From contig NZ_QEWP01000009.1 of the NCBI RefSeq assembly GCF_003121985.1, positions 124,001 through 188,000 on the forward strand: DNA of 64,000 nucleotides, written 5' to 3'. Origin of the DNA: Marinilabilia rubra (GTDB lineage: Bacteria; Bacteroidota; Bacteroidia; Bacteroidales; Marinilabiliaceae). How positions within the stretch are numbered: the stretch's first letter is position 1; each line of letters starts with the position of its first letter. The notes below the pieces were generated by a model, which did not search any database, was not told where the DNA came from, and saw nothing but the letters and a program-made list of their open reading frames with translations. The translations under genes were made by a program, and so were the position numbers. This document shows positions 1 through 64,000 of the stretch, in pieces.

Positions 1-1055
1 CACCGTTTCACCTTCAGCCATGGTTCCCCTGGCTTATTGGAGGTCTCATTTTAGTACTTATTGTTCTTGTTTACTGGCTTCAAACACGTTTACTTCAACG
101 ACAAAAAACATTGCTTTCGAAGATGGTACGGGAGCGCACAAAAAGCCTTCAGGAGGCGTACAGTGAATTAAAGAAAAGCCAGCAAAAAGTAATGGTTCAA
201 AACCAGGAACTGGAAATGCACCGGCATGACCTGAAAAAACTCGTTGCTGAAAGAACAGCGGACCTTGAAAAAGCCAAGAAAAAAGCTGAAGAATCAGATC
301 GTTTAAAAACAGCCTTTCTGGCCAATCTATCCCATGAGATACGTACGCCAATGAATGCCATTGTTGGGTTTTCAACACTGCTTTCAAATATAGATTTATC
401 GGATGAGGATAAAGATGAGTTTGTTAAAATGATTCAACAGTCAGGAGATAATCTTCTGGCCTTAATTAATGATATTATTGATATCAGCCGCGTTGAGACC
501 GGTCAAATGATCCTCCATAAAGAGGAATTCATCCTGGGTCCCTTCCTACAGGAAATCATCAAGACTTTAAAAATGCAGCCACAGAAGAAAAGCCAGGTAA
601 GCATTAATCTTGATGTCCCGGAACATCTTTTTAACCAACCTCTAAAAACAGACAAACAAAGGCTAAATCAAGTCATTACCAACCTCATGGGAAATGGCAT
701 GAAATTCACAGCAGACGGACAAGTAAAGCTCTCTCTTGAAGCCCTTAAAGGCTCTGAACTCCTCAGCTTTATTCCATGGTTTGAAGTGGAATCAATTCCG
801 GAAGATGTTCTTCTTTTCATTGTAGAAGATACGGGAATAGGCATTTCTGAAAAAAATCAAAAAAACATTTTCCAACCGTTTAGCAGAGTCGAAAACTCAG
901 GAGAATCAATTTATGGTGGCATGGGACTGGGCCTCAGCATCGTGAAAAGCATCCTTCCTCCTCTTGGCGGAGATATTACCCTGAAATCCCGTCAGGGAGA
1001 AGGTACAACCTTTTATTTCTATCTGCCAGTCAACAATAACCTGCCAGATTCTTAA
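1..1055 (+). CDS. Sensor histidine kinase, 5'-truncated by the window edge
   Basis: The open frame runs in from the left edge (codons in phase with position 3), so only the C-terminal part is present. It begins with a membrane segment (about bases 30-80, rich in Leu, Ile and Val), then a coiled coil and a HisKA domain with the motif SHEIRTPMN (phospho-acceptor His near base 333). A HATPase domain follows, with N-box NLMGNGMKF, G1 box EDTGIGIS and G2 box GGMGLGLSIVK, and the protein ends soon after with no receiver domain. It should autophosphorylate at the inner membrane and pass phosphate to an unseen regulator. The segment just before the membrane helix resembles the end of Y_Y_Y/propeller sensor domains of Bacteroidota kinases, but the sensor lies outside the window, so the ligand is unknown. 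A TTG near base 111 is not the real start, because the membrane segment lies upstream in the same frame. Confidence 0.9.
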   Translation, partial: PFHLQPWFPWLIGGLILVLIVLVYWLQTRLLQRQKTLLSKMVRERTKSLQEAYSELKKSQQKVMVQNQELEMHRHDLKKLVAERTADLEKAKKKAEESDRLKTAFLANLSHEIRTPMNAIVGFSTLLSNIDLSDEDKDEFVKMIQQSGDNLLALINDIIDISRVETGQMILHKEEFILGPFLQEIIKTLKMQPQKKSQVSINLDVPEHLFNQPLKTDKQRLNQVITNLMGNGMKFTADGQVKLSLEALKGSELLSFIPWFEVESIPEDVLLFIVEDTGIGISEKNQKNIFQPFSRVENSGESIYGGMGLGLSIVKSILPPLGGDITLKSRQGEGTTFYFYLPVNNNLPDS

Positions 1056-1100
1056 GCTTTAGATTATCTATTAATAGAAAATCACCTCTTCCGTTTAATC

Positions 1101-1335
1101 AGGAAGCGCTGAAAACACATATTTCATTAACTATCAAATCCTTACACTACATCAACAAACACTTAAGTGAAAGGTTATTTCACAATACACTCAAATTTCT
1201 TTGCATTGGACTATATTAAAATAGCTAATCAAAAGAATAAAATTTACTTCACCCCCACAACCTCAAAGTATTTACACATTCCTTCGATTGGGCGGCTTGT
1301 AAATTATGCCAATTTGACTTTTTCAGCAGTCCCTT
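1101..1335 (+). repeat. MITE-like repeat family A, copy 1
   Basis: This 235-bp element is a close direct copy of 2379-2613. Its ends are imperfect inverted repeats: AGGAAGCGCTGAAAA on the left and, read inward from the right, AGGGACTGCTGAAAA. The interior holds a conserved core ending in TTCGATTGGGCGGCTTG. It fills most of the 383-bp gap between the kinase and the EamA gene. No coding capacity is visible. Related copies lie at 7688-7817 (inverted, short) and 23200-23420. Confidence 0.8.
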
Positions 1336-1336
1336 C

Positions 1337-1434
1337 TTAGTGTTTGCAAGAAAACGACAATTGCGGCGTTATGCTTGCACTTTCTGACCAGACACATGAC
1401 TAAAAACAAATTTTACTTAGTTTATAGACAGGCA
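1337..1434 (+). repeat. MITE-like repeat family B, short copy
   Basis: This 98-bp stretch shares a core of about 55 bp (from GCACTTTCTGACCAGACAC to TTTATAGACAG) with 48294-48461. Its left part also aligns, imperfectly, with the left part of that copy. It appears to be an internally deleted copy and abuts family A copy 1. Confidence 0.65.
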
Positions 1435-1438
1435 CTAC

Positions 1439-2356
1439 TTATAAAACTTTCTTCTTCCGGTTTTGAAGATTGTATAATACAAGGGAAATGCCAATAATAA
1501 TCATCCCGACGACCTGAAGAAGAGTTGGATTTTCTGACTCAATCAAAAGCCAACTAAAAAAGGCCCCGAAAACAGGTATAATAAATTTCCAGATATTCAA
1601 ATCGGACACTTTTACAGCGGGCCGGTTCAACAAGGTAAACCAAAGTGAAAATGCTGCAGCAGATAAAAAACTTAGCCATAATAAAGAAACGTAATACGGC
1701 CATTCAAAATCAAACCCATTGAATGGCTCTACCCATAATGAGATTACAAATAACCCGGCTCCTCCTAACATCAATTGGACAGAGCTAAGGCTCACGGGTG
1801 AAATATCAAGTTGGCTTTGCCGGCTGACCAAGACATTTCCATACCCTGAAGCAATATTGGCTAATACTAATAAACCAATACCCCCCAACTGAGACAACAA
1901 TCCAGCACCACTAAAGCTCAGCCCCTTCTCTATCGCCACCAGAATAATCCCTGCAATGCCTATCACAATGGTTTGAAATTTCTTCATGGTAAGAAGGTCA
2001 TTCTTCATGGCAACATGGGCAACCAGGGCGGTAAACAATGGTTGGGAGCCAATAATTATTGCTGTTGTTGCTCCTTCCACAAGGTTTATACCCTGATAAA
2101 ACAAGGTATACAAAACAAAAGTCTGGAAAAAGGCAATTTTCAGAAAAACCAATGGGTATTGGACAAGGGCGCTGCCCAGTTTTTTCCAGGATGGCACCAG
2201 AGGTAAGAGCATTGCCCCGGCAATAAAAAACCGGGTCCCGGCAAACTGCATTGGACTCGTATATTCCAAACCTATTTTGATTCCCACAAAAGCAGTAGAC
2301 CATAAAAGACAAGCCAATATGGCCAAAAATGAAGTACTCTTAAACCCTGACGACAT
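1439..2356 (-). CDS. EamA/DMT-family permease (drug/metabolite transporter superfamily)
   Basis: The product is an inner-membrane protein of about 305 residues with roughly ten hydrophobic helices arranged as two EamA repeats. The first repeat starts with LLWSTAFVGIKIGLEYTSP, the usual first-helix signature; the second starts near GLLVLANIASGYGNVLVS. It probably exports or exchanges a small metabolite; the substrate cannot be read from sequence. An upstream ATG at 2398 is in frame, but its first codons fall inside repeat copy 2 (2379-2613), so I prefer the ATG at 2356, which begins MSSGFKSTSF. The gene stands alone, flanked on both sides by direct copies of the 235-bp repeat. Confidence 0.88.
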   Translation of the reverse strand: MSSGFKSTSFLAILACLLWSTAFVGIKIGLEYTSPMQFAGTRFFIAGAMLLPLVPSWKKLGSALVQYPLVFLKIAFFQTFVLYTLFYQGINLVEGATTAIIIGSQPLFTALVAHVAMKNDLLTMKKFQTIVIGIAGIILVAIEKGLSFSGAGLLSQLGGIGLLVLANIASGYGNVLVSRQSQLDISPVSLSSVQLMLGGAGLFVISLWVEPFNGFDFEWPYYVSLLWLSFLSAAAFSLWFTLLNRPAVKVSDLNIWKFIIPVFGAFFSWLLIESENPTLLQVVGMIIIGISLVLYNLQNRKKKVL

Positions 2357-2378
2357 GCAATTTGTATTCAAATTAATA

Positions 2379-2613
2379 GGGAGCTCCGAAAAACGCATAT
2401 TTCATTAACTATTAGAACTTTAAACCATCTCAACAAACACTTAAGTGCAAGTTTATCTCACAATATACTCGAATTTCTTTGCACTTGATTATATGTAAAA
2501 TGGCTAATCAAAAGAACAAAATATACTACACCGGGTCAATCCCGAAGCATTTCAATACTCCTTCGATTGGGCGGCTTGTAAATTCTGCCCTTTTGACTTT
2601 TTCAGCAGCTCCT
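2379..2613 (+). repeat. MITE-like repeat family A, copy 2
   Basis: This is a 235-bp direct copy of 1101-1335 with the same boundaries. The left end is GGAGCTCCGAAAAA and the right end, read inward, GGAGCTGCTGAAAAA. The shared core TTCGATTGGGCGGCTTG lies near 2563-2579. It occupies most of the gap between the EamA gene and the M6 protease and overlaps the extended N-terminal reading of the EamA gene. Confidence 0.8.
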
Positions 2614-2776
2614 AAATAATCCCGTATCCTGAGAAGGAAATCCTGGAACTTTTTTTGCTGTTTTCCGTTAACAAAGATATATATTTGAGGTAATTTTCCT
2701 GTATGGCCAGAGGTCAGAATAAACTGAAATTTCTTTAAAAAATTTAATGCCATACACTTTTCTAAAGGCAGAGATC

Positions 2777-5700
2777 ATGGGGTTATCGGATAGGAACATG
2801 AAGTTCTTCTTTATCATATTGTTTGGAGTATTCCTTTTTATTTCATCCATCCAGAATACTTATGCTGTAGGGGCTTACCCTTACCCGCAAGAAGTAAAGC
2901 AGCCAGATGGCAGTTCACTCACAATAAAAATACATGGCGATGAATGGTATAACTGGATAACAACAACCGATGGCTATCGTATCTTAAAAACTGAAAATGG
3001 TTTTTTTGAGTATGCTTCTTTGTTAAAATCAGGAGAAGTTGTCAATTCCGGCATTAGAGCATCCAATCCTGATAAAAGAGAGACATCTGAAACAAACTTT
3101 CTCAATTCCATCTCCCAAAACATTGGAGTCAGCAGAGATGCTTTCAATAAAAAAAGAGACGAAAAATACGGATCGTTCCTCAAAAGTTCGACCATGTCAA
3201 CCTTCTATCCTTCTTCCGGGGAAAATAACCTATTACTTATTCTTGCTAATTTTTCGGATACAGACACCACTTACTCAAGCAATAAGTTTGATGATTTCAT
3301 GAATCAGGCCGATTACGATGGCACCGGAAGCTTTAGAGATTACTACCAGGAGGTAAGTAAAGGTGCATTAACCATTAACACCACTGTCAGTGAATGGGTA
3401 GAAGTGCCAGGTAACCACGATTACTACGGTTCGGAAGAAAAATGGGGTGAATTTGCCCTTCAGGCAGTCCAACAAGCTGCCGCTTCAGGAATCGATTTTT
3501 CCCAATTCGACAATGATGGAGATGGCGTTGTTGAGGGAATTGCCATCATTCATCAGGGGGCCGGCCAAGAAGTAACCTCCGATGAAACGGACATATGGTC
3601 GCACTCCTATTCTTTCTCATCCTGGGGGGTTTCAGAATCAGAAAGAACATTTAACGGCGTTGTAGTCGATCAATACACCATCCAGCCCGAATGGCGCAGT
3701 ACCTCAGGCGATATAAACACCATTGGAGTGATATGTCACGAATTTGGGCACAACCTTGGTCTTCTGGATTTCTACGATACGAATGAGGAGACCGATGGGC
3801 AATATCCGGGAACAGGTGTATGGGATATAATGGCCAGTGGAACATACAACGGTTCACCGAGCGGCTCCACTCCTGCCCACCACAATCCATTCTCAAAAGC
3901 TGAATTGGGATGGGTGGATGTCACTGTTATTGATGAGCCTGCCGGTATAACTCTTAATCCGGTTTACAATTCGGGAGAAGTTTTGAGGATCAACAGCCCT
4001 GTCGCTAATGAATATATTTTACTTGAAAACAGACAGAAAACCGGGTTTGATGCCTATTTGCCCGGCGGAGGAATGTTGGTTTATCATGTAGACGGAAACC
4101 TGATAGAAGAACGACGCCAAAGCAACACCATCAATGTGGACTCGCACCAGGCCTTTTACCCCATTGCTGCAAATGGAACCATCGGGAATGCATCGTGCCC
4201 TTTCCCCGGATCAGCCAATGTAACAGCACTTACAGATGACACCTCCCCTGCCATGGAAACCTGGGATGGACAAGGGTTTAACAGAAGTATGACCGCCATT
4301 GGCAAGACCGATGATGTCATTACATTTGATTTCATGAGCATTCAGGATGGGTCTCCTATCGATTTTGACGCCATTGCTGCAGATGATCAAAACATAGATC
4401 TCTCCTGGACCCCTGCAACCGAGAACTATCCGGTTTTAGTAGCCTGGAGTTCCGATGGCACTTTTGGAGCCCCTGTAGATGGACAAACATATTCTGTAGG
4501 CGAAACTATTTCTGGAGGAGGAACTGTACTTTATTATGGAGACAGCCAAACAGCTGAAACCCATACAAACCTTAATTCATTAACCAACTATCATTACTCC
4601 ATTTGGAGTAACAAAGGCGACATCTATTCAGCAAATTTAAAAGACAGTGCCCAAACAAAGCCGGCTGCAGTATCCAGTTTCCCATGGACAGACGGTTTTG
4701 AAAGTGAGCTCATCAACTGGTCCCAGGAATTCAGGTCAGGAGATACACAATGGGGTACCGGCCCGGTAAAAGTGAACAATATCGAGGTAGCTCCATATGA
4801 GGGAACGTTATACGCATCATTTTTTCAGGAAGGTTATACAAGTCCTGCTACCAGGTTAATTTCACCACCTCTAAACCTGGAAAGCACCGAATCTTATCAA
4901 TTAAAATTCAGACACATTCAGTCGGAATGGGAAGGAGACCAGGACGAAATGAGAGTGCTTGTAAGAACTCAAAGCTCGGGGGTTTGGGAAGAGATAGCCT
5001 ATTATGGGGCTCACACCCCTGAGTGGGCTGAAAGAATAATTGACATACCTTATTCAGAGTCACTTGAAATAGCTTTTGAAGGAACTTCCAACTATGGCTA
5101 CGGCATTGGCATTGATGAAGTAACAGTTTACAACACAAGCCCCTGTCAGGTAAAGCCAGATATTTCAGTTTCTAACATTTCCAGCTCCGACTCCACTAAA
5201 ACAACTATTAATCTGACATGGGACCGTGGTAATGGAGATGCACTGCTTGTACTTGCAAGAAAAGACTCCGCAATTTATGAGATTCCGGATGATGGTATTT
5301 CGTATACAGCTAATTCAAATTTTGGATCAGGAGAAAAGCTTGGCAACAACACTTATGTAATTTACAATGGAACAGGCAACGACATTTCATTGTCAGGACT
5401 TGAGCACACATCCGATTATTATTTTGCATTCTATGAATACTATTCATCAGACCACTGTTATCAAACGGATGCAGTAACAGAATTATTTGAAACAGAACCC
5501 AACATCTACGATATCACCGTTTCGGTCACTGATCCGGAAAATGCAGCTATTGAAAATGCTATGGTGGTCTATAATGACAAAGACACACTTTATACTGATG
5601 GTTCGGGTCAAACACTATTCCAGGCCATTCATAATGAATTATACCAACATATTGATGTTTTCAAAAATGAATATACTGCAAAATCATACCGATTCATTAC

Positions 5701-7195
5701 TGATGCATCAAAAACTCTGTCAATCGCCCTCAAACCGTTTGATCCTATTGCCCCATCAAATTTATCATACACAAAGGATTACCAAACCATTGATTTAAAG
5801 TGGGATCCGGTCATTAATGATAATTTTGACCATTACCACTCCTTCCACACCTCCATTGACGGATGGCAATTTATCGACAATGATCAATCTGAAACCTATG
5901 GAATTGGCGGGGTTACCTTCCAGAATGAAGGCAACCCTATGGCATTTATGGTATTTGATGCATTTTCAGAAGAAGTACTCCAGACAGGATATGATATGGC
6001 ACCATGGTCAGGAGACAAAGTCCTGGCGGCTTTTGCAGCTGCAGAGCCTCTTACACCCAATAACGACTGGATTATCTCTCCCGAATTTACCGTAAAAGAG
6101 GGAGACTTTTTCTCATTTATGGGAAAAACGCTTTATGAAGGATCTGGTGAGGGTGCATGGGGCAAAGAAATTATTAACATCAAAGTTAAACCATCGGGTC
6201 AAACAACCTGGACAACGTTGCTCCAGGAAGAACCAGTTCCCACTTCCTGGTCTCGCTTTGAATCTGACCTTTCATCCTATGTAGGACAAAAAATTCAGGT
6301 GGCCATCCAAAGTGTGGGCAACGACACCTTTGTTCTGTTGCTTGATGATTTAAGAGTAGGACCTGAACTTGGAGCATTATCAATGGAGCCAACCTTTCCG
6401 GCTCCTAACACTACTTTTTCTAAAGCAGAAAGACACAAAGAGAACATTTCAAAACCCCGAAAAAATCCACGTAAAACTCAAAGTACTGCATCCAGTGCCC
6501 CTTCAATGTATGTTGGGAACGTTGAATATGCAATTTACAAAGATGGCTCCGAGATAAGCAGAACTTTTGGTTTTGGAAACGCGCTTTATACTGACATAGT
6601 TTCTGACTGCTCCCTTTATGATTATACAGTAAGTGCAATCTACGGAGACGTCAATATGGAATCAGCTACTGCCACAACAATACAGATTCAACCGTGTTAT
6701 TCTGTGACTTTCATAATAAAAGATGAATTTGGCAATCCAATACAAAATGCTTCTATCACATTTAACAATGAAACAATGATTACTGATGCCAACGGAGAAA
6801 CCCGGTTTTCGGGCGTCTCCTCCGGTGCGGGGCAATCGTATACTATAACAATGACTGATTATGACCAATATGAGGATGTTGTTGATGTAAATAGTGACAC
6901 GTCGGTTCAAATAGCCATGACTGTATCTAACACCGCTATTAGTGAAGAGTGGAAAGAACAACTTAAATTCAACCCGAACCCGGTAAATACCAATGGTACA
7001 ATAACCGGCTTACCCCACGGCACTTTTGAAATAGAGTTGTATGATATCACAGGCAAAATGATAGAACGCAGGACTATCTTTGGTGGTCAGGATATTATTT
7101 GGCCTTTTAGTGTACATAAGCCAGGCTTATATATGATGCTGATAAAAAACGAGGACGGACAGGCTCATCGCCTGAAAATCATTAAAAAGCACTAA
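2777..7195 (+). CDS. Secreted M6-family metalloprotease with type IX secretion C-terminal domain
   Basis: A 1472-residue exported protease. A signal peptide (hydrophobic FFFIILFGVFLFISS) follows the start. The M6 catalytic domain contains the zinc motif HEFGHNLGLLD (HExxHxxGxxD) at about residues 321-331. Downstream are two beta-sandwich modules of the cleaved-adhesin/MAM type (one near FPWTDGFESE, one ending in NNDWIISPEF), fibronectin-like stretches and carboxypeptidase-regulatory-like repeats. The last 75 residues (NPNPVNTNG... through LYDITGKMIERR to a Lys-rich end) match a type A T9SS sorting domain, so the enzyme should cross the outer membrane by T9SS and be surface-attached or released. 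A basic, low-complexity linker (about residues 1220-1245, NISKPRKNPRKTQ) interrupts the second sandwich module. Starts at 2747, 2777 and 2798 are possible; 2777 has a purine-rich upstream stretch and 2798 gives the shortest signal peptide. Confidence 0.9.
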   Translation: MGLSDRNMKFFFIILFGVFLFISSIQNTYAVGAYPYPQEVKQPDGSSLTIKIHGDEWYNWITTTDGYRILKTENGFFEYASLLKSGEVVNSGIRASNPDKRETSETNFLNSISQNIGVSRDAFNKKRDEKYGSFLKSSTMSTFYPSSGENNLLLILANFSDTDTTYSSNKFDDFMNQADYDGTGSFRDYYQEVSKGALTINTTVSEWVEVPGNHDYYGSEEKWGEFALQAVQQAAASGIDFSQFDNDGDGVVEGIAIIHQGAGQEVTSDETDIWSHSYSFSSWGVSESERTFNGVVVDQYTIQPEWRSTSGDINTIGVICHEFGHNLGLLDFYDTNEETDGQYPGTGVWDIMASGTYNGSPSGSTPAHHNPFSKAELGWVDVTVIDEPAGITLNPVYNSGEVLRINSPVANEYILLENRQKTGFDAYLPGGGMLVYHVDGNLIEERRQSNTINVDSHQAFYPIAANGTIGNASCPFPGSANVTALTDDTSPAMETWDGQGFNRSMTAIGKTDDVITFDFMSIQDGSPIDFDAIAADDQNIDLSWTPATENYPVLVAWSSDGTFGAPVDGQTYSVGETISGGGTVLYYGDSQTAETHTNLNSLTNYHYSIWSNKGDIYSANLKDSAQTKPAAVSSFPWTDGFESELINWSQEFRSGDTQWGTGPVKVNNIEVAPYEGTLYASFFQEGYTSPATRLISPPLNLESTESYQLKFRHIQSEWEGDQDEMRVLVRTQSSGVWEEIAYYGAHTPEWAERIIDIPYSESLEIAFEGTSNYGYGIGIDEVTVYNTSPCQVKPDISVSNISSSDSTKTTINLTWDRGNGDALLVLARKDSAIYEIPDDGISYTANSNFGSGEKLGNNTYVIYNGTGNDISLSGLEHTSDYYFAFYEYYSSDHCYQTDAVTELFETEPNIYDITVSVTDPENAAIENAMVVYNDKDTLYTDGSGQTLFQAIHNELYQHIDVFKNEYTAKSYRFITDASKTLSIALKPFDPIAPSNLSYTKDYQTIDLKWDPVINDNFDHYHSFHTSIDGWQFIDNDQSETYGIGGVTFQNEGNPMAFMVFDAFSEEVLQTGYDMAPWSGDKVLAAFAAAEPLTPNNDWIISPEFTVKEGDFFSFMGKTLYEGSGEGAWGKEIINIKVKPSGQTTWTTLLQEEPVPTSWSRFESDLSSYVGQKIQVAIQSVGNDTFVLLLDDLRVGPELGALSMEPTFPAPNTTFSKAERHKENISKPRKNPRKTQSTASSAPSMYVGNVEYAIYKDGSEISRTFGFGNALYTDIVSDCSLYDYTVSAIYGDVNMESATATTIQIQPCYSVTFIIKDEFGNPIQNASITFNNETMITDANGETRFSGVSSGAGQSYTITMTDYDQYEDVVDVNSDTSVQIAMTVSNTAISEEWKEQLKFNPNPVNTNGTITGLPHGTFEIELYDITGKMIERRTIFGGQDIIWPFSVHKPGLYMMLIKNEDGQAHRLKIIKKH

Positions 7196-7200
7196 AAACA

Positions 7201-7237
7201 AAAAGCCTTCACAAATTAATCTTGTGAAGGCTTTTTT
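7201..7237. terminator. Bidirectional intrinsic terminator after the M6 protease
   Basis: A 14-bp stem (AAAAGCCTTCACAA with its complement TTGTGAAGGCTTTT) has a 7-base loop at 7215-7221 and a T run on the plus strand. The A run on the other side lets it also end the tRNA transcript coming from the right. Confidence 0.9.
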
Positions 7238-7241
7238 ATTG

Positions 7242-7313
7242 AGCCAATGACGGGATTTGAACCCGTGACCTCTTCCTTACCAAGGAAGCGCTCTACCACT
7301 GAGCTACATCGGC
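7242..7313 (-). tRNA. tRNA-Thr (anticodon GGT)
   Basis: Read on the minus strand, the acceptor GCCGATG pairs with CATTGGC. The D-loop region is TAGCTCAGTGGTAGAGC. The anticodon arm is CTTCC-TTGGTAA-GGAAG, giving anticodon GGT, and the T arm has GGTTCAAATCC. The CCA end is not encoded. It is transcribed together with or just downstream of the tRNA-Gly at 7452-7524. Confidence 0.95.
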
Positions 7314-7451
7314 AATAACATACTTTTAAGTGATAAAAAAAAAGGGAATCCAACTAAGGAAAAAACCCTTTCTATCTTTCTAACAATTGAGTTTTCATTT
7401 TCTCAAAACTCAAAGAATATTTTATATTTCTTCGTTAAGAAATAATGCTTG

Positions 7452-7524
<73 letters not shown>

Positions 7525-7687
7525 ATTTCCCATCAGGCTTTCCCCTGTCAGGCGGTGCAAAAGTAGAAAAAATTTCTTTCACGCAAAACTATTTCGAATA
7601 AAAAACACACTCCAAAACGCGAAAAAGTCGCCACAAACGTTTTTGCAGCGACTTTTAAATTATGGAGAGCAGAAAAACAATTTACTT

Positions 7688-7817
7688 AGGGACAGCTGAA
7701 AAAGTCAAAAGTGCAAAGAAATCCGATTTTGATGTGGAATAATCTTACACTTAGGAGTTTGTTGATGTGATTTAAAATTTTAAACGCTAATAAAGTAGGC
7801 GCTTTTCAGCGCTCCCT
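7688..7817 (-). repeat. MITE-like repeat family A, short inverted copy
   Basis: A 130-bp element with clear terminal inverted repeats: AGGGACAGCTGAAAAAG on the left and, read inward from the right, AGGGAGCGCTGAAAAG. Its interior, read on the minus strand, matches the outer parts of copies at 1101 and 2379 (CATCAACAAAC, then ATTTCTTTGCAC) but lacks the central core. It separates the tRNA genes from the 390-residue hydrolase-like gene. Confidence 0.75.
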
Positions 7818-7848
7818 GCTTATTAACCTACAAGTAAGAAATCTAACC

Positions 7849-9021
7849 TTACTCACCCGTACCCCTTAAAAAGCCGGAGGCCCTACTGAAAATATTACAA
7901 AAAGCCTCATCTACATTTCCTGATACAGAACTATCCCGGATTGGGAAAGGATTTTCATGGCTGTGCTTAAAGTCAAAGTCTGACAAAGAAAAATTATTGA
8001 AAAATCCCCCCATGGAAATTGTATTGTAAATAGCATCTGCGGGAATAACTTTATCAAGTTTTAATCCAATAGCATAAACCCTTCCGGATAAAAGATCAAG
8101 AGCGGACTTGTAGTTGTCCTGCCACTTATTCAATGTAACCAATGAGGAAAATGACTGAATTAAGGCATTCCCATATGGAATGATTCCCTTAGGGAGTAAA
8201 GAAATTAAGTTGAAAAAATCAGATTTAGTGACAAATTCTCTCAATGAGCTAAAAGCACGATTGTCCAAAATACTTCTGGAACGCCCATCCATTTGATCAA
8301 AAGTAGAGCCACCGCAAAAAAAGAAGGCTTTACTTCGGGAGTAGAGTTTCATTGGATTAGCCATTAGCAAAACTTCAGTTACCAGGGCGCCAATTGAGTA
8401 AGCAAAAAAATCAACTTCGGCACCCCTCCTAAAAAGGGAATGTTTGCCTGAACGAATAGAACCTGTAAGTTTTACTATATCAGAAATACTTTGAAGGCCG
8501 GATGACATAAAAACCTGAGGACAATGATCAATTCTGGAGCTCAGAGCAGCATTAACGAAAGAACTATTAGGAATTTTTCCATAAAAATTTTGACGCTTTT
8601 TCACTACATCTGCCATCTTTCTGGGGAAACTCCACCATTCCGGTGAGCGATTAATGTGATTGGCCAAAGGAAATAAAACAACCGGCTTCCTGGTAAGATT
8701 GGTCAAATTGTAAGCCCATGTCAAATACTTGTCCCAACTCCTTTCATTCAGCCCGTGTAACAATATGATGGCACGCTCTCTATCACCTCCTCCGGCCGGA
8801 CTAAAAACAGCATATCGAAAATCTCCGTTTCTGTCATTTTGGGCAACCAATTCGCCATCTCCTATTTTTTTATTCTTTTCAGTATGTGACGAAAACTCAT
8901 TTTTCATCTCAGAAGAAAAAGCATATGTATGACAAACAACTTTGTCATCAAACGCCAGGAATGGTTTATTAATGTCGAATTGTTGACGCAGTAAATCATC
9001 CAGTTCATTTAAAAACGCCAT
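7849..9021 (-). CDS. Predicted alpha/beta-hydrolase-like protein of unknown function
   Basis: A 390-residue protein without signal peptide or membrane helices. Two features suggest an alpha/beta-hydrolase fold: an oxyanion-like strand-turn ILLHGLNERSWDKY (about residues 85-98) and a nucleophile-elbow-like FFAYSIGALV (Ser near residue 206; the usual first Gly is replaced by Ala-Tyr). A C-terminal FKHSHENPFP could supply the catalytic His. It may belong to the Bacteroidota DUF6051-type group, but that is recollection, not a search. The gene is single, with a possible -7 element (TACATTTG on the minus strand, 9092-9099) about 70 bases upstream. Substrate unknown. Confidence 0.65.
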   Translation of the reverse strand: MAFLNELDDLLRQQFDINKPFLAFDDKVVCHTYAFSSEMKNEFSSHTEKNKKIGDGELVAQNDRNGDFRYAVFSPAGGGDRERAIILLHGLNERSWDKYLTWAYNLTNLTRKPVVLFPLANHINRSPEWWSFPRKMADVVKKRQNFYGKIPNSSFVNAALSSRIDHCPQVFMSSGLQSISDIVKLTGSIRSGKHSLFRRGAEVDFFAYSIGALVTEVLLMANPMKLYSRSKAFFFCGGSTFDQMDGRSRSILDNRAFSSLREFVTKSDFFNLISLLPKGIIPYGNALIQSFSSLVTLNKWQDNYKSALDLLSGRVYAIGLKLDKVIPADAIYNTISMGGFFNNFSLSDFDFKHSHENPFPIRDSSVSGNVDEAFCNIFSRASGFLRGTGE

Positions 9022-9477
9022 AGATTAGAAATTTTGGTGCAACTCGGTTTTCCTTTTACAAAGGAGCAATATTTTCTATAAACACCGACCTCAAATGTAG
9101 TAATCAACAGCCTTTTGGGATAAACAACACAAGGAGTGGGACGAATAAACTTCTTGAGGGGTCAGTGAAACACATGACAATTATCACAAAAAACATTCTC
9201 TTGAACAACACTTTTTATTAAATACAAAATGTAATTTTGAATCTTAAAAATTCAAAATTCAAAAAAGAGATCATCATTACAATAGATCGTTAGATTTTGA
9301 GACACATGACCAAATAATAACATTAAAGAACTGAATGAATTGCCATTACCAAGCTGACTAGTTTAATATCAAAAGACTGGTAACAGGTCATTAAAAAATC
9401 ATTCCCACACCAATGAAATGAGCCATCACCGGCTATTCTCTGCTGTTAATAGTACAGGAAGCCCAAATCATATATTA

Positions 9478-9506
9478 TTGATTTCTGACAAATATCATTA
9501 ATTTTG
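9478..9506 (+). promoter_or_regulatory. Bacteroidota-type promoter for the LytTR operon
   Basis: TTG at 9478-9480 and TAATTTTG (fits TAnnTTTG) at 9499-9506 are 18 bp apart. The predicted start near 9513 leaves a leader of about 38 nt before the ATG at 9551. The rest of the 529-bp gap (9022-9550) is AT-rich; it holds a fragment of repeat family C near 9280 and no gene that I can support. Confidence 0.5.
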
Positions 9507-9550
9507 ACTTTTAAGCAGCTAAAATTTATCCCAAAACCAATCATAAAAAA

Positions 9551-10387
9551 ATGAAGAAGGGACAACGGCTTATACCTGAATATTTTATTACAAAAAAGAA
9601 TACAATACTCCAGGTACTGTTCACCACTTTATTTGCATATGTTTTCATTAACATTTATCGCCCTTTTGGTTCAGGCGATTGGTACAATGTAAGCTGGTGG
9701 GAGTTTTCACTCTACTCCGGTTTATTGGTTATAGCCGGAATGCTTGTGGTTTTAATCAGCCGCTTATTATTAATGTTTCTTATAAAAAAGAAGAAGCCCG
9801 TAACTATCCGGTACTATGTACTCATGGTAATCGGGGAAATCCTTTTCATGGCAGCAATTTATGCCATAGCCGAAAAAGCATTCATCAAAGATGAACGTAA
9901 ATTTGGCCACTTGTTATACCTCGCCATTCAAAATACAGCTCTCATCCTCCTAATACCTTATGTAATAAGCATTCTGTTTTTTGCATGGAAAGCTAAAACC
10001 ATCAGCCTGAACAATCTATTAAAACAGCTGAGGCACAATTCAAATTTCATCCCCTTCCGCGATGAAAAGGGTGTATTACGAATTTCCTTAAAGGCGGAAG
10101 ATTTATTATACATTGAATCTTCAGACAACTATATATCAATAAAGTATTTACAAAACGACCAGCATAAATCTATTCTAATCAGAAACACCCTGAAAAACCT
10201 TGAAAAAGAATTTGAAAACTCTTTATTACTCAGGTGTCACAGATCTTATATGGTGAATGTAAAACGAGTCAGCATGGTTAAGAAAGAAGGCCATAACCTG
10301 AAATTACTTTTATCCAGTCCGGAAAACGAAAAAATCCCGGTATCCAGGGGGTATCATGCCGTCGTTAAGAATTTTTTTGAGAATTAA
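9551..10387 (+). CDS. Membrane-anchored LytTR-domain DNA-binding protein
   Basis: A 278-residue protein. The N-terminal half has four hydrophobic helices (about residues 20-40, 48-76, 86-108, 122-148). The C-terminal 100 residues form a LytTR DNA-binding domain (LLYIESSDNYISIKY ... LLRCHRSYMVNVKRV ... IPVSRGYHAVV). It has no histidine-kinase motifs, so it is not a LytS-type kinase although it sits in the place where one would be expected. It is followed after 43 bases by a LytTR response regulator, very probably in one operon. It may act as a membrane-held transcription factor or modulate the neighbouring regulator; the signal is unknown. Confidence 0.85.
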   Translation: MKKGQRLIPEYFITKKNTILQVLFTTLFAYVFINIYRPFGSGDWYNVSWWEFSLYSGLLVIAGMLVVLISRLLLMFLIKKKKPVTIRYYVLMVIGEILFMAAIYAIAEKAFIKDERKFGHLLYLAIQNTALILLIPYVISILFFAWKAKTISLNNLLKQLRHNSNFIPFRDEKGVLRISLKAEDLLYIESSDNYISIKYLQNDQHKSILIRNTLKNLEKEFENSLLLRCHRSYMVNVKRVSMVKKEGHNLKLLLSSPENEKIPVSRGYHAVVKNFFEN

Positions 10388-10430
10388 TCAGAGGAACACC
10401 AGAAAACCTTAATTTTATAAGTAACTCGAA

Positions 10431-11183
10431 ATGCAAAAGGTAGTTATTGTCGATGATGAGCCAGGTGCTCTTTCAGTTATCAGTCGGATGGTTAGTGATT
10501 TTTTTGACTTCAATATAGTGGGAGAATTTACAGACGCAGATCAATTGGTCGAAAAAATTGCAACACTCAGACCGGATGTCCTTTTTCTGGATATCCACCT
10601 TGGCGATAAATCGGGAATGGAAATTGCGAAAGAGCTTTACCATGCCAGATTTAATACAAAAATTGTCATTGTCTCAGCTCACCAGGAATATGCCATTCAA
10701 GCATTTGAATACAATATCATTGATTACATTCTAAAACCTGTCAGCAGGGAGAGGCTTAACCGTTGTATCCAAAAATTAAAAAAGCCCGCCATTGAAGCAA
10801 TGGAAAGAGACAAAGAAAACAATGTTTCAGGATTGGATGACAACACGGTGCGCTTTAAAACCAAAAACGGATTTATCCTGATTAATCCCATTGAAATAGT
10901 TTGTCTTGAGGCTGACCAAATGTATACAAAAATGGTTTTGGCAAAACAAACAGATCATTTTTTGGCCCAAAACATGGGCAAGATTCTTTCAAAAATTGAT
11001 CAAAGTAATTTCCTCCGAATTTCAAGATCAATTGTAATTAACCTCAAATATCTTAGAGAAGTCAATCGCACCCAGCGAAAATGTATGATGTTTGATGGAA
11101 TTGAAGAGTATGAATTGCTGATTACTAAGTCAGGAATGAAGGTTTTGGATGAATATTTCGATAAAAAAGCCCTTTCTGATTAA
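10431..11183 (+). CDS. LytTR-family response regulator (receiver plus LytTR domain)
   Basis: A 250-residue protein. The CheY-like receiver occupies about residues 1-120, with acidic pocket VDDE (8-10), phospho-acceptor Asp54 in FLDIHLGD, and the conserved Lys in YILKPVSRERL. A LytTR domain follows from about residue 140 (ICLEADQMYTKM, FLRISRSIVINLKYL). It should bind DNA as a dimer on phased direct repeats when phosphorylated. The upstream gene is a membrane LytTR protein rather than a kinase, so the phosphodonor is elsewhere. Immediately downstream (11195-11254) are three 21-bp-spaced repeats that fit the geometry of LytTR binding sites. Confidence 0.92.
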   Translation: MQKVVIVDDEPGALSVISRMVSDFFDFNIVGEFTDADQLVEKIATLRPDVLFLDIHLGDKSGMEIAKELYHARFNTKIVIVSAHQEYAIQAFEYNIIDYILKPVSRERLNRCIQKLKKPAIEAMERDKENNVSGLDDNTVRFKTKNGFILINPIEIVCLEADQMYTKMVLAKQTDHFLAQNMGKILSKIDQSNFLRISRSIVINLKYLREVNRTQRKCMMFDGIEEYELLITKSGMKVLDEYFDKKALSD

Positions 11184-11194
11184 CATAAAATGTT

Positions 11195-11254
11195 CCATTC
11201 GGAAAGCCAACCCCGCCATTCAGAAAGTAAACCCCGCCATTCAGAAAGTAACTC
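11195..11254 (+). promoter_or_regulatory. Three phased direct repeats, candidate LytTR binding array
   Basis: The units CCATTCGGAAAG, CCATTCAGAAAG and CCATTCAGAAAG start at 11195, 11216 and 11237, exactly 21 bp apart. LytTR regulators typically bind short direct repeats spaced by two helical turns. The array begins 12 bases after the response-regulator stop and ends 33 bases before CAACTTTG (11287-11294), a near-match to the TAnnTTTG -7 element, so it may activate a transcript running right. Confidence 0.5.
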
Positions 11255-11330
11255 GAAAATCTCTTTTTTATATCATTATTATCCACCAACTTTGAACTGC
11301 ATTTAATTATGTAGTGCAACCCAGCATCTT

Positions 11331-11407
11331 AATCCGGACAATGGCCTTTTTGTTTCTCTTTTTTTCCAAAAGAGGATTGAGAAGTTTTTCTATTGTCCGG
11401 ATTTTTT
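11331..11407 (+). terminator. Long hairpin with T run (structured leader or terminator)
   Basis: AATCCGGACAAT (11331-11342) pairs perfectly with ATTGTCCGGATT (11392-11403), closing a 49-base pyrimidine-rich loop, and is followed by a T run. It may terminate the LytTR operon or form the first element of a non-coding RNA in this gene-free stretch. Confidence 0.6.
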
Positions 11408-11492
11408 AAGAGATTCTTCTTAAGCCCAAATCCTATAACAGAAATGCCCAAATGTCAGTAATGAAACTCTGGCTTCATCTTAACCTTTAATT

Positions 11493-11575
11493 AAAAACGG
11501 GTTCACAGGAGTAAAATGGCTTTTACTTTTCTCAACATGGTCTTAATAGTTGGCCTGCTCCGTGAACCTGTTTTT
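11493..11575 (+). other. Long imperfect hairpin of unknown role
   Basis: GGTTCAC-A-GGAG (11500-11511) pairs with CTCC-GTGAACC (11558-11568). The stem is extended outward by A5/T5 flanks, and an inner hairpin GTAAAATGGCTTTTAC sits at 11511-11526. A T run follows. No reading frame of note crosses it. It could be a terminator or part of a structured RNA. Confidence 0.5.
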
Positions 11576-11628
11576 AGCCCTTGAATTTAACCCCGCTCAA
11601 GATCCTTAACCGGTCCCAGAAGTTAAAG

Positions 11629-11668
11629 AGAAAACGCGCATTCCCAAACACTGCGCGTTTTCTTTTTT
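11629..11668 (+). terminator. Intrinsic terminator in the gene-free stretch before the glutathione cluster
   Basis: AGAAAACGCGCA (11629-11640) pairs with TGCGCGTTTTCT (11652-11663) over an 11-base loop, followed by T5. No gene ends just before it, so something transcribed from the left without a coding sequence is implied. Confidence 0.7.
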
Positions 11669-11683
11669 CTAACTTTACCTTTC

Positions 11684-11836
11684 ACAATAGATCGTTAATT
11701 TTTAAATACCTGCCTGGCGGCCATCAGGAAAGATTTAAGACGATCCATATAGCGCTAATAAACAGAGCTTAAAAGCAACCACACGTAACCCCAAAAGCTG
11801 TTTGATAGCCTTTTACAAAAGTTTAACGGAGTATTG
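11684..11836 (+). repeat. Interspersed repeat family C
   Basis: It shares an ordered set of blocks with 35271-35427: CAATAGATCGTTA, ATACCTGCCTG(A/G)CGGC with an inverted-repeat hairpin, AGATTTAAGAC, CTAATAAAC, and CACAAAAGTTTAACNGAGTATTG near the right end. Partial copies occur near 9280, 53056, 53662 and 59587. The right end lies about 150 bp upstream of the ATP-grasp gene. Confidence 0.65.
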
Positions 11837-11985
11837 CTTTCAAACAAGAGACCTTTTTCCGAACAAGATGTAAAAGTTTTTTTCTCCAATTTTTTGGCTA
11901 TAAACATGGACAAGAGAACCAAATCACCCTCCAATTCCAATTCATCAAAAAAAGACCTTAAATTTGAATTCAAATTATCAATGCT

Positions 11986-12996
11986 ATGCAAAAAAGCCAA
12001 GTTCCATCATATAGTTTTTCGCCTCTAAAAGGCTATGAGAATTTTGAAGCCACAACTCAAATCATTATCTCCGAAATATTAGAGCGAGGACTGCCATTTG
12101 AAATTCTTGATACTGAGAACAATTTGGTAGCTGTTCAATACAACAATAAAGAATACGTCATTCATGAGGGCACTATTTCGGACGCCAACAGCCTTATTGC
12201 GTATTGGATTTCAAATGACAAGTGGATGACAAAACTATTCCTGAAAAGAAACAATATTCACCATGCATCAGGAGTTCTATTGCAATCTACCTACAATGAC
12301 AAAGACTTTAAATCACTGCAATTTCCACTTGTGGTTAAACCCACTGATACTGATCATGGAATAGCTGTAAGCACCAATATCCAAAATCAGGAAGATCTAC
12401 ATCAAGCCATAAACTATGCCTTCAGACATTCTGACAAGGTCATTGCAGAGGAATATTTCCCTGGCCGGGAATATCGTTTTTTGGTTATTGACTATCAGGT
12501 CAGGGCCATTGCGTTTCGTGAACCTGCCAATGTGATGGGCGACGGTCAATCCACCATTCAACAATTAATAAATAACAAAAATGCAAACCGGGGGGAAGAT
12601 TACACCCATCCCCTCTTAAAAATAAAAACAGATGAAGAGGTTGACAGGCATCTGAAAGCACAGTCTCTCTCTTTAACTTCAGTCCTTCCAAATGGCCAAA
12701 AAGTTTACTTGCGAAAGAATTCCAACCTAAGTACAGGGGGAGACAGCATCGACGTAACAGATGAAATGCCTGATTATTACAAAGAAGTAGCAGTTAAGGC
12801 AGCAAAATCAGCAGGACTTAAGATTGCCGGTATTGATATTATTATCTGTAACCTAAATAAAGAACCTTCATTCAACAACTATATTGTAGTTGAGCTTAAT
12901 GCACCGGCAATGCTTTCCATGCACAATTTTCCCTACATCGGTAAAAACAGACATGTTGAAAAGTATGTCTTAGATGCCATTTTAAATGCAAAATAA
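11986..12996 (+). CDS. Free-standing GshF-type glutathione synthetase (ATP-grasp)
   Basis: A 336-residue ATP-grasp enzyme that resembles the C-terminal half of the bifunctional GshAB/GshF protein rather than GshB of Proteobacteria. Matching landmarks are FPLVVKPTDTDHGIAVS (nucleotide-binding strand), AEEYFPGREYRFLVI, FREPANVMGDGQSTI, RKNSNLSTGGDSIDVTDEM and VVELNAPAMLSMHNFPY (metal-binding Glu and Asn near the end). The expected reaction is gamma-glutamylcysteine + glycine + ATP to glutathione, in the cytoplasm. The usual N-terminal ligase domain is absent; instead a separate plant-type glutamate-cysteine ligase gene follows at 13472. Recognition of the family is from memory of GshAB sequence. 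A different C-terminal amino acid, giving another gamma-glutamyl peptide, is possible. Confidence 0.78.
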   Translation: MQKSQVPSYSFSPLKGYENFEATTQIIISEILERGLPFEILDTENNLVAVQYNNKEYVIHEGTISDANSLIAYWISNDKWMTKLFLKRNNIHHASGVLLQSTYNDKDFKSLQFPLVVKPTDTDHGIAVSTNIQNQEDLHQAINYAFRHSDKVIAEEYFPGREYRFLVIDYQVRAIAFREPANVMGDGQSTIQQLINNKNANRGEDYTHPLLKIKTDEEVDRHLKAQSLSLTSVLPNGQKVYLRKNSNLSTGGDSIDVTDEMPDYYKEVAVKAAKSAGLKIAGIDIIICNLNKEPSFNNYIVVELNAPAMLSMHNFPYIGKNRHVEKYVLDAILNAK

Positions 12997-13012
12997 AAAG
13001 CTGTCAATATTA

Positions 13013-13174
13013 AGAAACTGTTTAAGTTTTATCCTTTGGGATGTTTTCTGGTCTTGAGCTCTTAAACTTTATCAAAATTTCCTTAAATAGCGTTGCTATT
13101 CGTGTCAATTTTGACTTGTCTAAGAACTCAATTCTTCAAAAACATCTTCCAAAAACAAAATTTAAACAGTTTCT
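13013..13174. repeat. MITE-like element D with long terminal inverted repeats
   Basis: A 162-bp element. The left end AGAAACTGTTTAAGTTTT recurs inverted at the right end as AAAATTTAAACAGTTTCT. The similarity continues inward for about 45 bases on each side with a few mismatches. A flanking TAA on both sides may be a target duplication. It fills much of the 475-bp gap between the glutathione synthetase and the glutamate-cysteine ligase; small frames in this gap look accidental. Confidence 0.6.
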
Positions 13175-13236
13175 AAATTCAATCCACACTGAAGGAATAA
13201 ACCTAAGATTTAAGAACTATTACAAACATTAACGCT

Positions 13237-13264
13237 TTGTTCCATCTGTAATTAATACCTTTGC
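13237..13264 (+). promoter_or_regulatory. Candidate promoter for the glutamate-cysteine ligase/ABC genes
   Basis: TTTG at 13237-13240 and TACCTTTG (TAnnTTTG) at 13257-13264 are 16 bp apart, slightly short. The predicted start near 13271 leaves a leader of about 200 nt before the ATG at 13472. This would give the ligase and exporter genes expression independent of the upstream ATP-grasp gene. Confidence 0.4.
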
Positions 13265-13471
13265 GGCTGAAAGGCTAAATACTCAAGAAGCCTCCATTCG
13301 GGAAGTTATTCCAGTCTTTTTGAAACAATTTCTTGTGTCATTTAACGGAGTTACTCAACCAGGTTCACAAAGCGGTTTTCAATAACATTTTGACCGGACC
13401 ATTAAGCCCAACCCGGGTGAACAAAAACAAAGCATTATCCTTATTCGGTTATCATCATCCATTATTGAGCA

Positions 13472-14827
13472 ATGACCAAAAAAAACGAAACAGAAATAAA
13501 CAGCAAAAGCCAACTTATTGACTACTTTGAAAAGGGCAATAAACCCCCTGATCAATGGGGAATCGGCACCGAACACGAAAAATTTCTTTTCCGAAAGGAT
13601 AATTTAGAAAGGCTTAGTCATAACACCCGTCCCGGAATAGGGATGGTGATGCAACACATGCAAGATAGCGGATGGCATCCGGTGACTGAAAACGACAAAA
13701 TCATTGCCTTAAAGAAGGACGGGGCCTCCATTACAATAGAGCCTGGAGGTCAGTTTGAACTTTCGGGTAAGAATTTCGGAAACATCCATCAAACCTTTGG
13801 TGAAACCAGAAAACACTTTGAGGACTTAAGTGAAATCTGCAAAGAAATTGATGCTATTACACTGGCCCTGGGCTTTGACCCCATCCAGCCCCGCCACAAA
13901 ATGCCCTGGATGCCCAAAGAACGTTATCGCATTATGAAAGCCTACATGCCAACAAAAGGCAACCTGGGCCTTGACATGATGACACGTACTGCCACCATTC
14001 AGGTAAACCTGGATTATAGTAGTGAGCAAGACATGATAAAGAAAATGCGTGTTGGACAGGCATTGCAGGGAATTGCAACAGCCATATTTGCCAACTCCCC
14101 TTTTACCGAAGGAAGGCCCAACGGATATTTAAGCTACAGAGCTAAAATCTGGGACGACACAGATCCGGATCGTTGCGGTTTTCTTCCCTTTATCTTTAAT
14201 CAGGATTTTGGCTTTGAACGCTGGACAGATTATCTTCTGGATGTCCCAATGTACTTTATTCTCAGGGACGGTCAATACATTGACAGTCAAAAAATAACTT
14301 TCCGGGAATTCATGAACGGACAACATCAGTTAAGACCAACGATGGAAGACTGGGAAACCCATGTATCAACTGTATTTCCGGACATTCGACTTAAAAAATT
14401 CATCGAAATGCGGGGAGCTGATGCAAGTTGTGTTTCGCACATAGCCGCACTTTCTGCATTTTGGGTAGGACTGCTCTACGATCAGGATGCACTGAATGAA
14501 GCTTATGAAATCACTCAATCATGGGGGATTGAAGCGATCAGGGATATAAGAGAACAGGTACCAAGGCTGGCACTTAATGCCAAGTCAGGTTCATTAAATG
14601 CAAGAAAAATTGCTCATCAAATGATTGCCCTTTCAGCACAAGGACTGGCAAGACGCTCTCATGAACTGAACATTGAAGATGAAGGAAAGTATCTTGCCCC
14701 TATTGTCGAAATTGCAGAATCCGGCATTACTCAGGCCGAGAAACATCTTAATAAGTTTCACAAAGAATGGAATGGAGATGTTTCCAAACTTATGCAATGC
14801 TGGCCACAAGCCGAACCTTTGCAATAG
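13472..14827 (+). CDS. gshA: Glutamate-cysteine ligase, plant/alphaproteobacterial type
   Basis: A 451-residue enzyme of the GCS2 family, first step of glutathione synthesis: glutamate + cysteine + ATP to gamma-glutamylcysteine. Landmarks include WGIGTEHEKFLF (substrate-binding Glu residues), ITIEPGGQFELSG, LGLDMMTRTATIQVNLDYSS, FANSPFTEGRPNGYLSYRA, LDVPMYFILRDGQYID and KKFIEMRGADASC. These match plant and alphaproteobacterial enzymes closely and not the E. coli GshA type. The ATG at 13472 gives a full-length protein. It stands downstream of the GshF-type ATP-grasp gene, and the following ABC gene starts 65 bases after its stop, so the three downstream genes are probably co-transcribed. The substrate is assigned by family. 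Confidence 0.87.
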   Translation: MTKKNETEINSKSQLIDYFEKGNKPPDQWGIGTEHEKFLFRKDNLERLSHNTRPGIGMVMQHMQDSGWHPVTENDKIIALKKDGASITIEPGGQFELSGKNFGNIHQTFGETRKHFEDLSEICKEIDAITLALGFDPIQPRHKMPWMPKERYRIMKAYMPTKGNLGLDMMTRTATIQVNLDYSSEQDMIKKMRVGQALQGIATAIFANSPFTEGRPNGYLSYRAKIWDDTDPDRCGFLPFIFNQDFGFERWTDYLLDVPMYFILRDGQYIDSQKITFREFMNGQHQLRPTMEDWETHVSTVFPDIRLKKFIEMRGADASCVSHIAALSAFWVGLLYDQDALNEAYEITQSWGIEAIRDIREQVPRLALNAKSGSLNARKIAHQMIALSAQGLARRSHELNIEDEGKYLAPIVEIAESGITQAEKHLNKFHKEWNGDVSKLMQCWPQAEPLQ

Positions 14828-14892
14828 ATTATACCTCTGTCATAGCGACTGTAATTACAGGCATCCACACCTTCAACGACTATATTAACAAC

Positions 14893-16632
14893 ATGCTCTC
14901 AAAACTAAAATTTTTACTTCGATACACACACCGTTACAAATGGTGGTACACAGGAGGTTTTTTATTTCTGGGCCTGACCATTTGGACCTCCGTTACCATT
15001 CCCGAGTACATTCAGAAGAGCATTGATATCATATCTCAAGGCGAAACGGGCAATCGTGAGGATTTTTACAATTACGTTCTGATAATTCTTGGAATGGCAC
15101 TGGTACTTATTCTCATACGTACATTGTCGCGTGTGCTTATATTTGTTCCCGGGCGGCTTATAGAAAAGCAACTTAAAGGGGAAATGTTTCGAAAACTGTC
15201 CTTTTTTGGCAAAGATTATTACGACAGCAACAGCACAGGCTCCATTATATCGAGGATCAACAACGACATCAACGGGGTTAGAATGATTACCGGTTTTGGT
15301 CTTCTTCAAACAGGAAACATTCTTTTTTCCCTTTCGCTTACGCCATACAAAATGTGGAATCTCTCCCCTGCCCTGACGCTCTATTGTATCGCACCTATGA
15401 TTATCATATTCATTCTTGTAAGGATTGGTATGGTAATAATGGTAAAAAACACCCACAGAAGAATGGATACCCTTCAACAATTATCAGGTAAAACCATCTC
15501 TTTTCTCTCGGGCAACGGAGTCATAAAAAGCTACAACATACACAAATGGGCCGAGCAGGAAGTAGAAAAAGAGAATACTTCCCTCTTCAACTATACCCTG
15601 AAAATAACATGGGTCAGATCATTCATTATTCCACTTCTGGCAAACCTAGAGCAGGTATTGAAAATAGTCGTTCTTTTTGTAGGCGGAATGTATGTAATTG
15701 AGGGCAAGTTCACCATTGGGCAGTTGACGGAATACATCGCCTATTCAGCTCTCCTCACCCATCCAATAATGGGACTTGGATGGGTGTTAACAGTATTCCA
15801 GCAGGGATTTGTAGGCATTTCCAGTATTCAAACCATTATGGGACGCAAAGGCCAGGATGAAGATAAAAAACACCTTCCTGTGTCAAATCAAAGACAGCTG
15901 TTTGATAAAGGCATTCACCTTAGAGATCTGACATATACTTACCACAATGGCGAACACCCTGAACTGAAGAATATCTCATTCAGTATAAAGCCGGGACAAG
16001 TGGTGGGAATAACAGGCAAAGTTGGATCCGGAAAAACCACTTTGATCAATCTTCTTAATGGATATTTACGTCCTGAGAAGGGCCAATTATATATGGGTGA
16101 TAAAGACGTGACAGATCTCACCGCTTCCGACATAAGGTCTGTTGTAAAAACGGTGACCCAGGAAGTCTTCCTCTTTTCGGATACTATTAAAAACAACGTC
16201 ATCTTTGGATCTGAGCAGGCTGAAAGCACCAATGACTTTACAGATGTGATTTACAAAAGTGCATTTGCCGATGAACTGACACGCTTTCCCAAGCAGGCAG
16301 AGACACTGGTTGGAGAAAAAGGCATTATGCTATCGGGGGGGCAGAAACAAAGAATCAGCCTGGCAAGAGCCCTTTATGCACCTTGCAAATTATTGATATT
16401 AGACGATGTATTCTCGGCCGTAGATACCGATACAGAGAGATTTCTGATAAAACAAATATTTGAAAACCACCCGTCCGAAAGTCTGGTCATTGTTTCCAAT
16501 CGCACCAGCGTATTGGAAAAAACAGACTTCACAGTGGTACTGGAAAATGGCGAAATAGAAACCATTGGAAACCACAAAGAATTATTAAAAAGATCAGATT
16601 TTTACCGTGAAACCTGGGAATTGCAGAAATAA
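14893..16632 (+). CDS. ABC exporter half-transporter with degenerate ATP site (subunit 1)
   Basis: A 579-residue half transporter: six-helix exporter domain (about residues 1-320) then an ATPase domain. Walker A is GKVGSGKTT and the signature is canonical LSGGQKQR. Walker B is LLILDDVFSAVD, with Asp where the catalytic Glu belongs, and the H-loop His is replaced (VIVSNRTS). The resulting heterodimer with the next gene therefore has one weak ATP site. An in-frame ATG at 14767 would add 42 residues overlapping the ligase gene; the ATG at 14893 (MLSKLKFLLRYTHRYKW) is the better start. The next gene starts 4 bases after this stop. The cargo is unknown; the location behind a glutathione pathway suggests a thiol or glutathione conjugate. 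Confidence 0.9.
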   Translation: MLSKLKFLLRYTHRYKWWYTGGFLFLGLTIWTSVTIPEYIQKSIDIISQGETGNREDFYNYVLIILGMALVLILIRTLSRVLIFVPGRLIEKQLKGEMFRKLSFFGKDYYDSNSTGSIISRINNDINGVRMITGFGLLQTGNILFSLSLTPYKMWNLSPALTLYCIAPMIIIFILVRIGMVIMVKNTHRRMDTLQQLSGKTISFLSGNGVIKSYNIHKWAEQEVEKENTSLFNYTLKITWVRSFIIPLLANLEQVLKIVVLFVGGMYVIEGKFTIGQLTEYIAYSALLTHPIMGLGWVLTVFQQGFVGISSIQTIMGRKGQDEDKKHLPVSNQRQLFDKGIHLRDLTYTYHNGEHPELKNISFSIKPGQVVGITGKVGSGKTTLINLLNGYLRPEKGQLYMGDKDVTDLTASDIRSVVKTVTQEVFLFSDTIKNNVIFGSEQAESTNDFTDVIYKSAFADELTRFPKQAETLVGEKGIMLSGGQKQRISLARALYAPCKLLILDDVFSAVDTDTERFLIKQIFENHPSESLVIVSNRTSVLEKTDFTVVLENGEIETIGNHKELLKRSDFYRETWELQK

Positions 16633-16635
16633 ATT

Positions 16636-18393
16636 ATGACCAAACTACTTACATATAAAGACTGGCAACTATTAAAGAAGTTTGCTCATTATTTTGTACC
16701 GCATAAAAAGTGGCTCATTATCAGTCTGTCTTCCATTCCTGTAACCACAGCTGCAGGCATAATGTTTTTGTGGCTGGTAGAGAGAATTATTGACGATTAT
16801 ATTGTACCCGGAGATTTTTCAGGTTTGAAATTGTATGCGGGACTCCTTTCCGGAGTACTCCTCCTCAATCTTCTTTTTGACGGCATTTACAGCTACACTT
16901 TCTCCAAAGCCGGAGGCCTGGCGATTGTGGATCTGCGCCGCGAGCTTTTCGGAAAAGCCATAAGATTTCCCATGAGTTATTACGACAAACACCCAATAGG
17001 TGTGACTTTGAGCCGACTCACCAGCGACATGGAATCCATCAGCGAATCCTTTGCAGCAGGGATATTAGGTTTGCTATCTGAAAGCATCAAAACACTGGCA
17101 TTGGTAAGTTATCTTTTTTACCTCAACTGGCGTCTGACTTTGGTATTGCTCATTGTGGTGCCATTGATTGTATTGGTAATGCGTTATTTGCGCCGAAAGA
17201 TCCGCAGAGCTTACAATGACTCGAGAAGTAGCCTGGCCAAATCTGCAGCTTACCTTCAGGAATCGCTTAACGGAATGAAAACCATCCAGCTCTACAATGC
17301 AGAAGATGAAGCCTGGACAAAATACAATTCCCTGAACAAAGAATACTGTGATGCCCAAAACCGCTCCAATGTATATGATTCAGCCCTTTACTCAATTGTT
17401 GAAGGCATCACTTCAATAGCAACAGCGCTGGTTCTATGGTACGGAGCCATTCAGATATGGGATTACGGATATACAATGGGAGTTCTGGTTGTTTTTATAA
17501 CTACCCTGGGACGGTTATTCATTCCGGTGCGCCAGTTTGCCCAGCAGATTTCCACCATTCAAAGAGCTTTATCAGCGCTGGAGCACATCAGCCATCTATT
17601 CGGACAAGATACAGAAGAAAGGGAATCATCGGAAAACGAACTCCCAATTCCCTTAAACGAAATTGAATTTAACAATGTCTCGTTCCGCTATAGCGAAGAC
17701 ACTCCTGATGTATTAAAAAATGTCTCATTTAAACTTAACAAGGGAGACCGAATCGCCCTTGTAGGAACCACCGGATCCGGAAAATCAACCATAATCAGGC
17801 TGTTAACGAAAACTTACACCGGGTATCGGGGGGCAATAAAAATAAATGGACAGGAGTTAAGAGACATTCCGCTTTCGACCATTCGCGCCAGTATGGCACT
17901 TATGCAACAGGATATTTTCATGTTCAATGATACCATCAAATTCAACATTGCACTTGGCAGAAACGGCATATCTGATATGGACGTTGAAAAAGCCGCTTCA
18001 TTTGTTTATGCAGACAGATTTATCAGCACTCTGCCCGGTAAATTTGATTATATCATTCAAGACAATGGAGACAATTTAAGTAAAGGACAGGCGCAGTTAA
18101 TTTCTTTTGCCCGGGCCATCAGTGGAAATAACGAACTCATTATCCTTGATGAGGCCACGAGCGCAGTAGATTCTCTCACCGAACAATACATTCAGAAAGC
18201 CATTGAAAACATTTTCTCGGCCCGCACAGTAATAGCTGTCGCTCACAGGCTAAGCACCATCAAACATTCAGATCTTATTCTTGTACTCGAAAACGGAAAA
18301 ATTATTGAACGTGGGAATCATGAGGAGCTGGTAGATCAGAAAGGAAAATATGCTCATTTGGTAAAGAGCTGGGAAGAAGAAAAGGAAGAGTAA
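16636..18393 (+). CDS. ABC exporter half-transporter with intact catalytic Glu (subunit 2)
   Basis: A 585-residue partner of the upstream gene: six membrane helices then an ATPase domain with Walker A GTTGSGKST, Walker B LIILDEATSAVD (catalytic Glu present) and H-loop AVAHRLST. The signature is altered to LSKGQAQ. The defects complement those of subunit 1: this protein's Walker A/B/H-loop plus the partner's LSGGQ give one intact site, while the other pairing is degenerate. This is the pattern of heterodimeric exporters such as TM287/288 and BmrCD. It starts 4 bases after subunit 1 and is followed by a terminator at 18445. Confidence 0.92.
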   Translation: MTKLLTYKDWQLLKKFAHYFVPHKKWLIISLSSIPVTTAAGIMFLWLVERIIDDYIVPGDFSGLKLYAGLLSGVLLLNLLFDGIYSYTFSKAGGLAIVDLRRELFGKAIRFPMSYYDKHPIGVTLSRLTSDMESISESFAAGILGLLSESIKTLALVSYLFYLNWRLTLVLLIVVPLIVLVMRYLRRKIRRAYNDSRSSLAKSAAYLQESLNGMKTIQLYNAEDEAWTKYNSLNKEYCDAQNRSNVYDSALYSIVEGITSIATALVLWYGAIQIWDYGYTMGVLVVFITTLGRLFIPVRQFAQQISTIQRALSALEHISHLFGQDTEERESSENELPIPLNEIEFNNVSFRYSEDTPDVLKNVSFKLNKGDRIALVGTTGSGKSTIIRLLTKTYTGYRGAIKINGQELRDIPLSTIRASMALMQQDIFMFNDTIKFNIALGRNGISDMDVEKAASFVYADRFISTLPGKFDYIIQDNGDNLSKGQAQLISFARAISGNNELIILDEATSAVDSLTEQYIQKAIENIFSARTVIAVAHRLSTIKHSDLILVLENGKIIERGNHEELVDQKGKYAHLVKSWEEEKEE

Positions 18394-18444
18394 ACATCTT
18401 AACTCCGGAAAAATTTGAGCTTTCGCAAAAAGATACCCAAAATT

Positions 18445-18478
18445 CCCCAAAGAGGTTTTTGGGGTTTTATTTTTTTTT
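18445..18478 (+). terminator. Intrinsic terminator after the ABC exporter operon
   Basis: CCCCAAA (18445-18451) pairs with TTTGGGG (18458-18464) over a 6-base loop, followed by a long T-rich run. It lies 52 bases after the exporter stop. Confidence 0.75.
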
Positions 18479-18527
18479 ATGGATAAATCCACTATATTGT
18501 GAGCGTAAACAAAAAAACCTAATTCCA

Positions 18528-18917
18528 ATGGCAGACAGTTTAGCAAGAATTGAGCTGGAATATTTGCTCAAAACATCGCCGGCCATCTTATTTAACCGGC
18601 TGGCCACACCCAGTGGCCTATCAGAGTGGTTTGCCGATAATGTAAACGTTAAAGGGAAGGTATTTACATTTATCTGGGAAGGTAGTGAGCAACAAGCCGA
18701 ACAAACTCTAAAAAAAGAAAACAAAATGGTCCGTTTTCAATGGCTGGACGAAGGCATGGAAGACATGTGGTTTGAATTCAACATAGATGTTGATGAACTT
18801 ACCGGAGATGTAGCCCTGCTAATTACCGACCATGTTGAGGCCGATGACAAAGAAGACAGTATTGAGCTTTGGGACCAGCAGGTAGACGTATTAAAACACG
18901 GTTTGGGCTCTGCCTGA
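18528..18917 (+). CDS. START-like/SRPBCC domain protein, Bacteroidota-specific small form
   Basis: A 129-residue soluble protein with features of the START-like helix-grip fold: IELEYLLKTSPAILFNRLATPSGLSEWFAD (read here in parts), then alternating strands ending VALLITDHVEADD and a C-terminal amphipathic helix. AHSA1-type proteins share the LSEWF segment. The frame is open upstream to 18459, but the ATG at 18528 (MADSLARIEL) matches the fold start and avoids the terminator region. Function unknown; a ligand-binding or chaperone-cofactor role is possible from the fold alone. It lies just ahead of the LptF/G permease, which has its own promoter. Confidence 0.75.
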   Translation: MADSLARIELEYLLKTSPAILFNRLATPSGLSEWFADNVNVKGKVFTFIWEGSEQQAEQTLKKENKMVRFQWLDEGMEDMWFEFNIDVDELTGDVALLITDHVEADDKEDSIELWDQQVDVLKHGLGSA

Positions 18918-18920
18918 TTT

Positions 18921-18954
18921 TTTGACGTTTTATCGCAACGATTCATTAACTTTG
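18921..18954 (+). promoter_or_regulatory. Promoter for the LptF/G permease gene
   Basis: TTTG at 18921-18924 and TAACTTTG (TAnnTTTG) at 18947-18954 are separated by 22 bp. The predicted start is near 18961, about 65 nt before the ATG at 19026. Confidence 0.5.
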
Positions 18955-19025
18955 CATTCAAAATATGGTACATATTTTGAATGCTTTTTTTATGCCTTAA
19001 AACGGCAAAACACAACCTGGTTGCC

Positions 19026-20519
19026 ATGAAGAAAGTCCATCTTTTCATTCTTAAAAGCTATCTCGGCCCTTTGCTGATGACCTTTTTTATTTCCATGTTT
19101 ATATTGGTCATGCAGTTTCTGTGGCGATATGTCGACGACCTCGTAGGTAAAGGACTGGAGTGGGATGTCCTGGCTGAATTGCTCTTTTATGCTTCATTGC
19201 AGGTGGTGCCCATGGCTTTGCCACTTGCCATTTTGCTTGCTTCATTAATGACATTTGGCAATCTGGGAGAAAACTATGAGCTCACAGCTCTAAAGTCAGC
19301 AGGAATTTCACTGCCACGCATTATGCTCCCGCTTATTATCCTCACAGTACTCACTTCATTTGGAGCATATAAATTCTCCAACAATGTACTTCCTGTGGCC
19401 AATTTAAAGCTGGTTTCCATCCTCCATGGCATTAAAGAAACGCGCCTTGAACTGGACATTAAAGAGAATGTATTTTATCAGGGAGTAGATGATTTTAGTA
19501 TAAAAGTTAAGAAAAAAGACCCCTCCAAAAACATGCTTTACGACGTGATGATTTATGACCATCGCGACCGTTATGCACGAAACAGCAACGTAACGATTGC
19601 CGACTCAGGAAAGCTGCTTATGTCTGACGACAAAAAATTTCTGAAACTAATCCTTTACAACGGCATACGGTATGATGAGAAAGTTGGATTGGAAAAGAGT
19701 CGACGACAGCGTGATGAAAACATGTTCAGGAAAGATCATTTTAAGGAGCAAACGGCAATCATCCCCCTTAAAGGATTCGACTTCTCTAAAACCGATGAGA
19801 ATCTTTTTAAGCACAGTGACCGAATGAAAAATCTGGATCAAATCACACATGATCTGGACTCTATTAATCATGAAAGAATAAAGTTTGTAGATAATCTGGA
19901 GAGCCGCTCCAAATCATTCTATTTTTCCCGACTTAAATACAATCCAAGTGGATCAGGAAACAACCCTAAAGACATTGCTCAAATTGATTCCGTTAAATCG
20001 GCCAATACAGACAGTGTTTTCGAAACTTTTTCAGAGTCTAAGCAACAAATGATCTTTGACACCGCACTGAGAAAGGCAAGAAACACTAAACAGACCATTG
20101 ATGAGAGATTAAAATTCATTGAGAAAAAAGACAGCAATATCAGACGTCACAAAATGGAGTTGCACCGAAAATTCACCTTGCCTTTTGCCTGTTTGATATT
20201 TTTCTTTATTGGTGCTCCACTTGGAGCCATCATCAGAAAAGGAGGGCTCGGGATGCCGGTGGTTATATCCGTATTGTTTTTTGTAGCCTACTATATCATC
20301 GATACCATGGGCGCAAAAATGGCCCGGGAAGGGGTTTGGATGGTCTTTCAGGGAATCTGGTTATCATCAGCCATACTGCTTCCCCTGGGCATTTTCCTGA
20401 CTTACAAATCGGCAACCGATTCTTCCATAATGAATGCAGATGCCTATACCATTTTCTTCCAAAAATTGCTTTCAAAATTCAAAAAACACAGAAAATGGAA
20501 GAACATGGATAGTGAATAG
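19026..20519 (+). CDS. LptF/LptG-family permease (YjgP/YjgQ)
   Basis: A 497-residue inner-membrane protein. The first helix begins LFILKSYLGPLLMTFFISMFI, typical of the family. The next two helices surround PMALPLAILLASLMTFGNLGENYELTALKSAGIS, where the E-x-ALKSAG coupling motif contacts the ATPase. A long periplasmic region (about residues 130-375) follows, then three C-terminal helices (LPFACLIFFFIGAPLGAIIRKGG). It should be part of the Lpt machinery that moves lipopolysaccharide from the inner to the outer membrane with LptB. The ATG at 19026 is chosen over 18981 because the family starts directly with the amphipathic helix. The periplasmic region is longer than in E. coli. There is no lptB nearby. 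Confidence 0.88.
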   Translation: MKKVHLFILKSYLGPLLMTFFISMFILVMQFLWRYVDDLVGKGLEWDVLAELLFYASLQVVPMALPLAILLASLMTFGNLGENYELTALKSAGISLPRIMLPLIILTVLTSFGAYKFSNNVLPVANLKLVSILHGIKETRLELDIKENVFYQGVDDFSIKVKKKDPSKNMLYDVMIYDHRDRYARNSNVTIADSGKLLMSDDKKFLKLILYNGIRYDEKVGLEKSRRQRDENMFRKDHFKEQTAIIPLKGFDFSKTDENLFKHSDRMKNLDQITHDLDSINHERIKFVDNLESRSKSFYFSRLKYNPSGSGNNPKDIAQIDSVKSANTDSVFETFSESKQQMIFDTALRKARNTKQTIDERLKFIEKKDSNIRRHKMELHRKFTLPFACLIFFFIGAPLGAIIRKGGLGMPVVISVLFFVAYYIIDTMGAKMAREGVWMVFQGIWLSSAILLPLGIFLTYKSATDSSIMNADAYTIFFQKLLSKFKKHRKWKNMDSE

Positions 20520-20727
20520 AAAATAAAAAGAACCTCAATGTGAAAAGCAAAAACTGTAAAAGAAAAAATCGAATTTTGCGTTAGGCCTCAACCAGTCAAG
20601 GAACTAAAATCAAATTAATTCATGTTTGCCGGGAAACCACAATTCCGGTAAACAAGTTTAATTCATAAGGTTTAACCAACCCATTGCGCCCATTTCTTAA
20701 ACCCAACCGATAACTGTAAATTAGTCA

Positions 20728-20757
20728 TTGCTACTGATTAATATTTGTTTAATTTTG
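20728..20757 (+). promoter_or_regulatory. Candidate promoter very close to ribBA
   Basis: TTG at 20728-20730 and TAATTTTG at 20750-20757 are 19 bp apart, close to the Bacteroidota consensus. The predicted start near 20764 leaves only a few bases before the ATG at 20768 and about 22 before the next in-frame ATG at 20786. A hairpin with a 9-bp stem lies upstream near 20626-20654. No FMN aptamer is recognisable in the 248-bp gap. Confidence 0.45.
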
Positions 20758-20767
20758 CAATCTTAAA

Positions 20768-22051
20768 ATGACAACCAAAATAGGCATGGGCAATAATTCC
20801 GATATTCAACTGAATACCATCGATGAGGCGATTGAAGCATTCCGTAAAGGTGAACTGATCATTGTAGTGGATGACGAGGATCGTGAAAACGAAGGTGATT
20901 TTATCACTTCAGCAGAATTAATAACACCGGAAAAGGTCAATTTCATGACCAAGTACGGAAGAGGCTTGATTTGCACCCCCCTCATTGAGGAGCGTTGCGA
21001 AGAACTGGAGCTTGAATTAATGGTAGGCAAAAACACCTCTCTTCATGCCACTCCATTTACAATTTCCGTGGATTTATTAGGACAAGGTTGCACAACCGGA
21101 ATTTCAGCTTCAGACAGATCTAAAACAATCAAAGCGCTGAGCGATCCCAATACGAAACCAGAAGATCTTGGCCGGCCGGGACATATATTCCCGCTCAAGG
21201 CCAAAGAACGTGGGGTATTAAGAAGATCCGGACATACAGAGGCAACCATTGATCTGGCCAGACTTGCAGGCCAATCCCCTTCGGGAGTGTTGGTGGAAAT
21301 AATGAATGATGACGGCACCATGGCTCGTTTACCCGAGCTTGCAGAGATTGCCAAAAAATTCGACCTCAAGATCATCACGATAAAAGATCTTATTGCTTAC
21401 CGTCTTCAAAAAGAAAGCCTTATCATCAAAGGAGTTCAGGTGCATTTACCCACTGCTCATGGCGATTTTCAATTCATTCCTTTCAAACAAAAATCGAATG
21501 GCTTGGAACACATGGCACTGATCAAGGGTACCTGGGACAAAGATGACCCCATTCTGGTGAGAGTCCATTCATCGTGTGCGACGGGAGATATATTCGGCTC
21601 CCTACGATGTGAATGCGGTGAGCAATTGCATAAAGCGATGGAAACCATCGAAAAAGAAGGGAAAGGCGTCATTGTTTACATGAATCAGGAAGGACGTGGA
21701 ATTGGCCTCATGAATAAGATCAAAGCTTATAAGCTGCAGGAAGAAGGCCGGGATACAGTAGATGCCAATACTGACCTCGGATTTGAGGCCGATGAACGCG
21801 ATTATGGTGTGGGAGCCCAGATTTTAAGAGAGTTGGGGGTAAGCAAAATGCGACTGATGACCAACAATCCCATAAAACGAATTGGCCTTCAAGGCTATGG
21901 ACTTACCATTGAAGAAAATGTCCCCATTGAAGTTGAGCCAAATCCATACAACGAATTTTACATGCACACCAAGAAGGAAAAGATGGGGCACAATCTCAAG
22001 TTTTTTAAGTATATGAATTCTTCGTCTTATTCTAAAGATAAAGACGAATAA
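20768..22051 (+). CDS. ribBA: Bifunctional 3,4-dihydroxy-2-butanone-4-phosphate synthase / GTP cyclohydrolase II
   Basis: A 427-residue riboflavin-synthesis enzyme. The N-terminal RibB domain (about 1-215) makes the four-carbon unit from ribulose 5-phosphate and has the acidic loop [12 protein letters not shown] and [16 protein letters not shown]. The C-terminal RibA domain (about 220-415) opens GTP and carries the zinc ligands in [17 protein letters not shown] and the loop NQEGRGIGL. Both active sites look intact. The ATG at 20768 would be nearly leaderless given the promoter at 20750; the ATG at 20786 (MGNNSDIQL) is an equally plausible start. The gene appears monocistronic, ended by a terminator at 22075. 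Confidence 0.96.
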
Positions 22052-22074
22052 ACATTCTTTTAATAATTTTTCAG

Positions 22075-22103
22075 CCGGTCTCTTATCCAGGACCGGTTTT
22101 TTT
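22075..22103 (+). terminator. Intrinsic terminator after ribBA
   Basis: CCGGTC (22075-22080) pairs with GACCGG (22091-22096) over a 10-base loop, followed by T7. Confidence 0.85.
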
Positions 22104-22179
22104 ATTTATAATCCAGGGCTTTATAAAAAATGACTGAACGCCTCATTTTTTCTATATTTGTTCAAAAACAAAAGATATT

Positions 22180-23127
22180 ATGCAGGACCTGAAAATTGTA
22201 TTCATGGGAACCCCCGATTTTGCAACAGAAAGTCTTAAAGCTTTGCTGAACGCCGGGGCTAATGTTGTTGGGGTTGTTACAGCTCCTGATAAACCTGCCG
22301 GCAGGGGTAGAAAACTGACCCCTCCTCCGGTTAAACAATTTGCTGCAGAAAAGGGATTAAAAGTCCTGCAGCCGGAGAAACTAAAGGCGCCTGATTTTCT
22401 TGAAGAATTGGCTAATCTGAAAGCCGACCTGCAGGTAGTTGTCGCATTTCGCATGCTTCCCGAAGTGGTATGGAATATGCCGTGTAAAGGAACCTTCAAC
22501 CTTCACGCCTCCCTTTTACCGGAATACCGGGGAGCAGCCCCCATTAACTGGGCAGTTATCAACGGTGAAAGCAAAACCGGCGTAACCACCTTCTTTCTCA
22601 AACATGAAATAGATACCGGTGACATTATTTTCCAGGAAGAGGTCGCCATTTCCTCTGAAGACACAGCAGGAACTGTTCATGACAAATTGATGGTAAAAGG
22701 AGCCGAACTTGTAGTTAAAACTGTTGAAGCAGTCTCAAAAGACGAGGTTACACCAATCCCTCAACCAGAAAAAGAATTAAAACCAGCGCCAAAGATCTTT
22801 AAAAATGACTGCCGCATTGACTGGCAACAAAGTGCAGAAAACATCTACAATAAAATCAGGGGATTAAGTCCTTACCCGGCAGCCTGGACGGAATTATCAA
22901 CTCCTGAGGAAAAGAATAAATCCGTAAAAATATTATTAACAGAAAAGGCCCGATCAAAGAATCTTAAACCTGGTGAAATTTTTTGTGACGAAAAAAAGCA
23001 GATACTGGCCGGAACCGCCGATGAAGATCTAGTAATTAATGAATTACAAGTTGCCGGCAAAAAAAGAATGAAAACGGAGGACTTCCTTAGAGGCCATAGT
23101 ATTTCTGAGGGATCTTACTTTGTATAA
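22180..23127 (+). CDS. fmt: Methionyl-tRNA formyltransferase
   Basis: A 315-residue enzyme that formylates Met on the initiator tRNA using 10-formyltetrahydrofolate. The N-terminal transformylase domain has IVFMGTPDFA, VVTAPDKPAGRG and the catalytic region FNLHASLLPEYRGAAPINWA, followed by TGVTTFFLKHEIDTGDI with the catalytic Asp. The C-terminal OB-like domain (from about residue 205) is present. The length is normal. A TATATTTG at 22153-22160 could be its -7 element. A strong terminator follows at 23151. Confidence 0.96.
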   Translation: MQDLKIVFMGTPDFATESLKALLNAGANVVGVVTAPDKPAGRGRKLTPPPVKQFAAEKGLKVLQPEKLKAPDFLEELANLKADLQVVVAFRMLPEVVWNMPCKGTFNLHASLLPEYRGAAPINWAVINGESKTGVTTFFLKHEIDTGDIIFQEEVAISSEDTAGTVHDKLMVKGAELVVKTVEAVSKDEVTPIPQPEKELKPAPKIFKNDCRIDWQQSAENIYNKIRGLSPYPAAWTELSTPEEKNKSVKILLTEKARSKNLKPGEIFCDEKKQILAGTADEDLVINELQVAGKKRMKTEDFLRGHSISEGSYFV

Positions 23128-23150
23128 AAAACGAAAATTGACAAATAAAA

Positions 23151-23195
23151 AAAACGCAATGAAAGGGATAATTTTCCTTTCATTGCGTTTTTTTT
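23151..23195. terminator. Strong intrinsic terminator after fmt
   Basis: AAAACGCAATGAAAGG (23151-23166) pairs perfectly with CCTTTCATTGCGTTTT (23176-23191) over a 9-base loop; a T run follows. Confidence 0.92.
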
Positions 23196-23199
23196 ATTT

Positions 23200-23420
23200 A
23201 GGGTGCACTAAAAACATCGATAATACTGAAAGATAATTTGTTATAGCAAAATTAAATCATTCAGATGCAAAGCTTTTTAATGCAACAGATTAACTGGCGC
23301 CTGAGACAAAGAAATTTGCCAGCCGAAAGGAAAAAATTTTCTTCACCAACAAAATCTCGAAGTATTCCAATACATTTTCGAATTGTAAATTATGCCCTTT
23401 TGACATTTTCAGCAGTCCCT
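23200..23420 (+). repeat. MITE-like repeat family A, copy 3
   Basis: A 221-bp element. The left end AGGGTGCACTAAAAA is a degenerate form of the family terminus, and the right end reads inward as AGGGACTGCTGAAAA. The right 100 bases align with copies at 1101 and 2379 (TTCGAATTGTAAATTATGCC near the core). It fills the space between the fmt terminator and the PAS gene. Confidence 0.7.
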
Positions 23421-23443
23421 ATTGGCAGAGGTTTCTGGATGTA

Positions 23444-23860
23444 TCAGGCATTCTCATCATAATACACAAATGTCACCTTATGCCCTTTCCCTTTGTTATT
23501 AAATATGTTATCGAAGAATGCAGCCGCTGCCTGAATTTTAATCTTCTCACCCAACTTATTCAGAACATCCCAATACCTGACAATTTCATATTCATTCTTA
23601 ATAAACATATCATGTGCCGTTTGCAGTCGCTGCCTCAATTCGGGAGGAACAACATCTGTAAAATGTTTACCTACGAGTTCACCGGGGGTGTATTTGTAGA
23701 TTTCATTGTATCGATCGTTGACATAGGTATAGTACCCCCTCTCATCTGTAACACAAATGCCCAACACTGACTCAGCATCAATAATGTCCTGAGCTTTTCG
23801 TGGACTATCTGAAATAGCTTGTTTAATTTCTTTTGTTTTTAAAATGTTAATTCTTCCCAT
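23444..23860 (-). CDS. Single-PAS-domain protein
   Basis: A 138-residue soluble protein that is essentially one PAS domain (about residues 25-138): IIDAESVLGICVTDERGYYTYVNDRY, YTPGELVGKHFTDVVP, and the final strands IKIQAAAAFFDN and KVTFVYYDE. There is no output domain, so it may sense a small ligand or redox state and act by protein contact. No residues specific for haem or FAD can be identified with certainty. It is single, between repeat copy 3 and the GH73 gene, both on the same strand side. Confidence 0.85.
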   Translation of the reverse strand: MGRINILKTKEIKQAISDSPRKAQDIIDAESVLGICVTDERGYYTYVNDRYNEIYKYTPGELVGKHFTDVVPPELRQRLQTAHDMFIKNEYEIVRYWDVLNKLGEKIKIQAAAAFFDNIFNNKGKGHKVTFVYYDENA

Positions 23861-23957
23861 AATGGTTTCTGTTGATTTAAAAATTCCACTTTTTATTTAA
23901 AAACCAATAAACCATATTTTTGTTTAATATTTTTGAGTTATGTATAAACAAAACAAA

Positions 23958-24881
23958 TTAACGCAATACCAACCGCTCCCCGGGACGAGGTTTTTCCCCT
24001 TCGCTCATATCATTTAATTTATTCAAATTCTTAAGTTTAACCCCGTATATTTGAGCAATTTCAAACATGGATTGATTCTCCTTTACCACATGAGATTCAT
24101 GATCGGGATGGGCATTTTTTCTTTTTGGATCAATGTACAAATAGTTGTAATCAGTAGCTCGCCCACCTCCGGGTAAATCGTTGTAGCGTGGCAATTCCCA
24201 ATCACGCAAATCAAATTCTTTCGAAATCGATGAAAAAGTATCTCCTTCTTTTATTCTAACATATCGTACACCATTGTTGAAATGCACTTCATGTTTTACA
24301 AAAGGGTCCACTACATAATGGTCACTGGTACCTCCACCATTTGACTTCCGCCAGGCAACAGCACCTTTATTGTCTTTATCAAAGAGATACAACTTATTAT
24401 CTTCTATTAAATCAATCAATCTTTTGGCATAATTGGGATCAGTAGCATAGCCTGCCTTTTTCAAGCCCCTCGCCCATCCTTTGTAATCTGTTATTCTCAG
24501 GTCAAACAACGAAGCATATCGGGAACGTGTTGTAAGAAAACGGGCATGATCGGCAAACGAGTCGTAGACTGAATTATACTTCCGAAAGCACTCATTTCTG
24601 CGATCGTCATGGTGATAAACTTTTTTGCCGGTCCAATCGTGACACTTAATACCAAAATGATTCTTAGCGTCAACGGCCAACCTGCTGTTTCCGTTTCGGG
24701 ATTCCAGCATCCCCTGCGCCAGCGTAATACTAGCGGGGACACCACTCCGTTTCATATTCATTACAGCCCACTCCTGATAACGTTCGATGTACTCCTCGCG
24801 TGTCATCTCATCAGAAACTTGAGCCACAGAAGCTATAGAAAAAATAAAAAGAACCGCAATGAAAAATATTTTTATCTGCAT
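23958..24881 (-). CDS. GH73-type glucosaminidase with C-terminal LysM domains
   Basis: A 307-residue exported cell-wall hydrolase. The signal peptide is KIFFIAVLFIFSIASVAQ. The glucosaminidase domain (about 25-165) has GVPASITLAQGMLESRNGNS with the catalytic Glu, NHFGIKCHDWTGK and SVYDSFADHARFL. Two LysM-like stretches follow, RYVRIKEGDTFSSISKEF and HVVKENQSMFEIAQIYGVK, for peptidoglycan binding. It should cut the glycan strand between N-acetylglucosamine and N-acetylmuramic acid in the periplasm. A -7-like TATATTTG on the minus strand (24936-24943) lies about 55 bases upstream of the start. Confidence 0.9.
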   Translation of the reverse strand: MQIKIFFIAVLFIFSIASVAQVSDEMTREEYIERYQEWAVMNMKRSGVPASITLAQGMLESRNGNSRLAVDAKNHFGIKCHDWTGKKVYHHDDRRNECFRKYNSVYDSFADHARFLTTRSRYASLFDLRITDYKGWARGLKKAGYATDPNYAKRLIDLIEDNKLYLFDKDNKGAVAWRKSNGGGTSDHYVVDPFVKHEVHFNNGVRYVRIKEGDTFSSISKEFDLRDWELPRYNDLPGGGRATDYNYLYIDPKRKNAHPDHESHVVKENQSMFEIAQIYGVKLKNLNKLNDMSEGEKPRPGERLVLR

Positions 24882-25062
24882 GATTTGAAAATTGATTATA
24901 CAGGCATGATGTACCTATTTTGATAATATTGCCAACAAATATAAAAAAACGGAACATCAAAAAACTATCCAATTATATTTTTTATTCGGTTAGCACTAAT
25001 CAAACTTGCTCTGGCTTTGGCATTAAGGTAGAAACTGTTACTTTTAAAGAAAGAAAACCGGT

Positions 25063-25551
25063 ATGAACGCAAACAAAAATTCCATATACAAATTCCCCTT
25101 TGAGGAATATTCCTCAGAAGCAGCACTTTCCGAGCAGGAACAAGAGCTCATAAAAAAAGCCAGGGAGGCTGCTCAAGATGCCTATTCACAATATTCCAAA
25201 TTTAGTGTAGGGGCAGCTGTGTTATTAAAAAACGGCGAAATTATCACTGGCAGTAATCAGGAAAATGCAGCTTATCCCTCCGGCCTTTGCGCAGAACGGG
25301 TGGCTCTTTTTTATGCAGCTTCTCAATATCCGGATGTCCCGGTAAAAAAGCTTGTTGTCACCGCTCTTCGAAAACAAAAACCTATCAAGGAACCCGTTCC
25401 TCCCTGCGGAAGTTGCCGACAGGTTTTTATTGAATGGGAAAAGCGCTTCGGTCAGCCATTTGAAGTGATCATGGCAGGCACCCGGAAAATCATCAAGATT
25501 AAACAAGCAGGATGGCTGTTACCTTTTAATTTTCAGGCCGATTTTCTATAA
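25063..25551 (+). CDS. cdd: Cytidine deaminase
   Basis: A 162-residue zinc deaminase of pyrimidine salvage, turning cytidine or deoxycytidine into uridine forms. The catalytic motif is CAERVALFYA (zinc Cys and proton-shuttle Glu), and the second zinc motif is PPCGSCRQVF. VGAAVLLKNGEIITGSNQEN upstream is the substrate-binding region. The length fits the homotetrameric class, with a short N-terminal extension. The gene is single and converges on xseB with 11 bases between the stops. Confidence 0.95.
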   Translation: MNANKNSIYKFPFEEYSSEAALSEQEQELIKKAREAAQDAYSQYSKFSVGAAVLLKNGEIITGSNQENAAYPSGLCAERVALFYAASQYPDVPVKKLVVTALRKQKPIKEPVPPCGSCRQVFIEWEKRFGQPFEVIMAGTRKIIKIKQAGWLLPFNFQADFL

Positions 25552-25562
25552 AACGGAAGGAA

Positions 25563-25763
25563 TTATTCTTCCATTTCCTTCAGGACTTTCTCCACCTCTT
25601 CTTCGGTCGTTTTTAGTTTGTTGCGACAGTAAGTCACCAGTTCGGAGACTCTTTTTACCTTCTCGGACAGCTCATCCACATCAAGTTCGTCGCTTTCCAT
25701 ACGCTCCAGAATCTCCTCGATCTCAGTAATAGCCTCGTTGTATGACAGTTTTTTCTTTGGCAT
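25563..25763 (-). CDS. xseB: Exodeoxyribonuclease VII small subunit
   Basis: A 66-residue helical protein with the XseB pattern YNEAITEIEEILERMES...LDVDELSEKVKRVSELV...CRNKLKTTEEEVEKVL. It forms a complex with XseA that degrades single-stranded DNA. It starts 6 bases after the xseA stop on the same strand, so the two are co-transcribed. Confidence 0.95.
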   Translation of the reverse strand: MPKKKLSYNEAITEIEEILERMESDELDVDELSEKVKRVSELVTYCRNKLKTTEEEVEKVLKEMEE

Positions 25764-25769
25764 AACAAT

Positions 25770-27170
25770 TTAATATTTGTTGTTATTATTCTTCTTATTT
25801 ACCATTTCAACTACCCCCTTAATTTCCCCGTTAGAGATGCGGGTTGTTATCTGATCTCCCTTTTTAACCAGTGATACATCCTTAACCAATTGGCCATTGA
25901 CATATGAAAGAGAATATCCTTTTTTAAGCAACTTAACCGGATCATTGAGAACAGCTGTTTGTTCCAGATATTTCAGTTTCCTGTCTTCTTCCAGAAAACG
26001 TTTAAAAGGGAGAGTCGAGACCTTTTGAAGATTTGTCTTCAAACTATTTCTCTCTCCTCTAATAATTTGTATTGAAAGACTCCCTGATTTATCAGCAATC
26101 CTACTGAGTTTATTAAAGGCATCCCCCAATCTTCGGGATACTGTTACGGGCAGTCGTCCCACTTGCCTTTCCAACCGTGCCTGACGCTTTTGCAAATCCA
26201 TCTTAACCAAAGGCACATATGCCGAAGCTAAATTCTCAGTTCGTTGCTTTTCCTGTTGAAGGCGTTCCCGGGCAATATCGGCAATCCAGGCTGATTTCTC
26301 ATCTATAATCTGTATAAAAGCACCTGCTCTTTCAATTAAAAAAGCGGCCACAGCAGTAGGCGTTTTTAAAGTAGTATTGGCCACCAAATCGGCTACGGAT
26401 TCATCGCGCTCATGACCAATTCCAGTGATCACCGGCAAGGGAAATTGAGCAAGGTGATAAGCCACCCAATAACTATCGAAACAAAGCAGGTCAATAGAAG
26501 CCCCTCCTCCACGGATTAAAACCACGGCATCAAAAAATCCAACGTACTCAAAAACCTTATCAAAGGCTTCTGCAATGGAAGACTCTGCATTTTCGCCTTG
26601 CATAACGGCAGGGAAAAGGTGATGATAGAATTTTATTCCCCAATGATTTGTCTCCAGTTGATCAACAAAATCACCATATCCGGCGGCAGTTGGAGAAGAA
26701 ATAATAGCAATTTTCTGAATCACATCCGCCAATTGAAGTTCTTTGTTCATCTCAAGAACACCCTCCTCTTCTAGCTTCAACAGAACCTCACGTCTTTTAC
26801 GGGCAAGATCACCCATGGTATAAGACGGATCAATATCAGAAATCACCAAACTCATACCAAACACTTCCTGAAACTGGACAGAAACCTTCACCAGAACTTT
26901 AAGTCCGGTTGTTAGCGACTGACCTGTAGTTGACTCGAAATAGGCCTTCAGCATCCGAAAATTACGGGCCCAAATCATAGCACGTGAACGAGCTTTGAGT
27001 TGATCCGTATCATCACTCTTTTCAATTAAATCCAGGTAACAATGCCCGTTTCGGTTGACACGGAGTTCCCCTATTTCAGCCTTTACCCAGATAGAAGTAA
27101 GTAAGGCATCATCAATGATGCCCTTTATTCTTTGATTGAGTTGAAATAATGTTATGGCTTCCTGCCCCAT
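25770..27170 (-). CDS. xseA: Exodeoxyribonuclease VII large subunit
   Basis: A 466-residue nuclease subunit. The N-terminal OB fold (about 1-105) starts ITLFQLNQRIKGIIDD. The catalytic domain includes IISSPTAAGYGDFVDQL, the glycine-rich VVLIRGGGASIDLLCFDSYW and ITGIGHERDESVADLVA. A C-terminal coiled coil and the YSL segment (LLKKGYSLSYVNGQLV) end it. The first gene of the pair is followed directly by xseB. The MORN-like gene 41 bases upstream on the same strand may belong to the same transcript. Confidence 0.96.
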   Translation of the reverse strand: MGQEAITLFQLNQRIKGIIDDALLTSIWVKAEIGELRVNRNGHCYLDLIEKSDDTDQLKARSRAMIWARNFRMLKAYFESTTGQSLTTGLKVLVKVSVQFQEVFGMSLVISDIDPSYTMGDLARKRREVLLKLEEEGVLEMNKELQLADVIQKIAIISSPTAAGYGDFVDQLETNHWGIKFYHHLFPAVMQGENAESSIAEAFDKVFEYVGFFDAVVLIRGGGASIDLLCFDSYWVAYHLAQFPLPVITGIGHERDESVADLVANTTLKTPTAVAAFLIERAGAFIQIIDEKSAWIADIARERLQQEKQRTENLASAYVPLVKMDLQKRQARLERQVGRLPVTVSRRLGDAFNKLSRIADKSGSLSIQIIRGERNSLKTNLQKVSTLPFKRFLEEDRKLKYLEQTAVLNDPVKLLKKGYSLSYVNGQLVKDVSLVKKGDQITTRISNGEIKGVVEMVNKKNNNNKY

Positions 27171-27210
27171 TGATTGATCTGTTTTTAAAGAATTTTAAGG
27201 CCACATCAGA

Positions 27211-28068
27211 CTAATTCGAATTTCTGATAAATTCCTCCGGTCTTCCCTGAAAGTTCTCAGGATCTTTCAGTCGTTTACGATTCTCTTCATAGCGTCTGAA
27301 TTCCTCTCGTTCCATTTCATTCAGGAGATCCTCATTTTGCAGTTCTCCTTTTTCAAACACGAGGGTAAATCTTTTGTTTCCCCTGGCATCATAAAACACC
27401 CAGTTTCCATCCCTCATATTATCGGTGTATTGGCCTTCTATTTCTTTTTGCCCGTTTTCAAAAAACACAGAGTAAGGGCCATTCAATTCTCCATCTTCAT
27501 AATTAACGATCACACGAAGATCTCCATCGGGATAAAATCTTTTTTCAACTCCCTGTTTCTTTCCTTTTTCGTAATGGGCAACAGCCGCCAAACGACCTGA
27601 ATCAAAAAACACTCTTGACTCTCCTTCCCTCTTGTCAAACTGATACATTTCTTTAGACTTCAGGTTTCCCGCTTCATCGTAAAACCGCCAGGTACTGTCT
27701 TTTTGCATATTCAAATAAAAGCCCTCTGCCAGAAGATCTCCCTGTTCGGAAAAAAACTTTACTTCTCCACGATTCGTCTCTTCTTCAAAGACAATCTCTA
27801 CAAACTTTTCTCCGTTTTTGTAATACCGTGTCAGCGTATCAATGGGTTGATCATCCTTAAAACGCGCTTTATAAGCAGGCTTCCCGTTGGGATGAAACCG
27901 CATCCACTCGCCCTGGCGTCTGCCTTTCTCGTCGCGCCGGTTCTCATAAGGATTCTCTGTTTTTTTCATTTTTCGTGAAGCTTCAGGTTTTTCGAAAAGT
28001 CCAACCTGGGCCTTGGCAGAAATTCCAAATCCTGCGAAAAGAACTAATATCAGAAGTCGTTGCAGCAT
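27211..28068 (-). CDS. Exported MORN/YwqK-type repeat protein
   Basis: A 285-residue protein with a signal peptide (RLLILVLFAGFGISAKAQ). It carries tandem repeats of about 22-24 residues following the pattern G-x-W-x-x-Y-x-x-x-G-x-x-K (for example DSTWRFYDEAGNLKSKEMY and GNWVFYDARGNKRFTLVF). Such MORN-like or YwqK-family repeats form extended beta structures; the frequent automatic label of toxin-antitoxin antitoxin is not supported by any toxin here. Likely periplasmic or outer-membrane associated. Function unknown. The gene lies between dnaK and xseA. Confidence 0.8.
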   Translation of the reverse strand: MLQRLLILVLFAGFGISAKAQVGLFEKPEASRKMKKTENPYENRRDEKGRRQGEWMRFHPNGKPAYKARFKDDQPIDTLTRYYKNGEKFVEIVFEEETNRGEVKFFSEQGDLLAEGFYLNMQKDSTWRFYDEAGNLKSKEMYQFDKREGESRVFFDSGRLAAVAHYEKGKKQGVEKRFYPDGDLRVIVNYEDGELNGPYSVFFENGQKEIEGQYTDNMRDGNWVFYDARGNKRFTLVFEKGELQNEDLLNEMEREEFRRYEENRKRLKDPENFQGRPEEFIRNSN

Positions 28069-28142
28069 ATCATTTGTTTAATTGGCCTATGCAATTTTTA
28101 TGCAAAGTATTAATCTTGACTGATGACAAAAGTACCAAAATT

Positions 28143-28178
28143 AAAAAAGGTTGCCCGTAATGGACAACCTTCTTTTTT
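28143..28178. terminator. Bidirectional terminator between dnaK and the MORN gene
   Basis: AAGGTTG (28147-28153) pairs with CAACCTT (28165-28171), flanked by an A run on the left and a T run on the right, so it can end dnaK transcription on the minus strand. Confidence 0.8.
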
Positions 28179-28216
28179 TAAAACAGCTCTCAACAATGAG
28201 TGAGATATATATTTGT

Positions 28217-30133
28217 TTATTTGACTTCTTCAAAGTCAACATCTGTCACCTCATCATCGTCGTCACCTTTTTTACCTGACTGATCTCCCTGAGGCTGCTC
28301 ACCGCCTGGTTGCTGCCCCCCCTGGGCCTCCTGACTGGCGTTATACATCTCCTGAGAAGCGGCCTGGAAAACGGTATTCAGTTCTTCAGTAGCTTTGTCA
28401 ATGGCTGCAACATCCTGGCTCTTGTGAGCTTCCTTCAGCTTAGCCAAAGCATCTTCGATGGGCTTTTTCTTTTCTGCCGGAATCTTATCTCCAAACTCTT
28501 TCATTTGCTTTTCTGTCTGGAAAATCAGACTGTCAGCAGAGTTGAGTTTGTCAATCTTTTCTTTGGCCTGTTTATCTGCATCCGCATTAGCTTCAGCTTC
28601 TTCTTTCATTTTCTTGATTTCGTCTTCCGACAAACCTGAAGAAGCTTCGATTCGGATGCTTTGCTCTTTGCCGGTTGCTTTATCCTTAGCTCTAACATGT
28701 AAGATACCGTTGGCATCGATATCAAAAGTCACTTCAACCTGAGGTGTACCACGTGGCGCCGGTGGAATACCGTCGAGGTGGAATCGACCAATGGTCTTAT
28801 TATCTTTTGCCATTGGGCGCTCACCCTGCAATACATGAATCTCAACCGATGGCTGATTGTCAGCTGCAGTGGTAAAGGTTTCAGACTTCTTGGTAGGGAT
28901 TGTTGTGTTGGCTTCGATCAGCTTAGTCATAACACCCCCCATGGTTTCAATACCAAGAGAAAGCGGAGTAACATCCAACAACAATACATCTTTAACTTCT
29001 CCGGTCAGTACACCACCCTGAATGGCAGCACCAATAGCAACCACCTCATCAGGATTTACTCCCTTAGAAGCTTTTTTTCCAAAGAAATTCTCAACTACTG
29101 ACTGAATAGCAGGGATACGAGTAGATCCCCCAACAAGAATTACTTCATCAACATCAGATGCACTCATTCCGGCATCTTTAAGTGCCAACTTACAAGGCTC
29201 AAGTGTACGCTGAACCAATTCATCGGTAAGCTGATCGAACTTAGAACGTGACAAGCTCTTAACAAGGTGCTTGGGCACACCATCTACCGGCATAATATAT
29301 GGCAGGTTGATTTCAGTATTTCCTGAACTTGAAAGCTCAATCTTAGCTTTCTCAGCAGCATCCTTCAAACGCTGAAGCGCCATAGGATCTTTTCTCAAAT
29401 CAACACCTTCATCACTCTGGAATTCATCAGCCAGCCAGTTCATAACGACATCATCGAAGTCATCACCCCCCAGGTGAGTATCACCATTGGTTGATTTCAC
29501 TTCGAATACACCATCACCCAATTCAAGGATACTGATATCGAAAGTACCACCACCAAGGTCAAATACAGCCACTTTCATATCCTGGCCTTTTTTGTCAAGA
29601 CCATAAGCAAGAGATGCGGCAGTAGGCTCGTTGATGATACGACGAACTTTCAAACCGGCGATTTCACCAGCTTCTTTGGTAGCCTGACGCTGAGAGTCGT
29701 TAAAGTAAGCAGGAACAGTAACAACAGCTTCAGTCACCTCTTCGCCAAGATAATCCTCAGCAGTTTTCTTCATTTTTTGAAGAACCATGGCTGAAATCTC
29801 CTGGGGAGTATACTGACGGTCGTCAACCTGAACACGTGGCGTGTTATTTTCACCCTTAACCACTTTATAGGAAACCCTCTGAACCTCTTTGGGGATTTCA
29901 TCATAGAGGTCTCCCATAAATCTTTTGATCGAATATATTGTTTTTTCAGGGTTGGTAATAGCCTGACGCTTTGCAGGGTCACCCACCTTACGCTCACCAT
30001 TCTCTACAAATGCAACAATAGATGGTGTGGTACGTTTTCCTTCACTGTTGGGAATTACAACAGCCTCATTACCCTCCATCACTGAAACACATGAGTTGGT
30101 TGTACCTAAGTCAATTCCAATTATTTTTCCCAT
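28217..30133 (-). CDS. dnaK: Molecular chaperone DnaK (Hsp70)
   Basis: A 638-residue Hsp70. The ATPase domain starts [20 protein letters not shown] and contains the phosphate-2 loop [12 protein letters not shown] and the adenosine motif [10 protein letters not shown]. The interdomain linker [12 protein letters not shown] leads to the substrate-binding domain and an acidic, Gly/Gln-rich C-terminal tail ending in [12 protein letters not shown]. It folds and protects proteins with DnaJ and GrpE, neither of which is next to it here. The gene appears single; a hydrogenase gene upstream on the same strand is separated by a terminator at 30245. No CIRCE element is visible upstream. Confidence 0.98.
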
Positions 30134-30244
30134 TGTATAAATTATTTTTCGTTCTCAATATTTTCGTAATTGCTCCTCTACTAAATCAAAGCATGTGCCA
30201 ATTCATTTTTAACTCAAAAAGATGCAATAATGACACCGGAGAAC

Positions 30245-30277
30245 AAAAAAATACCCGGATCCTGTCAGAATCCGGGT
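30245..30277 (-). terminator. Intrinsic terminator after the hydrogenase gene
   Basis: On the minus strand, ACCCGGA (30277-30271) pairs with TCCGGGT (30259-30253), followed by a T run. It separates the hydrogenase from dnaK. Confidence 0.85.
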
Positions 30278-30300
30278 GACAAATCGGCAGAACCGGGTAT

Positions 30301-31758
30301 TTATTTAGTTACAGTCTCTTTGGAATAAACCGAGTCAAGAGACTGATCGAATTGCTTTTTACTTTTGCGGTCATCGGCAATGGCACAGGGGCCGGACAAG
30401 CATCCTCCTTCGCAGGCCATCACTTCTATAAAACTACCGGGCGCTTTTCCGCGGGCATAGGCCTTAAGCACATTAAGAGACTTCTTGTCAAGACCATTAA
30501 TGATGACCTCTTTAATGTAAATGTCCTCGCCGGCTTTTTTTACTGCATTGGTAACACCGTTGCTTTTGGCAAATCCTCTAGCCTCGCGTGGAACATCCAC
30601 CAGGGGTGCATTGTCAGGCATTTCGCTGACTTTTATGCCCAACCCTTCAAAGATGGCATCCAACTCCTCGAAGGTCAGCACAAAATCAACCAGTCCTGAA
30701 TCTTTGGCTTCTTTACGTTTGGCAACACACGGCCCGATAAAAACCGTTTTAGTATCCGGAAAACGTTCTTTAGCCAAACGGGCTGAAAAGATCATTGGAG
30801 AAGGGGTTTCACTTACCAATTTTTTTAATGCCGGCACATGCTTATTCACAGCCTGTACATAACTTGGGCAGCAGGAAGTCGTCATTAGAGAGCAGCCTTC
30901 TTCCAGGCGTTCCTGAAGCTCAGCCGCCTCGGCACGGGCTGTCATATCGGCTCCTTCTGCCACTTCGGCAACATTAGTAAAGCCAACTTTTTTAATGGCA
31001 TTTATGACCTGACTGGGCTTAACTCCGTACTGGCCATGTAAGGCCGGAGCAACCATTGCTGTCAACTCTCCACCCTTTTTTATATGGCTGAGAACATCTA
31101 CAACTTGTGACATTTCGAAAATAGAACCAAAAGGACAGGCATTGATGCAGCGTCCACACATAATACATTTGTCCTCATCAATCTCTTCTACGCCGTCATC
31201 ATTCTTTTTTATAGCACCTACGGGGCATGCTTCTTCACATGGAACGGGAACATAGATAACAGCATGGTAGGGACAAGCCTTGTGGCAAATACCGCAACTA
31301 ATGCAATCTTCTTCAACAATCTGAGCTTTTCCGGCTGCATTTATTACAATGGCATCCTTGGGACAGTTCATCTGACATGACCGGGCCACGCAACCACGGC
31401 ACAGATTACTTACCACATAATTGACTTTTACACAACTGGTGCAAGCCTCATCAACTACTGTAAGGGTACTTTTATTGCTGGCTTTTTCACGATCAAGAGC
31501 CACATTGGCATAATCTGCCAGGGGAGTCAACTCATCCTCTTCATCATCGGGACTAAATCCTAAAAGAGGCATGGTTTTATACTTAATAACTGCCCGTTCT
31601 TTGTGATGACAACAGCGGCGACGCGCCCCTTTCTCTTTAGGAGCCATTTCCAGCGGTATGCGGTCAATTTTCTCGGCAAGTTGGTCTTCATGGATTAGTT
31701 TGGCCAATCGGGCAATAATTTCGCGCCTGATGACCATGGTGTTTTGGACGTAAGCCAT
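30301..31758 (-). CDS. Monomeric ferredoxin-type [FeFe] hydrogenase (group B-like)
   Basis: A 485-residue cytoplasmic iron enzyme. A Cys-rich N-terminal part has an unusual CCHH site (49-52), further cysteines at 106-132, and two 4Fe-4S ferredoxin motifs, CISCGICHKACP (152-162) and CIMCGRCINACP (198-209). The H-cluster domain follows with L1 TSCCPSY (Cys296/297), L2 GPCVAKRKE (Cys344) and L3 MACEGGCLSGPC (Cys449 and Cys453). L2 differs from the classic PCTxK form, as in group B enzymes; L3 ends in SGPC rather than GGGQP. It should oxidise or make hydrogen with ferredoxin. The HydEFG maturation genes are not in the window. The gene is single, between terminators, upstream of dnaK. Group assignment is from motif memory. 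Confidence 0.88.
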   Translation of the reverse strand: MAYVQNTMVIRREIIARLAKLIHEDQLAEKIDRIPLEMAPKEKGARRRCCHHKERAVIKYKTMPLLGFSPDDEEDELTPLADYANVALDREKASNKSTLTVVDEACTSCVKVNYVVSNLCRGCVARSCQMNCPKDAIVINAAGKAQIVEEDCISCGICHKACPYHAVIYVPVPCEEACPVGAIKKNDDGVEEIDEDKCIMCGRCINACPFGSIFEMSQVVDVLSHIKKGGELTAMVAPALHGQYGVKPSQVINAIKKVGFTNVAEVAEGADMTARAEAAELQERLEEGCSLMTTSCCPSYVQAVNKHVPALKKLVSETPSPMIFSARLAKERFPDTKTVFIGPCVAKRKEAKDSGLVDFVLTFEELDAIFEGLGIKVSEMPDNAPLVDVPREARGFAKSNGVTNAVKKAGEDIYIKEVIINGLDKKSLNVLKAYARGKAPGSFIEVMACEGGCLSGPCAIADDRKSKKQFDQSLDSVYSKETVTK

Positions 31759-31927
31759 AGGATAAAAAGGGATTTTTGAGGTTTTGCTTAATACGCCGCA
31801 AAAGTAGAGATTATTAAAGAAAAGTATCTGTAATTGCTGTTAAAAAAGAAAAATTTCTTTAATCGTGACAAATTATATTTTATCCTGAGAATAGAAAAAA
31901 GGAATTGAATACTTCGCTGGCACAAAG

Positions 31928-32518
31928 TTATTCAACATGGATAGTATGTTGCCTCACCCACTCAAACAAGCAAACACTTGCCGCATGAGAGACATTCATC
32001 GATTTCACCATCCCATGCATGGGAATATGAACGTTTTGCTGATTAGGATAATTCACATCAACAGGAATCCCGGAACGCTCACTCCCCACCATCAAAGCCA
32101 TTTTCTCAGGTAAAACCTCATTATACAAATTGGAAGATTCGGGGGAAGTCTCAAGAGCGATAAATGTATAATCGGAAGGTACCATTTGCTCCACCTCTTG
32201 TGGCAAACAATATTTCCAATTAATATTTTTAGCTGCCTGTCCGGCCACATATTTCATTTTGGCCGATTTGAAGTTCACTTCTTCCTCCTCCTTTACAAAT
32301 AACACCAACCTGCAACCCACATTAGCTGCCAGACGCATAAGGTGACCGGCATTTTCTGGTGTTTGAAGATGCCAGGCAATGAGAATTGGGGCCCTTTCTT
32401 TAGAAATGGGCTCATAATTTTGGTACTCGAAGAATTTATTGGCCTGATTCAAGATATAGAGTTTTGAGTTTTGAGTTCGGGGTTCGGGGTTCGGGGTTCG
32501 GGGTTCAGAACTCTTCAC
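31928..32518 (-). CDS. TrmH/SpoU-family RNA methyltransferase with repeat-encoded N-terminus
   Basis: A SPOUT-class 2'-O-methyltransferase of up to 196 residues. Motif 1 lies in [20 protein letters not shown], motif 2 is VGSERSGIP, and motif 3 is [18 protein letters not shown], forming the knotted SAM site. Target RNA (tRNA or rRNA position) unknown. In frame, the GTG at 32518 overlaps the stop of the upstream CCA-type gene by 4 bases (GTGA), suggesting coupling. However, the first 20 codons are made of a heptamer repeat (32462-32510) with low-complexity [12 protein letters not shown], so a downstream TTG (ahead of [10 protein letters not shown]) may be the true start. Confidence 0.88.
32462..32513 (+). 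repeat. Heptamer tandem repeat at the start of the RNA methyltransferase gene
   Basis: About seven 7-bp units run GAGTTTT, GAGTTTT, GAGTTCG, then GGGTTCG three times, then GGGTTCA. It lies exactly at the junction between the CCA-type gene and the methyltransferase. Loss or gain of one unit would shift the frame. Confidence 0.8.
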
Positions 32519-33915
32519 CTCCCCAACCCAAGCTCCTTCCCTTTTTTCAACATATACTCATGTGCTTCCTGGTAGTCATTATGTATTTCTCCCTCCAAAA
32601 TAGCCTCCTTGATAGCTGCTTTTATTTCGCCAACCGTCTGACAAGGTGGCAAATTAAATGCTTCCATAATTTCTTCGCCAGAAACTGGCGGCTGAAAATT
32701 CCTGACCCGGTCTTTTTCTTCAATTTCTTTTAGTTTCTGACGAACAATCTTAAAATTTCGCAGAAACTTACGGACTTTCGCTTCATTCTTAGAGGTGATA
32801 TCAGCCTCGCAAAGCGTCATTAAACTGTCAATATCATCTCCGGCCTCAAACAGCAAGCGTCTGACGGCAGAATCGGTCACAATATCTTCACTCAATACGA
32901 TGGGACGCATGTGAAGCTCCACCATTTTTTGGACAAACTTCATTTTTTCATTCTGAGGCAAACGAAGCCGTTTAAAAATATTGGGAACCATTTTCATCCC
33001 AACAAAATTATGAGCATGAAATGTCCATCCCAGTTTTGGGTCAAATCGCTTGGTACGAGGCTTTGCAATATCATGCAACAAGGCTGCCCACCGCAGCCAA
33101 AGGTCATCTGAATTGGGCACCAACTGATCCAGAACCTCAAGAGTATGATAAAAATTATCTTTATGCCCTACTCCTTTTACCTTCTCAACCCCTTTCATAT
33201 CCTGAAGCTCGGGAAGAATCATGGGCAACAATCCGGTTTTCTCCAACAGCTTAAATCCAAGTGACGGCTTTTGGGACATCATCATTTTATTGAGTTCTTC
33301 AGCCACCCGCTCCATGGAGATGATCTTCAACCGGTCCTTCTGAGCAACAATACCATCATATGTCTTTTCCTCAATTCGAAAGTTAAGCTGTGTAGCAAAC
33401 CTGATAGCGCGGAGCATCCTCAAAGGATCATCGGAAAAGGTAACCATAGGATCCAGCGGAGTACGAATAATCCCTGCCTCTAGGTCCTTAATGCCATCAA
33501 ATGGATCAACCAGCTGTCCAAAGGTATTTTCATTTAAAGACAAAGCCAGAGCATTGATGGTAAAATCTCTTCGGTTTTGATCGTCTTCAAGAGTTCCATC
33601 TTCAACAATCGGCTTTCTGCTGTTACGCTGATAAGATTCACGTCGTGCACCAACAAACTCTACATCCATGCCCCGGTACTTAAACATGGCCGTTCCGAAG
33701 TTCTTAAAAACACTCACTTTAAGCCCACCTAATTCGCGGGCCACAGCCTCAGCCAGGCCAATGCCGCTACCAACTACCACCACATCTATATCGGTAGTAG
33801 GCCTATTCAGAATTAGATCCCTGACAAAACCGCCGATAACATATGCCTCTTTGTCGTATTGATCTGCAACTTTGGAAATGATTTTAAAAACCGGAGACTG
33901 TAAATGTTTCTTCAT
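32515..33915 (-). CDS. CCA-adding/poly(A) polymerase family tRNA nucleotidyltransferase with HD domain
   Basis: A 466-residue class II nucleotidyltransferase. The head has [24 protein letters not shown] (read in parts: GGFVRD and the catalytic Asp pair DID). Next is [13 protein letters not shown] and the neck motif [15 protein letters not shown]. The C-terminal half has an HD phosphohydrolase domain ([13 protein letters not shown]). The role is to add or repair the 3' CCA of tRNAs; both tRNAs in this window lack an encoded CCA end. The following methyltransferase overlaps it by 4 bases. Confidence 0.93.
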
Positions 33916-34193
33916 ATGCCACTAAACCCCTATAAAAAAGGAATCTGCCTGTTAAAGATTTATATTAGAATTGTATTCTCCCAAACATCTTATTAACTTG
34001 AATGTTTAAATAAAATGAAAAGAGCTGTATTCAATCGCTTCAGTTACATGCCGTTTTTTTAAAAAACCGACACATGCGACATTGAACCTTAAAGGGCCAA
34101 AATTACAATTTAAATCCCATTCAGACTAAGGAGTTGACAAAAGTCCGTTTTTTGGCATGGTGATTGTATTAAGATATTTACAGATTTAGATAT

Positions 34194-34225
34194 TTTGAAT
34201 ATTTCGAAAGAAATCATTATTTTTG
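34194..34225 (+). promoter_or_regulatory. Promoter for the thioredoxin pair
   Basis: TTTG (34194-34197) and TATTTTTG (34218-34225) are separated by 20 bp, a very good match to the Bacteroidota sigma consensus. The predicted start near 34232 gives a leader of about 20 nt. The rest of the 337-bp gap 33916-34252 is AT-rich with one small hairpin near 34053 and no gene. Confidence 0.65.
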
Positions 34226-34252
34226 AACCAATATTAAAAAGCAACAAGTATT

Positions 34253-34612
34253 ATGGTTGAATTTTTGACAAAAGAGACTTTCAAAGAAAAAGTATTTGAC
34301 TTTGAAAACAACAAAGAGTGGAAGTTTGAAGGAGAAAAGCCCTGTCTGATTGATTTTTATGCCGATTGGTGTCAGCCTTGTAAGATGGTAGCACCTATTC
34401 TTGACGAGCTATCGGATGAGTATGACGGAAAAGTGGATATTTACAAGATTGACACAGAAGCCCAACAAGAACTAGCAGGTATGTTTGGCATTCAGAGTAT
34501 TCCTTCATTGCTTTTTGTTCCAACTGAAGGACAACCTCAAATGGCACAAGGTGCATTGCCAAAGGACACATTTGAGCGAGCAATTAAAGATGTACTGAAG
34601 GTGGAAAAATAA
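34253..34612 (+). CDS. Thioredoxin, cytoplasmic, active site WCQPC
   Basis: A 119-residue thioredoxin fold without signal peptide. The active site is DFYADWCQPCKM, with Gln replacing the usual Gly between the redox cysteines; cis-proline is in SIPSLLFVP. It should reduce disulfides in the cytoplasm; the Gln may shift its redox potential. The next gene is a close paralogue with a signal peptide, 40 bases downstream, so the pair is probably one operon born by duplication. Confidence 0.93.
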   Translation: MVEFLTKETFKEKVFDFENNKEWKFEGEKPCLIDFYADWCQPCKMVAPILDELSDEYDGKVDIYKIDTEAQQELAGMFGIQSIPSLLFVPTEGQPQMAQGALPKDTFERAIKDVLKVEK

Positions 34613-34652
34613 TTTTCCGCCTTCACCCAGAAAAACAAGGAGATTATCAGTC

Positions 34653-35117
34653 ATGAGGAAGAACGTATCAGCTATATTCTTAACAGCCGCCCTGCTTTTT
34701 GCGGGAACGAGTTTTACTAATGCCAATGAGCCTTCGAAAGGTGAAAGCCCCGAGAATGGAGTAATAACTCTGGATAAGTCAGCCTTTATTCAAAAGGTTT
34801 TTGATTACGAAAACAATCAGGATTGGGACTATAAAGGTAACAAACCTGCCATTGTGGACTTTTACGCCGATTGGTGTGGACCTTGCCGAAAATTATCCCC
34901 ATTACTCGAGGAAATTCAACAGGAATACAACGGTAAACTCCAGGTGTACAAAGTTGATACAGAGAAATCCAGGCAACTTTCTGCCGCATTCGGCATCCGA
35001 AGTTTACCTACAATTGTGTTTATTCCCATGGATGGCGAACCAAGAGCAGTGCTGGGATATGTTCCCAAGGAGCAATTGACCAAAATGATCACTGATATTT
35101 TAAAAGTATCGAAATAA
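34653..35117 (+). CDS. Exported thioredoxin, active site WCGPC
   Basis: A 154-residue protein with a signal peptide (AIFLTAALLFAGTSFTNA) and a thioredoxin domain with the classic active site DFYADWCGPCRK and cis-proline in SLPTIVFIP. The pre-domain KVFDYENNQDWDYKGNKPAIV closely mirrors the upstream gene (KVFDFENNKEWKFEGEKPCLI), showing recent duplication. It should act in the periplasm. There is no DsbD/CcdA-type electron feeder beside it. Confidence 0.93.
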   Translation: MRKNVSAIFLTAALLFAGTSFTNANEPSKGESPENGVITLDKSAFIQKVFDYENNQDWDYKGNKPAIVDFYADWCGPCRKLSPLLEEIQQEYNGKLQVYKVDTEKSRQLSAAFGIRSLPTIVFIPMDGEPRAVLGYVPKEQLTKMITDILKVSK

Positions 35118-35155
35118 TCATACTTTATTCCTGATTTGATTTTATTTGTCGAAAC

Positions 35156-35188
35156 AAAAAAGCTGCCCCTGGGGGCAGCTTTTTTTTG
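35156..35188. terminator. Intrinsic terminator after the thioredoxin pair
   Basis: AAAAAGCTGCCCC pairs with GGGGGCAGCTTTTT around a minimal loop, followed by further T residues. Confidence 0.9.
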
Positions 35189-35270
35189 CTTTAGTTTTCA
35201 AATATGGGTGTGAAACCAACTCTGAATTACTTTTGAACCGGCATTAATTTATAAATCATTAAATTTATAG

Positions 35271-35427
35271 CAATAGATCGTTAGATTTTTAGATACCTGC
35301 CTGACGGCAGTCAGGTTAGATTTAAGACAAAACACATAGTACTAATAAACAAAACCTTAAAGCAACAATGCATATAAATCCCAAAAGTTGATTTATAGCC
35401 TTTCACAAAAGTTTAACAGAGTATTGT
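35271..35427 (+). repeat. Interspersed repeat family C, best-preserved copy
   Basis: A 157-bp element running from CAATAGATCGTTAGA through CCTGCCTGACGGCAGTCAGG (a perfect-looking inverted repeat) and AGATTTAAGAC to CACAAAAGTTTAACAGAGT. It aligns block by block with 11684-11836. It fills much of the 396-bp gap between the thioredoxin terminator and the unknown gene at 35514. Confidence 0.7.
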
Positions 35428-35513
35428 ATAGAATGCAAACCGGGAAATAATTAAGATCCTGCGGTGCAAGATTAATATCCCTGTATTAAATCGAACCACA
35501 ATCTTATTTCACA

Positions 35514-36020
35514 ATGGAGGAAAACACAGAAAAATCGGCTAATTACGCACTTCTGGAAGAACGTATTGCCAGACTTAATAAAAAAAACTTCGACTGGACG
35601 GCATGGAAAAAAGGTACCCTTTTGGTTCTGGAGAAGATTTTCGGATATGACAGTCTTTACGTCAAGGAACTTTCAGAAACAGATTATCACTACAACAGCT
35701 GGTCGCTTAGAGATACGGCGGGAAGTGAAGATCCCGTAAAAGCCAGTGTTCGCGAACTTTTAAACATCTGTCTTACCGACGTGGAACACAGATCAACCGA
35801 GCCCCTTGCTCAAAACCAGGGAGAAAAGTCAAACCTGACAAATCTCCTCAGCCAATTTCTTGACAATGACACAGTGGCAGAATTTAAAAAAATTGCTTCA
35901 TCCGGAGGTCCATTGGTGATGAAAGAAGAACAGGCCAAAGACCTTATAAATGAAAAATTGCCCAAGCATCAGGATGTGTTGCTGGGCAAAATTCTGCTAG
36001 ATTATTTTTCGAAAAGATAG
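35514..36020 (+). CDS. Hypothetical protein, unknown
   Basis: A 168-residue soluble, mostly helical, acidic protein with no signal peptide or membrane helix and no motif that I recognise. The middle has a Trp-rich part (KKNFDWTAWKKGTLLVLEKIFGYDSLYV). It starts with ATG 35514 soon after repeat copy C and is followed by a hairpin shared with argS. Codon use looks like the neighbours, so it is probably a real gene. Confidence 0.7.
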   Translation: MEENTEKSANYALLEERIARLNKKNFDWTAWKKGTLLVLEKIFGYDSLYVKELSETDYHYNSWSLRDTAGSEDPVKASVRELLNICLTDVEHRSTEPLAQNQGEKSNLTNLLSQFLDNDTVAEFKKIASSGGPLVMKEEQAKDLINEKLPKHQDVLLGKILLDYFSKR

Positions 36021-36023
36021 TTC

Positions 36024-36047
36024 AAAGGCGCAAATTCATGCGCCTTT
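36024..36047. terminator. Short bidirectional hairpin between convergent genes
   Basis: AAAGGCGCA (36024-36032) pairs with TGCGCCTTT (36039-36047). It is flanked by short A/T stretches, between the unknown gene and the convergent argS. Confidence 0.65.
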
Positions 36048-36056
36048 ATTGTATCC

Positions 36057-37850
36057 TTACATACGCTCGGGAACATCAATGCCCATTAACCACATGCCTT
36101 GCTTAATGGTTTGACCTACTGCCTGACTCAATGTCAGACGCATGGACCTTATGGCATCGTTTTCCTCATAAACAATTGGGGATTCATGATAGAACTGGTT
36201 AAATTCTTTAGCCAAATCATATATGTAATTGGCCACCAGTGCCGGACTGTAAACCTCTCCTGCATCGTTCACCACATTGGGGAAATTTCCTATCATTTTC
36301 AACACACTGGCTTCCTTTTCTGTCAACTCCAATCCGGCTTCTATTTTCGTTGAAGTATCAATACCTTTTTCATTTGCTTTCCTGAAAATGGACTGAACGC
36401 GGGCGTAAGTATACTGAATAAAAGGTCCTGTATTTCCGTTAAAGTCAATCGATTCGCGTGGATCAAAAGTCATGTTTTTCCTGGGATCCACTTTCAGAAT
36501 GAAGTATTTCAACGCGGCCAAAGCAATAGTGCGGTAAATTCGCTCGGCTTCTTCATCAGAATAGCCATCCAGTTTACCTAGCTCCTTAGACATTTCGCGG
36601 GCAGTATCAATCATGCCTGCCACCAAATCATCAGCATCTACAACAGTTCCTTCGCGGGATTTCATTTTTCCTTCGGGCAGCTCAACCATTCCGTAACTGA
36701 AATGTGCCAGATCTTTTCCCCATTCGAAACCAAGACGATCCAAAAGAATAGACAGCACCTTAAAGTGATAGTCCTGCTCATTTCCTACCACATAGACCAT
36801 CTTGTCAATTTTGTAGTCCTCGAAACGCATTTTGGCCGTTCCGATATCCTGCGTCATGTAAACGGAGGTACCATCAGAACGAAGCAAGATCTTTTCATCC
36901 AGACCTTTTTCGGAGAGGTCAGCCCAGACACTTCCATCTTCATGGCGGTAAAACAGACCTTTCTCCAACCCTTCGAGCACCATTTCACGACCAACAGTAT
37001 AAGTCTGAGATTCGTAATAAATCTTATCAAAATCTACCCCGAGCGCCTTATAGGTCTCATCAAACCCTTCATAAACCCATTCATTCATGGTTTTCCAGAG
37101 TCCAACCACCTCTTCATCATCTGCCTCCCATGCAAGAAGCATTTCTCGGGCTTCCTGCATCAATTTCGACTCTTTTTCAGCCTCCTCTTTGGAAAGTCCA
37201 TTTTCCATGAGGCTATTCAATTCTTTTTTATATTCCTTATCGAATTTCACATAGAAATCTCCCACCAGGTGATCACCTTTTTTCCCGGTAGATGCGGGCG
37301 TTTGTCCTTCACCCCATTTTTTCCATGCCAACATGGATTTGCAAATGTGAATACCACGATCGTTCACAATATTGGTTTTCACAACCTGGCGTCCGGTAGC
37401 GGCTGCGATGCGTGAGAGTGAGTAACCAAGGAGGTTGTTACGAATGTGTCCCAGGTGCAGAGGTTTGTTGGTATTGGGGGATGAGTACTCAATCATCATC
37501 AAAGGACTGTTCTCATCAGCACGGGTAAAACCGAAGTTTTCATCTCCAATTACCTGTTCCAGAATACTGAGCCAATAGGAATGAGACAATGTAAGGTTTA
37601 AGAACCCTTTAATTACCTCAAAAGAAGCAATAGAAGTAAGTTCCTTTTTAAGAAAGTCCCCAATTTCATTAGCAGTATCTTCAGGCTTTTTGCGGGAAAT
37701 GCGCAACAAAGGAAACACCACCACGGTAAAGTCGCCCGTTTGATCCTTTCGTGTCAATTCCAAAGGCACATTATCAACTTCAAAATCGGCCCCATACAAC
37801 TCTTTTATGGCCCGGACCACGGCCTCTTTGATATGCTGTTCAATTCCCAT
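36057..37850 (-). CDS. argS: Arginyl-tRNA synthetase
   Basis: A 597-residue class I aminoacyl-tRNA synthetase. The N-terminal additional domain is followed by the HIGH-type motif SSPNTNKPLHLGHIRNN, then KTNIVNDRGIH, the DIGTA segment, and KSREGTVVDADDL in place of KMSKS. A DALR anticodon-binding domain ends the protein (FNGNTGPFIQYTYARVQSI ... RLTLSQAVGQTIKQGMWLMG). It charges tRNA-Arg. The gene is single, with a leader holding two hairpins (37895-37961). Confidence 0.97.
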   Translation of the reverse strand: MGIEQHIKEAVVRAIKELYGADFEVDNVPLELTRKDQTGDFTVVVFPLLRISRKKPEDTANEIGDFLKKELTSIASFEVIKGFLNLTLSHSYWLSILEQVIGDENFGFTRADENSPLMMIEYSSPNTNKPLHLGHIRNNLLGYSLSRIAAATGRQVVKTNIVNDRGIHICKSMLAWKKWGEGQTPASTGKKGDHLVGDFYVKFDKEYKKELNSLMENGLSKEEAEKESKLMQEAREMLLAWEADDEEVVGLWKTMNEWVYEGFDETYKALGVDFDKIYYESQTYTVGREMVLEGLEKGLFYRHEDGSVWADLSEKGLDEKILLRSDGTSVYMTQDIGTAKMRFEDYKIDKMVYVVGNEQDYHFKVLSILLDRLGFEWGKDLAHFSYGMVELPEGKMKSREGTVVDADDLVAGMIDTAREMSKELGKLDGYSDEEAERIYRTIALAALKYFILKVDPRKNMTFDPRESIDFNGNTGPFIQYTYARVQSIFRKANEKGIDTSTKIEAGLELTEKEASVLKMIGNFPNVVNDAGEVYSPALVANYIYDLAKEFNQFYHESPIVYEENDAIRSMRLTLSQAVGQTIKQGMWLMGIDVPERM

Positions 37851-37894
37851 TATGATGAATGATTTTTACGTTCAGATTCTCTTTTTTTCACCGA

Positions 37895-37991
37895 ACCTGT
37901 TTCGAGCGCACTAAGAAAGCAGAGAAACAGGTAAAAGGCAGAAGAAAAATCTTTTCTGCCTCATATACTTCGAAAAGTGAGTGCAAAGATA
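37895..37991 (-). promoter_or_regulatory. argS promoter and two-hairpin leader
   Basis: On the minus strand, TATCTTTG (37991-37984, TAnnTTTG type) is followed by two hairpins before argS: AGGCAGAA with TTCTGCCT (37961-37936), then ACCTGTTTC with GAAACAGGT (37932-37895). The predicted leader is about 125 nt. The first hairpin is followed by a short T-rich stretch. It is not a recognisable T-box. The remainder of the gap to speA (to 38211) shows nothing further. Confidence 0.45.
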
Positions 37992-38211
37992 ACAAAACAC
38001 AGGAAAAGGAGAATATTTTATTGATAGCAGTCCATATAGCCGACATGGGCACAAAAGGCAGTTTACCTTACTTTTTTCAGGTAGCAATGCAAACATCCCA
38101 CCACTACATTGATACTCACCTGTTCATTTAAAGCCCTGTCATAAAACCTTTCCCGAACATCAGAGTATCAAACACCCAATTTCACTTTGTTCTTTGCACT
38201 ATTAAATTATC

Positions 38212-40104
38212 CTATTCCAAATAAGTATAGCCGTACAATCCGGAACGGTAATTCGATAAAAATTCTTTGCCTTCCTCAGCTGAAATTACTCCGGATTTAA
38301 CAGAAGACATCACCCAGGTTTCCACTGCACGCACCATTTTTTTAGGACTGTACTGCACATACTCAAGCACTTCAGCCACTGTTTCACCATCAATGATTTG
38401 ATCTATATTATAACCATCCTCATTAACAGAAACATGAACCGCATTGGTATCACCAAAAAGGTTATGCATATCGCCCAATATTTCCTGATATGCCCCAACC
38501 AAAAAGACACCTATGTAATAAGATTCCCCTTTTTTCAATTTGTGCACAGGCAGATAGTAAGAAAAATTGCGTGTGGCAATGAAATTATCGATTTTGCCAT
38601 CCGAGTCGCAAGTCGCATCCTGAAAGGTAGCAAGCCGGTCCGGTTTTTCATCCAGACGATGTATAGGAATAACCGGAAAAATCTGATCAATGGCCCAGCT
38701 GTCGGGAAGTGACTGAAACAATGAAAAATTGCAGAAATACCTGTCTGCCAATAATTTCTTCAGGTTCATCAACTCCCCCGGCACATGTTTGAGCTTGGAG
38801 GCCATATCCTGAACATCTTTGGCAATTGACCAAAACAGGCGTTCAACACGAGCACGGGTGCGCAAGTCAATCAGGCCAAAGCTGAAACGATCCAGTGCTT
38901 CCTCCCTGATTTGCTGGGCATCGTGCCAGGTTTCAAGCATTCTGGGTTGATTAAGTGTGTCCCATAAAGCAAAAAGGTCACGAACCAACTCATGGTCTTC
39001 TTTTGTTACCTCCTCATCTTCGTCCCATTCGGGAATAGAGGTGGATTCAATGGCTTCAAAAATTAAAACTGAATGATGGGCTGTCAACGACCTTCCGGAC
39101 TCGGTAATAATATTGGGATGTGGTATTTCATGGCGATTACTGGCCTCAACCATGGTGTAAACCGCATCATTGACGTATTCCTGTATGCTGTAATTAATGC
39201 TACTCTCGCTATTTGCCGAACGAGTACCATCGTAATCCACTCCAAGTCCACCGCCAATGTCAACGAATTCAACACTAAATCCCATTTTAAAGAGCTCCAC
39301 ATAAAACTGTGCGGCTTCTCTGAGTGCATTTTTTATTCGTCGTATTTTGTTTACCTGACTGCCAATATGAAAATGAACAAGTTTAAGACAATCTTTCAGC
39401 TCCTGGGTTTCCAAATAATCAAGTGCCTGAATGAGTTCGCTGGAGGTAAGTCCAAACTTACTCACATCACCCCCCGAATCTTCCCACTTGCCACTTCCGG
39501 AACTAGCCAGTTTGATTCGAATACCAATATTGGGACGGACCTTCAATTGACGGGCAAGGCGGATAATGAGCTTCAATTCGTGAAGTTTCTCAACCACCAG
39601 GAAAATGCGTCGTCCCATTTTCTGAGCCAGCAGGGCCAGTTCTATGTATGCTTCATCCTTATAGCCATTACAAACGATAAGAGAATCACTATCGGTGTTG
39701 GTAGCAATAACCGCGTGCAACTCTGGTTTTGATCCGGCTTCCAGACCAATATTAACCTTCTTTCCATGACCCACAATCTCCTCTACAACAGGTCGCATCT
39801 GATTTACCTTAATGGGGTAAACGATGAAATTCTGACCCTTAAACTGGTATTCATCCCGGGCCTGCCAGAAACATTTCTGCATGGTTTCAATCCGGCTATC
39901 CAGAATATCCGGAAAGCGAATAAGCATGGGAGCTTCCACATCTCTTAAAGTAAGCTCATCCACCAGCTCTTTGAGATCAACTTCAACACCTTTTCCTCGA
40001 GGAGTTACCGCAACGTTCCCTTTTTCATTTACTGAAAAGTAGTCTATTCCCCAGCCATTGATATTGTACAATTCGGCAGAATCTTCGCTACGCCATTTTC
40101 TCAT
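38212..40104 (-). CDS. speA: Biosynthetic arginine decarboxylase
   Basis: A 630-residue PLP enzyme of the SpeA type that turns arginine into agmatine, the first step of polyamine synthesis in many Bacteroidota. The PLP lysine lies in FIVYPIKVNQMRPVV; other landmarks are NIGLEAGSKPELHAV, LVHFHIGSQVNKIRRIKNAL, VDIGGGLGVDYDGT, ESGRSLTAHHSV and GAYQEILGDMHNLFGD. The length matches the E. coli enzyme. The gene stands between argS and the outer-membrane barrel gene on the same strand, with its own upstream gap of only 56 bases. Confidence 0.96.
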   Translation of the reverse strand: MRKWRSEDSAELYNINGWGIDYFSVNEKGNVAVTPRGKGVEVDLKELVDELTLRDVEAPMLIRFPDILDSRIETMQKCFWQARDEYQFKGQNFIVYPIKVNQMRPVVEEIVGHGKKVNIGLEAGSKPELHAVIATNTDSDSLIVCNGYKDEAYIELALLAQKMGRRIFLVVEKLHELKLIIRLARQLKVRPNIGIRIKLASSGSGKWEDSGGDVSKFGLTSSELIQALDYLETQELKDCLKLVHFHIGSQVNKIRRIKNALREAAQFYVELFKMGFSVEFVDIGGGLGVDYDGTRSANSESSINYSIQEYVNDAVYTMVEASNRHEIPHPNIITESGRSLTAHHSVLIFEAIESTSIPEWDEDEEVTKEDHELVRDLFALWDTLNQPRMLETWHDAQQIREEALDRFSFGLIDLRTRARVERLFWSIAKDVQDMASKLKHVPGELMNLKKLLADRYFCNFSLFQSLPDSWAIDQIFPVIPIHRLDEKPDRLATFQDATCDSDGKIDNFIATRNFSYYLPVHKLKKGESYYIGVFLVGAYQEILGDMHNLFGDTNAVHVSVNEDGYNIDQIIDGETVAEVLEYVQYSPKKMVRAVETWVMSSVKSGVISAEEGKEFLSNYRSGLYGYTYLE

Positions 40105-40160
40105 TACTGCAGCGTTAAGTTTGGTTAAAAAAATGATTAACTCACGTAAATATTACTCAA

Positions 40161-41909
40161 TTAGAAAGAATATCCGGCTCCAACTCTAAAATTAATTCCC
40201 TGCATCGGATATCCCGACCATCGATAATATTTAGCTGCAAATATATTCTGAATTCGCCCGAAAAAATGCAGCCTCTTATTAAATTGATAATCGGCCCCTA
40301 AATTAAAATCGGTTACCGCATCCAGCTGTTTAAAACCATCCGGACTATTAAGGTCCAGGGCTTTTCTTTCTCCCAGCACATTGAATGCCGCATCCACCCT
40401 CAGTTCTTCACTAAAAATGTAACCGGCCCTTATACTTATCTCCATCTCTGGCTTGTGCCATGCCTCAGCCAAAACGTCAGTCTGCCAACCATAGTAGGCT
40501 CCTTTCAGAACAACATCAAGCTCACGAACAGGTCTTACCAGTAGTTCGCCGGAGAGGGTCAACAGTGTAACATCATCGTAAACCGGAGTAAAAAGATTAC
40601 TCATCCCGAATTGTGTTTCAGATCCGGAAAATGGAAAGAAACGGTTTACGAAGAAATGCTCATTTTCGATAAACTCATAATCAAGCCGGGCAGTAAAAGA
40701 GGTGGCGCTGCTGAAATTCCCTTTAACACCCGCAAATCCTCTGATATTCGAATGAGCGGTTTCCACAAGTTGGTCGGGTGACACAAAGGGGTTTTCTTCC
40801 ATAATAGCTCTGTAGCTGTCCTCATGAACTTCGCCGGTCATTCCCATAAAAGTGGAAACAATACCTTCGGCAATTACCAGTTCTCCCTTTACATGAGGCG
40901 ATAAATAAAAATCTTCGGTTTCGGCAAACTCTCCTGTAAGATTTACGCCCACTTCCAAATTCAATTTTTCTCCGGGAATTACCAAACGAGGGTCCATGGT
41001 CAAGAAGATCTGCTCACGATCATCGAATGTCCACAAATCAGGCATTTTATCATCTCCCGATGGCTTATGAACATTTCGATAAGCAGCACCTCCATTAACA
41101 TAAAGTGCCATATTACTGAATGGCAATTTAAGATCGCCACTCAACTCAAAAACATTCTCTCCTACGCCGGTATAATTATTAAAAGCCCCATAGTCAAAAC
41201 CGACATGATAGCGTGTTTCATCCTCATCGGCTTGTTGGCCCAACAATCCAATATGAAGGTCAAAAGCCGTTTGCCTTTGTTTACGGTCAGGAATCAGGTT
41301 TTCTCCGGAAATGGCATCATCAGAGTCATTGGGATCATACAACACTGAAGGGTCCACATTATGAAAACCATAATATTCGTAAGCATACCTGTCAAAATCC
41401 AGATCAAACTCAAGTGTTTTATCATCGAAAAAATGCCTTAGATAAAGACTTCCGTCAGTTTGATGATAAGGAGCTTCGGAATCGCTTCCATCTTCCAGCT
41501 CAAGTTTGCCCCAGGATGATTGTTGTCCCAAATGAAGAGCAAAAGCAAATTCCTCATTACGGGTAATATTATAAAAGATATCTCCAAAAAGCGTTTGGTA
41601 ATTGCCCAGTCCGCCACGAACGTAAGACGGAAACAAATCACCTTTTCTCCGGCGGGCCAGCCTCGCAGCTTTCAACGATTCAACATCAGGGTTCCCGACC
41701 AGAGCATGCCCCATCACGTTGTAATTAAATTCGGGGGAAACTTCAATGGTATCCTCCCGCTCAGGCATCTGATTGATTTTCATAGCATCCGAAACGGTAG
41801 GATCAAATTCCCTCACAACACGAACATCCTGACTCAAAGGTTCCTGTGCATTTACGCCTATGGCTATGTAAAAAGCAAATATCAAGGTTAATATACTGAA
41901 GCTCTTCAT
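40161..41909 (-). CDS. Outer-membrane beta-barrel protein (TonB-receptor-like barrel without plug)
   Basis: A 582-residue exported protein with signal peptide (ILTLIFAFYIAIGVNAQ). A short N-terminal region is followed by many alternating amphipathic strands and a C-terminal aromatic end (FRVGAGYSF), as in outer-membrane barrels. No plug domain or TonB box can be seen. A Bacteroidota group often annotated as TonB-dependent receptor pairs with a large TPR protein, as here: the TPR gene lies 74 bases upstream on the same strand. Possible role in envelope assembly or transport; unproven. Confidence 0.7.
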   Translation of the reverse strand: MKSFSILTLIFAFYIAIGVNAQEPLSQDVRVVREFDPTVSDAMKINQMPEREDTIEVSPEFNYNVMGHALVGNPDVESLKAARLARRRKGDLFPSYVRGGLGNYQTLFGDIFYNITRNEEFAFALHLGQQSSWGKLELEDGSDSEAPYHQTDGSLYLRHFFDDKTLEFDLDFDRYAYEYYGFHNVDPSVLYDPNDSDDAISGENLIPDRKQRQTAFDLHIGLLGQQADEDETRYHVGFDYGAFNNYTGVGENVFELSGDLKLPFSNMALYVNGGAAYRNVHKPSGDDKMPDLWTFDDREQIFLTMDPRLVIPGEKLNLEVGVNLTGEFAETEDFYLSPHVKGELVIAEGIVSTFMGMTGEVHEDSYRAIMEENPFVSPDQLVETAHSNIRGFAGVKGNFSSATSFTARLDYEFIENEHFFVNRFFPFSGSETQFGMSNLFTPVYDDVTLLTLSGELLVRPVRELDVVLKGAYYGWQTDVLAEAWHKPEMEISIRAGYIFSEELRVDAAFNVLGERKALDLNSPDGFKQLDAVTDFNLGADYQFNKRLHFFGRIQNIFAAKYYRWSGYPMQGINFRVGAGYSF

Positions 41910-41983
41910 AATATATATGGTAAATTCTCTTTAATCCTTATTTCTAATCCACTCTTTGCGTTGTTACGATCTTACTTGAAACA

Positions 41984-44900
41984 TTACCCCCGGGCCTCTT
42001 TCAATTCCTCTAATCGTGCATTTGCCCTTTCCCGGATGTCATCCTCACGATCCTGATAATTTTCCAGTAAGCTCTCAATATATTGTCTGGCCTGAAATAA
42101 CTCACCCCGCTCTTCATAAATATCAGCCAACAACAAGAAGCACCTGGCTATCCAATACTGATGGGGCGTACCAACGTTTACAAAATCGAAGATTTCCTCT
42201 TCAGCTGATTCCATTTTCCCATTGTCGAACAGTATTTGTGCAACACGGTATCGGGCTTCTGCTCCTTCAGGTGAACTGGGATTATCTTTCAATTTTTCAA
42301 ATTCTTCAAGAGCAAGATCTTTTTCCCCCAGCTCAAGATGGGCATCAGCTTTCATGTATCTGGCCTCCCTGGCAATTTCAGGAGAGGTTTTAGGATCTTC
42401 CAAAATGCGTTCAGCCAGACGGGTAACAAAGCCCGGACGATCGCCCATGTGGGACAGACAACGCATCTGCCCTATCAAAGCTTCACGTCTGTTTTCCATA
42501 TCCTCAGCTTCATTTTCCAATCGCTCATAATAGCCCAGAGCATCGTTGTAACGCTCCTGATGATAGCTGATACGGGCAACACCAATCAATGCATCCTCAA
42601 TAAAAATATTACCCGGGCGGCTCACCACAAACTCGAAAGACTGACGAGCACCGTCATAGTCTTTGTTGCGATACTGACAATCGGCTTTATAGAAGTGTGC
42701 ATTAACCGCAAATCGGCCATTGGGATAGTTCCTCAGATAAGACTCAAACTGATTGATGGCCTGTAAACATTTGTTTTGCATATACAGTTTTTCAGCTGTC
42801 ACATACGAGAGTGAATCTTCCTGACGCTGATCAATACTTGCAAAGCCACCTACCTGACGGGTATATTTAATATAACCATCAGCATCGTTGCGATCGATGT
42901 AAATATTTTTTATTCCAAGTAAGGCATCCTCTGCTTCGGGAGTACCAGGAAACTCGTTAACCACCCGCTTGTAAAATGCCAGCGACTGATCCAGATCATC
43001 ATTGTTGTAATAAACCAATCCAAGCTGCAACATGGCCTTCTTGGCGAAGTTGCTGCGTGGATACTTTTCCTTGATGGTTTTGTACATGCGAATAGCGGAG
43101 GTCAAATCATTCAAAGCAACATATGACCGTCCCATCTCATACAGTGCATCATCCACATAAGACGATTCGGGGAAACGATCGTTCAACTCCTGCAACTGAC
43201 GGATTTTTCCTCTGTGATCTTTATTGATTCCCATGGCAAAGGCTTTCTGGTACATGGCATAATCAGCATTGGCCCCGGGAACATTGGTGGCTCGCTCATA
43301 ATAATCGATAGCCCGCGAAAAATCACGTTGCATAAAAAAGGCATCGCCAATCCGGTTAAGAGCATCTCCAAGCATAGGCGACTGACGGCCATCCATCAGG
43401 TTTTCATACTTGCGGAACCAGGAAGCGGCCTCCTGATAATTCTTCTGCTTAAACCAGGCATAACCAATATTATAATGAGCCGTTTTGAATTCATCCAACC
43501 GGTATGATCCGGGTGTGCGAATAAACGTATCAAAGCTTTCGATGGCTCTGTCGTAGTTTCCCTGACGATAATAAGCCTCTCCCAGCCAATAATAAGCCTT
43601 TACTTTGAGGTTGCGATTGTACTCACCATACTGAAGGCTGTATTGCAACATATCGATGGCCTGGGTAAATCTTAAATTAGTAAACAGCTCCAGACCACGA
43701 TGGTAAGCGATGCGCTGAAGTGCCCGATAGTTATCTGCGGTTTTATTCTGCACCTGCTCCAATGCCTCAAGAGCTTCTCGATAGTTGTTACTGGTAAGGA
43801 GGGCTTGGCCAAGATATTGCCAGGCTTCATCGATGTAACGGCTATTTGGAAACCGGTCAATAAAACTCAAAAAACTGTCAATAATTTCATTGAACGGGGA
43901 AAATGACAACTCATAATTGAGCTTAATATAATTAAACATGGCATCCTCCGTGATGGCCACATCAAAATCATATTCTGAAGCCGCTTCAAAAGCAACTCTG
44001 GCCCTTTTTTTATCGTCCAGTCTTAAATAACAATCTCCCAGGTGATAATAGGCATTCTGAGCCATCAAATCTTTTTCTTCGGTTACCTGAGATAAAGCTC
44101 CCGCTGCTTTATCAAATTGTTTCTGATGGTAATAACTCATCCCCAGGTGGTAAAAATCCTGCCGGGCAGGTTCTTTGTTCAGCTCAACAGCCAGAGACAG
44201 AAACCTGGCAGCATTTTGGTAATCGGCCATTGCATAATAGGCATTGCCTACCACCTGCGCCATTTCTCCTTTTCTTACACCACGCGCGTCTTCAACCAAT
44301 GGAGAACCATAATCAACAGCCTTTTGGTAATCTTCCTGGAGATAGTATATCTGAGCAATGTAAAAAGGAACCTCAGCACCAAAACCGGGTTCATCTTTTA
44401 GCTTTTCGAAGATGGCAAGAGCAGGTTTGTAATTTCCCTGCTCGTATTGAATATGTGCATAATAGTAATTGGCTGCCGACCACCATTGAGAATCAACATT
44501 CCGGATTTCGGCAAAAGCAGAAAGAGCCTGATCATATTCCTCTTCCATAAAATGACAGTATCCGGACTTAAACCTGAAGTCGTAACGGGTATCACGATCC
44601 AGCTTTCGGGCATCTACATATTTGTAATTACGTCCGGCCTGGCGGTATTTCCCATCTTCGTATTCCATGTCGCCTAATCTCTTGTAGACATAAGGGCGCA
44701 TGCCACTTTCAGGAAAATCGATCAAGAATGCTTCCAGCATATCTTCGGCATCTTCATTTTCCAGTTTGGAAGCCGACATTGCCTCGTAATAGGCAGCTTC
44801 TGCTTTAAGGTTACTTTGTCCGGGAGCGAATTTCTGTTGAAGTTCTTCAAACATAGATCGAGCTAATCCATATCGCTCATTACGATATTGCTTAAGGGCT

Positions 44901-45010
44901 TCATCAAAAAGTCGCTCGGGTTGCCGACTGTCGTATGATTGTTGCCCAAAAGTAAAGGGTGCTGAAATAATTAACAGAAATAAAACCGAAAGGGTGCATA
45001 ATTTTGTCAT
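41984..45010 (-). CDS. Large exported tetratricopeptide-repeat protein
   Basis: A 1008-residue protein with signal peptide (LCTLSVLFLLIISAPFTFG) and at least twenty TPR units along its length (typical unit ALSAFAEIRNVDSQWWSAANYYYAHIQYEQGNY, shown in part). TPR arrays hold protein complexes; here probably in the periplasm or under the outer membrane. An upstream ATG at 45067 is in frame, but the ATG at 45010 begins the signal peptide directly and is preceded by a -7-like TATCTTTG (minus strand 45025-45018). The barrel gene 40161-41909 follows and is probably co-expressed. Confidence 0.85.
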   Translation of the reverse strand: MTKLCTLSVLFLLIISAPFTFGQQSYDSRQPERLFDEALKQYRNERYGLARSMFEELQQKFAPGQSNLKAEAAYYEAMSASKLENEDAEDMLEAFLIDFPESGMRPYVYKRLGDMEYEDGKYRQAGRNYKYVDARKLDRDTRYDFRFKSGYCHFMEEEYDQALSAFAEIRNVDSQWWSAANYYYAHIQYEQGNYKPALAIFEKLKDEPGFGAEVPFYIAQIYYLQEDYQKAVDYGSPLVEDARGVRKGEMAQVVGNAYYAMADYQNAARFLSLAVELNKEPARQDFYHLGMSYYHQKQFDKAAGALSQVTEEKDLMAQNAYYHLGDCYLRLDDKKRARVAFEAASEYDFDVAITEDAMFNYIKLNYELSFSPFNEIIDSFLSFIDRFPNSRYIDEAWQYLGQALLTSNNYREALEALEQVQNKTADNYRALQRIAYHRGLELFTNLRFTQAIDMLQYSLQYGEYNRNLKVKAYYWLGEAYYRQGNYDRAIESFDTFIRTPGSYRLDEFKTAHYNIGYAWFKQKNYQEAASWFRKYENLMDGRQSPMLGDALNRIGDAFFMQRDFSRAIDYYERATNVPGANADYAMYQKAFAMGINKDHRGKIRQLQELNDRFPESSYVDDALYEMGRSYVALNDLTSAIRMYKTIKEKYPRSNFAKKAMLQLGLVYYNNDDLDQSLAFYKRVVNEFPGTPEAEDALLGIKNIYIDRNDADGYIKYTRQVGGFASIDQRQEDSLSYVTAEKLYMQNKCLQAINQFESYLRNYPNGRFAVNAHFYKADCQYRNKDYDGARQSFEFVVSRPGNIFIEDALIGVARISYHQERYNDALGYYERLENEAEDMENRREALIGQMRCLSHMGDRPGFVTRLAERILEDPKTSPEIAREARYMKADAHLELGEKDLALEEFEKLKDNPSSPEGAEARYRVAQILFDNGKMESAEEEIFDFVNVGTPHQYWIARCFLLLADIYEERGELFQARQYIESLLENYQDREDDIRERANARLEELKEARG

Positions 45011-45346
45011 GGTACCACAAAGATATTGTTCTATTGGTATTTCCTGAATTTGTCCTGCTTTATTCATGAATTATCGTTATGAGATGTTCAAATATCAAGA
45101 AATACAATTAACCGCAAATAAAATGGATGCAGGAAATAATGAATTATTTTCAAATCCATCTTTATAGAGGACGGTTGTATTTTGCCGATAGTTGGACATC
45201 GGAATAGAAAATTTGTGAATAAAGCAGGTTATATTAATCAACGAAAATAGAGAAAATTTGGTGTATATCCTGATTGTTTTAGGATTTGTTTTTTAAGTCA
45301 TCCCAATTTCAGACCTAAAAATCTTTTTCTCTTTTAAAAAACCTCT

Positions 45347-45354
45347 TACCTTTG
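45347..45354 (+). promoter_or_regulatory. -7 element for the TPP-regulated transcript
   Basis: TACCTTTG (TAnnTTTG) lies 9 bases ahead of the first aptamer, so the predicted transcript starts at the base of the first riboswitch. No good -33 TTTG is present at the usual spacing. Confidence 0.5.
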
Positions 45355-45362
45355 CAGCAAAT

Positions 45363-45440
45363 TACGGGGGTGCCCATTCAATGACTGAGAACAGACCCTT
45401 AGAACCTGAGACGGGTAATGGCGGCGCAGGAAGGAAGTCT
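45363..45440 (+). promoter_or_regulatory. TPP riboswitch aptamer 1 (tandem)
   Basis: It carries the conserved order of the THI element: GGGGGTGCCC, GACTGAGA, ACCCTTAGAACCTGA, CGGGTAATGGCGGCGCAGG. The 3' part (GCGCAGGAAGG) differs slightly from the usual GCGTAGGGAA, and the closing stem is weak. It senses thiamine pyrophosphate. Confidence 0.88.
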
Positions 45441-45571
45441 CACCATTTTATAAACATTCCCGGAATTATAGGTTTTATAGTTATAGTGAGTAGTAGGTAG
45501 AAGTTTATTTATCAAGCGACTCTGCTTACCGTCTAACAACTGTAAACTACTTACTATCCACTAATCAAAAC

Positions 45572-45646
45572 TACAATGGGGTGCCTGTCATCAGGCTGAG
45601 ATCATACCCTTTGAACCTGGCCGGGTAATGCCGGCAAGGGAATGTA
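45572..45646 (+). promoter_or_regulatory. TPP riboswitch aptamer 2 (tandem)
   Basis: A near-consensus THI element: TACA closing with TGTA, GGGGTGCC, GGCTGAGA, ACCCTTTGAACCTGG, GGGTAATGCCGGCAAGGGAA. It is followed by a hairpin (GCAGTT at 45669 pairing with AACTGC at 45700, with an inner GTTTAA/TTAAAC) that ends 6 bases before the receptor ATG and could hide the start site. Confidence 0.95.
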
Positions 45647-45706
45647 TGATATCTTGTTCTTCCTCATTGCAGTTCGGTTTAATTGTTAAACTTTAACTGC
45701 TTTGTC

Positions 45707-48142
45707 ATGCAAAAATTATTGTTATTCGTGGGCTTGATTTTCATCTCAGCCCAACTGTTTTCACAAAATGCTTTGAAAGGTCTGGTAAACACCACCAAAG
45801 GAGAACCTCTGGCCGGGGCTTCAGTTGTCATTAATCCGGGAAACCGCGGAGCTGTTACGAATCAGGAAGGTGAATTTACCTTCACAGAAATCACTCAAAA
45901 CAACATTGAGGTGACCGCTTCCTTTTTGGGTTATGAAACGTGGAAACAAAATGTCGATCTCGCAAGCACCGGTTTCATTAAGATCACTATGACACCTAAA
46001 TCTCATCTCACCGAAGAGGTGGTGGTAACAGCCTACCGTGCAGGCAATAAAACGCCGGTTGCTCATACCGACCTGGATGGTGAAGAGTTGAGATCTACCG
46101 GAGCCGGCAATGACATTCCATCACTTCTCAAGCTCACTCCATCTCTCATAACCACTTCTGAGAGCGGGACAGGTCTGGGATACACCGGTTTCCGCATCAG
46201 AGGAACCGATCCTACCCGCATCAATGTGACCATGAACGGAGTCCCGGTAAACGACTCCGAGAGCCAGGGCGTTTTCTGGGCCAACATGCCCGATTTTGCC
46301 AACTCTGTAGAAAATGTACAAATCCAGCGAGGTGTAGGTACTTCCACTCAGGGTCCGGCAGCTTTTGGAGCCACGGTCAATTTTCAAACACAGACCAGCG
46401 AACCTGAGGCTTTCGGAGAAATATCTTCAACGGCCGGGTCTTTCAATACCATCAAGAACAGTTTGAGACTTGGCACCGGAATGATCAATGATAAATTCTC
46501 TTTTGAAGGACGGTATTCCCGACTTAAAAGTGACGGTTACATTCAGAATGCTTTCTCCGATCATCAGTCGCTTTATTTGGGCGGAACCCTCCATCTGGAT
46601 CACAGTTTTTTGAAAATGGTTCTACTCCATGGTGATCAACGAACAGGTATCAGCTGGTGGGGAGTTCCTCAGGAAATGCTGGATGAGAACCGTCGATATA
46701 ACCCGGCAGGAGCTTATACCGATGAGTTTGGCAATGAACGTTATTATGATGATCAAACAGATAATTATAAACAAACGCATGCCCAGCTTTTTTACAGTCA
46801 TGCCGTAAATGATCAGTTTTACTTTACAACAGCGTTGCATTATACAAGAGGTGACGGCTATTATGAGCAATACAAAGAGGATGAGCCTTTTTCAGTTTAT
46901 GGACTCCCAAATATTACTATTTCGGATCAAACATTTGAAACAACCGACCTCATCCGCCGCAAATGGATGGGCAATGATTTCTATGGTGGCACCGTATCCG
47001 GAAATGCCAGGCTTTCACCCGGGGTTGAATTCATCTTTGGCGGTGGATGGAACCAATACGATGGTAATCACTTTGGCAGGTTAATCTGGATGCGATATGC
47101 CGGTAATACAGAGAAAGGACATGAGTGGTATTACAACAATGGGCTTAAAACCGATTACAATGTATTTACAAAGCTCAACTGGCAGGTTTCACCGCTCCTG
47201 AGAACTTTTGTTGATTTGCAATACAGGGGAATCAACTACGATATGTCGGGTGAAGATGACGACCTGTTATCTCTGGAGCAAGAGCATAACTTTAACTTCT
47301 TTAACCCGAAAGCCGGTTTTTATTTCACCCCAAATAACCGCCACAGTTTTTATGCTTTTGCAGGTATTTCGAATCGCGAACCTACCCGTACCAATTTTAA
47401 AGATGCCAAGAATGACCCGAGTGCCACTCCTCACCCGGAGCAACTGATAGATGTCGAGATCGGGCACAACTATCAATCCTCTGTTTTCAGCAGCGGAGTC
47501 AATTTCTATTATATGAATTACAAAGACCAGCTGGTACCAACCGGGGAAAAAAGCAATACGGGATACGACATCATGACCAACGTGCCCGACAGTTACCGGG
47601 CCGGGATTGAACTAGTGACTGCATTGCGCCCGCTTTCGTGGCTTACATGGGACATGAACGTTACCCTGAGCCGAAACATCATTAACGATTATGTGGAGAC
47701 TGCATCAAACAGTTACCCTGTCATGGAAAACGGAGAAGAAGTTTGGGAAACGGAAACCATCACAAAGGATTTGGGCAACACCCAAATTGCCTACTCACCA
47801 TCGGTATCTGGAAGCAGTAATTTATCAGCTGAAGTGACTAAAGGTCTGAAGGCATCTTTAATCAGCAAATACGTTGGCGAGCAATATTTCGATAATACAG
47901 AAAGTGAAGTGCGAAAATTAGATGCTTATTTTGTCAATGACCTGCAATTCAGCTGGTCGTTATACCCCAAAGCTTTTAAGCAAATTAACCTGAAACTGAC
48001 CGTACACAATGTTTTAGATCATGAATACTCATCTAATGCCTATGGGGGAAATTGGTATGAGCAGGGCGAAGAAAAAACCTGGGCATACTATTACACCATG
48101 GCAGGAAGGTATTTTATGGGACAGGTAGTATTGAAGTTTTAG
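45707..48142 (+). CDS. TonB-dependent outer-membrane receptor under TPP riboswitch control (probable thiamine uptake)
   Basis: An 811-residue receptor: signal peptide (LLLFVGLIFISAQLFSQ), a CarboxypepD_reg-like domain (LKGLVNTTKGEPLAGASVVI), a plug domain (EEVVVTAYRAGNKTPV ... LGYTGFRIRGTDPTRINVTMNGVPVNDSE, shown in parts) and a 22-strand-type barrel ending in MGQVVLKF. No SusD partner follows. Two TPP aptamers in its leader indicate repression when thiamine pyrophosphate is plentiful, so the cargo is probably thiamine, its phosphate or a precursor. An in-frame ATG at 45683 exists, but 45707 (MQKLLLFVG) starts the signal peptide. Confidence 0.92.
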   Translation: MQKLLLFVGLIFISAQLFSQNALKGLVNTTKGEPLAGASVVINPGNRGAVTNQEGEFTFTEITQNNIEVTASFLGYETWKQNVDLASTGFIKITMTPKSHLTEEVVVTAYRAGNKTPVAHTDLDGEELRSTGAGNDIPSLLKLTPSLITTSESGTGLGYTGFRIRGTDPTRINVTMNGVPVNDSESQGVFWANMPDFANSVENVQIQRGVGTSTQGPAAFGATVNFQTQTSEPEAFGEISSTAGSFNTIKNSLRLGTGMINDKFSFEGRYSRLKSDGYIQNAFSDHQSLYLGGTLHLDHSFLKMVLLHGDQRTGISWWGVPQEMLDENRRYNPAGAYTDEFGNERYYDDQTDNYKQTHAQLFYSHAVNDQFYFTTALHYTRGDGYYEQYKEDEPFSVYGLPNITISDQTFETTDLIRRKWMGNDFYGGTVSGNARLSPGVEFIFGGGWNQYDGNHFGRLIWMRYAGNTEKGHEWYYNNGLKTDYNVFTKLNWQVSPLLRTFVDLQYRGINYDMSGEDDDLLSLEQEHNFNFFNPKAGFYFTPNNRHSFYAFAGISNREPTRTNFKDAKNDPSATPHPEQLIDVEIGHNYQSSVFSSGVNFYYMNYKDQLVPTGEKSNTGYDIMTNVPDSYRAGIELVTALRPLSWLTWDMNVTLSRNIINDYVETASNSYPVMENGEEVWETETITKDLGNTQIAYSPSVSGSSNLSAEVTKGLKASLISKYVGEQYFDNTESEVRKLDAYFVNDLQFSWSLYPKAFKQINLKLTVHNVLDHEYSSNAYGGNWYEQGEEKTWAYYYTMAGRYFMGQVVLKF

Positions 48143-48171
48143 AACAACACTCAGAGTCTACTTCTTTAAAA

Positions 48172-48204
48172 AACCCTGACAGGGTTTGAAACCCTGTCAG
48201 GGTT
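48172..48204. terminator. Perfect inverted repeat, probable terminator on the minus strand
   Basis: AACCCTGACAGGGTTT and AAACCCTGTCAGGGTT are complementary around one base. On the minus strand the hairpin is followed by T6, so it could end the transcript of the genes to its right; each arm is itself palindromic (CCCTGACAGGG), as in repeats dispersed in Bacteroidota genomes. Confidence 0.6.
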
Positions 48205-48293
48205 AAAGATGCGGTTAATAAATTTTTCTTCCAGTACAAAAATCACTTCATTGAGTAGCCACTTTCCCCCTGCTCACTTTAACTGTTAACTAA

Positions 48294-48461
48294 TTAGTAT
48301 CTGTCCATAAAGTACCATTTGCTGCATTACGCTTGCCGCCAAAATACTCATTTACCCAAGTAAACTCCTTTTTTAGCGGCTTCGCAAGCTTTGCAACTGG
48401 CACTTTCTGACCAGACACATGACTAAAGACAAACTTTACTTAGTTTATAGACAGACTCTAA
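48294..48461. repeat. MITE-like repeat family B, full copy
   Basis: A 168-bp element with imperfect terminal inverted repeats: left TATCTGTCCATAAAGTA, right read inward AGTCTGTCTATAAACTA. A TAATTA flanks each end and may be a target duplication (palindromic, so weak evidence). The right terminus supplies the stop codon region of the gene at 48458. A short relative lies at 1337-1434 and a single right end at 53257-53282. Confidence 0.65.
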
Positions 48462-48904
48462 TTAATTTTCTTACATTTCTCAATCAAGCCGTCTAAAATC
48501 TCAGAAGCTCCATCAATTAATTGGGAACAGGTCTTTTCGAAAAGATTATTTTCACGAGCGTAATCGCGACCTTCAGAGGTACCGATATCAGCACCCAATA
48601 GTTGTTTGCAATCCAACCCATTAAAACGGTTCTCGAAAGTCTCCAGGAACTCCTTTTTAATCCTAAGGGCTCTCTCCTTTTCTGAAGGATTTTCAACAGA
48701 TGAATATCCAAAGTGTAAACCTAAAACCATTAAGGCACCTGTAACAGCCCCGCAGGTGTGCCCTCTTCCACAAATGCCACCACCAAACCCGGAGGCCAGT
48801 TTTAATGCATACCCAGCATCCTTAAAAAACGCTTCACCATGACTCAACAGCACTGATTGAGCGCAATTAAAGCCTTTATTAAAAACAGAACTTGCCTTTT
48901 CCAT
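48458..48904 (-). CDS. C_GCAxxG_C_C family cysteine-rich protein
   Basis: A 148-residue protein with the family cysteine pattern: FNCAQSV, GGGICGRGHTCGAVTGALMVLG, then single Cys in LDCKQLLG and KTCSQLI. The family is found in anaerobes and may bind metal or haem; its function is not established. The stop codon (TAG) and the last base pairs lie at the edge of a MITE-like repeat. It starts 4 bases after the tag gene on the same strand, so the two are probably co-transcribed. Confidence 0.87.
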   Translation of the reverse strand: MEKASSVFNKGFNCAQSVLLSHGEAFFKDAGYALKLASGFGGGICGRGHTCGAVTGALMVLGLHFGYSSVENPSEKERALRIKKEFLETFENRFNGLDCKQLLGADIGTSEGRDYARENNLFEKTCSQLIDGASEILDGLIEKCKKIN

Positions 48905-48908
48905 AATA

Positions 48909-49463
48909 TTATTGTTGAGCCCAGGAGGGTTCGTGTTTTAGTATTTCGTGATAAACCGGACACGACTCGATATGTGCGCCTGGAAGATATCCGGTACTCA
49001 TCAGAAACTCATTCACAATTTCACCCCCTGTAAATTTAAAAGTTTTGCGAAATAACTTCACCCATTCCTCTTTAGACTTGGGGTGATGATGGTCCAGCCA
49101 GCTCTTAAAGGAGCCAAAATCCTTTTGAAGAGTCAATACCACGTTGGCATTGTGAATGGTGGCATCCACTTTTCTGCGATTTCGAATAATTCCGGCATCA
49201 TTTAATAATCTCTCCCGGTCTTTTTCGCCATAACCGGCCACCTTTTTTATTTCAAAACCGTGAAATGCCTTTTTAAAATTATCCTGCTTTTTAAGAATGG
49301 TGGTCCAACTTAAACCAGCCTGATTGATTTCAAGAATCAGTCTTTCAAACAATTCATTGTCATTTTCAATGGGAAAGCCATAAGCCGTGTCGTGATAGAC
49401 ACGGTGAACGCTGTCGTCTTCCATTATCTCTACTGCTTCGCAATACGATTTGGGTTGTGCCAT
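48909..49463 (-). CDS. tag: DNA-3-methyladenine glycosylase I
   Basis: A 184-residue base-excision enzyme that removes 3-methyladenine. Landmarks are YHDTAYGFPIENDNELFERL, QAGLSWTTILKKQDNFKKAF, NDAGIIRNRRKVDATI and the C-terminal HIESCPVYH, supplying the His and Cys of the zinc snap, with the N-terminal Cys in SYCEAVE. The N-terminal motif is SYCEAVEIMEDDSVHRVYHD instead of the usual CxW form. An ATG at 49493 is in frame, but the ATG at 49463 fits the family length better. Confidence 0.92.
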   Translation of the reverse strand: MAQPKSYCEAVEIMEDDSVHRVYHDTAYGFPIENDNELFERLILEINQAGLSWTTILKKQDNFKKAFHGFEIKKVAGYGEKDRERLLNDAGIIRNRRKVDATIHNANVVLTLQKDFGSFKSWLDHHHPKSKEEWVKLFRKTFKFTGGEIVNEFLMSTGYLPGAHIESCPVYHEILKHEPSWAQQ

Positions 49464-49584
49464 AAGATTTAATTTCATAAAGATTTCCGCCAACCAAATT
49501 AAAGGCTGGCCATACAGATAGGCGATGGTAAAAAATCCTGAACGAAGTTAAAAAAATTCCTGGCTTATTTATGGCATTAAAACC

Positions 49585-50601
49585 TCATCTTGCCTCCTTC
49601 AGTCCGGATAAGAAATTTTTCACACAAGCACCAAGAACTTCAAGGTTGTAACCCCCTTCCTGACAAATCAGAATAGGCAGATTCAGGGCTCCAAATTCTT
49701 TCCCAATGGTAAAAAAATCCTCAGTTTGAAGATTGAATCCACCAATTGGATCATCAACATGAGTATCAAATCCTGCAGACAAAATAAGCCAGGAGGGATT
49801 AAATTCCTTAATATGAGTAGTAATGCGTCTCACCGCTTCCAGGTATTCAGGCAAACCTGTTCCTTTGGGCAAAGGTTCGTTGTGATTTGAGCCAACACCC
49901 TGTCCCTTTCCGGTCTCCTCTGAATATCCCCAGAAATATGGATACTCATTTGAAGGATCGCAATGAATGGAGGAAGTAAAAACCGATTTGACTTCCTGGA
50001 AAAATTCCTGAGTGCCATTCCCATGATGATAATCCGTATCTACTATGGCCACGGTTCCGTGAGGTAACAGATATTCGGCTGCCGTAGCCGCATTATTGAA
50101 ATAGCAATAGCCGCCAAATACCCGCGGACCGGCATGATGGCCTGATGGCCGGCAAAGTGCATAAACGAGGTCTGCATCCCCTTTATGGAGCATTTCGGCT
50201 CCGGTCAAAGCAGATTCGGCAGAGGCCCGTGCTACATCATAGGTCTTTTTCTTGATAGGAGTAACAGCATCTGTGCACCATATTCCGCCCCACAAAGGTG
50301 AATCAACCCTTTTGGGGAGATGCGCTCCTTCCCCCGGAAACAAATCGGGATAGAATTCCTCATCCTCTTTCATCTCAAGTGCTGTGTTGCGAATGTAATC
50401 ATGGTAAGGATGTATTTTAGCAATATACCGTTCGGGGAATTTTCTGGCCTTAAAAAACTGAAAGTCTGCCTCATTACTCAAAGCTTGCTTTATGGTTTCA
50501 ACCCGGTGCGGTGTATCCTTTATTTCATAAGATTCGGGCCCAAGCTGAAATTTCCAGTAAGGATTGTGAAGACTGTCGTTGTATTTTTCAATGACTATCA
50601 T
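49585..50601 (-). CDS. HDAC-superfamily deacetylase (acetylpolyamine amidohydrolase-like)
   Basis: A 338-residue zinc amidohydrolase of the arginase/deacetylase fold. Catalytic histidines are in RPSGHHAGP (155-156), zinc ligands Asp190 and His192 in DTDYHHGNGTQ and Asp279 in LSAGFDTHVDD, and the transition-state Tyr is in EGGYNLEVLG. It removes acetyl or similar acyl groups from amines; the natural substrate could be acetylated polyamines or a small amide. The ATP-grasp/DmpA fusion gene lies 85 bases upstream on the same strand, so the two may act on one metabolite. speA for agmatine synthesis is 10 kb away. Confidence 0.92.
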   Translation of the reverse strand: MIVIEKYNDSLHNPYWKFQLGPESYEIKDTPHRVETIKQALSNEADFQFFKARKFPERYIAKIHPYHDYIRNTALEMKEDEEFYPDLFPGEGAHLPKRVDSPLWGGIWCTDAVTPIKKKTYDVARASAESALTGAEMLHKGDADLVYALCRPSGHHAGPRVFGGYCYFNNAATAAEYLLPHGTVAIVDTDYHHGNGTQEFFQEVKSVFTSSIHCDPSNEYPYFWGYSEETGKGQGVGSNHNEPLPKGTGLPEYLEAVRRITTHIKEFNPSWLILSAGFDTHVDDPIGGFNLQTEDFFTIGKEFGALNLPILICQEGGYNLEVLGACVKNFLSGLKEAR

Positions 50602-50686
50602 TTTTTTAGAACATTAGAAGTTAGAAACCAGAGGATAGAAACGCCATCTTAGAAAACTCATAGCTTTATTTAATCATGAAGCAAAC

Positions 50687-52828
50687 TCAAATCTTTCTGC
50701 CCCCTTTTAATATTTCCACTACCCGATCGTGAGGAATTGGGGGACACCATCTTTGCATACGTCCGTTCATCCCTCCCGAGCAAAACATTGCATTCAGGAC
50801 AGCTTCTTCAGTAGCTTCCACAACAGCTTCATAAACAATGTTAATATGAGCGTCAGAAATACACTTAAGGGTGATGAATTTATTTGTTGAAGAGGTGGAC
50901 CTCGGCTTACGATTACCCGTGCTAAAAGCCACGATTATTTCTCCGCTTGTGGAAGCAGCAAAGCTCCCGGTTCGTCCCAACCCCAGCGCAGCCCGGCGGG
51001 ACAAACGATTGAGCTGACTGCTGATCAAAGGCACATCGGTACCCACAACCACAATAACAGAACCTTCCGAAGCTTCCCGCCGGCTCAAATAATCAAACTC
51101 TTTATCCAGTTCACGACCCACTACCGCTCCATCCACGGTGAGGTTGCGCATTTTTCCAAAGTTAGACAATACCAATACCCCAACAGTAAAACCGCCGCCT
51201 TCGGGCATATCAATGATTCTGGATGATGTGCCAATTCCTCCGGCAAAATCGAAACTCGTCATTCCTGTACCGGCACCAACAGACCCCTGCAAAACGCCCT
51301 TATCAGTAGCCCTTTCTATGGCCTTTACAGTATCCTGTCCACTGCAATACCCAACTCTTACATCATTCAGAAAAGAATCATCCGCTTCCCCCACCACAGG
51401 TAATACCACATCGGTCACAGTACCCAACTTGGGATACTTTCTGATCATATGGTTTATTACACCGGAATAAACCCTCCCTACAGCGTGGGAGTTGGTCAAT
51501 AAAACAGGTGTTTCCAACCAGCCGGTTTCCAAAACCTGGGTCAGGCCTGCCATCTCGCCAACCCCGTTGAGAATAAAGCCACCGGCCACCAACCTGTTAA
51601 TGTAAGTATGTCCGGCCGGTAAAACAGCAGTAACTCCGGTTCTGATACTTGTCACCTCTGTATGTCCGGGAATTTTCACATTGTCCTCAATCCAGGAAAA
51701 ATGCCCCACTCTCACTCCCTTAACATCTGTTATGGCATTTTGCAATCCCGGACTCAGATGACCGACTGAGACTCCAAGCTCTCTGGCCGTAGGTCTTTGA
51801 ACGCCAATCTCATAATCCCCTTTCAGGCTTTTCCTAACCGGCCGAATAGCCAATCCATAGCGACGGGCAGCCGACCGGATTATCAGCCGGATAACATCAC
51901 GAAACTCCAATCCCCTTTTTCTTGCGGCAACCATCAATGAGGCATTTGGATGAAGACTGGGAAGTGGATTTAGTTCAATAAAATAAGGCTTTCCACTTTT
52001 ATCCAGCCTGATGTCGACCCTTCCCAAATCAGGACAAGTCATGAAATCAAAAACCTTCCGGGCCATTTCCAGAACAGCCCGTTCCTCTCTCGCACTTATT
52101 TCGGCCGGGCATTTAACATGAACAGCATCTTCATTTACGCCCTGTTTAAGCGAATAATCGTAAATATTAAATTTTCCTCCCGTTTTCTCAAGATCAAAGG
52201 TGTGTTCCACTATATCCAGAATTTTACCCGGATAACTTTCAATAAACGGAACGCTGAGCTCACGCCCCTGAATAAATTCCTCAACAACCAACCCGGCAGG
52301 ATATTCACGCAACAGTTCATTAATGCGTTTTTGTGCAGTACGTGAATCCTCAACAACCGATTTCTGTGAGATCCCGATACTCGATCCCTCCGAGTTAGGT
52401 TTTATCATCAGTGGATAGTGAAGATTCCCCGGAATAATATGGTCTTTGGGAGTAACAAGGGATCCCAGAGGCACCCTGATTCCGCGTGAACCAAGAACAG
52501 TCTTCGTGAGGTGCTTATCCAGATTCAAATGCAAAAGAGAGGCATTTCCTCCCGTAAAAGGAATCCCCATTTGCTCGTATAAGCCGGGATAAAAAGCTTC
52601 ACGGGAGCTTCCGATAGTACCTTCGGCCAGATTAAAAATCAAATCGGGCTCACTCTCCAAAAGTCTCTCAACTACATCGTTGGGCTTTCCCGAAACTTCA
52701 ACCAATTTAACAGTGTGTTGCAAACTCGAAATGGCGTGAAAAATCCGCTCAATATCTTCTTTTGCAATCAACTCTGCGGATTGTTCCTCTTCATTATAAC
52801 GAAGGTTAAATGCGATAGTAATTCTCAT
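50687..52828 (-). CDS. Fusion of a D-Ala-D-Ala-ligase-like ATP-grasp enzyme and a P1/DmpA-type aminopeptidase
   Basis: A single uninterrupted 713-residue frame. Residues 1 to about 325 form a D-Ala-D-Ala-ligase-like ATP-grasp enzyme: DLIFNLAEG (64-70 region), FTGGNASLLHLNLDKHLTK, ATP-binding KPNSEGSSIGI (143-153), EEFIQGREL and metal-binding DIRLDKSGKPYFIELNPLP. After a short linker, residues about 347-713 form a P1-family (MEROPS S58, DmpA) Ntn-hydrolase-like aminopeptidase: NAITDVKGVRVGHFSW, LTNSHAVGRVYSG, VGEADDSFLND and SVGAGTGMTSFDFAGGIGTSSR (516-537, in parts), near the family's self-cleavage site. One half makes an amide/peptide bond and the other should hydrolyse one, perhaps on a D- or beta-amino acid peptide. 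Substrate unknown. Confidence 0.9.
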   Translation of the reverse strand: MRITIAFNLRYNEEEQSAELIAKEDIERIFHAISSLQHTVKLVEVSGKPNDVVERLLESEPDLIFNLAEGTIGSSREAFYPGLYEQMGIPFTGGNASLLHLNLDKHLTKTVLGSRGIRVPLGSLVTPKDHIIPGNLHYPLMIKPNSEGSSIGISQKSVVEDSRTAQKRINELLREYPAGLVVEEFIQGRELSVPFIESYPGKILDIVEHTFDLEKTGGKFNIYDYSLKQGVNEDAVHVKCPAEISAREERAVLEMARKVFDFMTCPDLGRVDIRLDKSGKPYFIELNPLPSLHPNASLMVAARKRGLEFRDVIRLIIRSAARRYGLAIRPVRKSLKGDYEIGVQRPTARELGVSVGHLSPGLQNAITDVKGVRVGHFSWIEDNVKIPGHTEVTSIRTGVTAVLPAGHTYINRLVAGGFILNGVGEMAGLTQVLETGWLETPVLLTNSHAVGRVYSGVINHMIRKYPKLGTVTDVVLPVVGEADDSFLNDVRVGYCSGQDTVKAIERATDKGVLQGSVGAGTGMTSFDFAGGIGTSSRIIDMPEGGGFTVGVLVLSNFGKMRNLTVDGAVVGRELDKEFDYLSRREASEGSVIVVVGTDVPLISSQLNRLSRRAALGLGRTGSFAASTSGEIIVAFSTGNRKPRSTSSTNKFITLKCISDAHINIVYEAVVEATEEAVLNAMFCSGGMNGRMQRWCPPIPHDRVVEILKGGRKI

Positions 52829-53055
52829 CTTTTGCCTTGAATTAACTTCTGATAAATGGACTTAATATCAATAATATAAATCTAAGCTGTTTTGATGCGC
52901 TAAGTCAATAGTTATTTCTCAGGGCCCGCTTGGCAACAAGACTCCGCCAGGCCTTCAAAATACACTCGTATTTAATTACTTGCAGACACCCATTAATTTA
53001 GACTAATGAACAGGTTTTCAGCACCATAAGATTTGCCACACCTCTTATATGACTC

Positions 53056-53095
53056 CCCGTCAGGCAGGTATCTAAAACTCTAACGATCTATTATG
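53056..53095 (-). repeat. Partial copy of repeat family C, inverted
   Basis: Read on the minus strand, AATAGATCGTTAGAGTTTTA then GATACCTGCCTGACGG match the left third of 35271-35427. The 1105-bp gap 52829-53933 contains this, a right end of family B (53257-53282), a heptamer repeat (53461-53496) and the right third of family C (53662-53709), and no gene that I can support. Confidence 0.6.
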
Positions 53096-53460
53096 GTAAA
53101 CTAACCCACAGAAATAACCGCCATGATAATATTTTAACCTTCAAATCAATTACTTGAAATTCGCATTCAAATATCACATCCCATATGACAACAGATTGTT
53201 ACTTTAGAATTTTCACGCGCCTTGAATTTGAACTTTCTATCTCAAACACGTGAAAAACGCTTAGTTTATAGACAGACTCTAAGTAATCAACAGGCGGAAG
53301 TCTGAGAGACAGAAAGCAGAAGGAAAAAATTGACGCTCAGTCAGCATTCAACATTGTCAGAGGACGATTGCCTGAAAAGCAAACACCCAACTACATGCAT
53401 TAAGGCTTTTACATAAAGCGGATTACAACCTGAGTTAGATAAAAGTAGCCCAGCCGCGCG

Positions 53461-53500
53461 GAAGCCGGAAGCTGGAGGCTGGAAGTTAGAAGCTGGAAAC
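53461..53500 (+). repeat. Degenerate heptamer tandem repeat
   Basis: Five to six 7-bp units: GAAGCCG, GAAGCTG, GAGGCTG, GAAGTTA, GAAGCTG, GAAAC. A looser relative occurs at 50614-50642. It lies in gene-poor DNA. Confidence 0.7.
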
Positions 53501-53661
53501 TTTCGAATATAAGAAATTTTGATTCTTTTTGCGGCATATTTAAAAAACTAAGAAAATCATAAAAAACACATTTTAAATGGTTTATGACTTTACTTAGATG
53601 AAAGATCTGAAATAAACCATATAACCTCCTAACCTGAGATTTTCACAGACACACACTTAAT

Positions 53662-53709
53662 GATAAAACGTTGACTTATGGCTTTTTACAAAAGTTTAAC
53701 GAGGTATTG
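53662..53709 (+). repeat. Partial copy of repeat family C, right end
   Basis: GTTGACTTATGGC followed by ACAAAAGTTTAACGAGGTAT matches the right third of 35271-35427 and 11684-11836. It lies 225 bp upstream of the chemoreceptor gene. Confidence 0.55.
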
Positions 53710-53933
53710 ATTTGAGAAATGAATCTATATTGGGGATTTTCCGTATAGATACTGTATTGACCGCCTACCCTTACTATTTGAACCAATTATACTTAACAAA
53801 AACAAAGCATTATAATACCATTGATTTCCTTTAAATGCAGGAAACAGAGTTTAGATCATTATGATTCAAATAACGAAACACAGCAACGAGACAAATTGAA
53901 AAGACGAGTACGAAAAGGGAATAAACAGGTTTT

Positions 53934-55484
53934 ATGAAAAAGATTTCTAACAAAATTGTAACACTGGCAGTAACCGTTGCATTCATTATCGGGGGGACAA
54001 CAGGACTTGTAACCACATATCTGCTCAACAACAAGCAAAAAAAGGATCTTCACCAACTGAATCAGATGTTAAAGAACAACTTCGACCAACTAATAAAATA
54101 TGAAGTTGAGACCGCTGAAAGTATGCTTTTAAAAATAGATGAAGTGAAGCGGGAAGGTGTGATATCAGAAGACCAGAGTCAGATGCTCGCAGAAGAATTG
54201 CTTCGTGACCTCAGGTATGGTCCTGAAGGATATTTCTGGGCTGACACCAAAGAAGGAGATAATGTTGTATTGCTTGGAGGGGATAGCGAAGGGAAGAATC
54301 GGCTCGAATTACAAGATGAGAAAGGTAACTACCTGATCAAAGAGATTATTGATGCCGGACTTAAAGGTGGGGGTTATACAGACTACTGGTTTTCGAAAAA
54401 AGGCGGTGATGAGCCCCTGCCTAAAAGAAGCTTCAGCAAATATGTGGAGCCCTTTAACTGGATTATCGGAACTGGAAACTACATCGACGACATAGACAAA
54501 GTAATCGCCGAAATTGAAGAAGAAAACAAAGCTTATACCAGGAATATCATTCTTTCTTTGCTTGGAATCATCGTTTTACTCATCATTGTGAGTACCGGAG
54601 TCGCATGGATCATGGGAAAACGCATTTCCAATCCTATTGTTAAACTGACACGCACAGCCGGTGAAATTGCCAAAGGAAATCTGAAAGAAAAAATCACCAC
54701 CCGAACAAATGATGAAGTAGGCATTCTGGCTGACAGCATGCGCCAGATGTCAGAAAAGCTTAAAGAAATTATTCTGAATATATCGCGGGCCTCACAGGAT
54801 ATCAATGGAGCCAGTAATCAGATTAGTGACAGTTCTCAATCACTTTCGCAGATTGCCCAGCAACAGGCCAGTGCCTCCGAAGAGGTATCTGCGTCCCTGG
54901 AAGAAATGTCTTCTAATATTTTCCAGAATGCGGAAAACTCAGGAAAAGCGCAGGAAATTGCTCAGGAGGCAACTCAAAGTATGCAAAAGATGGAGGAGTC
55001 AGGGCAGGAAAGCATACTAGCCATCCAGGATATTGCTGAAAAAATCACCATCATTAATGACATCGCATTCCAAACCAACATACTGGCTCTCAACGCTGCG
55101 GTTGAGTCAGCCAGAGCGGGAGAAGCAGGAAAAGGTTTTGCGGTGGTAGCAGCCGAGGTTCGTAAATTGGCCGAGCGAAGCAAAACCGCAGCGGATGAAA
55201 TTGCTCAGCTTTCAAAATCCACCCACAGCATTTCGGAAGAATCTGCGACCATTATTAAAACATTGGTACCTGAAATTACCAACACCCACACTTTGGTTCA
55301 GGAAATTAACAGCGCCAGTCAGGAGCAGAACATTGGTGTTCAGCAAATCAACAATGCTCTGCAGGAACTCAATGAGTCGAGCCAGCAAAATGCTGCATCG
55401 TCCGAAGAGCTGGCTTCCAGCGCACAGCAGCTAACAGCCCAGTCAAAGGCCCTGGATGAACTGGTCGAGTTCTTTAAACTGTAA
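53934..55484 (+). CDS. Methyl-accepting chemotaxis protein with Cache sensor
   Basis: A 516-residue chemoreceptor. The first membrane helix (about 8-30) is followed by an sCache_2-type periplasmic domain ([17 protein letters not shown] ... [13 protein letters not shown]), a second helix (about 200-222), a HAMP domain ([19 protein letters not shown]) and an MCP signalling domain. The hairpin tip is [29 protein letters not shown], shown in part, and is flanked by coiled coils. It should feed a CheA/CheW system located elsewhere; the Cache type often binds small organic acids. The ATG at 53934 (MKKISNKIV) is the start. A MITE-like element with terminator-like ends follows. Confidence 0.95.
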
Positions 55485-55509
55485 ACCAAGCCGTTTTACT
55501 ATATATAAA

Positions 55510-55646
55510 AAGGAGGTTGTCTCAAAAGTCCGAATTTGACGTAATTCTGAGCTTGTTGAAGAATCTTTTTGTTTTATATACAGATGTTTCGCCTACGCTC
55601 AACATGACAAGCCATTAATGTTTTGTACTTTTGGGACAGCTTCTTT
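55510..55646. repeat. MITE-like element E with TGTCTCAAAAGT-type ends
   Basis: A 137-bp element. The left end AGGAGGTTGTCTCAAAAGT and the right end, read inward, AAGAAGCTGTCCCAAAAGT are imperfect inverted repeats. The interior carries ATTCTGAGCTTGTTGAAG and CCTACGCTCAACATGACA, parts of a repeat common in Bacteroidota intergenic regions. The ends plus the flanking A and T runs could also fold into a terminator for the chemoreceptor gene. Confidence 0.7.
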
Positions 55647-55699
55647 TTTATGATGTAAAGCTCAAACTATAGCAAAAAATCGTTTTGCTGACTTAGTTG

Positions 55700-58192
55700 C
55701 TAAAACCTCATTTTCAAAAAAACCAATGGAGTAAAGTCAACTGCCTCCGCATCAATATAGGCTGTATTTAACTGGTCAAGCGGAATTTGTTCGAAACTTG
55801 AATATTTTACATTGTAATGGTCCAGGGCATTGAGCAGAGAGAGACCTAACTCTCCATCAATTTTGGAAAGCGAGAGACGATAAACTAAAGCAAGATCCAA
55901 CCGGTTGTAATCCGGCTCGGTAAATCTATCACTCAAATAATTGGCGTAAAGCGGGAATCCCGTTCCAAATACATATGTAGCAGACACATGAATATCTTTA
56001 AACAAGTGCACCAGGGCTGCCATTTTCAATTCATGACGCTGATCGTGTGGTGCCCGGCGGTATTGCTGTTCCGGAAAATAAGGAAACAACTCTTCTGCCC
56101 GACCGACAGAATAAGATGTCCAGAAAGTGTGTCCTTTAAAATCTTTTTTCAAAAAAACATCAAGCCCATAGCTCTGTCCCGTTCCTTCATAAACCTCTTC
56201 CCGACTTTGGCTAAAGCGAACATAACGGGTAAATCCCTCCACACTTTTGTAATAACCGTCCAGACTGATGGTAAGGTCGTTATCAGCCCATGTCACACCC
56301 CCTACCCAGTGTTGTGAATTCATAACCGGAATGTTTTCTCCGTCGGCCAGCGACCAGGTGTACCTGAAATTATCCGTCTCATCAAACAATGAGCTTTTCA
56401 CCAAAAACTGATGATACTGTCCCCAGGCTGCGTTCAGCTTAATGTTTTGTCCCAATTTATACTTAAGTTCAACCCTTGGATCCAGATAAGATTTAGAAGT
56501 ATAAAGGGAATGGTTCATTCTAATTCCGGCTTTCAACTCAAAATGCTCACTTAACAACATTTTGTTCTGCAGAAAGCCGGCAATTCTGTATCCCTCAAAA
56601 TCGGAGCTTATCCTTTCCATGTCTGAGGAATCTTCTGTGATATTCAAATGGTCCCTCACCAGTTCCAATCCTATGCGGGGAACATTTTTTGCTTTTCGCT
56701 GAAATTGATAATCGACCTTCAGTGCTCCTTCATCCACCTTAGTCACCGTCTCGTTATCCACTCTCGGAAACATCCGGTTAAAACGGAGGTTTTCAATATA
56801 ACGTCTCACCCCATAAGTCGAATTCAGGCCCGACCAGGAGCCCTGTAATTTTAGGCGATCCCCGTTTTTAAAATTTTCTCCCCAGAATAGAGCCCCCCCA
56901 TATTGATGGTTCTCCTCAGAAGTTGTTTGGGTAATAATGTTTTGTTGTCGTTCTTGTCTGGCCGAATAAGAAAAATCGTCATCGCCAAACAACATACTCA
57001 CATAAAAGAGGCTGCCATCATCCTCCTGCCATGAATATTTGGCATTGAAATCGCGAAAACGATATTCAGGCTCCACATCAATTTTATATTCAAGGTCGCG
57101 GGAATCAGAAAAGTCAATATCCTCGGGTTCAAAAAGATTGTAGTAGGTTTGCCGAAAAGCCAACACCACTGACGATCTTTCCGACAAGGGTGTCTCCACC
57201 ATGCCGTTAATGGTTTCGTTATTCAAAAACAAATTCACTCCCGCGCGATCCCGGCGGCCGGTTTTTCCGGCAATTTCGACCACACCACCGACCAAATCAT
57301 CATGGGTAACATCATAACCGCCTTTAAAAACTGCCACATTTTTAGACATAAAAGGATTAACGGCACTGATGTTGTCATTAAAGTTTTTCAGTCCCCAGAT
57401 GGTCATTCCATCGTATTTCACCTTACTGGTTCCTTCATAACTGCCCCAGATAATCAAATCATTGGGTTGTTCACCAGCTGCAACAATTCCGGGCTGAAGC
57501 CGCAACAAATTAAAAACGGCATTATCGCCGCTACCTGGCAAATAGCCGGCAATGTAAGAGTTCAAACTGATCATACCGGGTGCTTCCCCCATTTGAACGG
57601 ACCTTTCAACCACGTTATGACTCACAATTACTTCCGGCAGATCATAAGCAAATGGCGTAAGCTCAATTCTATGACTTCTTCCGGGCAATAAAACGGTATC
57701 CATAACAAAGCACCCCAAATGGGATGCTTGAACCTGAAAGACAGAATCACCAGTGGCGGTGTAGCGAAATGCCCCATTAACATCAGTAACAGTCTGATAT
57801 CCGTTTATTGAAAGATGCGAGAATGGCAAAGACTCACCTGTCTCTTCTTCAATTACCAGCCCCGACAAATAAAACTCCGGGGGAGCCTCCGGAATTTCTT
57901 TTTCATAAATCACATAAACCTCACCCATCAGTTCCCAGGAAAAAGGCAGTTCCCTGAAAATGGCATCCAGAAGTGCCGGTACTGAAGAAAAATTATGAGA
58001 GATAGAAACCGAAAACCGGGACAGTTTCTCGTCATCAAAAGAGAATTGCAAATCATATTGCTGGCGAAGTTCGATCAAAAGACGGTTCAGTGATTGATCG
58101 TGACAATCAACACGATAATCCTGAGATGAAGCAATTTTGCCAAAAATCAGGAAAACAGAAAGAATCAGAAAAACCCTTTGAAAGACACTCAT
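55700..58192 (-). CDS. TonB-dependent receptor with N-terminal STN signalling domain
   Basis: An 830-residue outer-membrane receptor: signal peptide (VFLILSVFLIFGKIASSQ), STN domain (YRVDCHDQSLNRLLIELRQQ, about 25-95) that contacts FecR in the periplasm, CarboxypepD_reg-like domain (YLSGLVIEEETGESLPFSHL), plug domain and barrel ending FTPLVFLKMRF. The start overlaps the fecR stop by 4 bases (ATGA), so the two are translationally coupled. It should both import a ligand and signal its presence. Substrate unknown; no SusD-like gene or siderophore genes are nearby. Confidence 0.93.
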   Translation of the reverse strand: MSVFQRVFLILSVFLIFGKIASSQDYRVDCHDQSLNRLLIELRQQYDLQFSFDDEKLSRFSVSISHNFSSVPALLDAIFRELPFSWELMGEVYVIYEKEIPEAPPEFYLSGLVIEEETGESLPFSHLSINGYQTVTDVNGAFRYTATGDSVFQVQASHLGCFVMDTVLLPGRSHRIELTPFAYDLPEVIVSHNVVERSVQMGEAPGMISLNSYIAGYLPGSGDNAVFNLLRLQPGIVAAGEQPNDLIIWGSYEGTSKVKYDGMTIWGLKNFNDNISAVNPFMSKNVAVFKGGYDVTHDDLVGGVVEIAGKTGRRDRAGVNLFLNNETINGMVETPLSERSSVVLAFRQTYYNLFEPEDIDFSDSRDLEYKIDVEPEYRFRDFNAKYSWQEDDGSLFYVSMLFGDDDFSYSARQERQQNIITQTTSEENHQYGGALFWGENFKNGDRLKLQGSWSGLNSTYGVRRYIENLRFNRMFPRVDNETVTKVDEGALKVDYQFQRKAKNVPRIGLELVRDHLNITEDSSDMERISSDFEGYRIAGFLQNKMLLSEHFELKAGIRMNHSLYTSKSYLDPRVELKYKLGQNIKLNAAWGQYHQFLVKSSLFDETDNFRYTWSLADGENIPVMNSQHWVGGVTWADNDLTISLDGYYKSVEGFTRYVRFSQSREEVYEGTGQSYGLDVFLKKDFKGHTFWTSYSVGRAEELFPYFPEQQYRRAPHDQRHELKMAALVHLFKDIHVSATYVFGTGFPLYANYLSDRFTEPDYNRLDLALVYRLSLSKIDGELGLSLLNALDHYNVKYSSFEQIPLDQLNTAYIDAEAVDFTPLVFLKMRF

Positions 58193-59088
58193 TTTTGAAC
58201 CTTAACAATTACAAATTCCTGACCAGAATTCCTGAATTGCAGCCCGTAAGGTTTACAAACCATTTTCAAAACCTGCTCCACTGTTTGATTACGCGAAAAA
58301 TTGCCGGTATATAAGTAATCCAGATCAGCTTCCTCTGAGATCGCAATATTGTATTGACGCTCAATCTCATCAAACACCTCATTCAAAGGCGTTCCGGTAA
58401 ACACAAACATATCATTCAGCCAGGAAGCAGCTTCTTCAGGATTTTTCAATTTGGATAATCGCAAGGAACCATCTCTGTTAAGAGCCGCCTGCTCATTGGG
58501 TATAATCTCCAGAACATGCCCGCTTTGCCGGGCAACAACCCGCACCTTTCCGGTAAAGCAGGTAACTTTGTATTGATTTTCCCTCGCATAAATATTAAAG
58601 CTGGTGCCTAAGACTATGGTCCTGCCTGCCTGGGAGTTCACTTCAAACTCCTCTCCCTTTTTTACCTCAAAAAAAGCTTCCCCTTCGAGATGAGTCTCGC
58701 GATTAAAAGGCCACCAAAATGGTTTATAACTTATCGACGAACCAGCATTGAGCTTCACCTCTGATCCATCCGGTAATTGAGCCAAAACGTGCTCTCCCAA
58801 TGGAGCAATAACTTCAGTCGTGTAGAGACGCATAAAAAGACCTGTTCCCAAAACCACAATAACTGCTGCTGCCGCTATCATCCAAATTCGTCCCGGAAAC
58901 ATTTCCACCAGTGAACCGGACGATTCAGTTCCTGAAGCTTCAATGGATTTGGACAAAACGGCCCAAACCTCATCTTTTGATTTCTCAAAATCCAGATTGA
59001 GATCAGGAAGCCGGTTCAGATTCTCATCCAGCTTTTTATCAATATGTGATTCTTTTCTTTGCATCTGCTTCAAGGGATCAATCCCCAT
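58189..59088 (-). CDS. FecR-family anti-sigma factor
   Basis: A 299-residue membrane protein: cytoplasmic N-terminal part (about 1-85), one helix (IWMIAAAAVIVVLGTGLFM, about 88-106), then a periplasmic FecR domain (LAQLPDGSEVKLNAGSSISYKPF, EGEAFFEVKKGEEFEVNS) and a C-terminal DUF4974-type domain with an STN-like fold (LNEVFDEIERQYNIAIS). It should hold the adjacent ECF sigma factor until the receptor's STN domain signals. It starts 9 bases after the sigma gene's stop. Confidence 0.94.
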   Translation of the reverse strand: MGIDPLKQMQRKESHIDKKLDENLNRLPDLNLDFEKSKDEVWAVLSKSIEASGTESSGSLVEMFPGRIWMIAAAAVIVVLGTGLFMRLYTTEVIAPLGEHVLAQLPDGSEVKLNAGSSISYKPFWWPFNRETHLEGEAFFEVKKGEEFEVNSQAGRTIVLGTSFNIYARENQYKVTCFTGKVRVVARQSGHVLEIIPNEQAALNRDGSLRLSKLKNPEEAASWLNDMFVFTGTPLNEVFDEIERQYNIAISEEADLDYLYTGNFSRNQTVEQVLKMVCKPYGLQFRNSGQEFVIVKVQK

Positions 59089-59097
59089 TCTAAATAC

Positions 59098-59583
59098 CTA
59101 ATAAACAAGTGCTTCTTTTAAAATACCCAATGCCTTTGTCATCCTCTTTTCAACTGTTTTAATACTGATTCCCAGTCTCTCTGAAATTTCCCGGTTTTTC
59201 AACTCTTCGGTTCGGCTCATCAGAAATACTACCCTCAGTTTTTCAGGCATTGCTTTTAGTACGCTTAAATATTTACTTTCCAACTCTTTGTATTGCATTT
59301 CTTCATGAGGTGAAGAAGAGTGATATTCTCCGTTAGTCCTCAATGCAAAATTCTCAACCACTTTGGCATGTCTGAATTTACTGATAAACAAATCATGACC
59401 TATTTTAAAGAGGAGACCCTTTAATTTGTCCGGGTCTCCTTTGGGTTGTTTTTCCCAGAGGCGAAGGAAGCATTCCTGGGCTATATCGGTGGCCAGATCT
59501 TTATCGCCCGACCGATAATAGAGATAGTTTCGCAATGCATCAAAATTGGCATCAAACAATGTTTTAAATACTTCCCTTGTCAC
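59098..59583 (-). CDS. ECF RNA polymerase sigma factor (sigma-70 family)
   Basis: A 161-residue ECF sigma. Region 2 is FDALRNYLYYRSGDKDLATDIAQECFLRLWE (in parts) and region 4 is MPEKLRVVFLMSRTEELKNREISERLGISIKTVEKRM (in parts, with its helix-turn-helix). Under FecR control it should direct expression of a small regulon, probably including the TonB receptor downstream. The lipoprotein gene upstream is separated by 171 bases containing a partial copy of repeat family C and a hairpin. Confidence 0.94.
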   Translation of the reverse strand: MTREVFKTLFDANFDALRNYLYYRSGDKDLATDIAQECFLRLWEKQPKGDPDKLKGLLFKIGHDLFISKFRHAKVVENFALRTNGEYHSSSPHEEMQYKELESKYLSVLKAMPEKLRVVFLMSRTEELKNREISERLGISIKTVEKRMTKALGILKEALVY

Positions 59584-59586
59584 CTC

Positions 59587-59655
59587 TTAATAGATCATTA
59601 GTCCCGAATGCTTCGGGATAGATATTAGATTTAAGATGTCTCTTAAGACACTGAT
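59587..59655 (+). repeat. Partial copy of repeat family C with a hairpin insert
   Basis: AATAGATCATTAG is followed by the hairpin TCCCGAATGCTTCGGGA and then ATATTAGATTTAAGA. It matches family C, with this palindrome replacing the CCTGCCTGACGGC palindrome. It lies directly upstream of the sigma-factor start. Confidence 0.5.
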
Positions 59656-59718
59656 AATATGAATTTAACAAGTGCCATCCCATGATGACCAATAGCTATA
59701 TTGCAATTCATTAGAAAA

Positions 59719-59737
59719 GGTTAACAAACTGTTGACC
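59719..59737 (-). terminator. Hairpin after the lipoprotein gene
   Basis: On the minus strand GGTCAACA pairs with TGTTAACC around a 3-base loop, followed by TTTT. It lies 18 bases after the lipoprotein stop, giving a weak terminator between it and the sigma gene. Confidence 0.45.
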
Positions 59738-59754
59738 TCTGAAAAAGATTATTT

Positions 59755-60705
59755 TTATTTTCCGCCCTGATTTTGATTTCTGTTTTGCACTCTTTCCCTT
59801 ACGTGCTCTCCAATCCGAAACTGTTTTTCTTGCCCTGCCATATTAATTACAGCCACGTTATCACAAGTGCCATCGCCATAGTTAACAGATCCAAAAGCCA
59901 GTCCGTTGGCCGAGTATTCAACCTCTCCGCTAACCAGATAACGACAACCACCTCTTTTTTGGAGTTGCTCTTTTATCTCACGGGTATACTCATTGCCATC
60001 CGAATCTTTACAAGTGGCAAATCCGGTAATTCCCATCACATCATCACCATGGTAAAAAGGCGTTCCCATTCCCTGAATCCAGGTACGTTCCATTTCTGCA
60101 TAATACTCAACTTCGGTACCATCCGGATAGGTTACCTCCAGGTCACGAACAATGTGTACAACCCGGCCATCTTCCAGGCTGACCACCTCTTTTTCAATAT
60201 ATCCGCTAACAACCAGAGAATCTACCGAAAAATCGGTAAAGGTAACCGTTCTGGTTGCCCCTTCGGTATTCATAGGAGCAGATACAACGATTTCAATTAT
60301 TCCGCTGATAATCCGTCCGTTTTCAAGCTCAGTTTCCTCTCCATAGTCCAATGTTATGGTTCTTGGAAAATCTCCGTTATTCCAGTCAACAGAAACATCC
60401 GGCATGTTGCCCAATCTGTAACGATTGCGGTATTGCTCACGATTTCCCGCTTTCAACTGGTCCTCGATGGAAGCATCGCTACTCAAATCATCAATAGCAC
60501 CCGTTGTACCGGAAAAAAGATCCACCTCATATTCTACTGATTCAACAGCATCTTCAATCGCTGCATCAGTAGTAACCACTGATTCAACAGTTACATTAAA
60601 ATCAGGTTCTGCATAATCGCTGGCAGGAACAATTTCATCCTCATTATTACATGCGGAAAAAACAACTGCGGTTCCTATAACCAAGCCAAACAATAATTTT
60701 TTCAT
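59755..60705 (-). CDS. Predicted lipoprotein, unknown function
   Basis: A 316-residue protein with a lipoprotein signal (FGLVIGTAVVFSAC, lipobox ending in Cys19). The mature part is acidic and rich in beta-strand-like repeats (RTITLDYGEETELENGRI, GIIEIVVSAPMNTEGATRTV); two late cysteines (TCKDSDGN, GGCRYLV) may pair. Probably anchored in the outer membrane or on the surface. It lies upstream of the sigma/FecR/receptor genes on the same strand and could belong to the same regulon, but the hairpin between them suggests separate transcription. No family recognised. Confidence 0.75.
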   Translation of the reverse strand: MKKLLFGLVIGTAVVFSACNNEDEIVPASDYAEPDFNVTVESVVTTDAAIEDAVESVEYEVDLFSGTTGAIDDLSSDASIEDQLKAGNREQYRNRYRLGNMPDVSVDWNNGDFPRTITLDYGEETELENGRIISGIIEIVVSAPMNTEGATRTVTFTDFSVDSLVVSGYIEKEVVSLEDGRVVHIVRDLEVTYPDGTEVEYYAEMERTWIQGMGTPFYHGDDVMGITGFATCKDSDGNEYTREIKEQLQKRGGCRYLVSGEVEYSANGLAFGSVNYGDGTCDNVAVINMAGQEKQFRIGEHVRERVQNRNQNQGGK

Positions 60706-60817
60706 AACTCAAAAGTTTTAATTCTCAATTTCAATGTTTGCTTTTATATAGATACCGCATAAGATTTCGTTTACCCTCCTTTTTTTTCTAAAAAAAATTT
60801 CGCCCCCACATAATACA

Positions 60818-62764
60818 TTATTTTTTAGACACTAAGGGGACAGAAAAATAAAAAGTTGTACCTTCTCCAAGTTCCGATTTCAGCCAGATTTCCCCACCCA
60901 GGAGTTCAATGTAGGCCTTGGAAATCGAAAGTCCGAGTCCGGCCCCTTCATAGCCACTGGCAAAACCCGAATCAACCTGGATGAAACGTTCCAGAACCTT
61001 TTGCTGGTTTTCTTTACTAATGCCAATACCGGTATCGGAGACATAAAACTCAAAATTATCCTTCTTTTTTATATATCCAAACCGGACACTTCCTTCATCG
61101 GTGAATTTAATGGCATTTTTAATTAAATTGGTCAGTATGGCGTAAAGCTTTTCTTTATCTGTCATCACTACGGCTTCATCATCAGACAAAGGGCTGGTAT
61201 GGGATATCTCGATCCCTTTAGTTTTACCCTCTCCTTCAAAAAAGCCTTGCAGAAAACTCAGCTGAGAATTGATATTGGTTTCTTCAAACTTCACCTGCAT
61301 CTGGCCCGATTCAATCTTTGAAATATTGATCAAATCATTGATGATGCCCAGTAATCGGTTCCCGCTTTTACGAATCATGGCCACGAATTCTGTTTTCTCC
61401 TGGTTCGAGAGATCAGGATCTTTCAACAAATCTGAAAACCCAAGAATTCCATTCATTGGGGTTCTGATTTCATGACTCATATTGGCCAGAAAAGCGGACT
61501 TCAACCGATCTGATTCTTCAGCCTTTTCTTTTGCAAGGATCAGTTCCTGATCAGCCTCTTTTCGTTTGGTAATATCCACCCAATATCCGATCATTTCCAT
61601 AGGATCACCCTCGGAATCGTATAATATTTTGGTTTCATCCAAGATCCATATGTAAGAACCATCCTTGCAACGAAACCGGTACTCCATTATCAGGTGACCA
61701 TCCAATACAATTTTGTCAAGTTTTTCAAGTGTCTCGGCCTGGTCATCGGGATGAACATGTTCTGACCAAAAAGACTGGCTGTACAAAAAATCTTCAGGCA
61801 AATAACCTGTTAAATCGCTTACATTTGCACTGATAAAAGTCCATTGATAAGGAGGTAAAACTTCAGACGTGTAAATAACAGCAGGATTGGATGAAAGTAA
61901 ATGGTCCATCTTTTCGCTATTCCGTTTTAAAGCGTCCTGAGCATTAATTCTCTCAGTAATATCTTCATGCATCAGAACGATAAATTCCAGTTTTCCGTCG
62001 GATAAAAAAACCGGGAAAATTACCGATCCTATACAAATGGGGTTATCGGGATATTTGGGATCGAGAAGATGTGCATTGTACCAGATAGGTGGTGTTTGAA
62101 CAATTTCCCCCTGAAAAACACGGTAAAGCCTTTCCTTCAACCCTCCCCCTGTAATCTGCTCATCCTGTAAAATTGACCACCCCTTATCAGGTTCCGTTTT
62201 AAACAAATTAAAAAAGGCTTTATTGGCACGAAGATGATAACCTTTTTGATCCAAAATTTGAATGCTGTAAGGGTTGTACTCAATAATCCTGTTGAGCACA
62301 TCCGACATTTTCTGTGTTTCAAGCTGGGAAGTATGAACTTCGGTAATATCTTGTGTAATTCCAACTGCTTCAACAACATTTCCAGCACCATCTTTTACAG
62401 AAGGTGTCAGTTTCATAGAAAAAAAACGACCATCAAATAAAAAACCACGATACTCAACAGTTTTCCCTTCAAAAACCTGGTCATAATATGGTTTTAACCT
62501 GGAAAACGGCTCTCTGCCCATTACTTCTTCAAGCGTCCTCTCTTTAACATGGTCCGTTCGGATATTGTATAACCGGGCTAGTTTGCCTTCACTGAAGGTT
62601 GAATAATATTTTCCGTCCCCGCCTTTTTTACAGCGAAAGATATGACTCTCAAGTTTTTGTATTATCTGAAGGAGATTGATCTCTTTATCGTGAGACTTGG
62701 AAAGTTGTTCCTCAAGCTCTTTTATTCTGTCATGAGCTTGTTCTAATTGTTTTCGCTTACTCAT
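60818..62764 (-). CDS. Multi-PAS sensor histidine kinase, soluble
   Basis: A 648-residue kinase without membrane helices. After an N-terminal coiled coil come three PAS domains (about 45-150, 155-275, 285-400), a HisKA domain (AFLANMSHEIRTPMNGILGF, His at about 428) and a HATPase domain with N-box NLIKNAIKF, G1 VSDTGIGIS and G2 YEGAGLGLSISK. No receiver domain follows. It should sense a cytoplasmic cue. It starts 10 bases after the 2-hydroxyacyl-CoA-dehydratase-type gene, so the two are almost certainly one transcript; the cue may relate to that protein's redox or metabolic state. Confidence 0.93.
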   Translation of the reverse strand: MSKRKQLEQAHDRIKELEEQLSKSHDKEINLLQIIQKLESHIFRCKKGGDGKYYSTFSEGKLARLYNIRTDHVKERTLEEVMGREPFSRLKPYYDQVFEGKTVEYRGFLFDGRFFSMKLTPSVKDGAGNVVEAVGITQDITEVHTSQLETQKMSDVLNRIIEYNPYSIQILDQKGYHLRANKAFFNLFKTEPDKGWSILQDEQITGGGLKERLYRVFQGEIVQTPPIWYNAHLLDPKYPDNPICIGSVIFPVFLSDGKLEFIVLMHEDITERINAQDALKRNSEKMDHLLSSNPAVIYTSEVLPPYQWTFISANVSDLTGYLPEDFLYSQSFWSEHVHPDDQAETLEKLDKIVLDGHLIMEYRFRCKDGSYIWILDETKILYDSEGDPMEMIGYWVDITKRKEADQELILAKEKAEESDRLKSAFLANMSHEIRTPMNGILGFSDLLKDPDLSNQEKTEFVAMIRKSGNRLLGIINDLINISKIESGQMQVKFEETNINSQLSFLQGFFEGEGKTKGIEISHTSPLSDDEAVVMTDKEKLYAILTNLIKNAIKFTDEGSVRFGYIKKKDNFEFYVSDTGIGISKENQQKVLERFIQVDSGFASGYEGAGLGLSISKAYIELLGGEIWLKSELGEGTTFYFSVPLVSKK

Positions 62765-62774
62765 AATCTTGGAT

Positions 62775-63995
62775 TTACGGGTACAAAAAGTTCGAAATTT
62801 CCTCTTCCAGCATCAATTCCTTTTCAAAAAACTCCATATAATCGGATTCTATAACCAGAGATGCAATCCCCCTTTGGTTCAACAAATTATTAATATTATT
62901 GGTTTTCTTATGCATAATTTCACAATTCCGGAAAGAGAAATGGATTACTGCATCAACGTTATATTCATCGATGCTGTGCAGGATTTTATCCATGTCAAAC
63001 TCCTTCACACAAGAACTGGAATTAATATCCACACATGCCAACATATATTTTGCAGCTGATTCGGATCCATTTTTGATCAGAATCTCATTCAAACGGGTTA
63101 ATTCATAATTGATATTGGTAATGCCCATATCAATCTCTTCATAAACAATAATTCCGCCCGCATTTTCAATTACTCTGTAAATCTCACCAAAGGGTGGCAT
63201 AATTCTGGGGGTTATGAGCATCACCCGCTTTCTTTTTCCTTCAGCGTCGTAACCAATATTCTCCGATGCCCGTTCCAACAACTCCTTTTCCAGCGTTTTT
63301 AGTCCACGGAGTAACTTACGGGGTTCTTCAACCAACATCAGTTGTTGAATCCAAAGGCTGTTTTTGCCGTTTATCGGGGGATTACTTAATTTCCTTAAGT
63401 TGAAGATCGACTGGTAAGTGTAGCGGATTTCGGAATATAAAGATGCATACTCAATAAGTCTTTTACTATTTAAGCCATTGCCACCGTTAATAGAGTTTAC
63501 CCAATTCATAAAACCGGAAGTATTCACATTCAGTTTTCCTCCCCGGGCTTTATTCGTTTGCAGACAAAAAACATCAAACTCATCACTTATTTTTTCAATA
63601 ATATCCGAAGTCTTTTTTAACGAAGGGCAAAGGTCCGAGGACAAAATATGATCGGCCAGATTGAAAAAAACACACATCCCTGATGACAGAAATCCGAGCA
63701 AGGATCTTGAAACTGAACACATTCCCTTTGAATATTCGTCAGCATAGGGCTCCACTTCACCAGCCCCCATGCAAACACTCACCGGAATAAAATTGCCCAT
63801 GGCGTAAACCAGTTCCGGAGGCAATGAATTACAGATTAATGCCATAACATGATTGCCCTGCCGGCGATAAGCATATAAGTTCTTTACCCGGTCACCGTGC
63901 ATTCCGTTCATCATTTCATCAAATAACGCCATGGCCTCAGGACGTTGAGTTTCGGAAGCAATTTCGGAAGAGAACCTCACCAGTTTCTGCTTCAT
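62775..63995 (-). CDS. 2-hydroxyacyl-CoA dehydratase-family subunit (HgdB/FldC-like)
   Basis: A 406-residue protein of the family whose members carry a 4Fe-4S cluster and dehydrate 2-hydroxyacyl-CoA in anaerobes. Landmarks are ALICNSLPPELVYAMGNFIPV, GMCSVSRSLLGFL, ILSSDLCPSLKKTSDIIEK (cluster-region Cys) and the late VIHFSFRNCEIMHKK. No second subunit or activator ATPase is seen within the window; those could lie beyond the right edge. The ATG at 63995 gives a typical length, but the frame touches the window end. It is co-transcribed with the PAS kinase downstream. Family members can also be BcrC/BadD-type or uncharacterised. Confidence 0.82.
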   Translation of the reverse strand: MKQKLVRFSSEIASETQRPEAMALFDEMMNGMHGDRVKNLYAYRRQGNHVMALICNSLPPELVYAMGNFIPVSVCMGAGEVEPYADEYSKGMCSVSRSLLGFLSSGMCVFFNLADHILSSDLCPSLKKTSDIIEKISDEFDVFCLQTNKARGGKLNVNTSGFMNWVNSINGGNGLNSKRLIEYASLYSEIRYTYQSIFNLRKLSNPPINGKNSLWIQQLMLVEEPRKLLRGLKTLEKELLERASENIGYDAEGKRKRVMLITPRIMPPFGEIYRVIENAGGIIVYEEIDMGITNINYELTRLNEILIKNGSESAAKYMLACVDINSSSCVKEFDMDKILHSIDEYNVDAVIHFSFRNCEIMHKKTNNINNLLNQRGIASLVIESDYMEFFEKELMLEEEISNFLYP

Positions 63996-64000
63996 TTGAT

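Follow-up and report, generated by a model that had tools for sequence, protein, structure and literature searches.

In Marinilabilia rubra, a D-Ala-D-Ala-ligase-like ATP-grasp enzyme and an S58 (DmpA-type) peptidase are encoded as one protein, followed on the same strand by a histone-deacetylase-fold gene. Analysis of the window, a 64,000-nucleotide stretch of the genome, and of related loci confirmed that the fusion of ligase and peptidase is real and showed that fusion and deacetylase-fold gene form a two-gene cassette. We propose, at a probability of about 0.43, that the fusion forms and hydrolyzes a single amide bond in a peptide containing beta-lysine and that the deacetylase opens the acetylated osmolyte, a chemistry that we infer. 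The features are (window positions):

50687..52828, minus strand: fusion gene, 713 aa, ATP-grasp ligase plus S58 (DmpA-type) peptidase (frame and Pfam; 26 intact copies including the window's)
51854..52828, minus strand: residues 1-325, D-Ala-D-Ala-ligase-like ATP-grasp domain (PF07478; invariance in 25 aligned fusions)
51791..51853, minus strand: residues 326-346, variable linker, the least conserved stretch of the fusion
51062..51790, minus strand: residues 347-589, alpha part of the S58 peptidase (Pfam, DmpA alignment, invariant residues)
50690..51061, minus strand: residues 590-713, predicted beta part of the S58 peptidase (1b65 alignment; cleavage rule from the accessible part of PMC9570944)
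49585..50601, minus strand: partner gene, 338 aa, histone-deacetylase-fold amidohydrolase (PF00850, 3q9b, 28 copies)

As the preliminary description of this DNA had it, the fusion is a single unbroken frame, open on the minus strand from an ATG at 52828 to a stop codon at 50687-50689 (713 residues). Pfam profiles identified Dala_Dala_lig_C (PF07478) at residues 134-317 (E 7e-31, 107.7 bits, cut-off 24) and Peptidase_S58 (PF03576) at residues 364-692 (E 2e-100, 336.7 bits, cut-off 23.9), the latter covering profile positions 1-304 of 307. These matches, far above their cut-offs, bear out the two enzyme types named earlier and agree with the limits then drawn for ligase (1-325) and peptidase (347-713). 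The ligase part lies near D-Ala-D-Ala ligases (best NCBIfam score 150.1 bits, cut-off 243), and its solved relatives are Ddl/Van ligases. Among the best 25 of 42 NCBIfam families, it stayed below the cut-off of every Ddl/Van model, and the fusion matched neither AblA nor AblB. The closest solved relatives of the S58 half were the archaeal D-aminopeptidase 2drh (E 4e-82), DmpA (1b65, E 2e-62) and BapA (3n2w, E 7e-57), so that 2drh, not BapA, is nearest. The fusion holds the only S58 match in the window's genome. Judged by eye, its start lacks a signal-like segment, whereas a separate S58 gene in locus L078 starts with one; in the best explanation the protein would tentatively be a cytosolic bifunctional enzyme, a location read from this start. 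A structure prediction of the whole fusion (22 sequences, mean pLDDT 49) was set aside.

Twenty-five further intact fusions were 65-81% identical to that of the window (26 in all). They were obtained by scanning a species-genome collection with the ligase part (25 loci), a search built on two exact peptide patterns that could miss distant cassettes, and by adding four copies from relatives of a Desulfobulbaceae genome. Of four other genomes whose record titles place them in Marinilabilia, three contained the whole fusion at 80-81% identity; in the fourth (L083), contig ends divide it into two pieces. Beyond Marinilabilia, 22 genomes encoded an intact fusion, and the copies in G600 and G603, which lie on contigs of 5.11 and 5.09 Mb, exclude a short-contig artefact. 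Partial cassettes were found in four scan loci: L083, L097, L104 (a 113-residue ligase stump) and L105 (a 43-residue piece at a contig end). The fusion was absent from 32 other sampled genomes of Marinilabilia's family and 24 of its order, and profile-type searches of 61, 395, 119 and 145 genomes revealed no more distant fusions. Long frames around S58 matches made three genomes (G063, G090, G299) candidates for further fusions. L069 and L071 lacked a ligase match next to the S58 stretch; for L070, neither a ligase nor an S58 domain came out of the frame caller, and G299 may still carry a fusion.

The preliminary description had considered that a sequencing error might have joined two genes that relatives keep apart. 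None of the loci read contained a whole ligase gene and a whole S58 peptidase gene side by side. One relative, L097 (Candidatus Electrothrix), has a broken frame of 449 + 281 aa, which might favor a lost stop codon or an assembly joint as the origin of the fusion, but its break falls within the peptidase and not at the linker, both halves are under purifying selection, and the 26 intact fusions stem from separate assemblies. The intact copies rule out a sequencing error or artefact for practical purposes, and we rate its probability as close to nil. In L097 itself (7986-10156), the two frames overlap, and a frameshift or an assembly error could each account for them.

Both catalytic residue sets are kept. 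Across 25 aligned fusions (including L102, leaving out L180), K105, K143, E147-S150, E183, E184, R270, D272, E285 and N287 of the ATP-grasp domain and E481, N556, G589, S590, S628 and G629 of the S58 domain were invariant. We take K105, K143, E183/E184, D272, E285 and N287 to be the ATP/metal-binding residues of an ATP-grasp site. By contrast, the linker averaged 54% majority residue against 84-86% elsewhere (alignment leaving out L102). Nei-Gojobori estimates for five close pairs gave dN 0.022-0.041 and dS 0.39-0.88 for the ligase, dN 0.023-0.044 and dS 0.47-1.09 for the peptidase alpha part, and dN 0.000-0.035 and dS 0.36-0.76 for the beta part; in two more distant pairs, dS of these parts was over 1.2 or not estimable. 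Low dN relative to dS in all three parts indicates that selection keeps both halves, which are thus under purifying selection.

According to the accessible part of PMC9570944, S58 enzymes are processed at a Gly-Ser bond, the beta chain of reconstructed DmpA starts with SIIVVIATDA, and the active-site residues are Glu144, Gln216, Asn218, Ser288 and Gly289, with Tyr146 variable. In the 1b65 alignment, DmpA G249/S250 correspond to G589/S590 of the fusion, and E144, N218, S288 and G289 to E481, N556, S628 and G629. DmpA Y146 and Q216 are replaced by D483 and L554; 2drh also has L at the position of Q216. The predicted scissile bond of the fusion is G589/S590, with S590 as the putative N-terminal nucleophile after cleavage, and the products would be a chain of residues 1-589 that unites ligase and alpha part, and a 124-residue beta chain (590-713). 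Since this bond lies inside the peptidase, the ligase would stay attached to the alpha part. The earlier idea that self-cleavage frees the ligase is not supported, since cutting at the predicted Gly-Ser site would release only the beta chain. The segment GGIGTSSR, previously singled out as the place to look for cleavage, is present (residues 530-537) but ends 53 residues before S590 and is not the expected site.

The partner gene matches the histone-deacetylase-fold profile PF00850 at 226.2 bits. Its nearest solved proteins are acetylpolyamine amidohydrolases (3q9b, E 8.6e-59), and no NCBIfam family matched it. Residues H155/H156, D190/H192, D279 and Y318, presumably the catalytic and zinc-binding positions, were invariant in 28 copies. 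Each of the 26 intact fusions has a gene for a histone-deacetylase-fold protein as its next same-strand frame of at least 80 aa; the other copies are 64-79% identical to that at 49585-50601. When starts are set by alignment to the window copy, fusion and partner frames share 4-17 bases in 16/26 cases, and gaps of 4 to 668 bases separate them in the other ten (window 85, L095 50). Downstream of the deacetylase, other Marinilabilia carry varying sets of glycoside hydrolase 88, glucosaminidase and polysaccharide deacetylase genes (Pfam, L022 and L023). The regions compared were:

Window 48458-49493 (two other short genes) versus L022:5865-7865, L023:12338-14282 and L026:2850-7107

Record titles of the scan loci name Marinilabilia, Prolixibacteraceae, Tangfeifania, Melioribacteraceae, Candidatus Electronema, Electrothrix, Desulfobulbaceae, Spirochaetes, Neomarinimicrobiota, Spartobacteria, Kiritimatiellae, Psychromonas, Riflebacteria and an unplaced proteobacterium. 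We take these hosts to group into about seven phyla; many of the genomes are metagenome bins, in which contigs may be misassigned. The Melioribacteraceae and Prolixibacteraceae copies are 94.5% identical, those of Kiritimatiellae and Psychromonas 89.1%, and among 119 genomes comprising the Psychromonas carrier and its relatives only the carrier has the cassette. As identity between copies does not follow kinship, horizontal transfer is the simplest reading, and the cassette probably moves in this way. Among plasmid records, 195 had matches but none covered 80% of the fusion, and of the 23 stretches of viral contigs that matched a pattern none encoded a relative.

The genomic context of the hosts points to beta-lysine. 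In the part of PMC1224877 available, the N-epsilon-acetyl-beta-lysine pathway consists of two enzymes, the aminomutase AblA and the acetyltransferase AblB, and methanogens show little if any turnover of the osmolyte, which lends no support to a breakdown route. We detected ablB (TIGR03827) above its 205-bit cut-off in 28/30 cassette genomes (24/26 plus 4/4, the latter being G599, G600, G603 and G721; 26/28 without the fragment loci L104 and L105). The exceptions were an Electronema MAG of 2.7 Mb (G459), with no match, and a Riflebacteria MAG (G476), at 27.8 bits. Among cassette-free genomes, ablB was rarer: 15/393 in the phylum sample (17/395 less two carriers), 11/137 in the set around G468 (7/8 carriers) and 4/118 in the set around G473 (1/1 carrier). 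Fisher p-values of 0.0017 for the phylum sample, 1e-6 for the relatives of G468 and 0.04 for those of G473 count related genomes as independent and are descriptive only. Relatives of the window's genome had ablB in 16/56 cassette-free genomes against 5/5 carriers, all of one genus. Fifteen of those 16 belong to Marinilabilia's family (15/32 cassette-free family genomes), so the association is weak within it. In the samples, the majority of genomes with ablB are cassette-free, so the cassette would be an accessory and not a requirement. From their record names, we take the hosts to come largely from marine or anaerobic habitats, and habitat may confound the association. Ectoine synthase exceeded its cut-off in 0/30 cassette genomes (two weak matches below it) and in 0/14 control genomes; we counted this absence, from a run with no positive control, in favor of the beta-lysine reading.

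Physical linkage is confined to few loci. L086 has ablB immediately before the cassette (287 bits), and Psychromonas has it immediately after (L099/L183, 332 bits); each score exceeds the 205-bit cut-off. In tblastn searches of all cassette loci, ablB adjoined the cassette in only 2/26 intact loci and ablA in 0/26. A true AblA (TIGR03820, 770 bits, cut-off 525) directly follows the ligase stump in L104; this locus (7914-9772) holds the first 113 ligase residues, then ablA and, by eye, a symporter-like gene, and may reflect either a deletion or a false join in the assembly. In the window's genome, ablA, ablB and a sodium:solute symporter gene lie in a row on a contig other than the window's (L177). 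This symporter (L177:6023-7438, PF00474), with similar-looking genes by eye beside abl genes in L104, L186, L187 and L191, may transport the osmolyte or its precursor.

Outside the cassette, the best-scoring separate ligases reached 31-38% identity and up to 172 bits. Nine of ten fetched loci whose separate ligases scored above presumed Ddl also contained a lysine-2,3-aminomutase-like radical SAM gene (L027, L028, L029, L072, L073, L074, found there by tblastn, L076, L077 and L182); the tenth, L075, is a 5.7 kb contig without one. These aminomutase gene sets, found in several families and arranged in two different orders, pair two ATP-grasp ligases with the aminomutase gene, and six of the nine loci (L027, L072, L073, L074, L076, L077) also encode a GNAT acetyltransferase. 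The aminomutases scored (L027 and L076, 485 and 467 bits) exceeded the KamA-family cut-off but not AblA's 525. In the wider tree, fused ligases formed a clade of their own, separate from presumed Ddl and from aminomutase-set ligases, and a weak branch (72/87) joined it to presumed Ddl. The ligase trees are midpoint-rooted, with long branches meeting and Ddl labels presumed from score and size, and neither settles the nearest relative of the fused ligases. The window's genome has a second, unfused ATP-grasp ligase (G000:C58, 25% identity), presumably the cell-wall Ddl. Other genomes of the family encode a second ligase-peptidase-like fusion of ~715 aa, a Ddl-like ATP-grasp domain with a C-terminal half resembling Peptidase_M20 (scores of 22-31 bits straddle the cut-off of 24.6), a peptidase different from S58, and L035:617-2518 (633 aa) joins a methyltransferase to a Ddl-like ATP-grasp domain. 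The second fusion is located at:

L030:6195-8339, L031:8074-10242, L032:6139-8292, L033:5068-7218 and L034:6341-8488: ATP-grasp plus M20-like half

In the proposed mechanism, the ATP-grasp domain would activate a carboxylate with ATP and couple beta-lysine, either free or acetylated, to another amino acid. The S58 domain, self-cleaved at G589/S590, would take the N-terminal beta-amino acid off again, and the deacetylase-fold partner would remove the epsilon-acetyl group once the osmolyte is no longer needed. Fusion would keep the two opposed activities at a fixed ratio and under common control. Glutathionylspermidine synthetase/amidase likewise carries an ATP-grasp ligase and an amidase on one chain, acting in opposite directions on the same bond. 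An unusual-amide ligase fused to a peptidase, beside a deacetylase and in ablB hosts, makes synthesis and hydrolysis of a beta-lysine peptide the economical reading. The S58 family includes beta-aminopeptidases (BapA, 3n2w), which we counted in its favor, and the aminomutase gene sets of the separate ligases provide a second pointer to beta-amino acids. Counting against it are the placement of ablAB on another contig in the window's genome, the adjacency of ablB in only 2/26 loci, an S58 domain nearest to 2drh instead of BapA, and the weak 72/87 branch to presumed Ddl. Of the preliminary description, the frame, the enzyme types and the idea of a putative joined synthesis and breakdown of an unusual peptide stand, and the genomic tie to beta-lysine metabolism gives weight to the last of these. 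The idea that self-cleavage frees the ligase is not supported.

Two opposed activities on one chain need not share a bond. The ligase product may not be the peptidase substrate, the two halves serving successive or independent steps (supply of a building block, or editing) with fusion securing co-expression or proximity; the poorly conserved linker and the general observation that metabolic fusions often join neighboring steps are consistent with this. We consider it somewhat unlikely, as opposed amide formation and hydrolysis make a shared bond simplest. Membership of the ligase domain in the Ddl superfamily, the D-aminopeptidase 2drh as best solved relative of the S58 domain and one weak tree branch placing fused ligases with presumed Ddl would fit an enzyme that makes a D-amino-acid dipeptide, for the cell wall or otherwise, and recycles it through its D-aminopeptidase-like domain, with the deacetylase merely co-traveling. 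The ligase, however, scores far below all cut-offs among the best 25 NCBIfam matches to Ddl/Van models, the genome already has the unfused G000:C58, presumably its cell-wall Ddl, and neither a deacetylase as constant neighbor nor the ablB association is predicted, which leaves this account unlikely.

A polyamine module appears rather unlikely as well, although the best solved relatives of the partner are acetylpolyamine amidohydrolases and the chain of ligase plus amidase has its precedent in glutathionylspermidine synthetase/amidase. Here the partner would free acetylated polyamines, the ATP-grasp domain would couple an amino acid or peptide to the polyamine, and the S58 domain would hydrolyze the conjugate, in parallel to that enzyme. 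Such a module does not predict ablB in 28/30 hosts, and neither domain of glutathionylspermidine synthetase/amidase (CHAP amidase, GSP-synthase ATP-grasp) was among the six Pfam families matching the fusion (E up to 0.1).

Among the open-licence PMC papers listed, judged in part by title or the start of the abstract, we found no description of the fusion or of a link between aminomutase, ATP-grasp ligases and beta-lysine, though domain-architecture listings may already have the architecture. For acetyl-beta-lysine together with a deacetylase, the matching portion of that literature concerns N-alpha-acetyl-alpha-lysine only. If the beta-lysine reading is true, an undescribed salt-stress module is common to bacteria of about seven phyla, with an enzyme that both assembles and dismantles its peptide product. 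In that case acetyl-beta-lysine gains a removal route, and a natural ligase-peptidase pair becomes available for beta-peptides, which attract interest in synthesis. How the gene pair affects beta-lysine metabolites at high or falling salinity is a testable question.

With the S58 enzymes DmpA, BapA and the Pyrococcus D-aminopeptidase (2drh) the fusion shares the whole domain, the Gly-Ser site and the E/N/S active-site residues, but only the fusion bears an ATP-dependent ligase at its N-terminus. It shares with Ddl/VanA the ATP-grasp C-terminal domain PF07478 and the conserved lysines and D/E/N residues, yet falls under the NCBIfam cut-offs (best 25 of 42 families), forms its own clade and is fused to a peptidase. 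Glutathionylspermidine synthetase/amidase belongs to a different ATP-grasp branch and has an N-terminal CHAP cysteine amidase, in contrast to the C-terminal S58 peptidase of the fusion. The aminomutase gene sets contain the best separate relatives of its ligase, and their neighbors too point to acetylated beta-amino acids, whereas they lack a peptidase and their ligases are unfused and paired. The N-epsilon-acetyl-beta-lysine pathway is connected to the cassette through ablB in 28/30 hosts and through abl genes that adjoin a cassette or cassette remnant at three loci; as described in the accessible part of PMC1224877, it includes no ligase, peptidase or deacetylase, whereas the cassette has all three.
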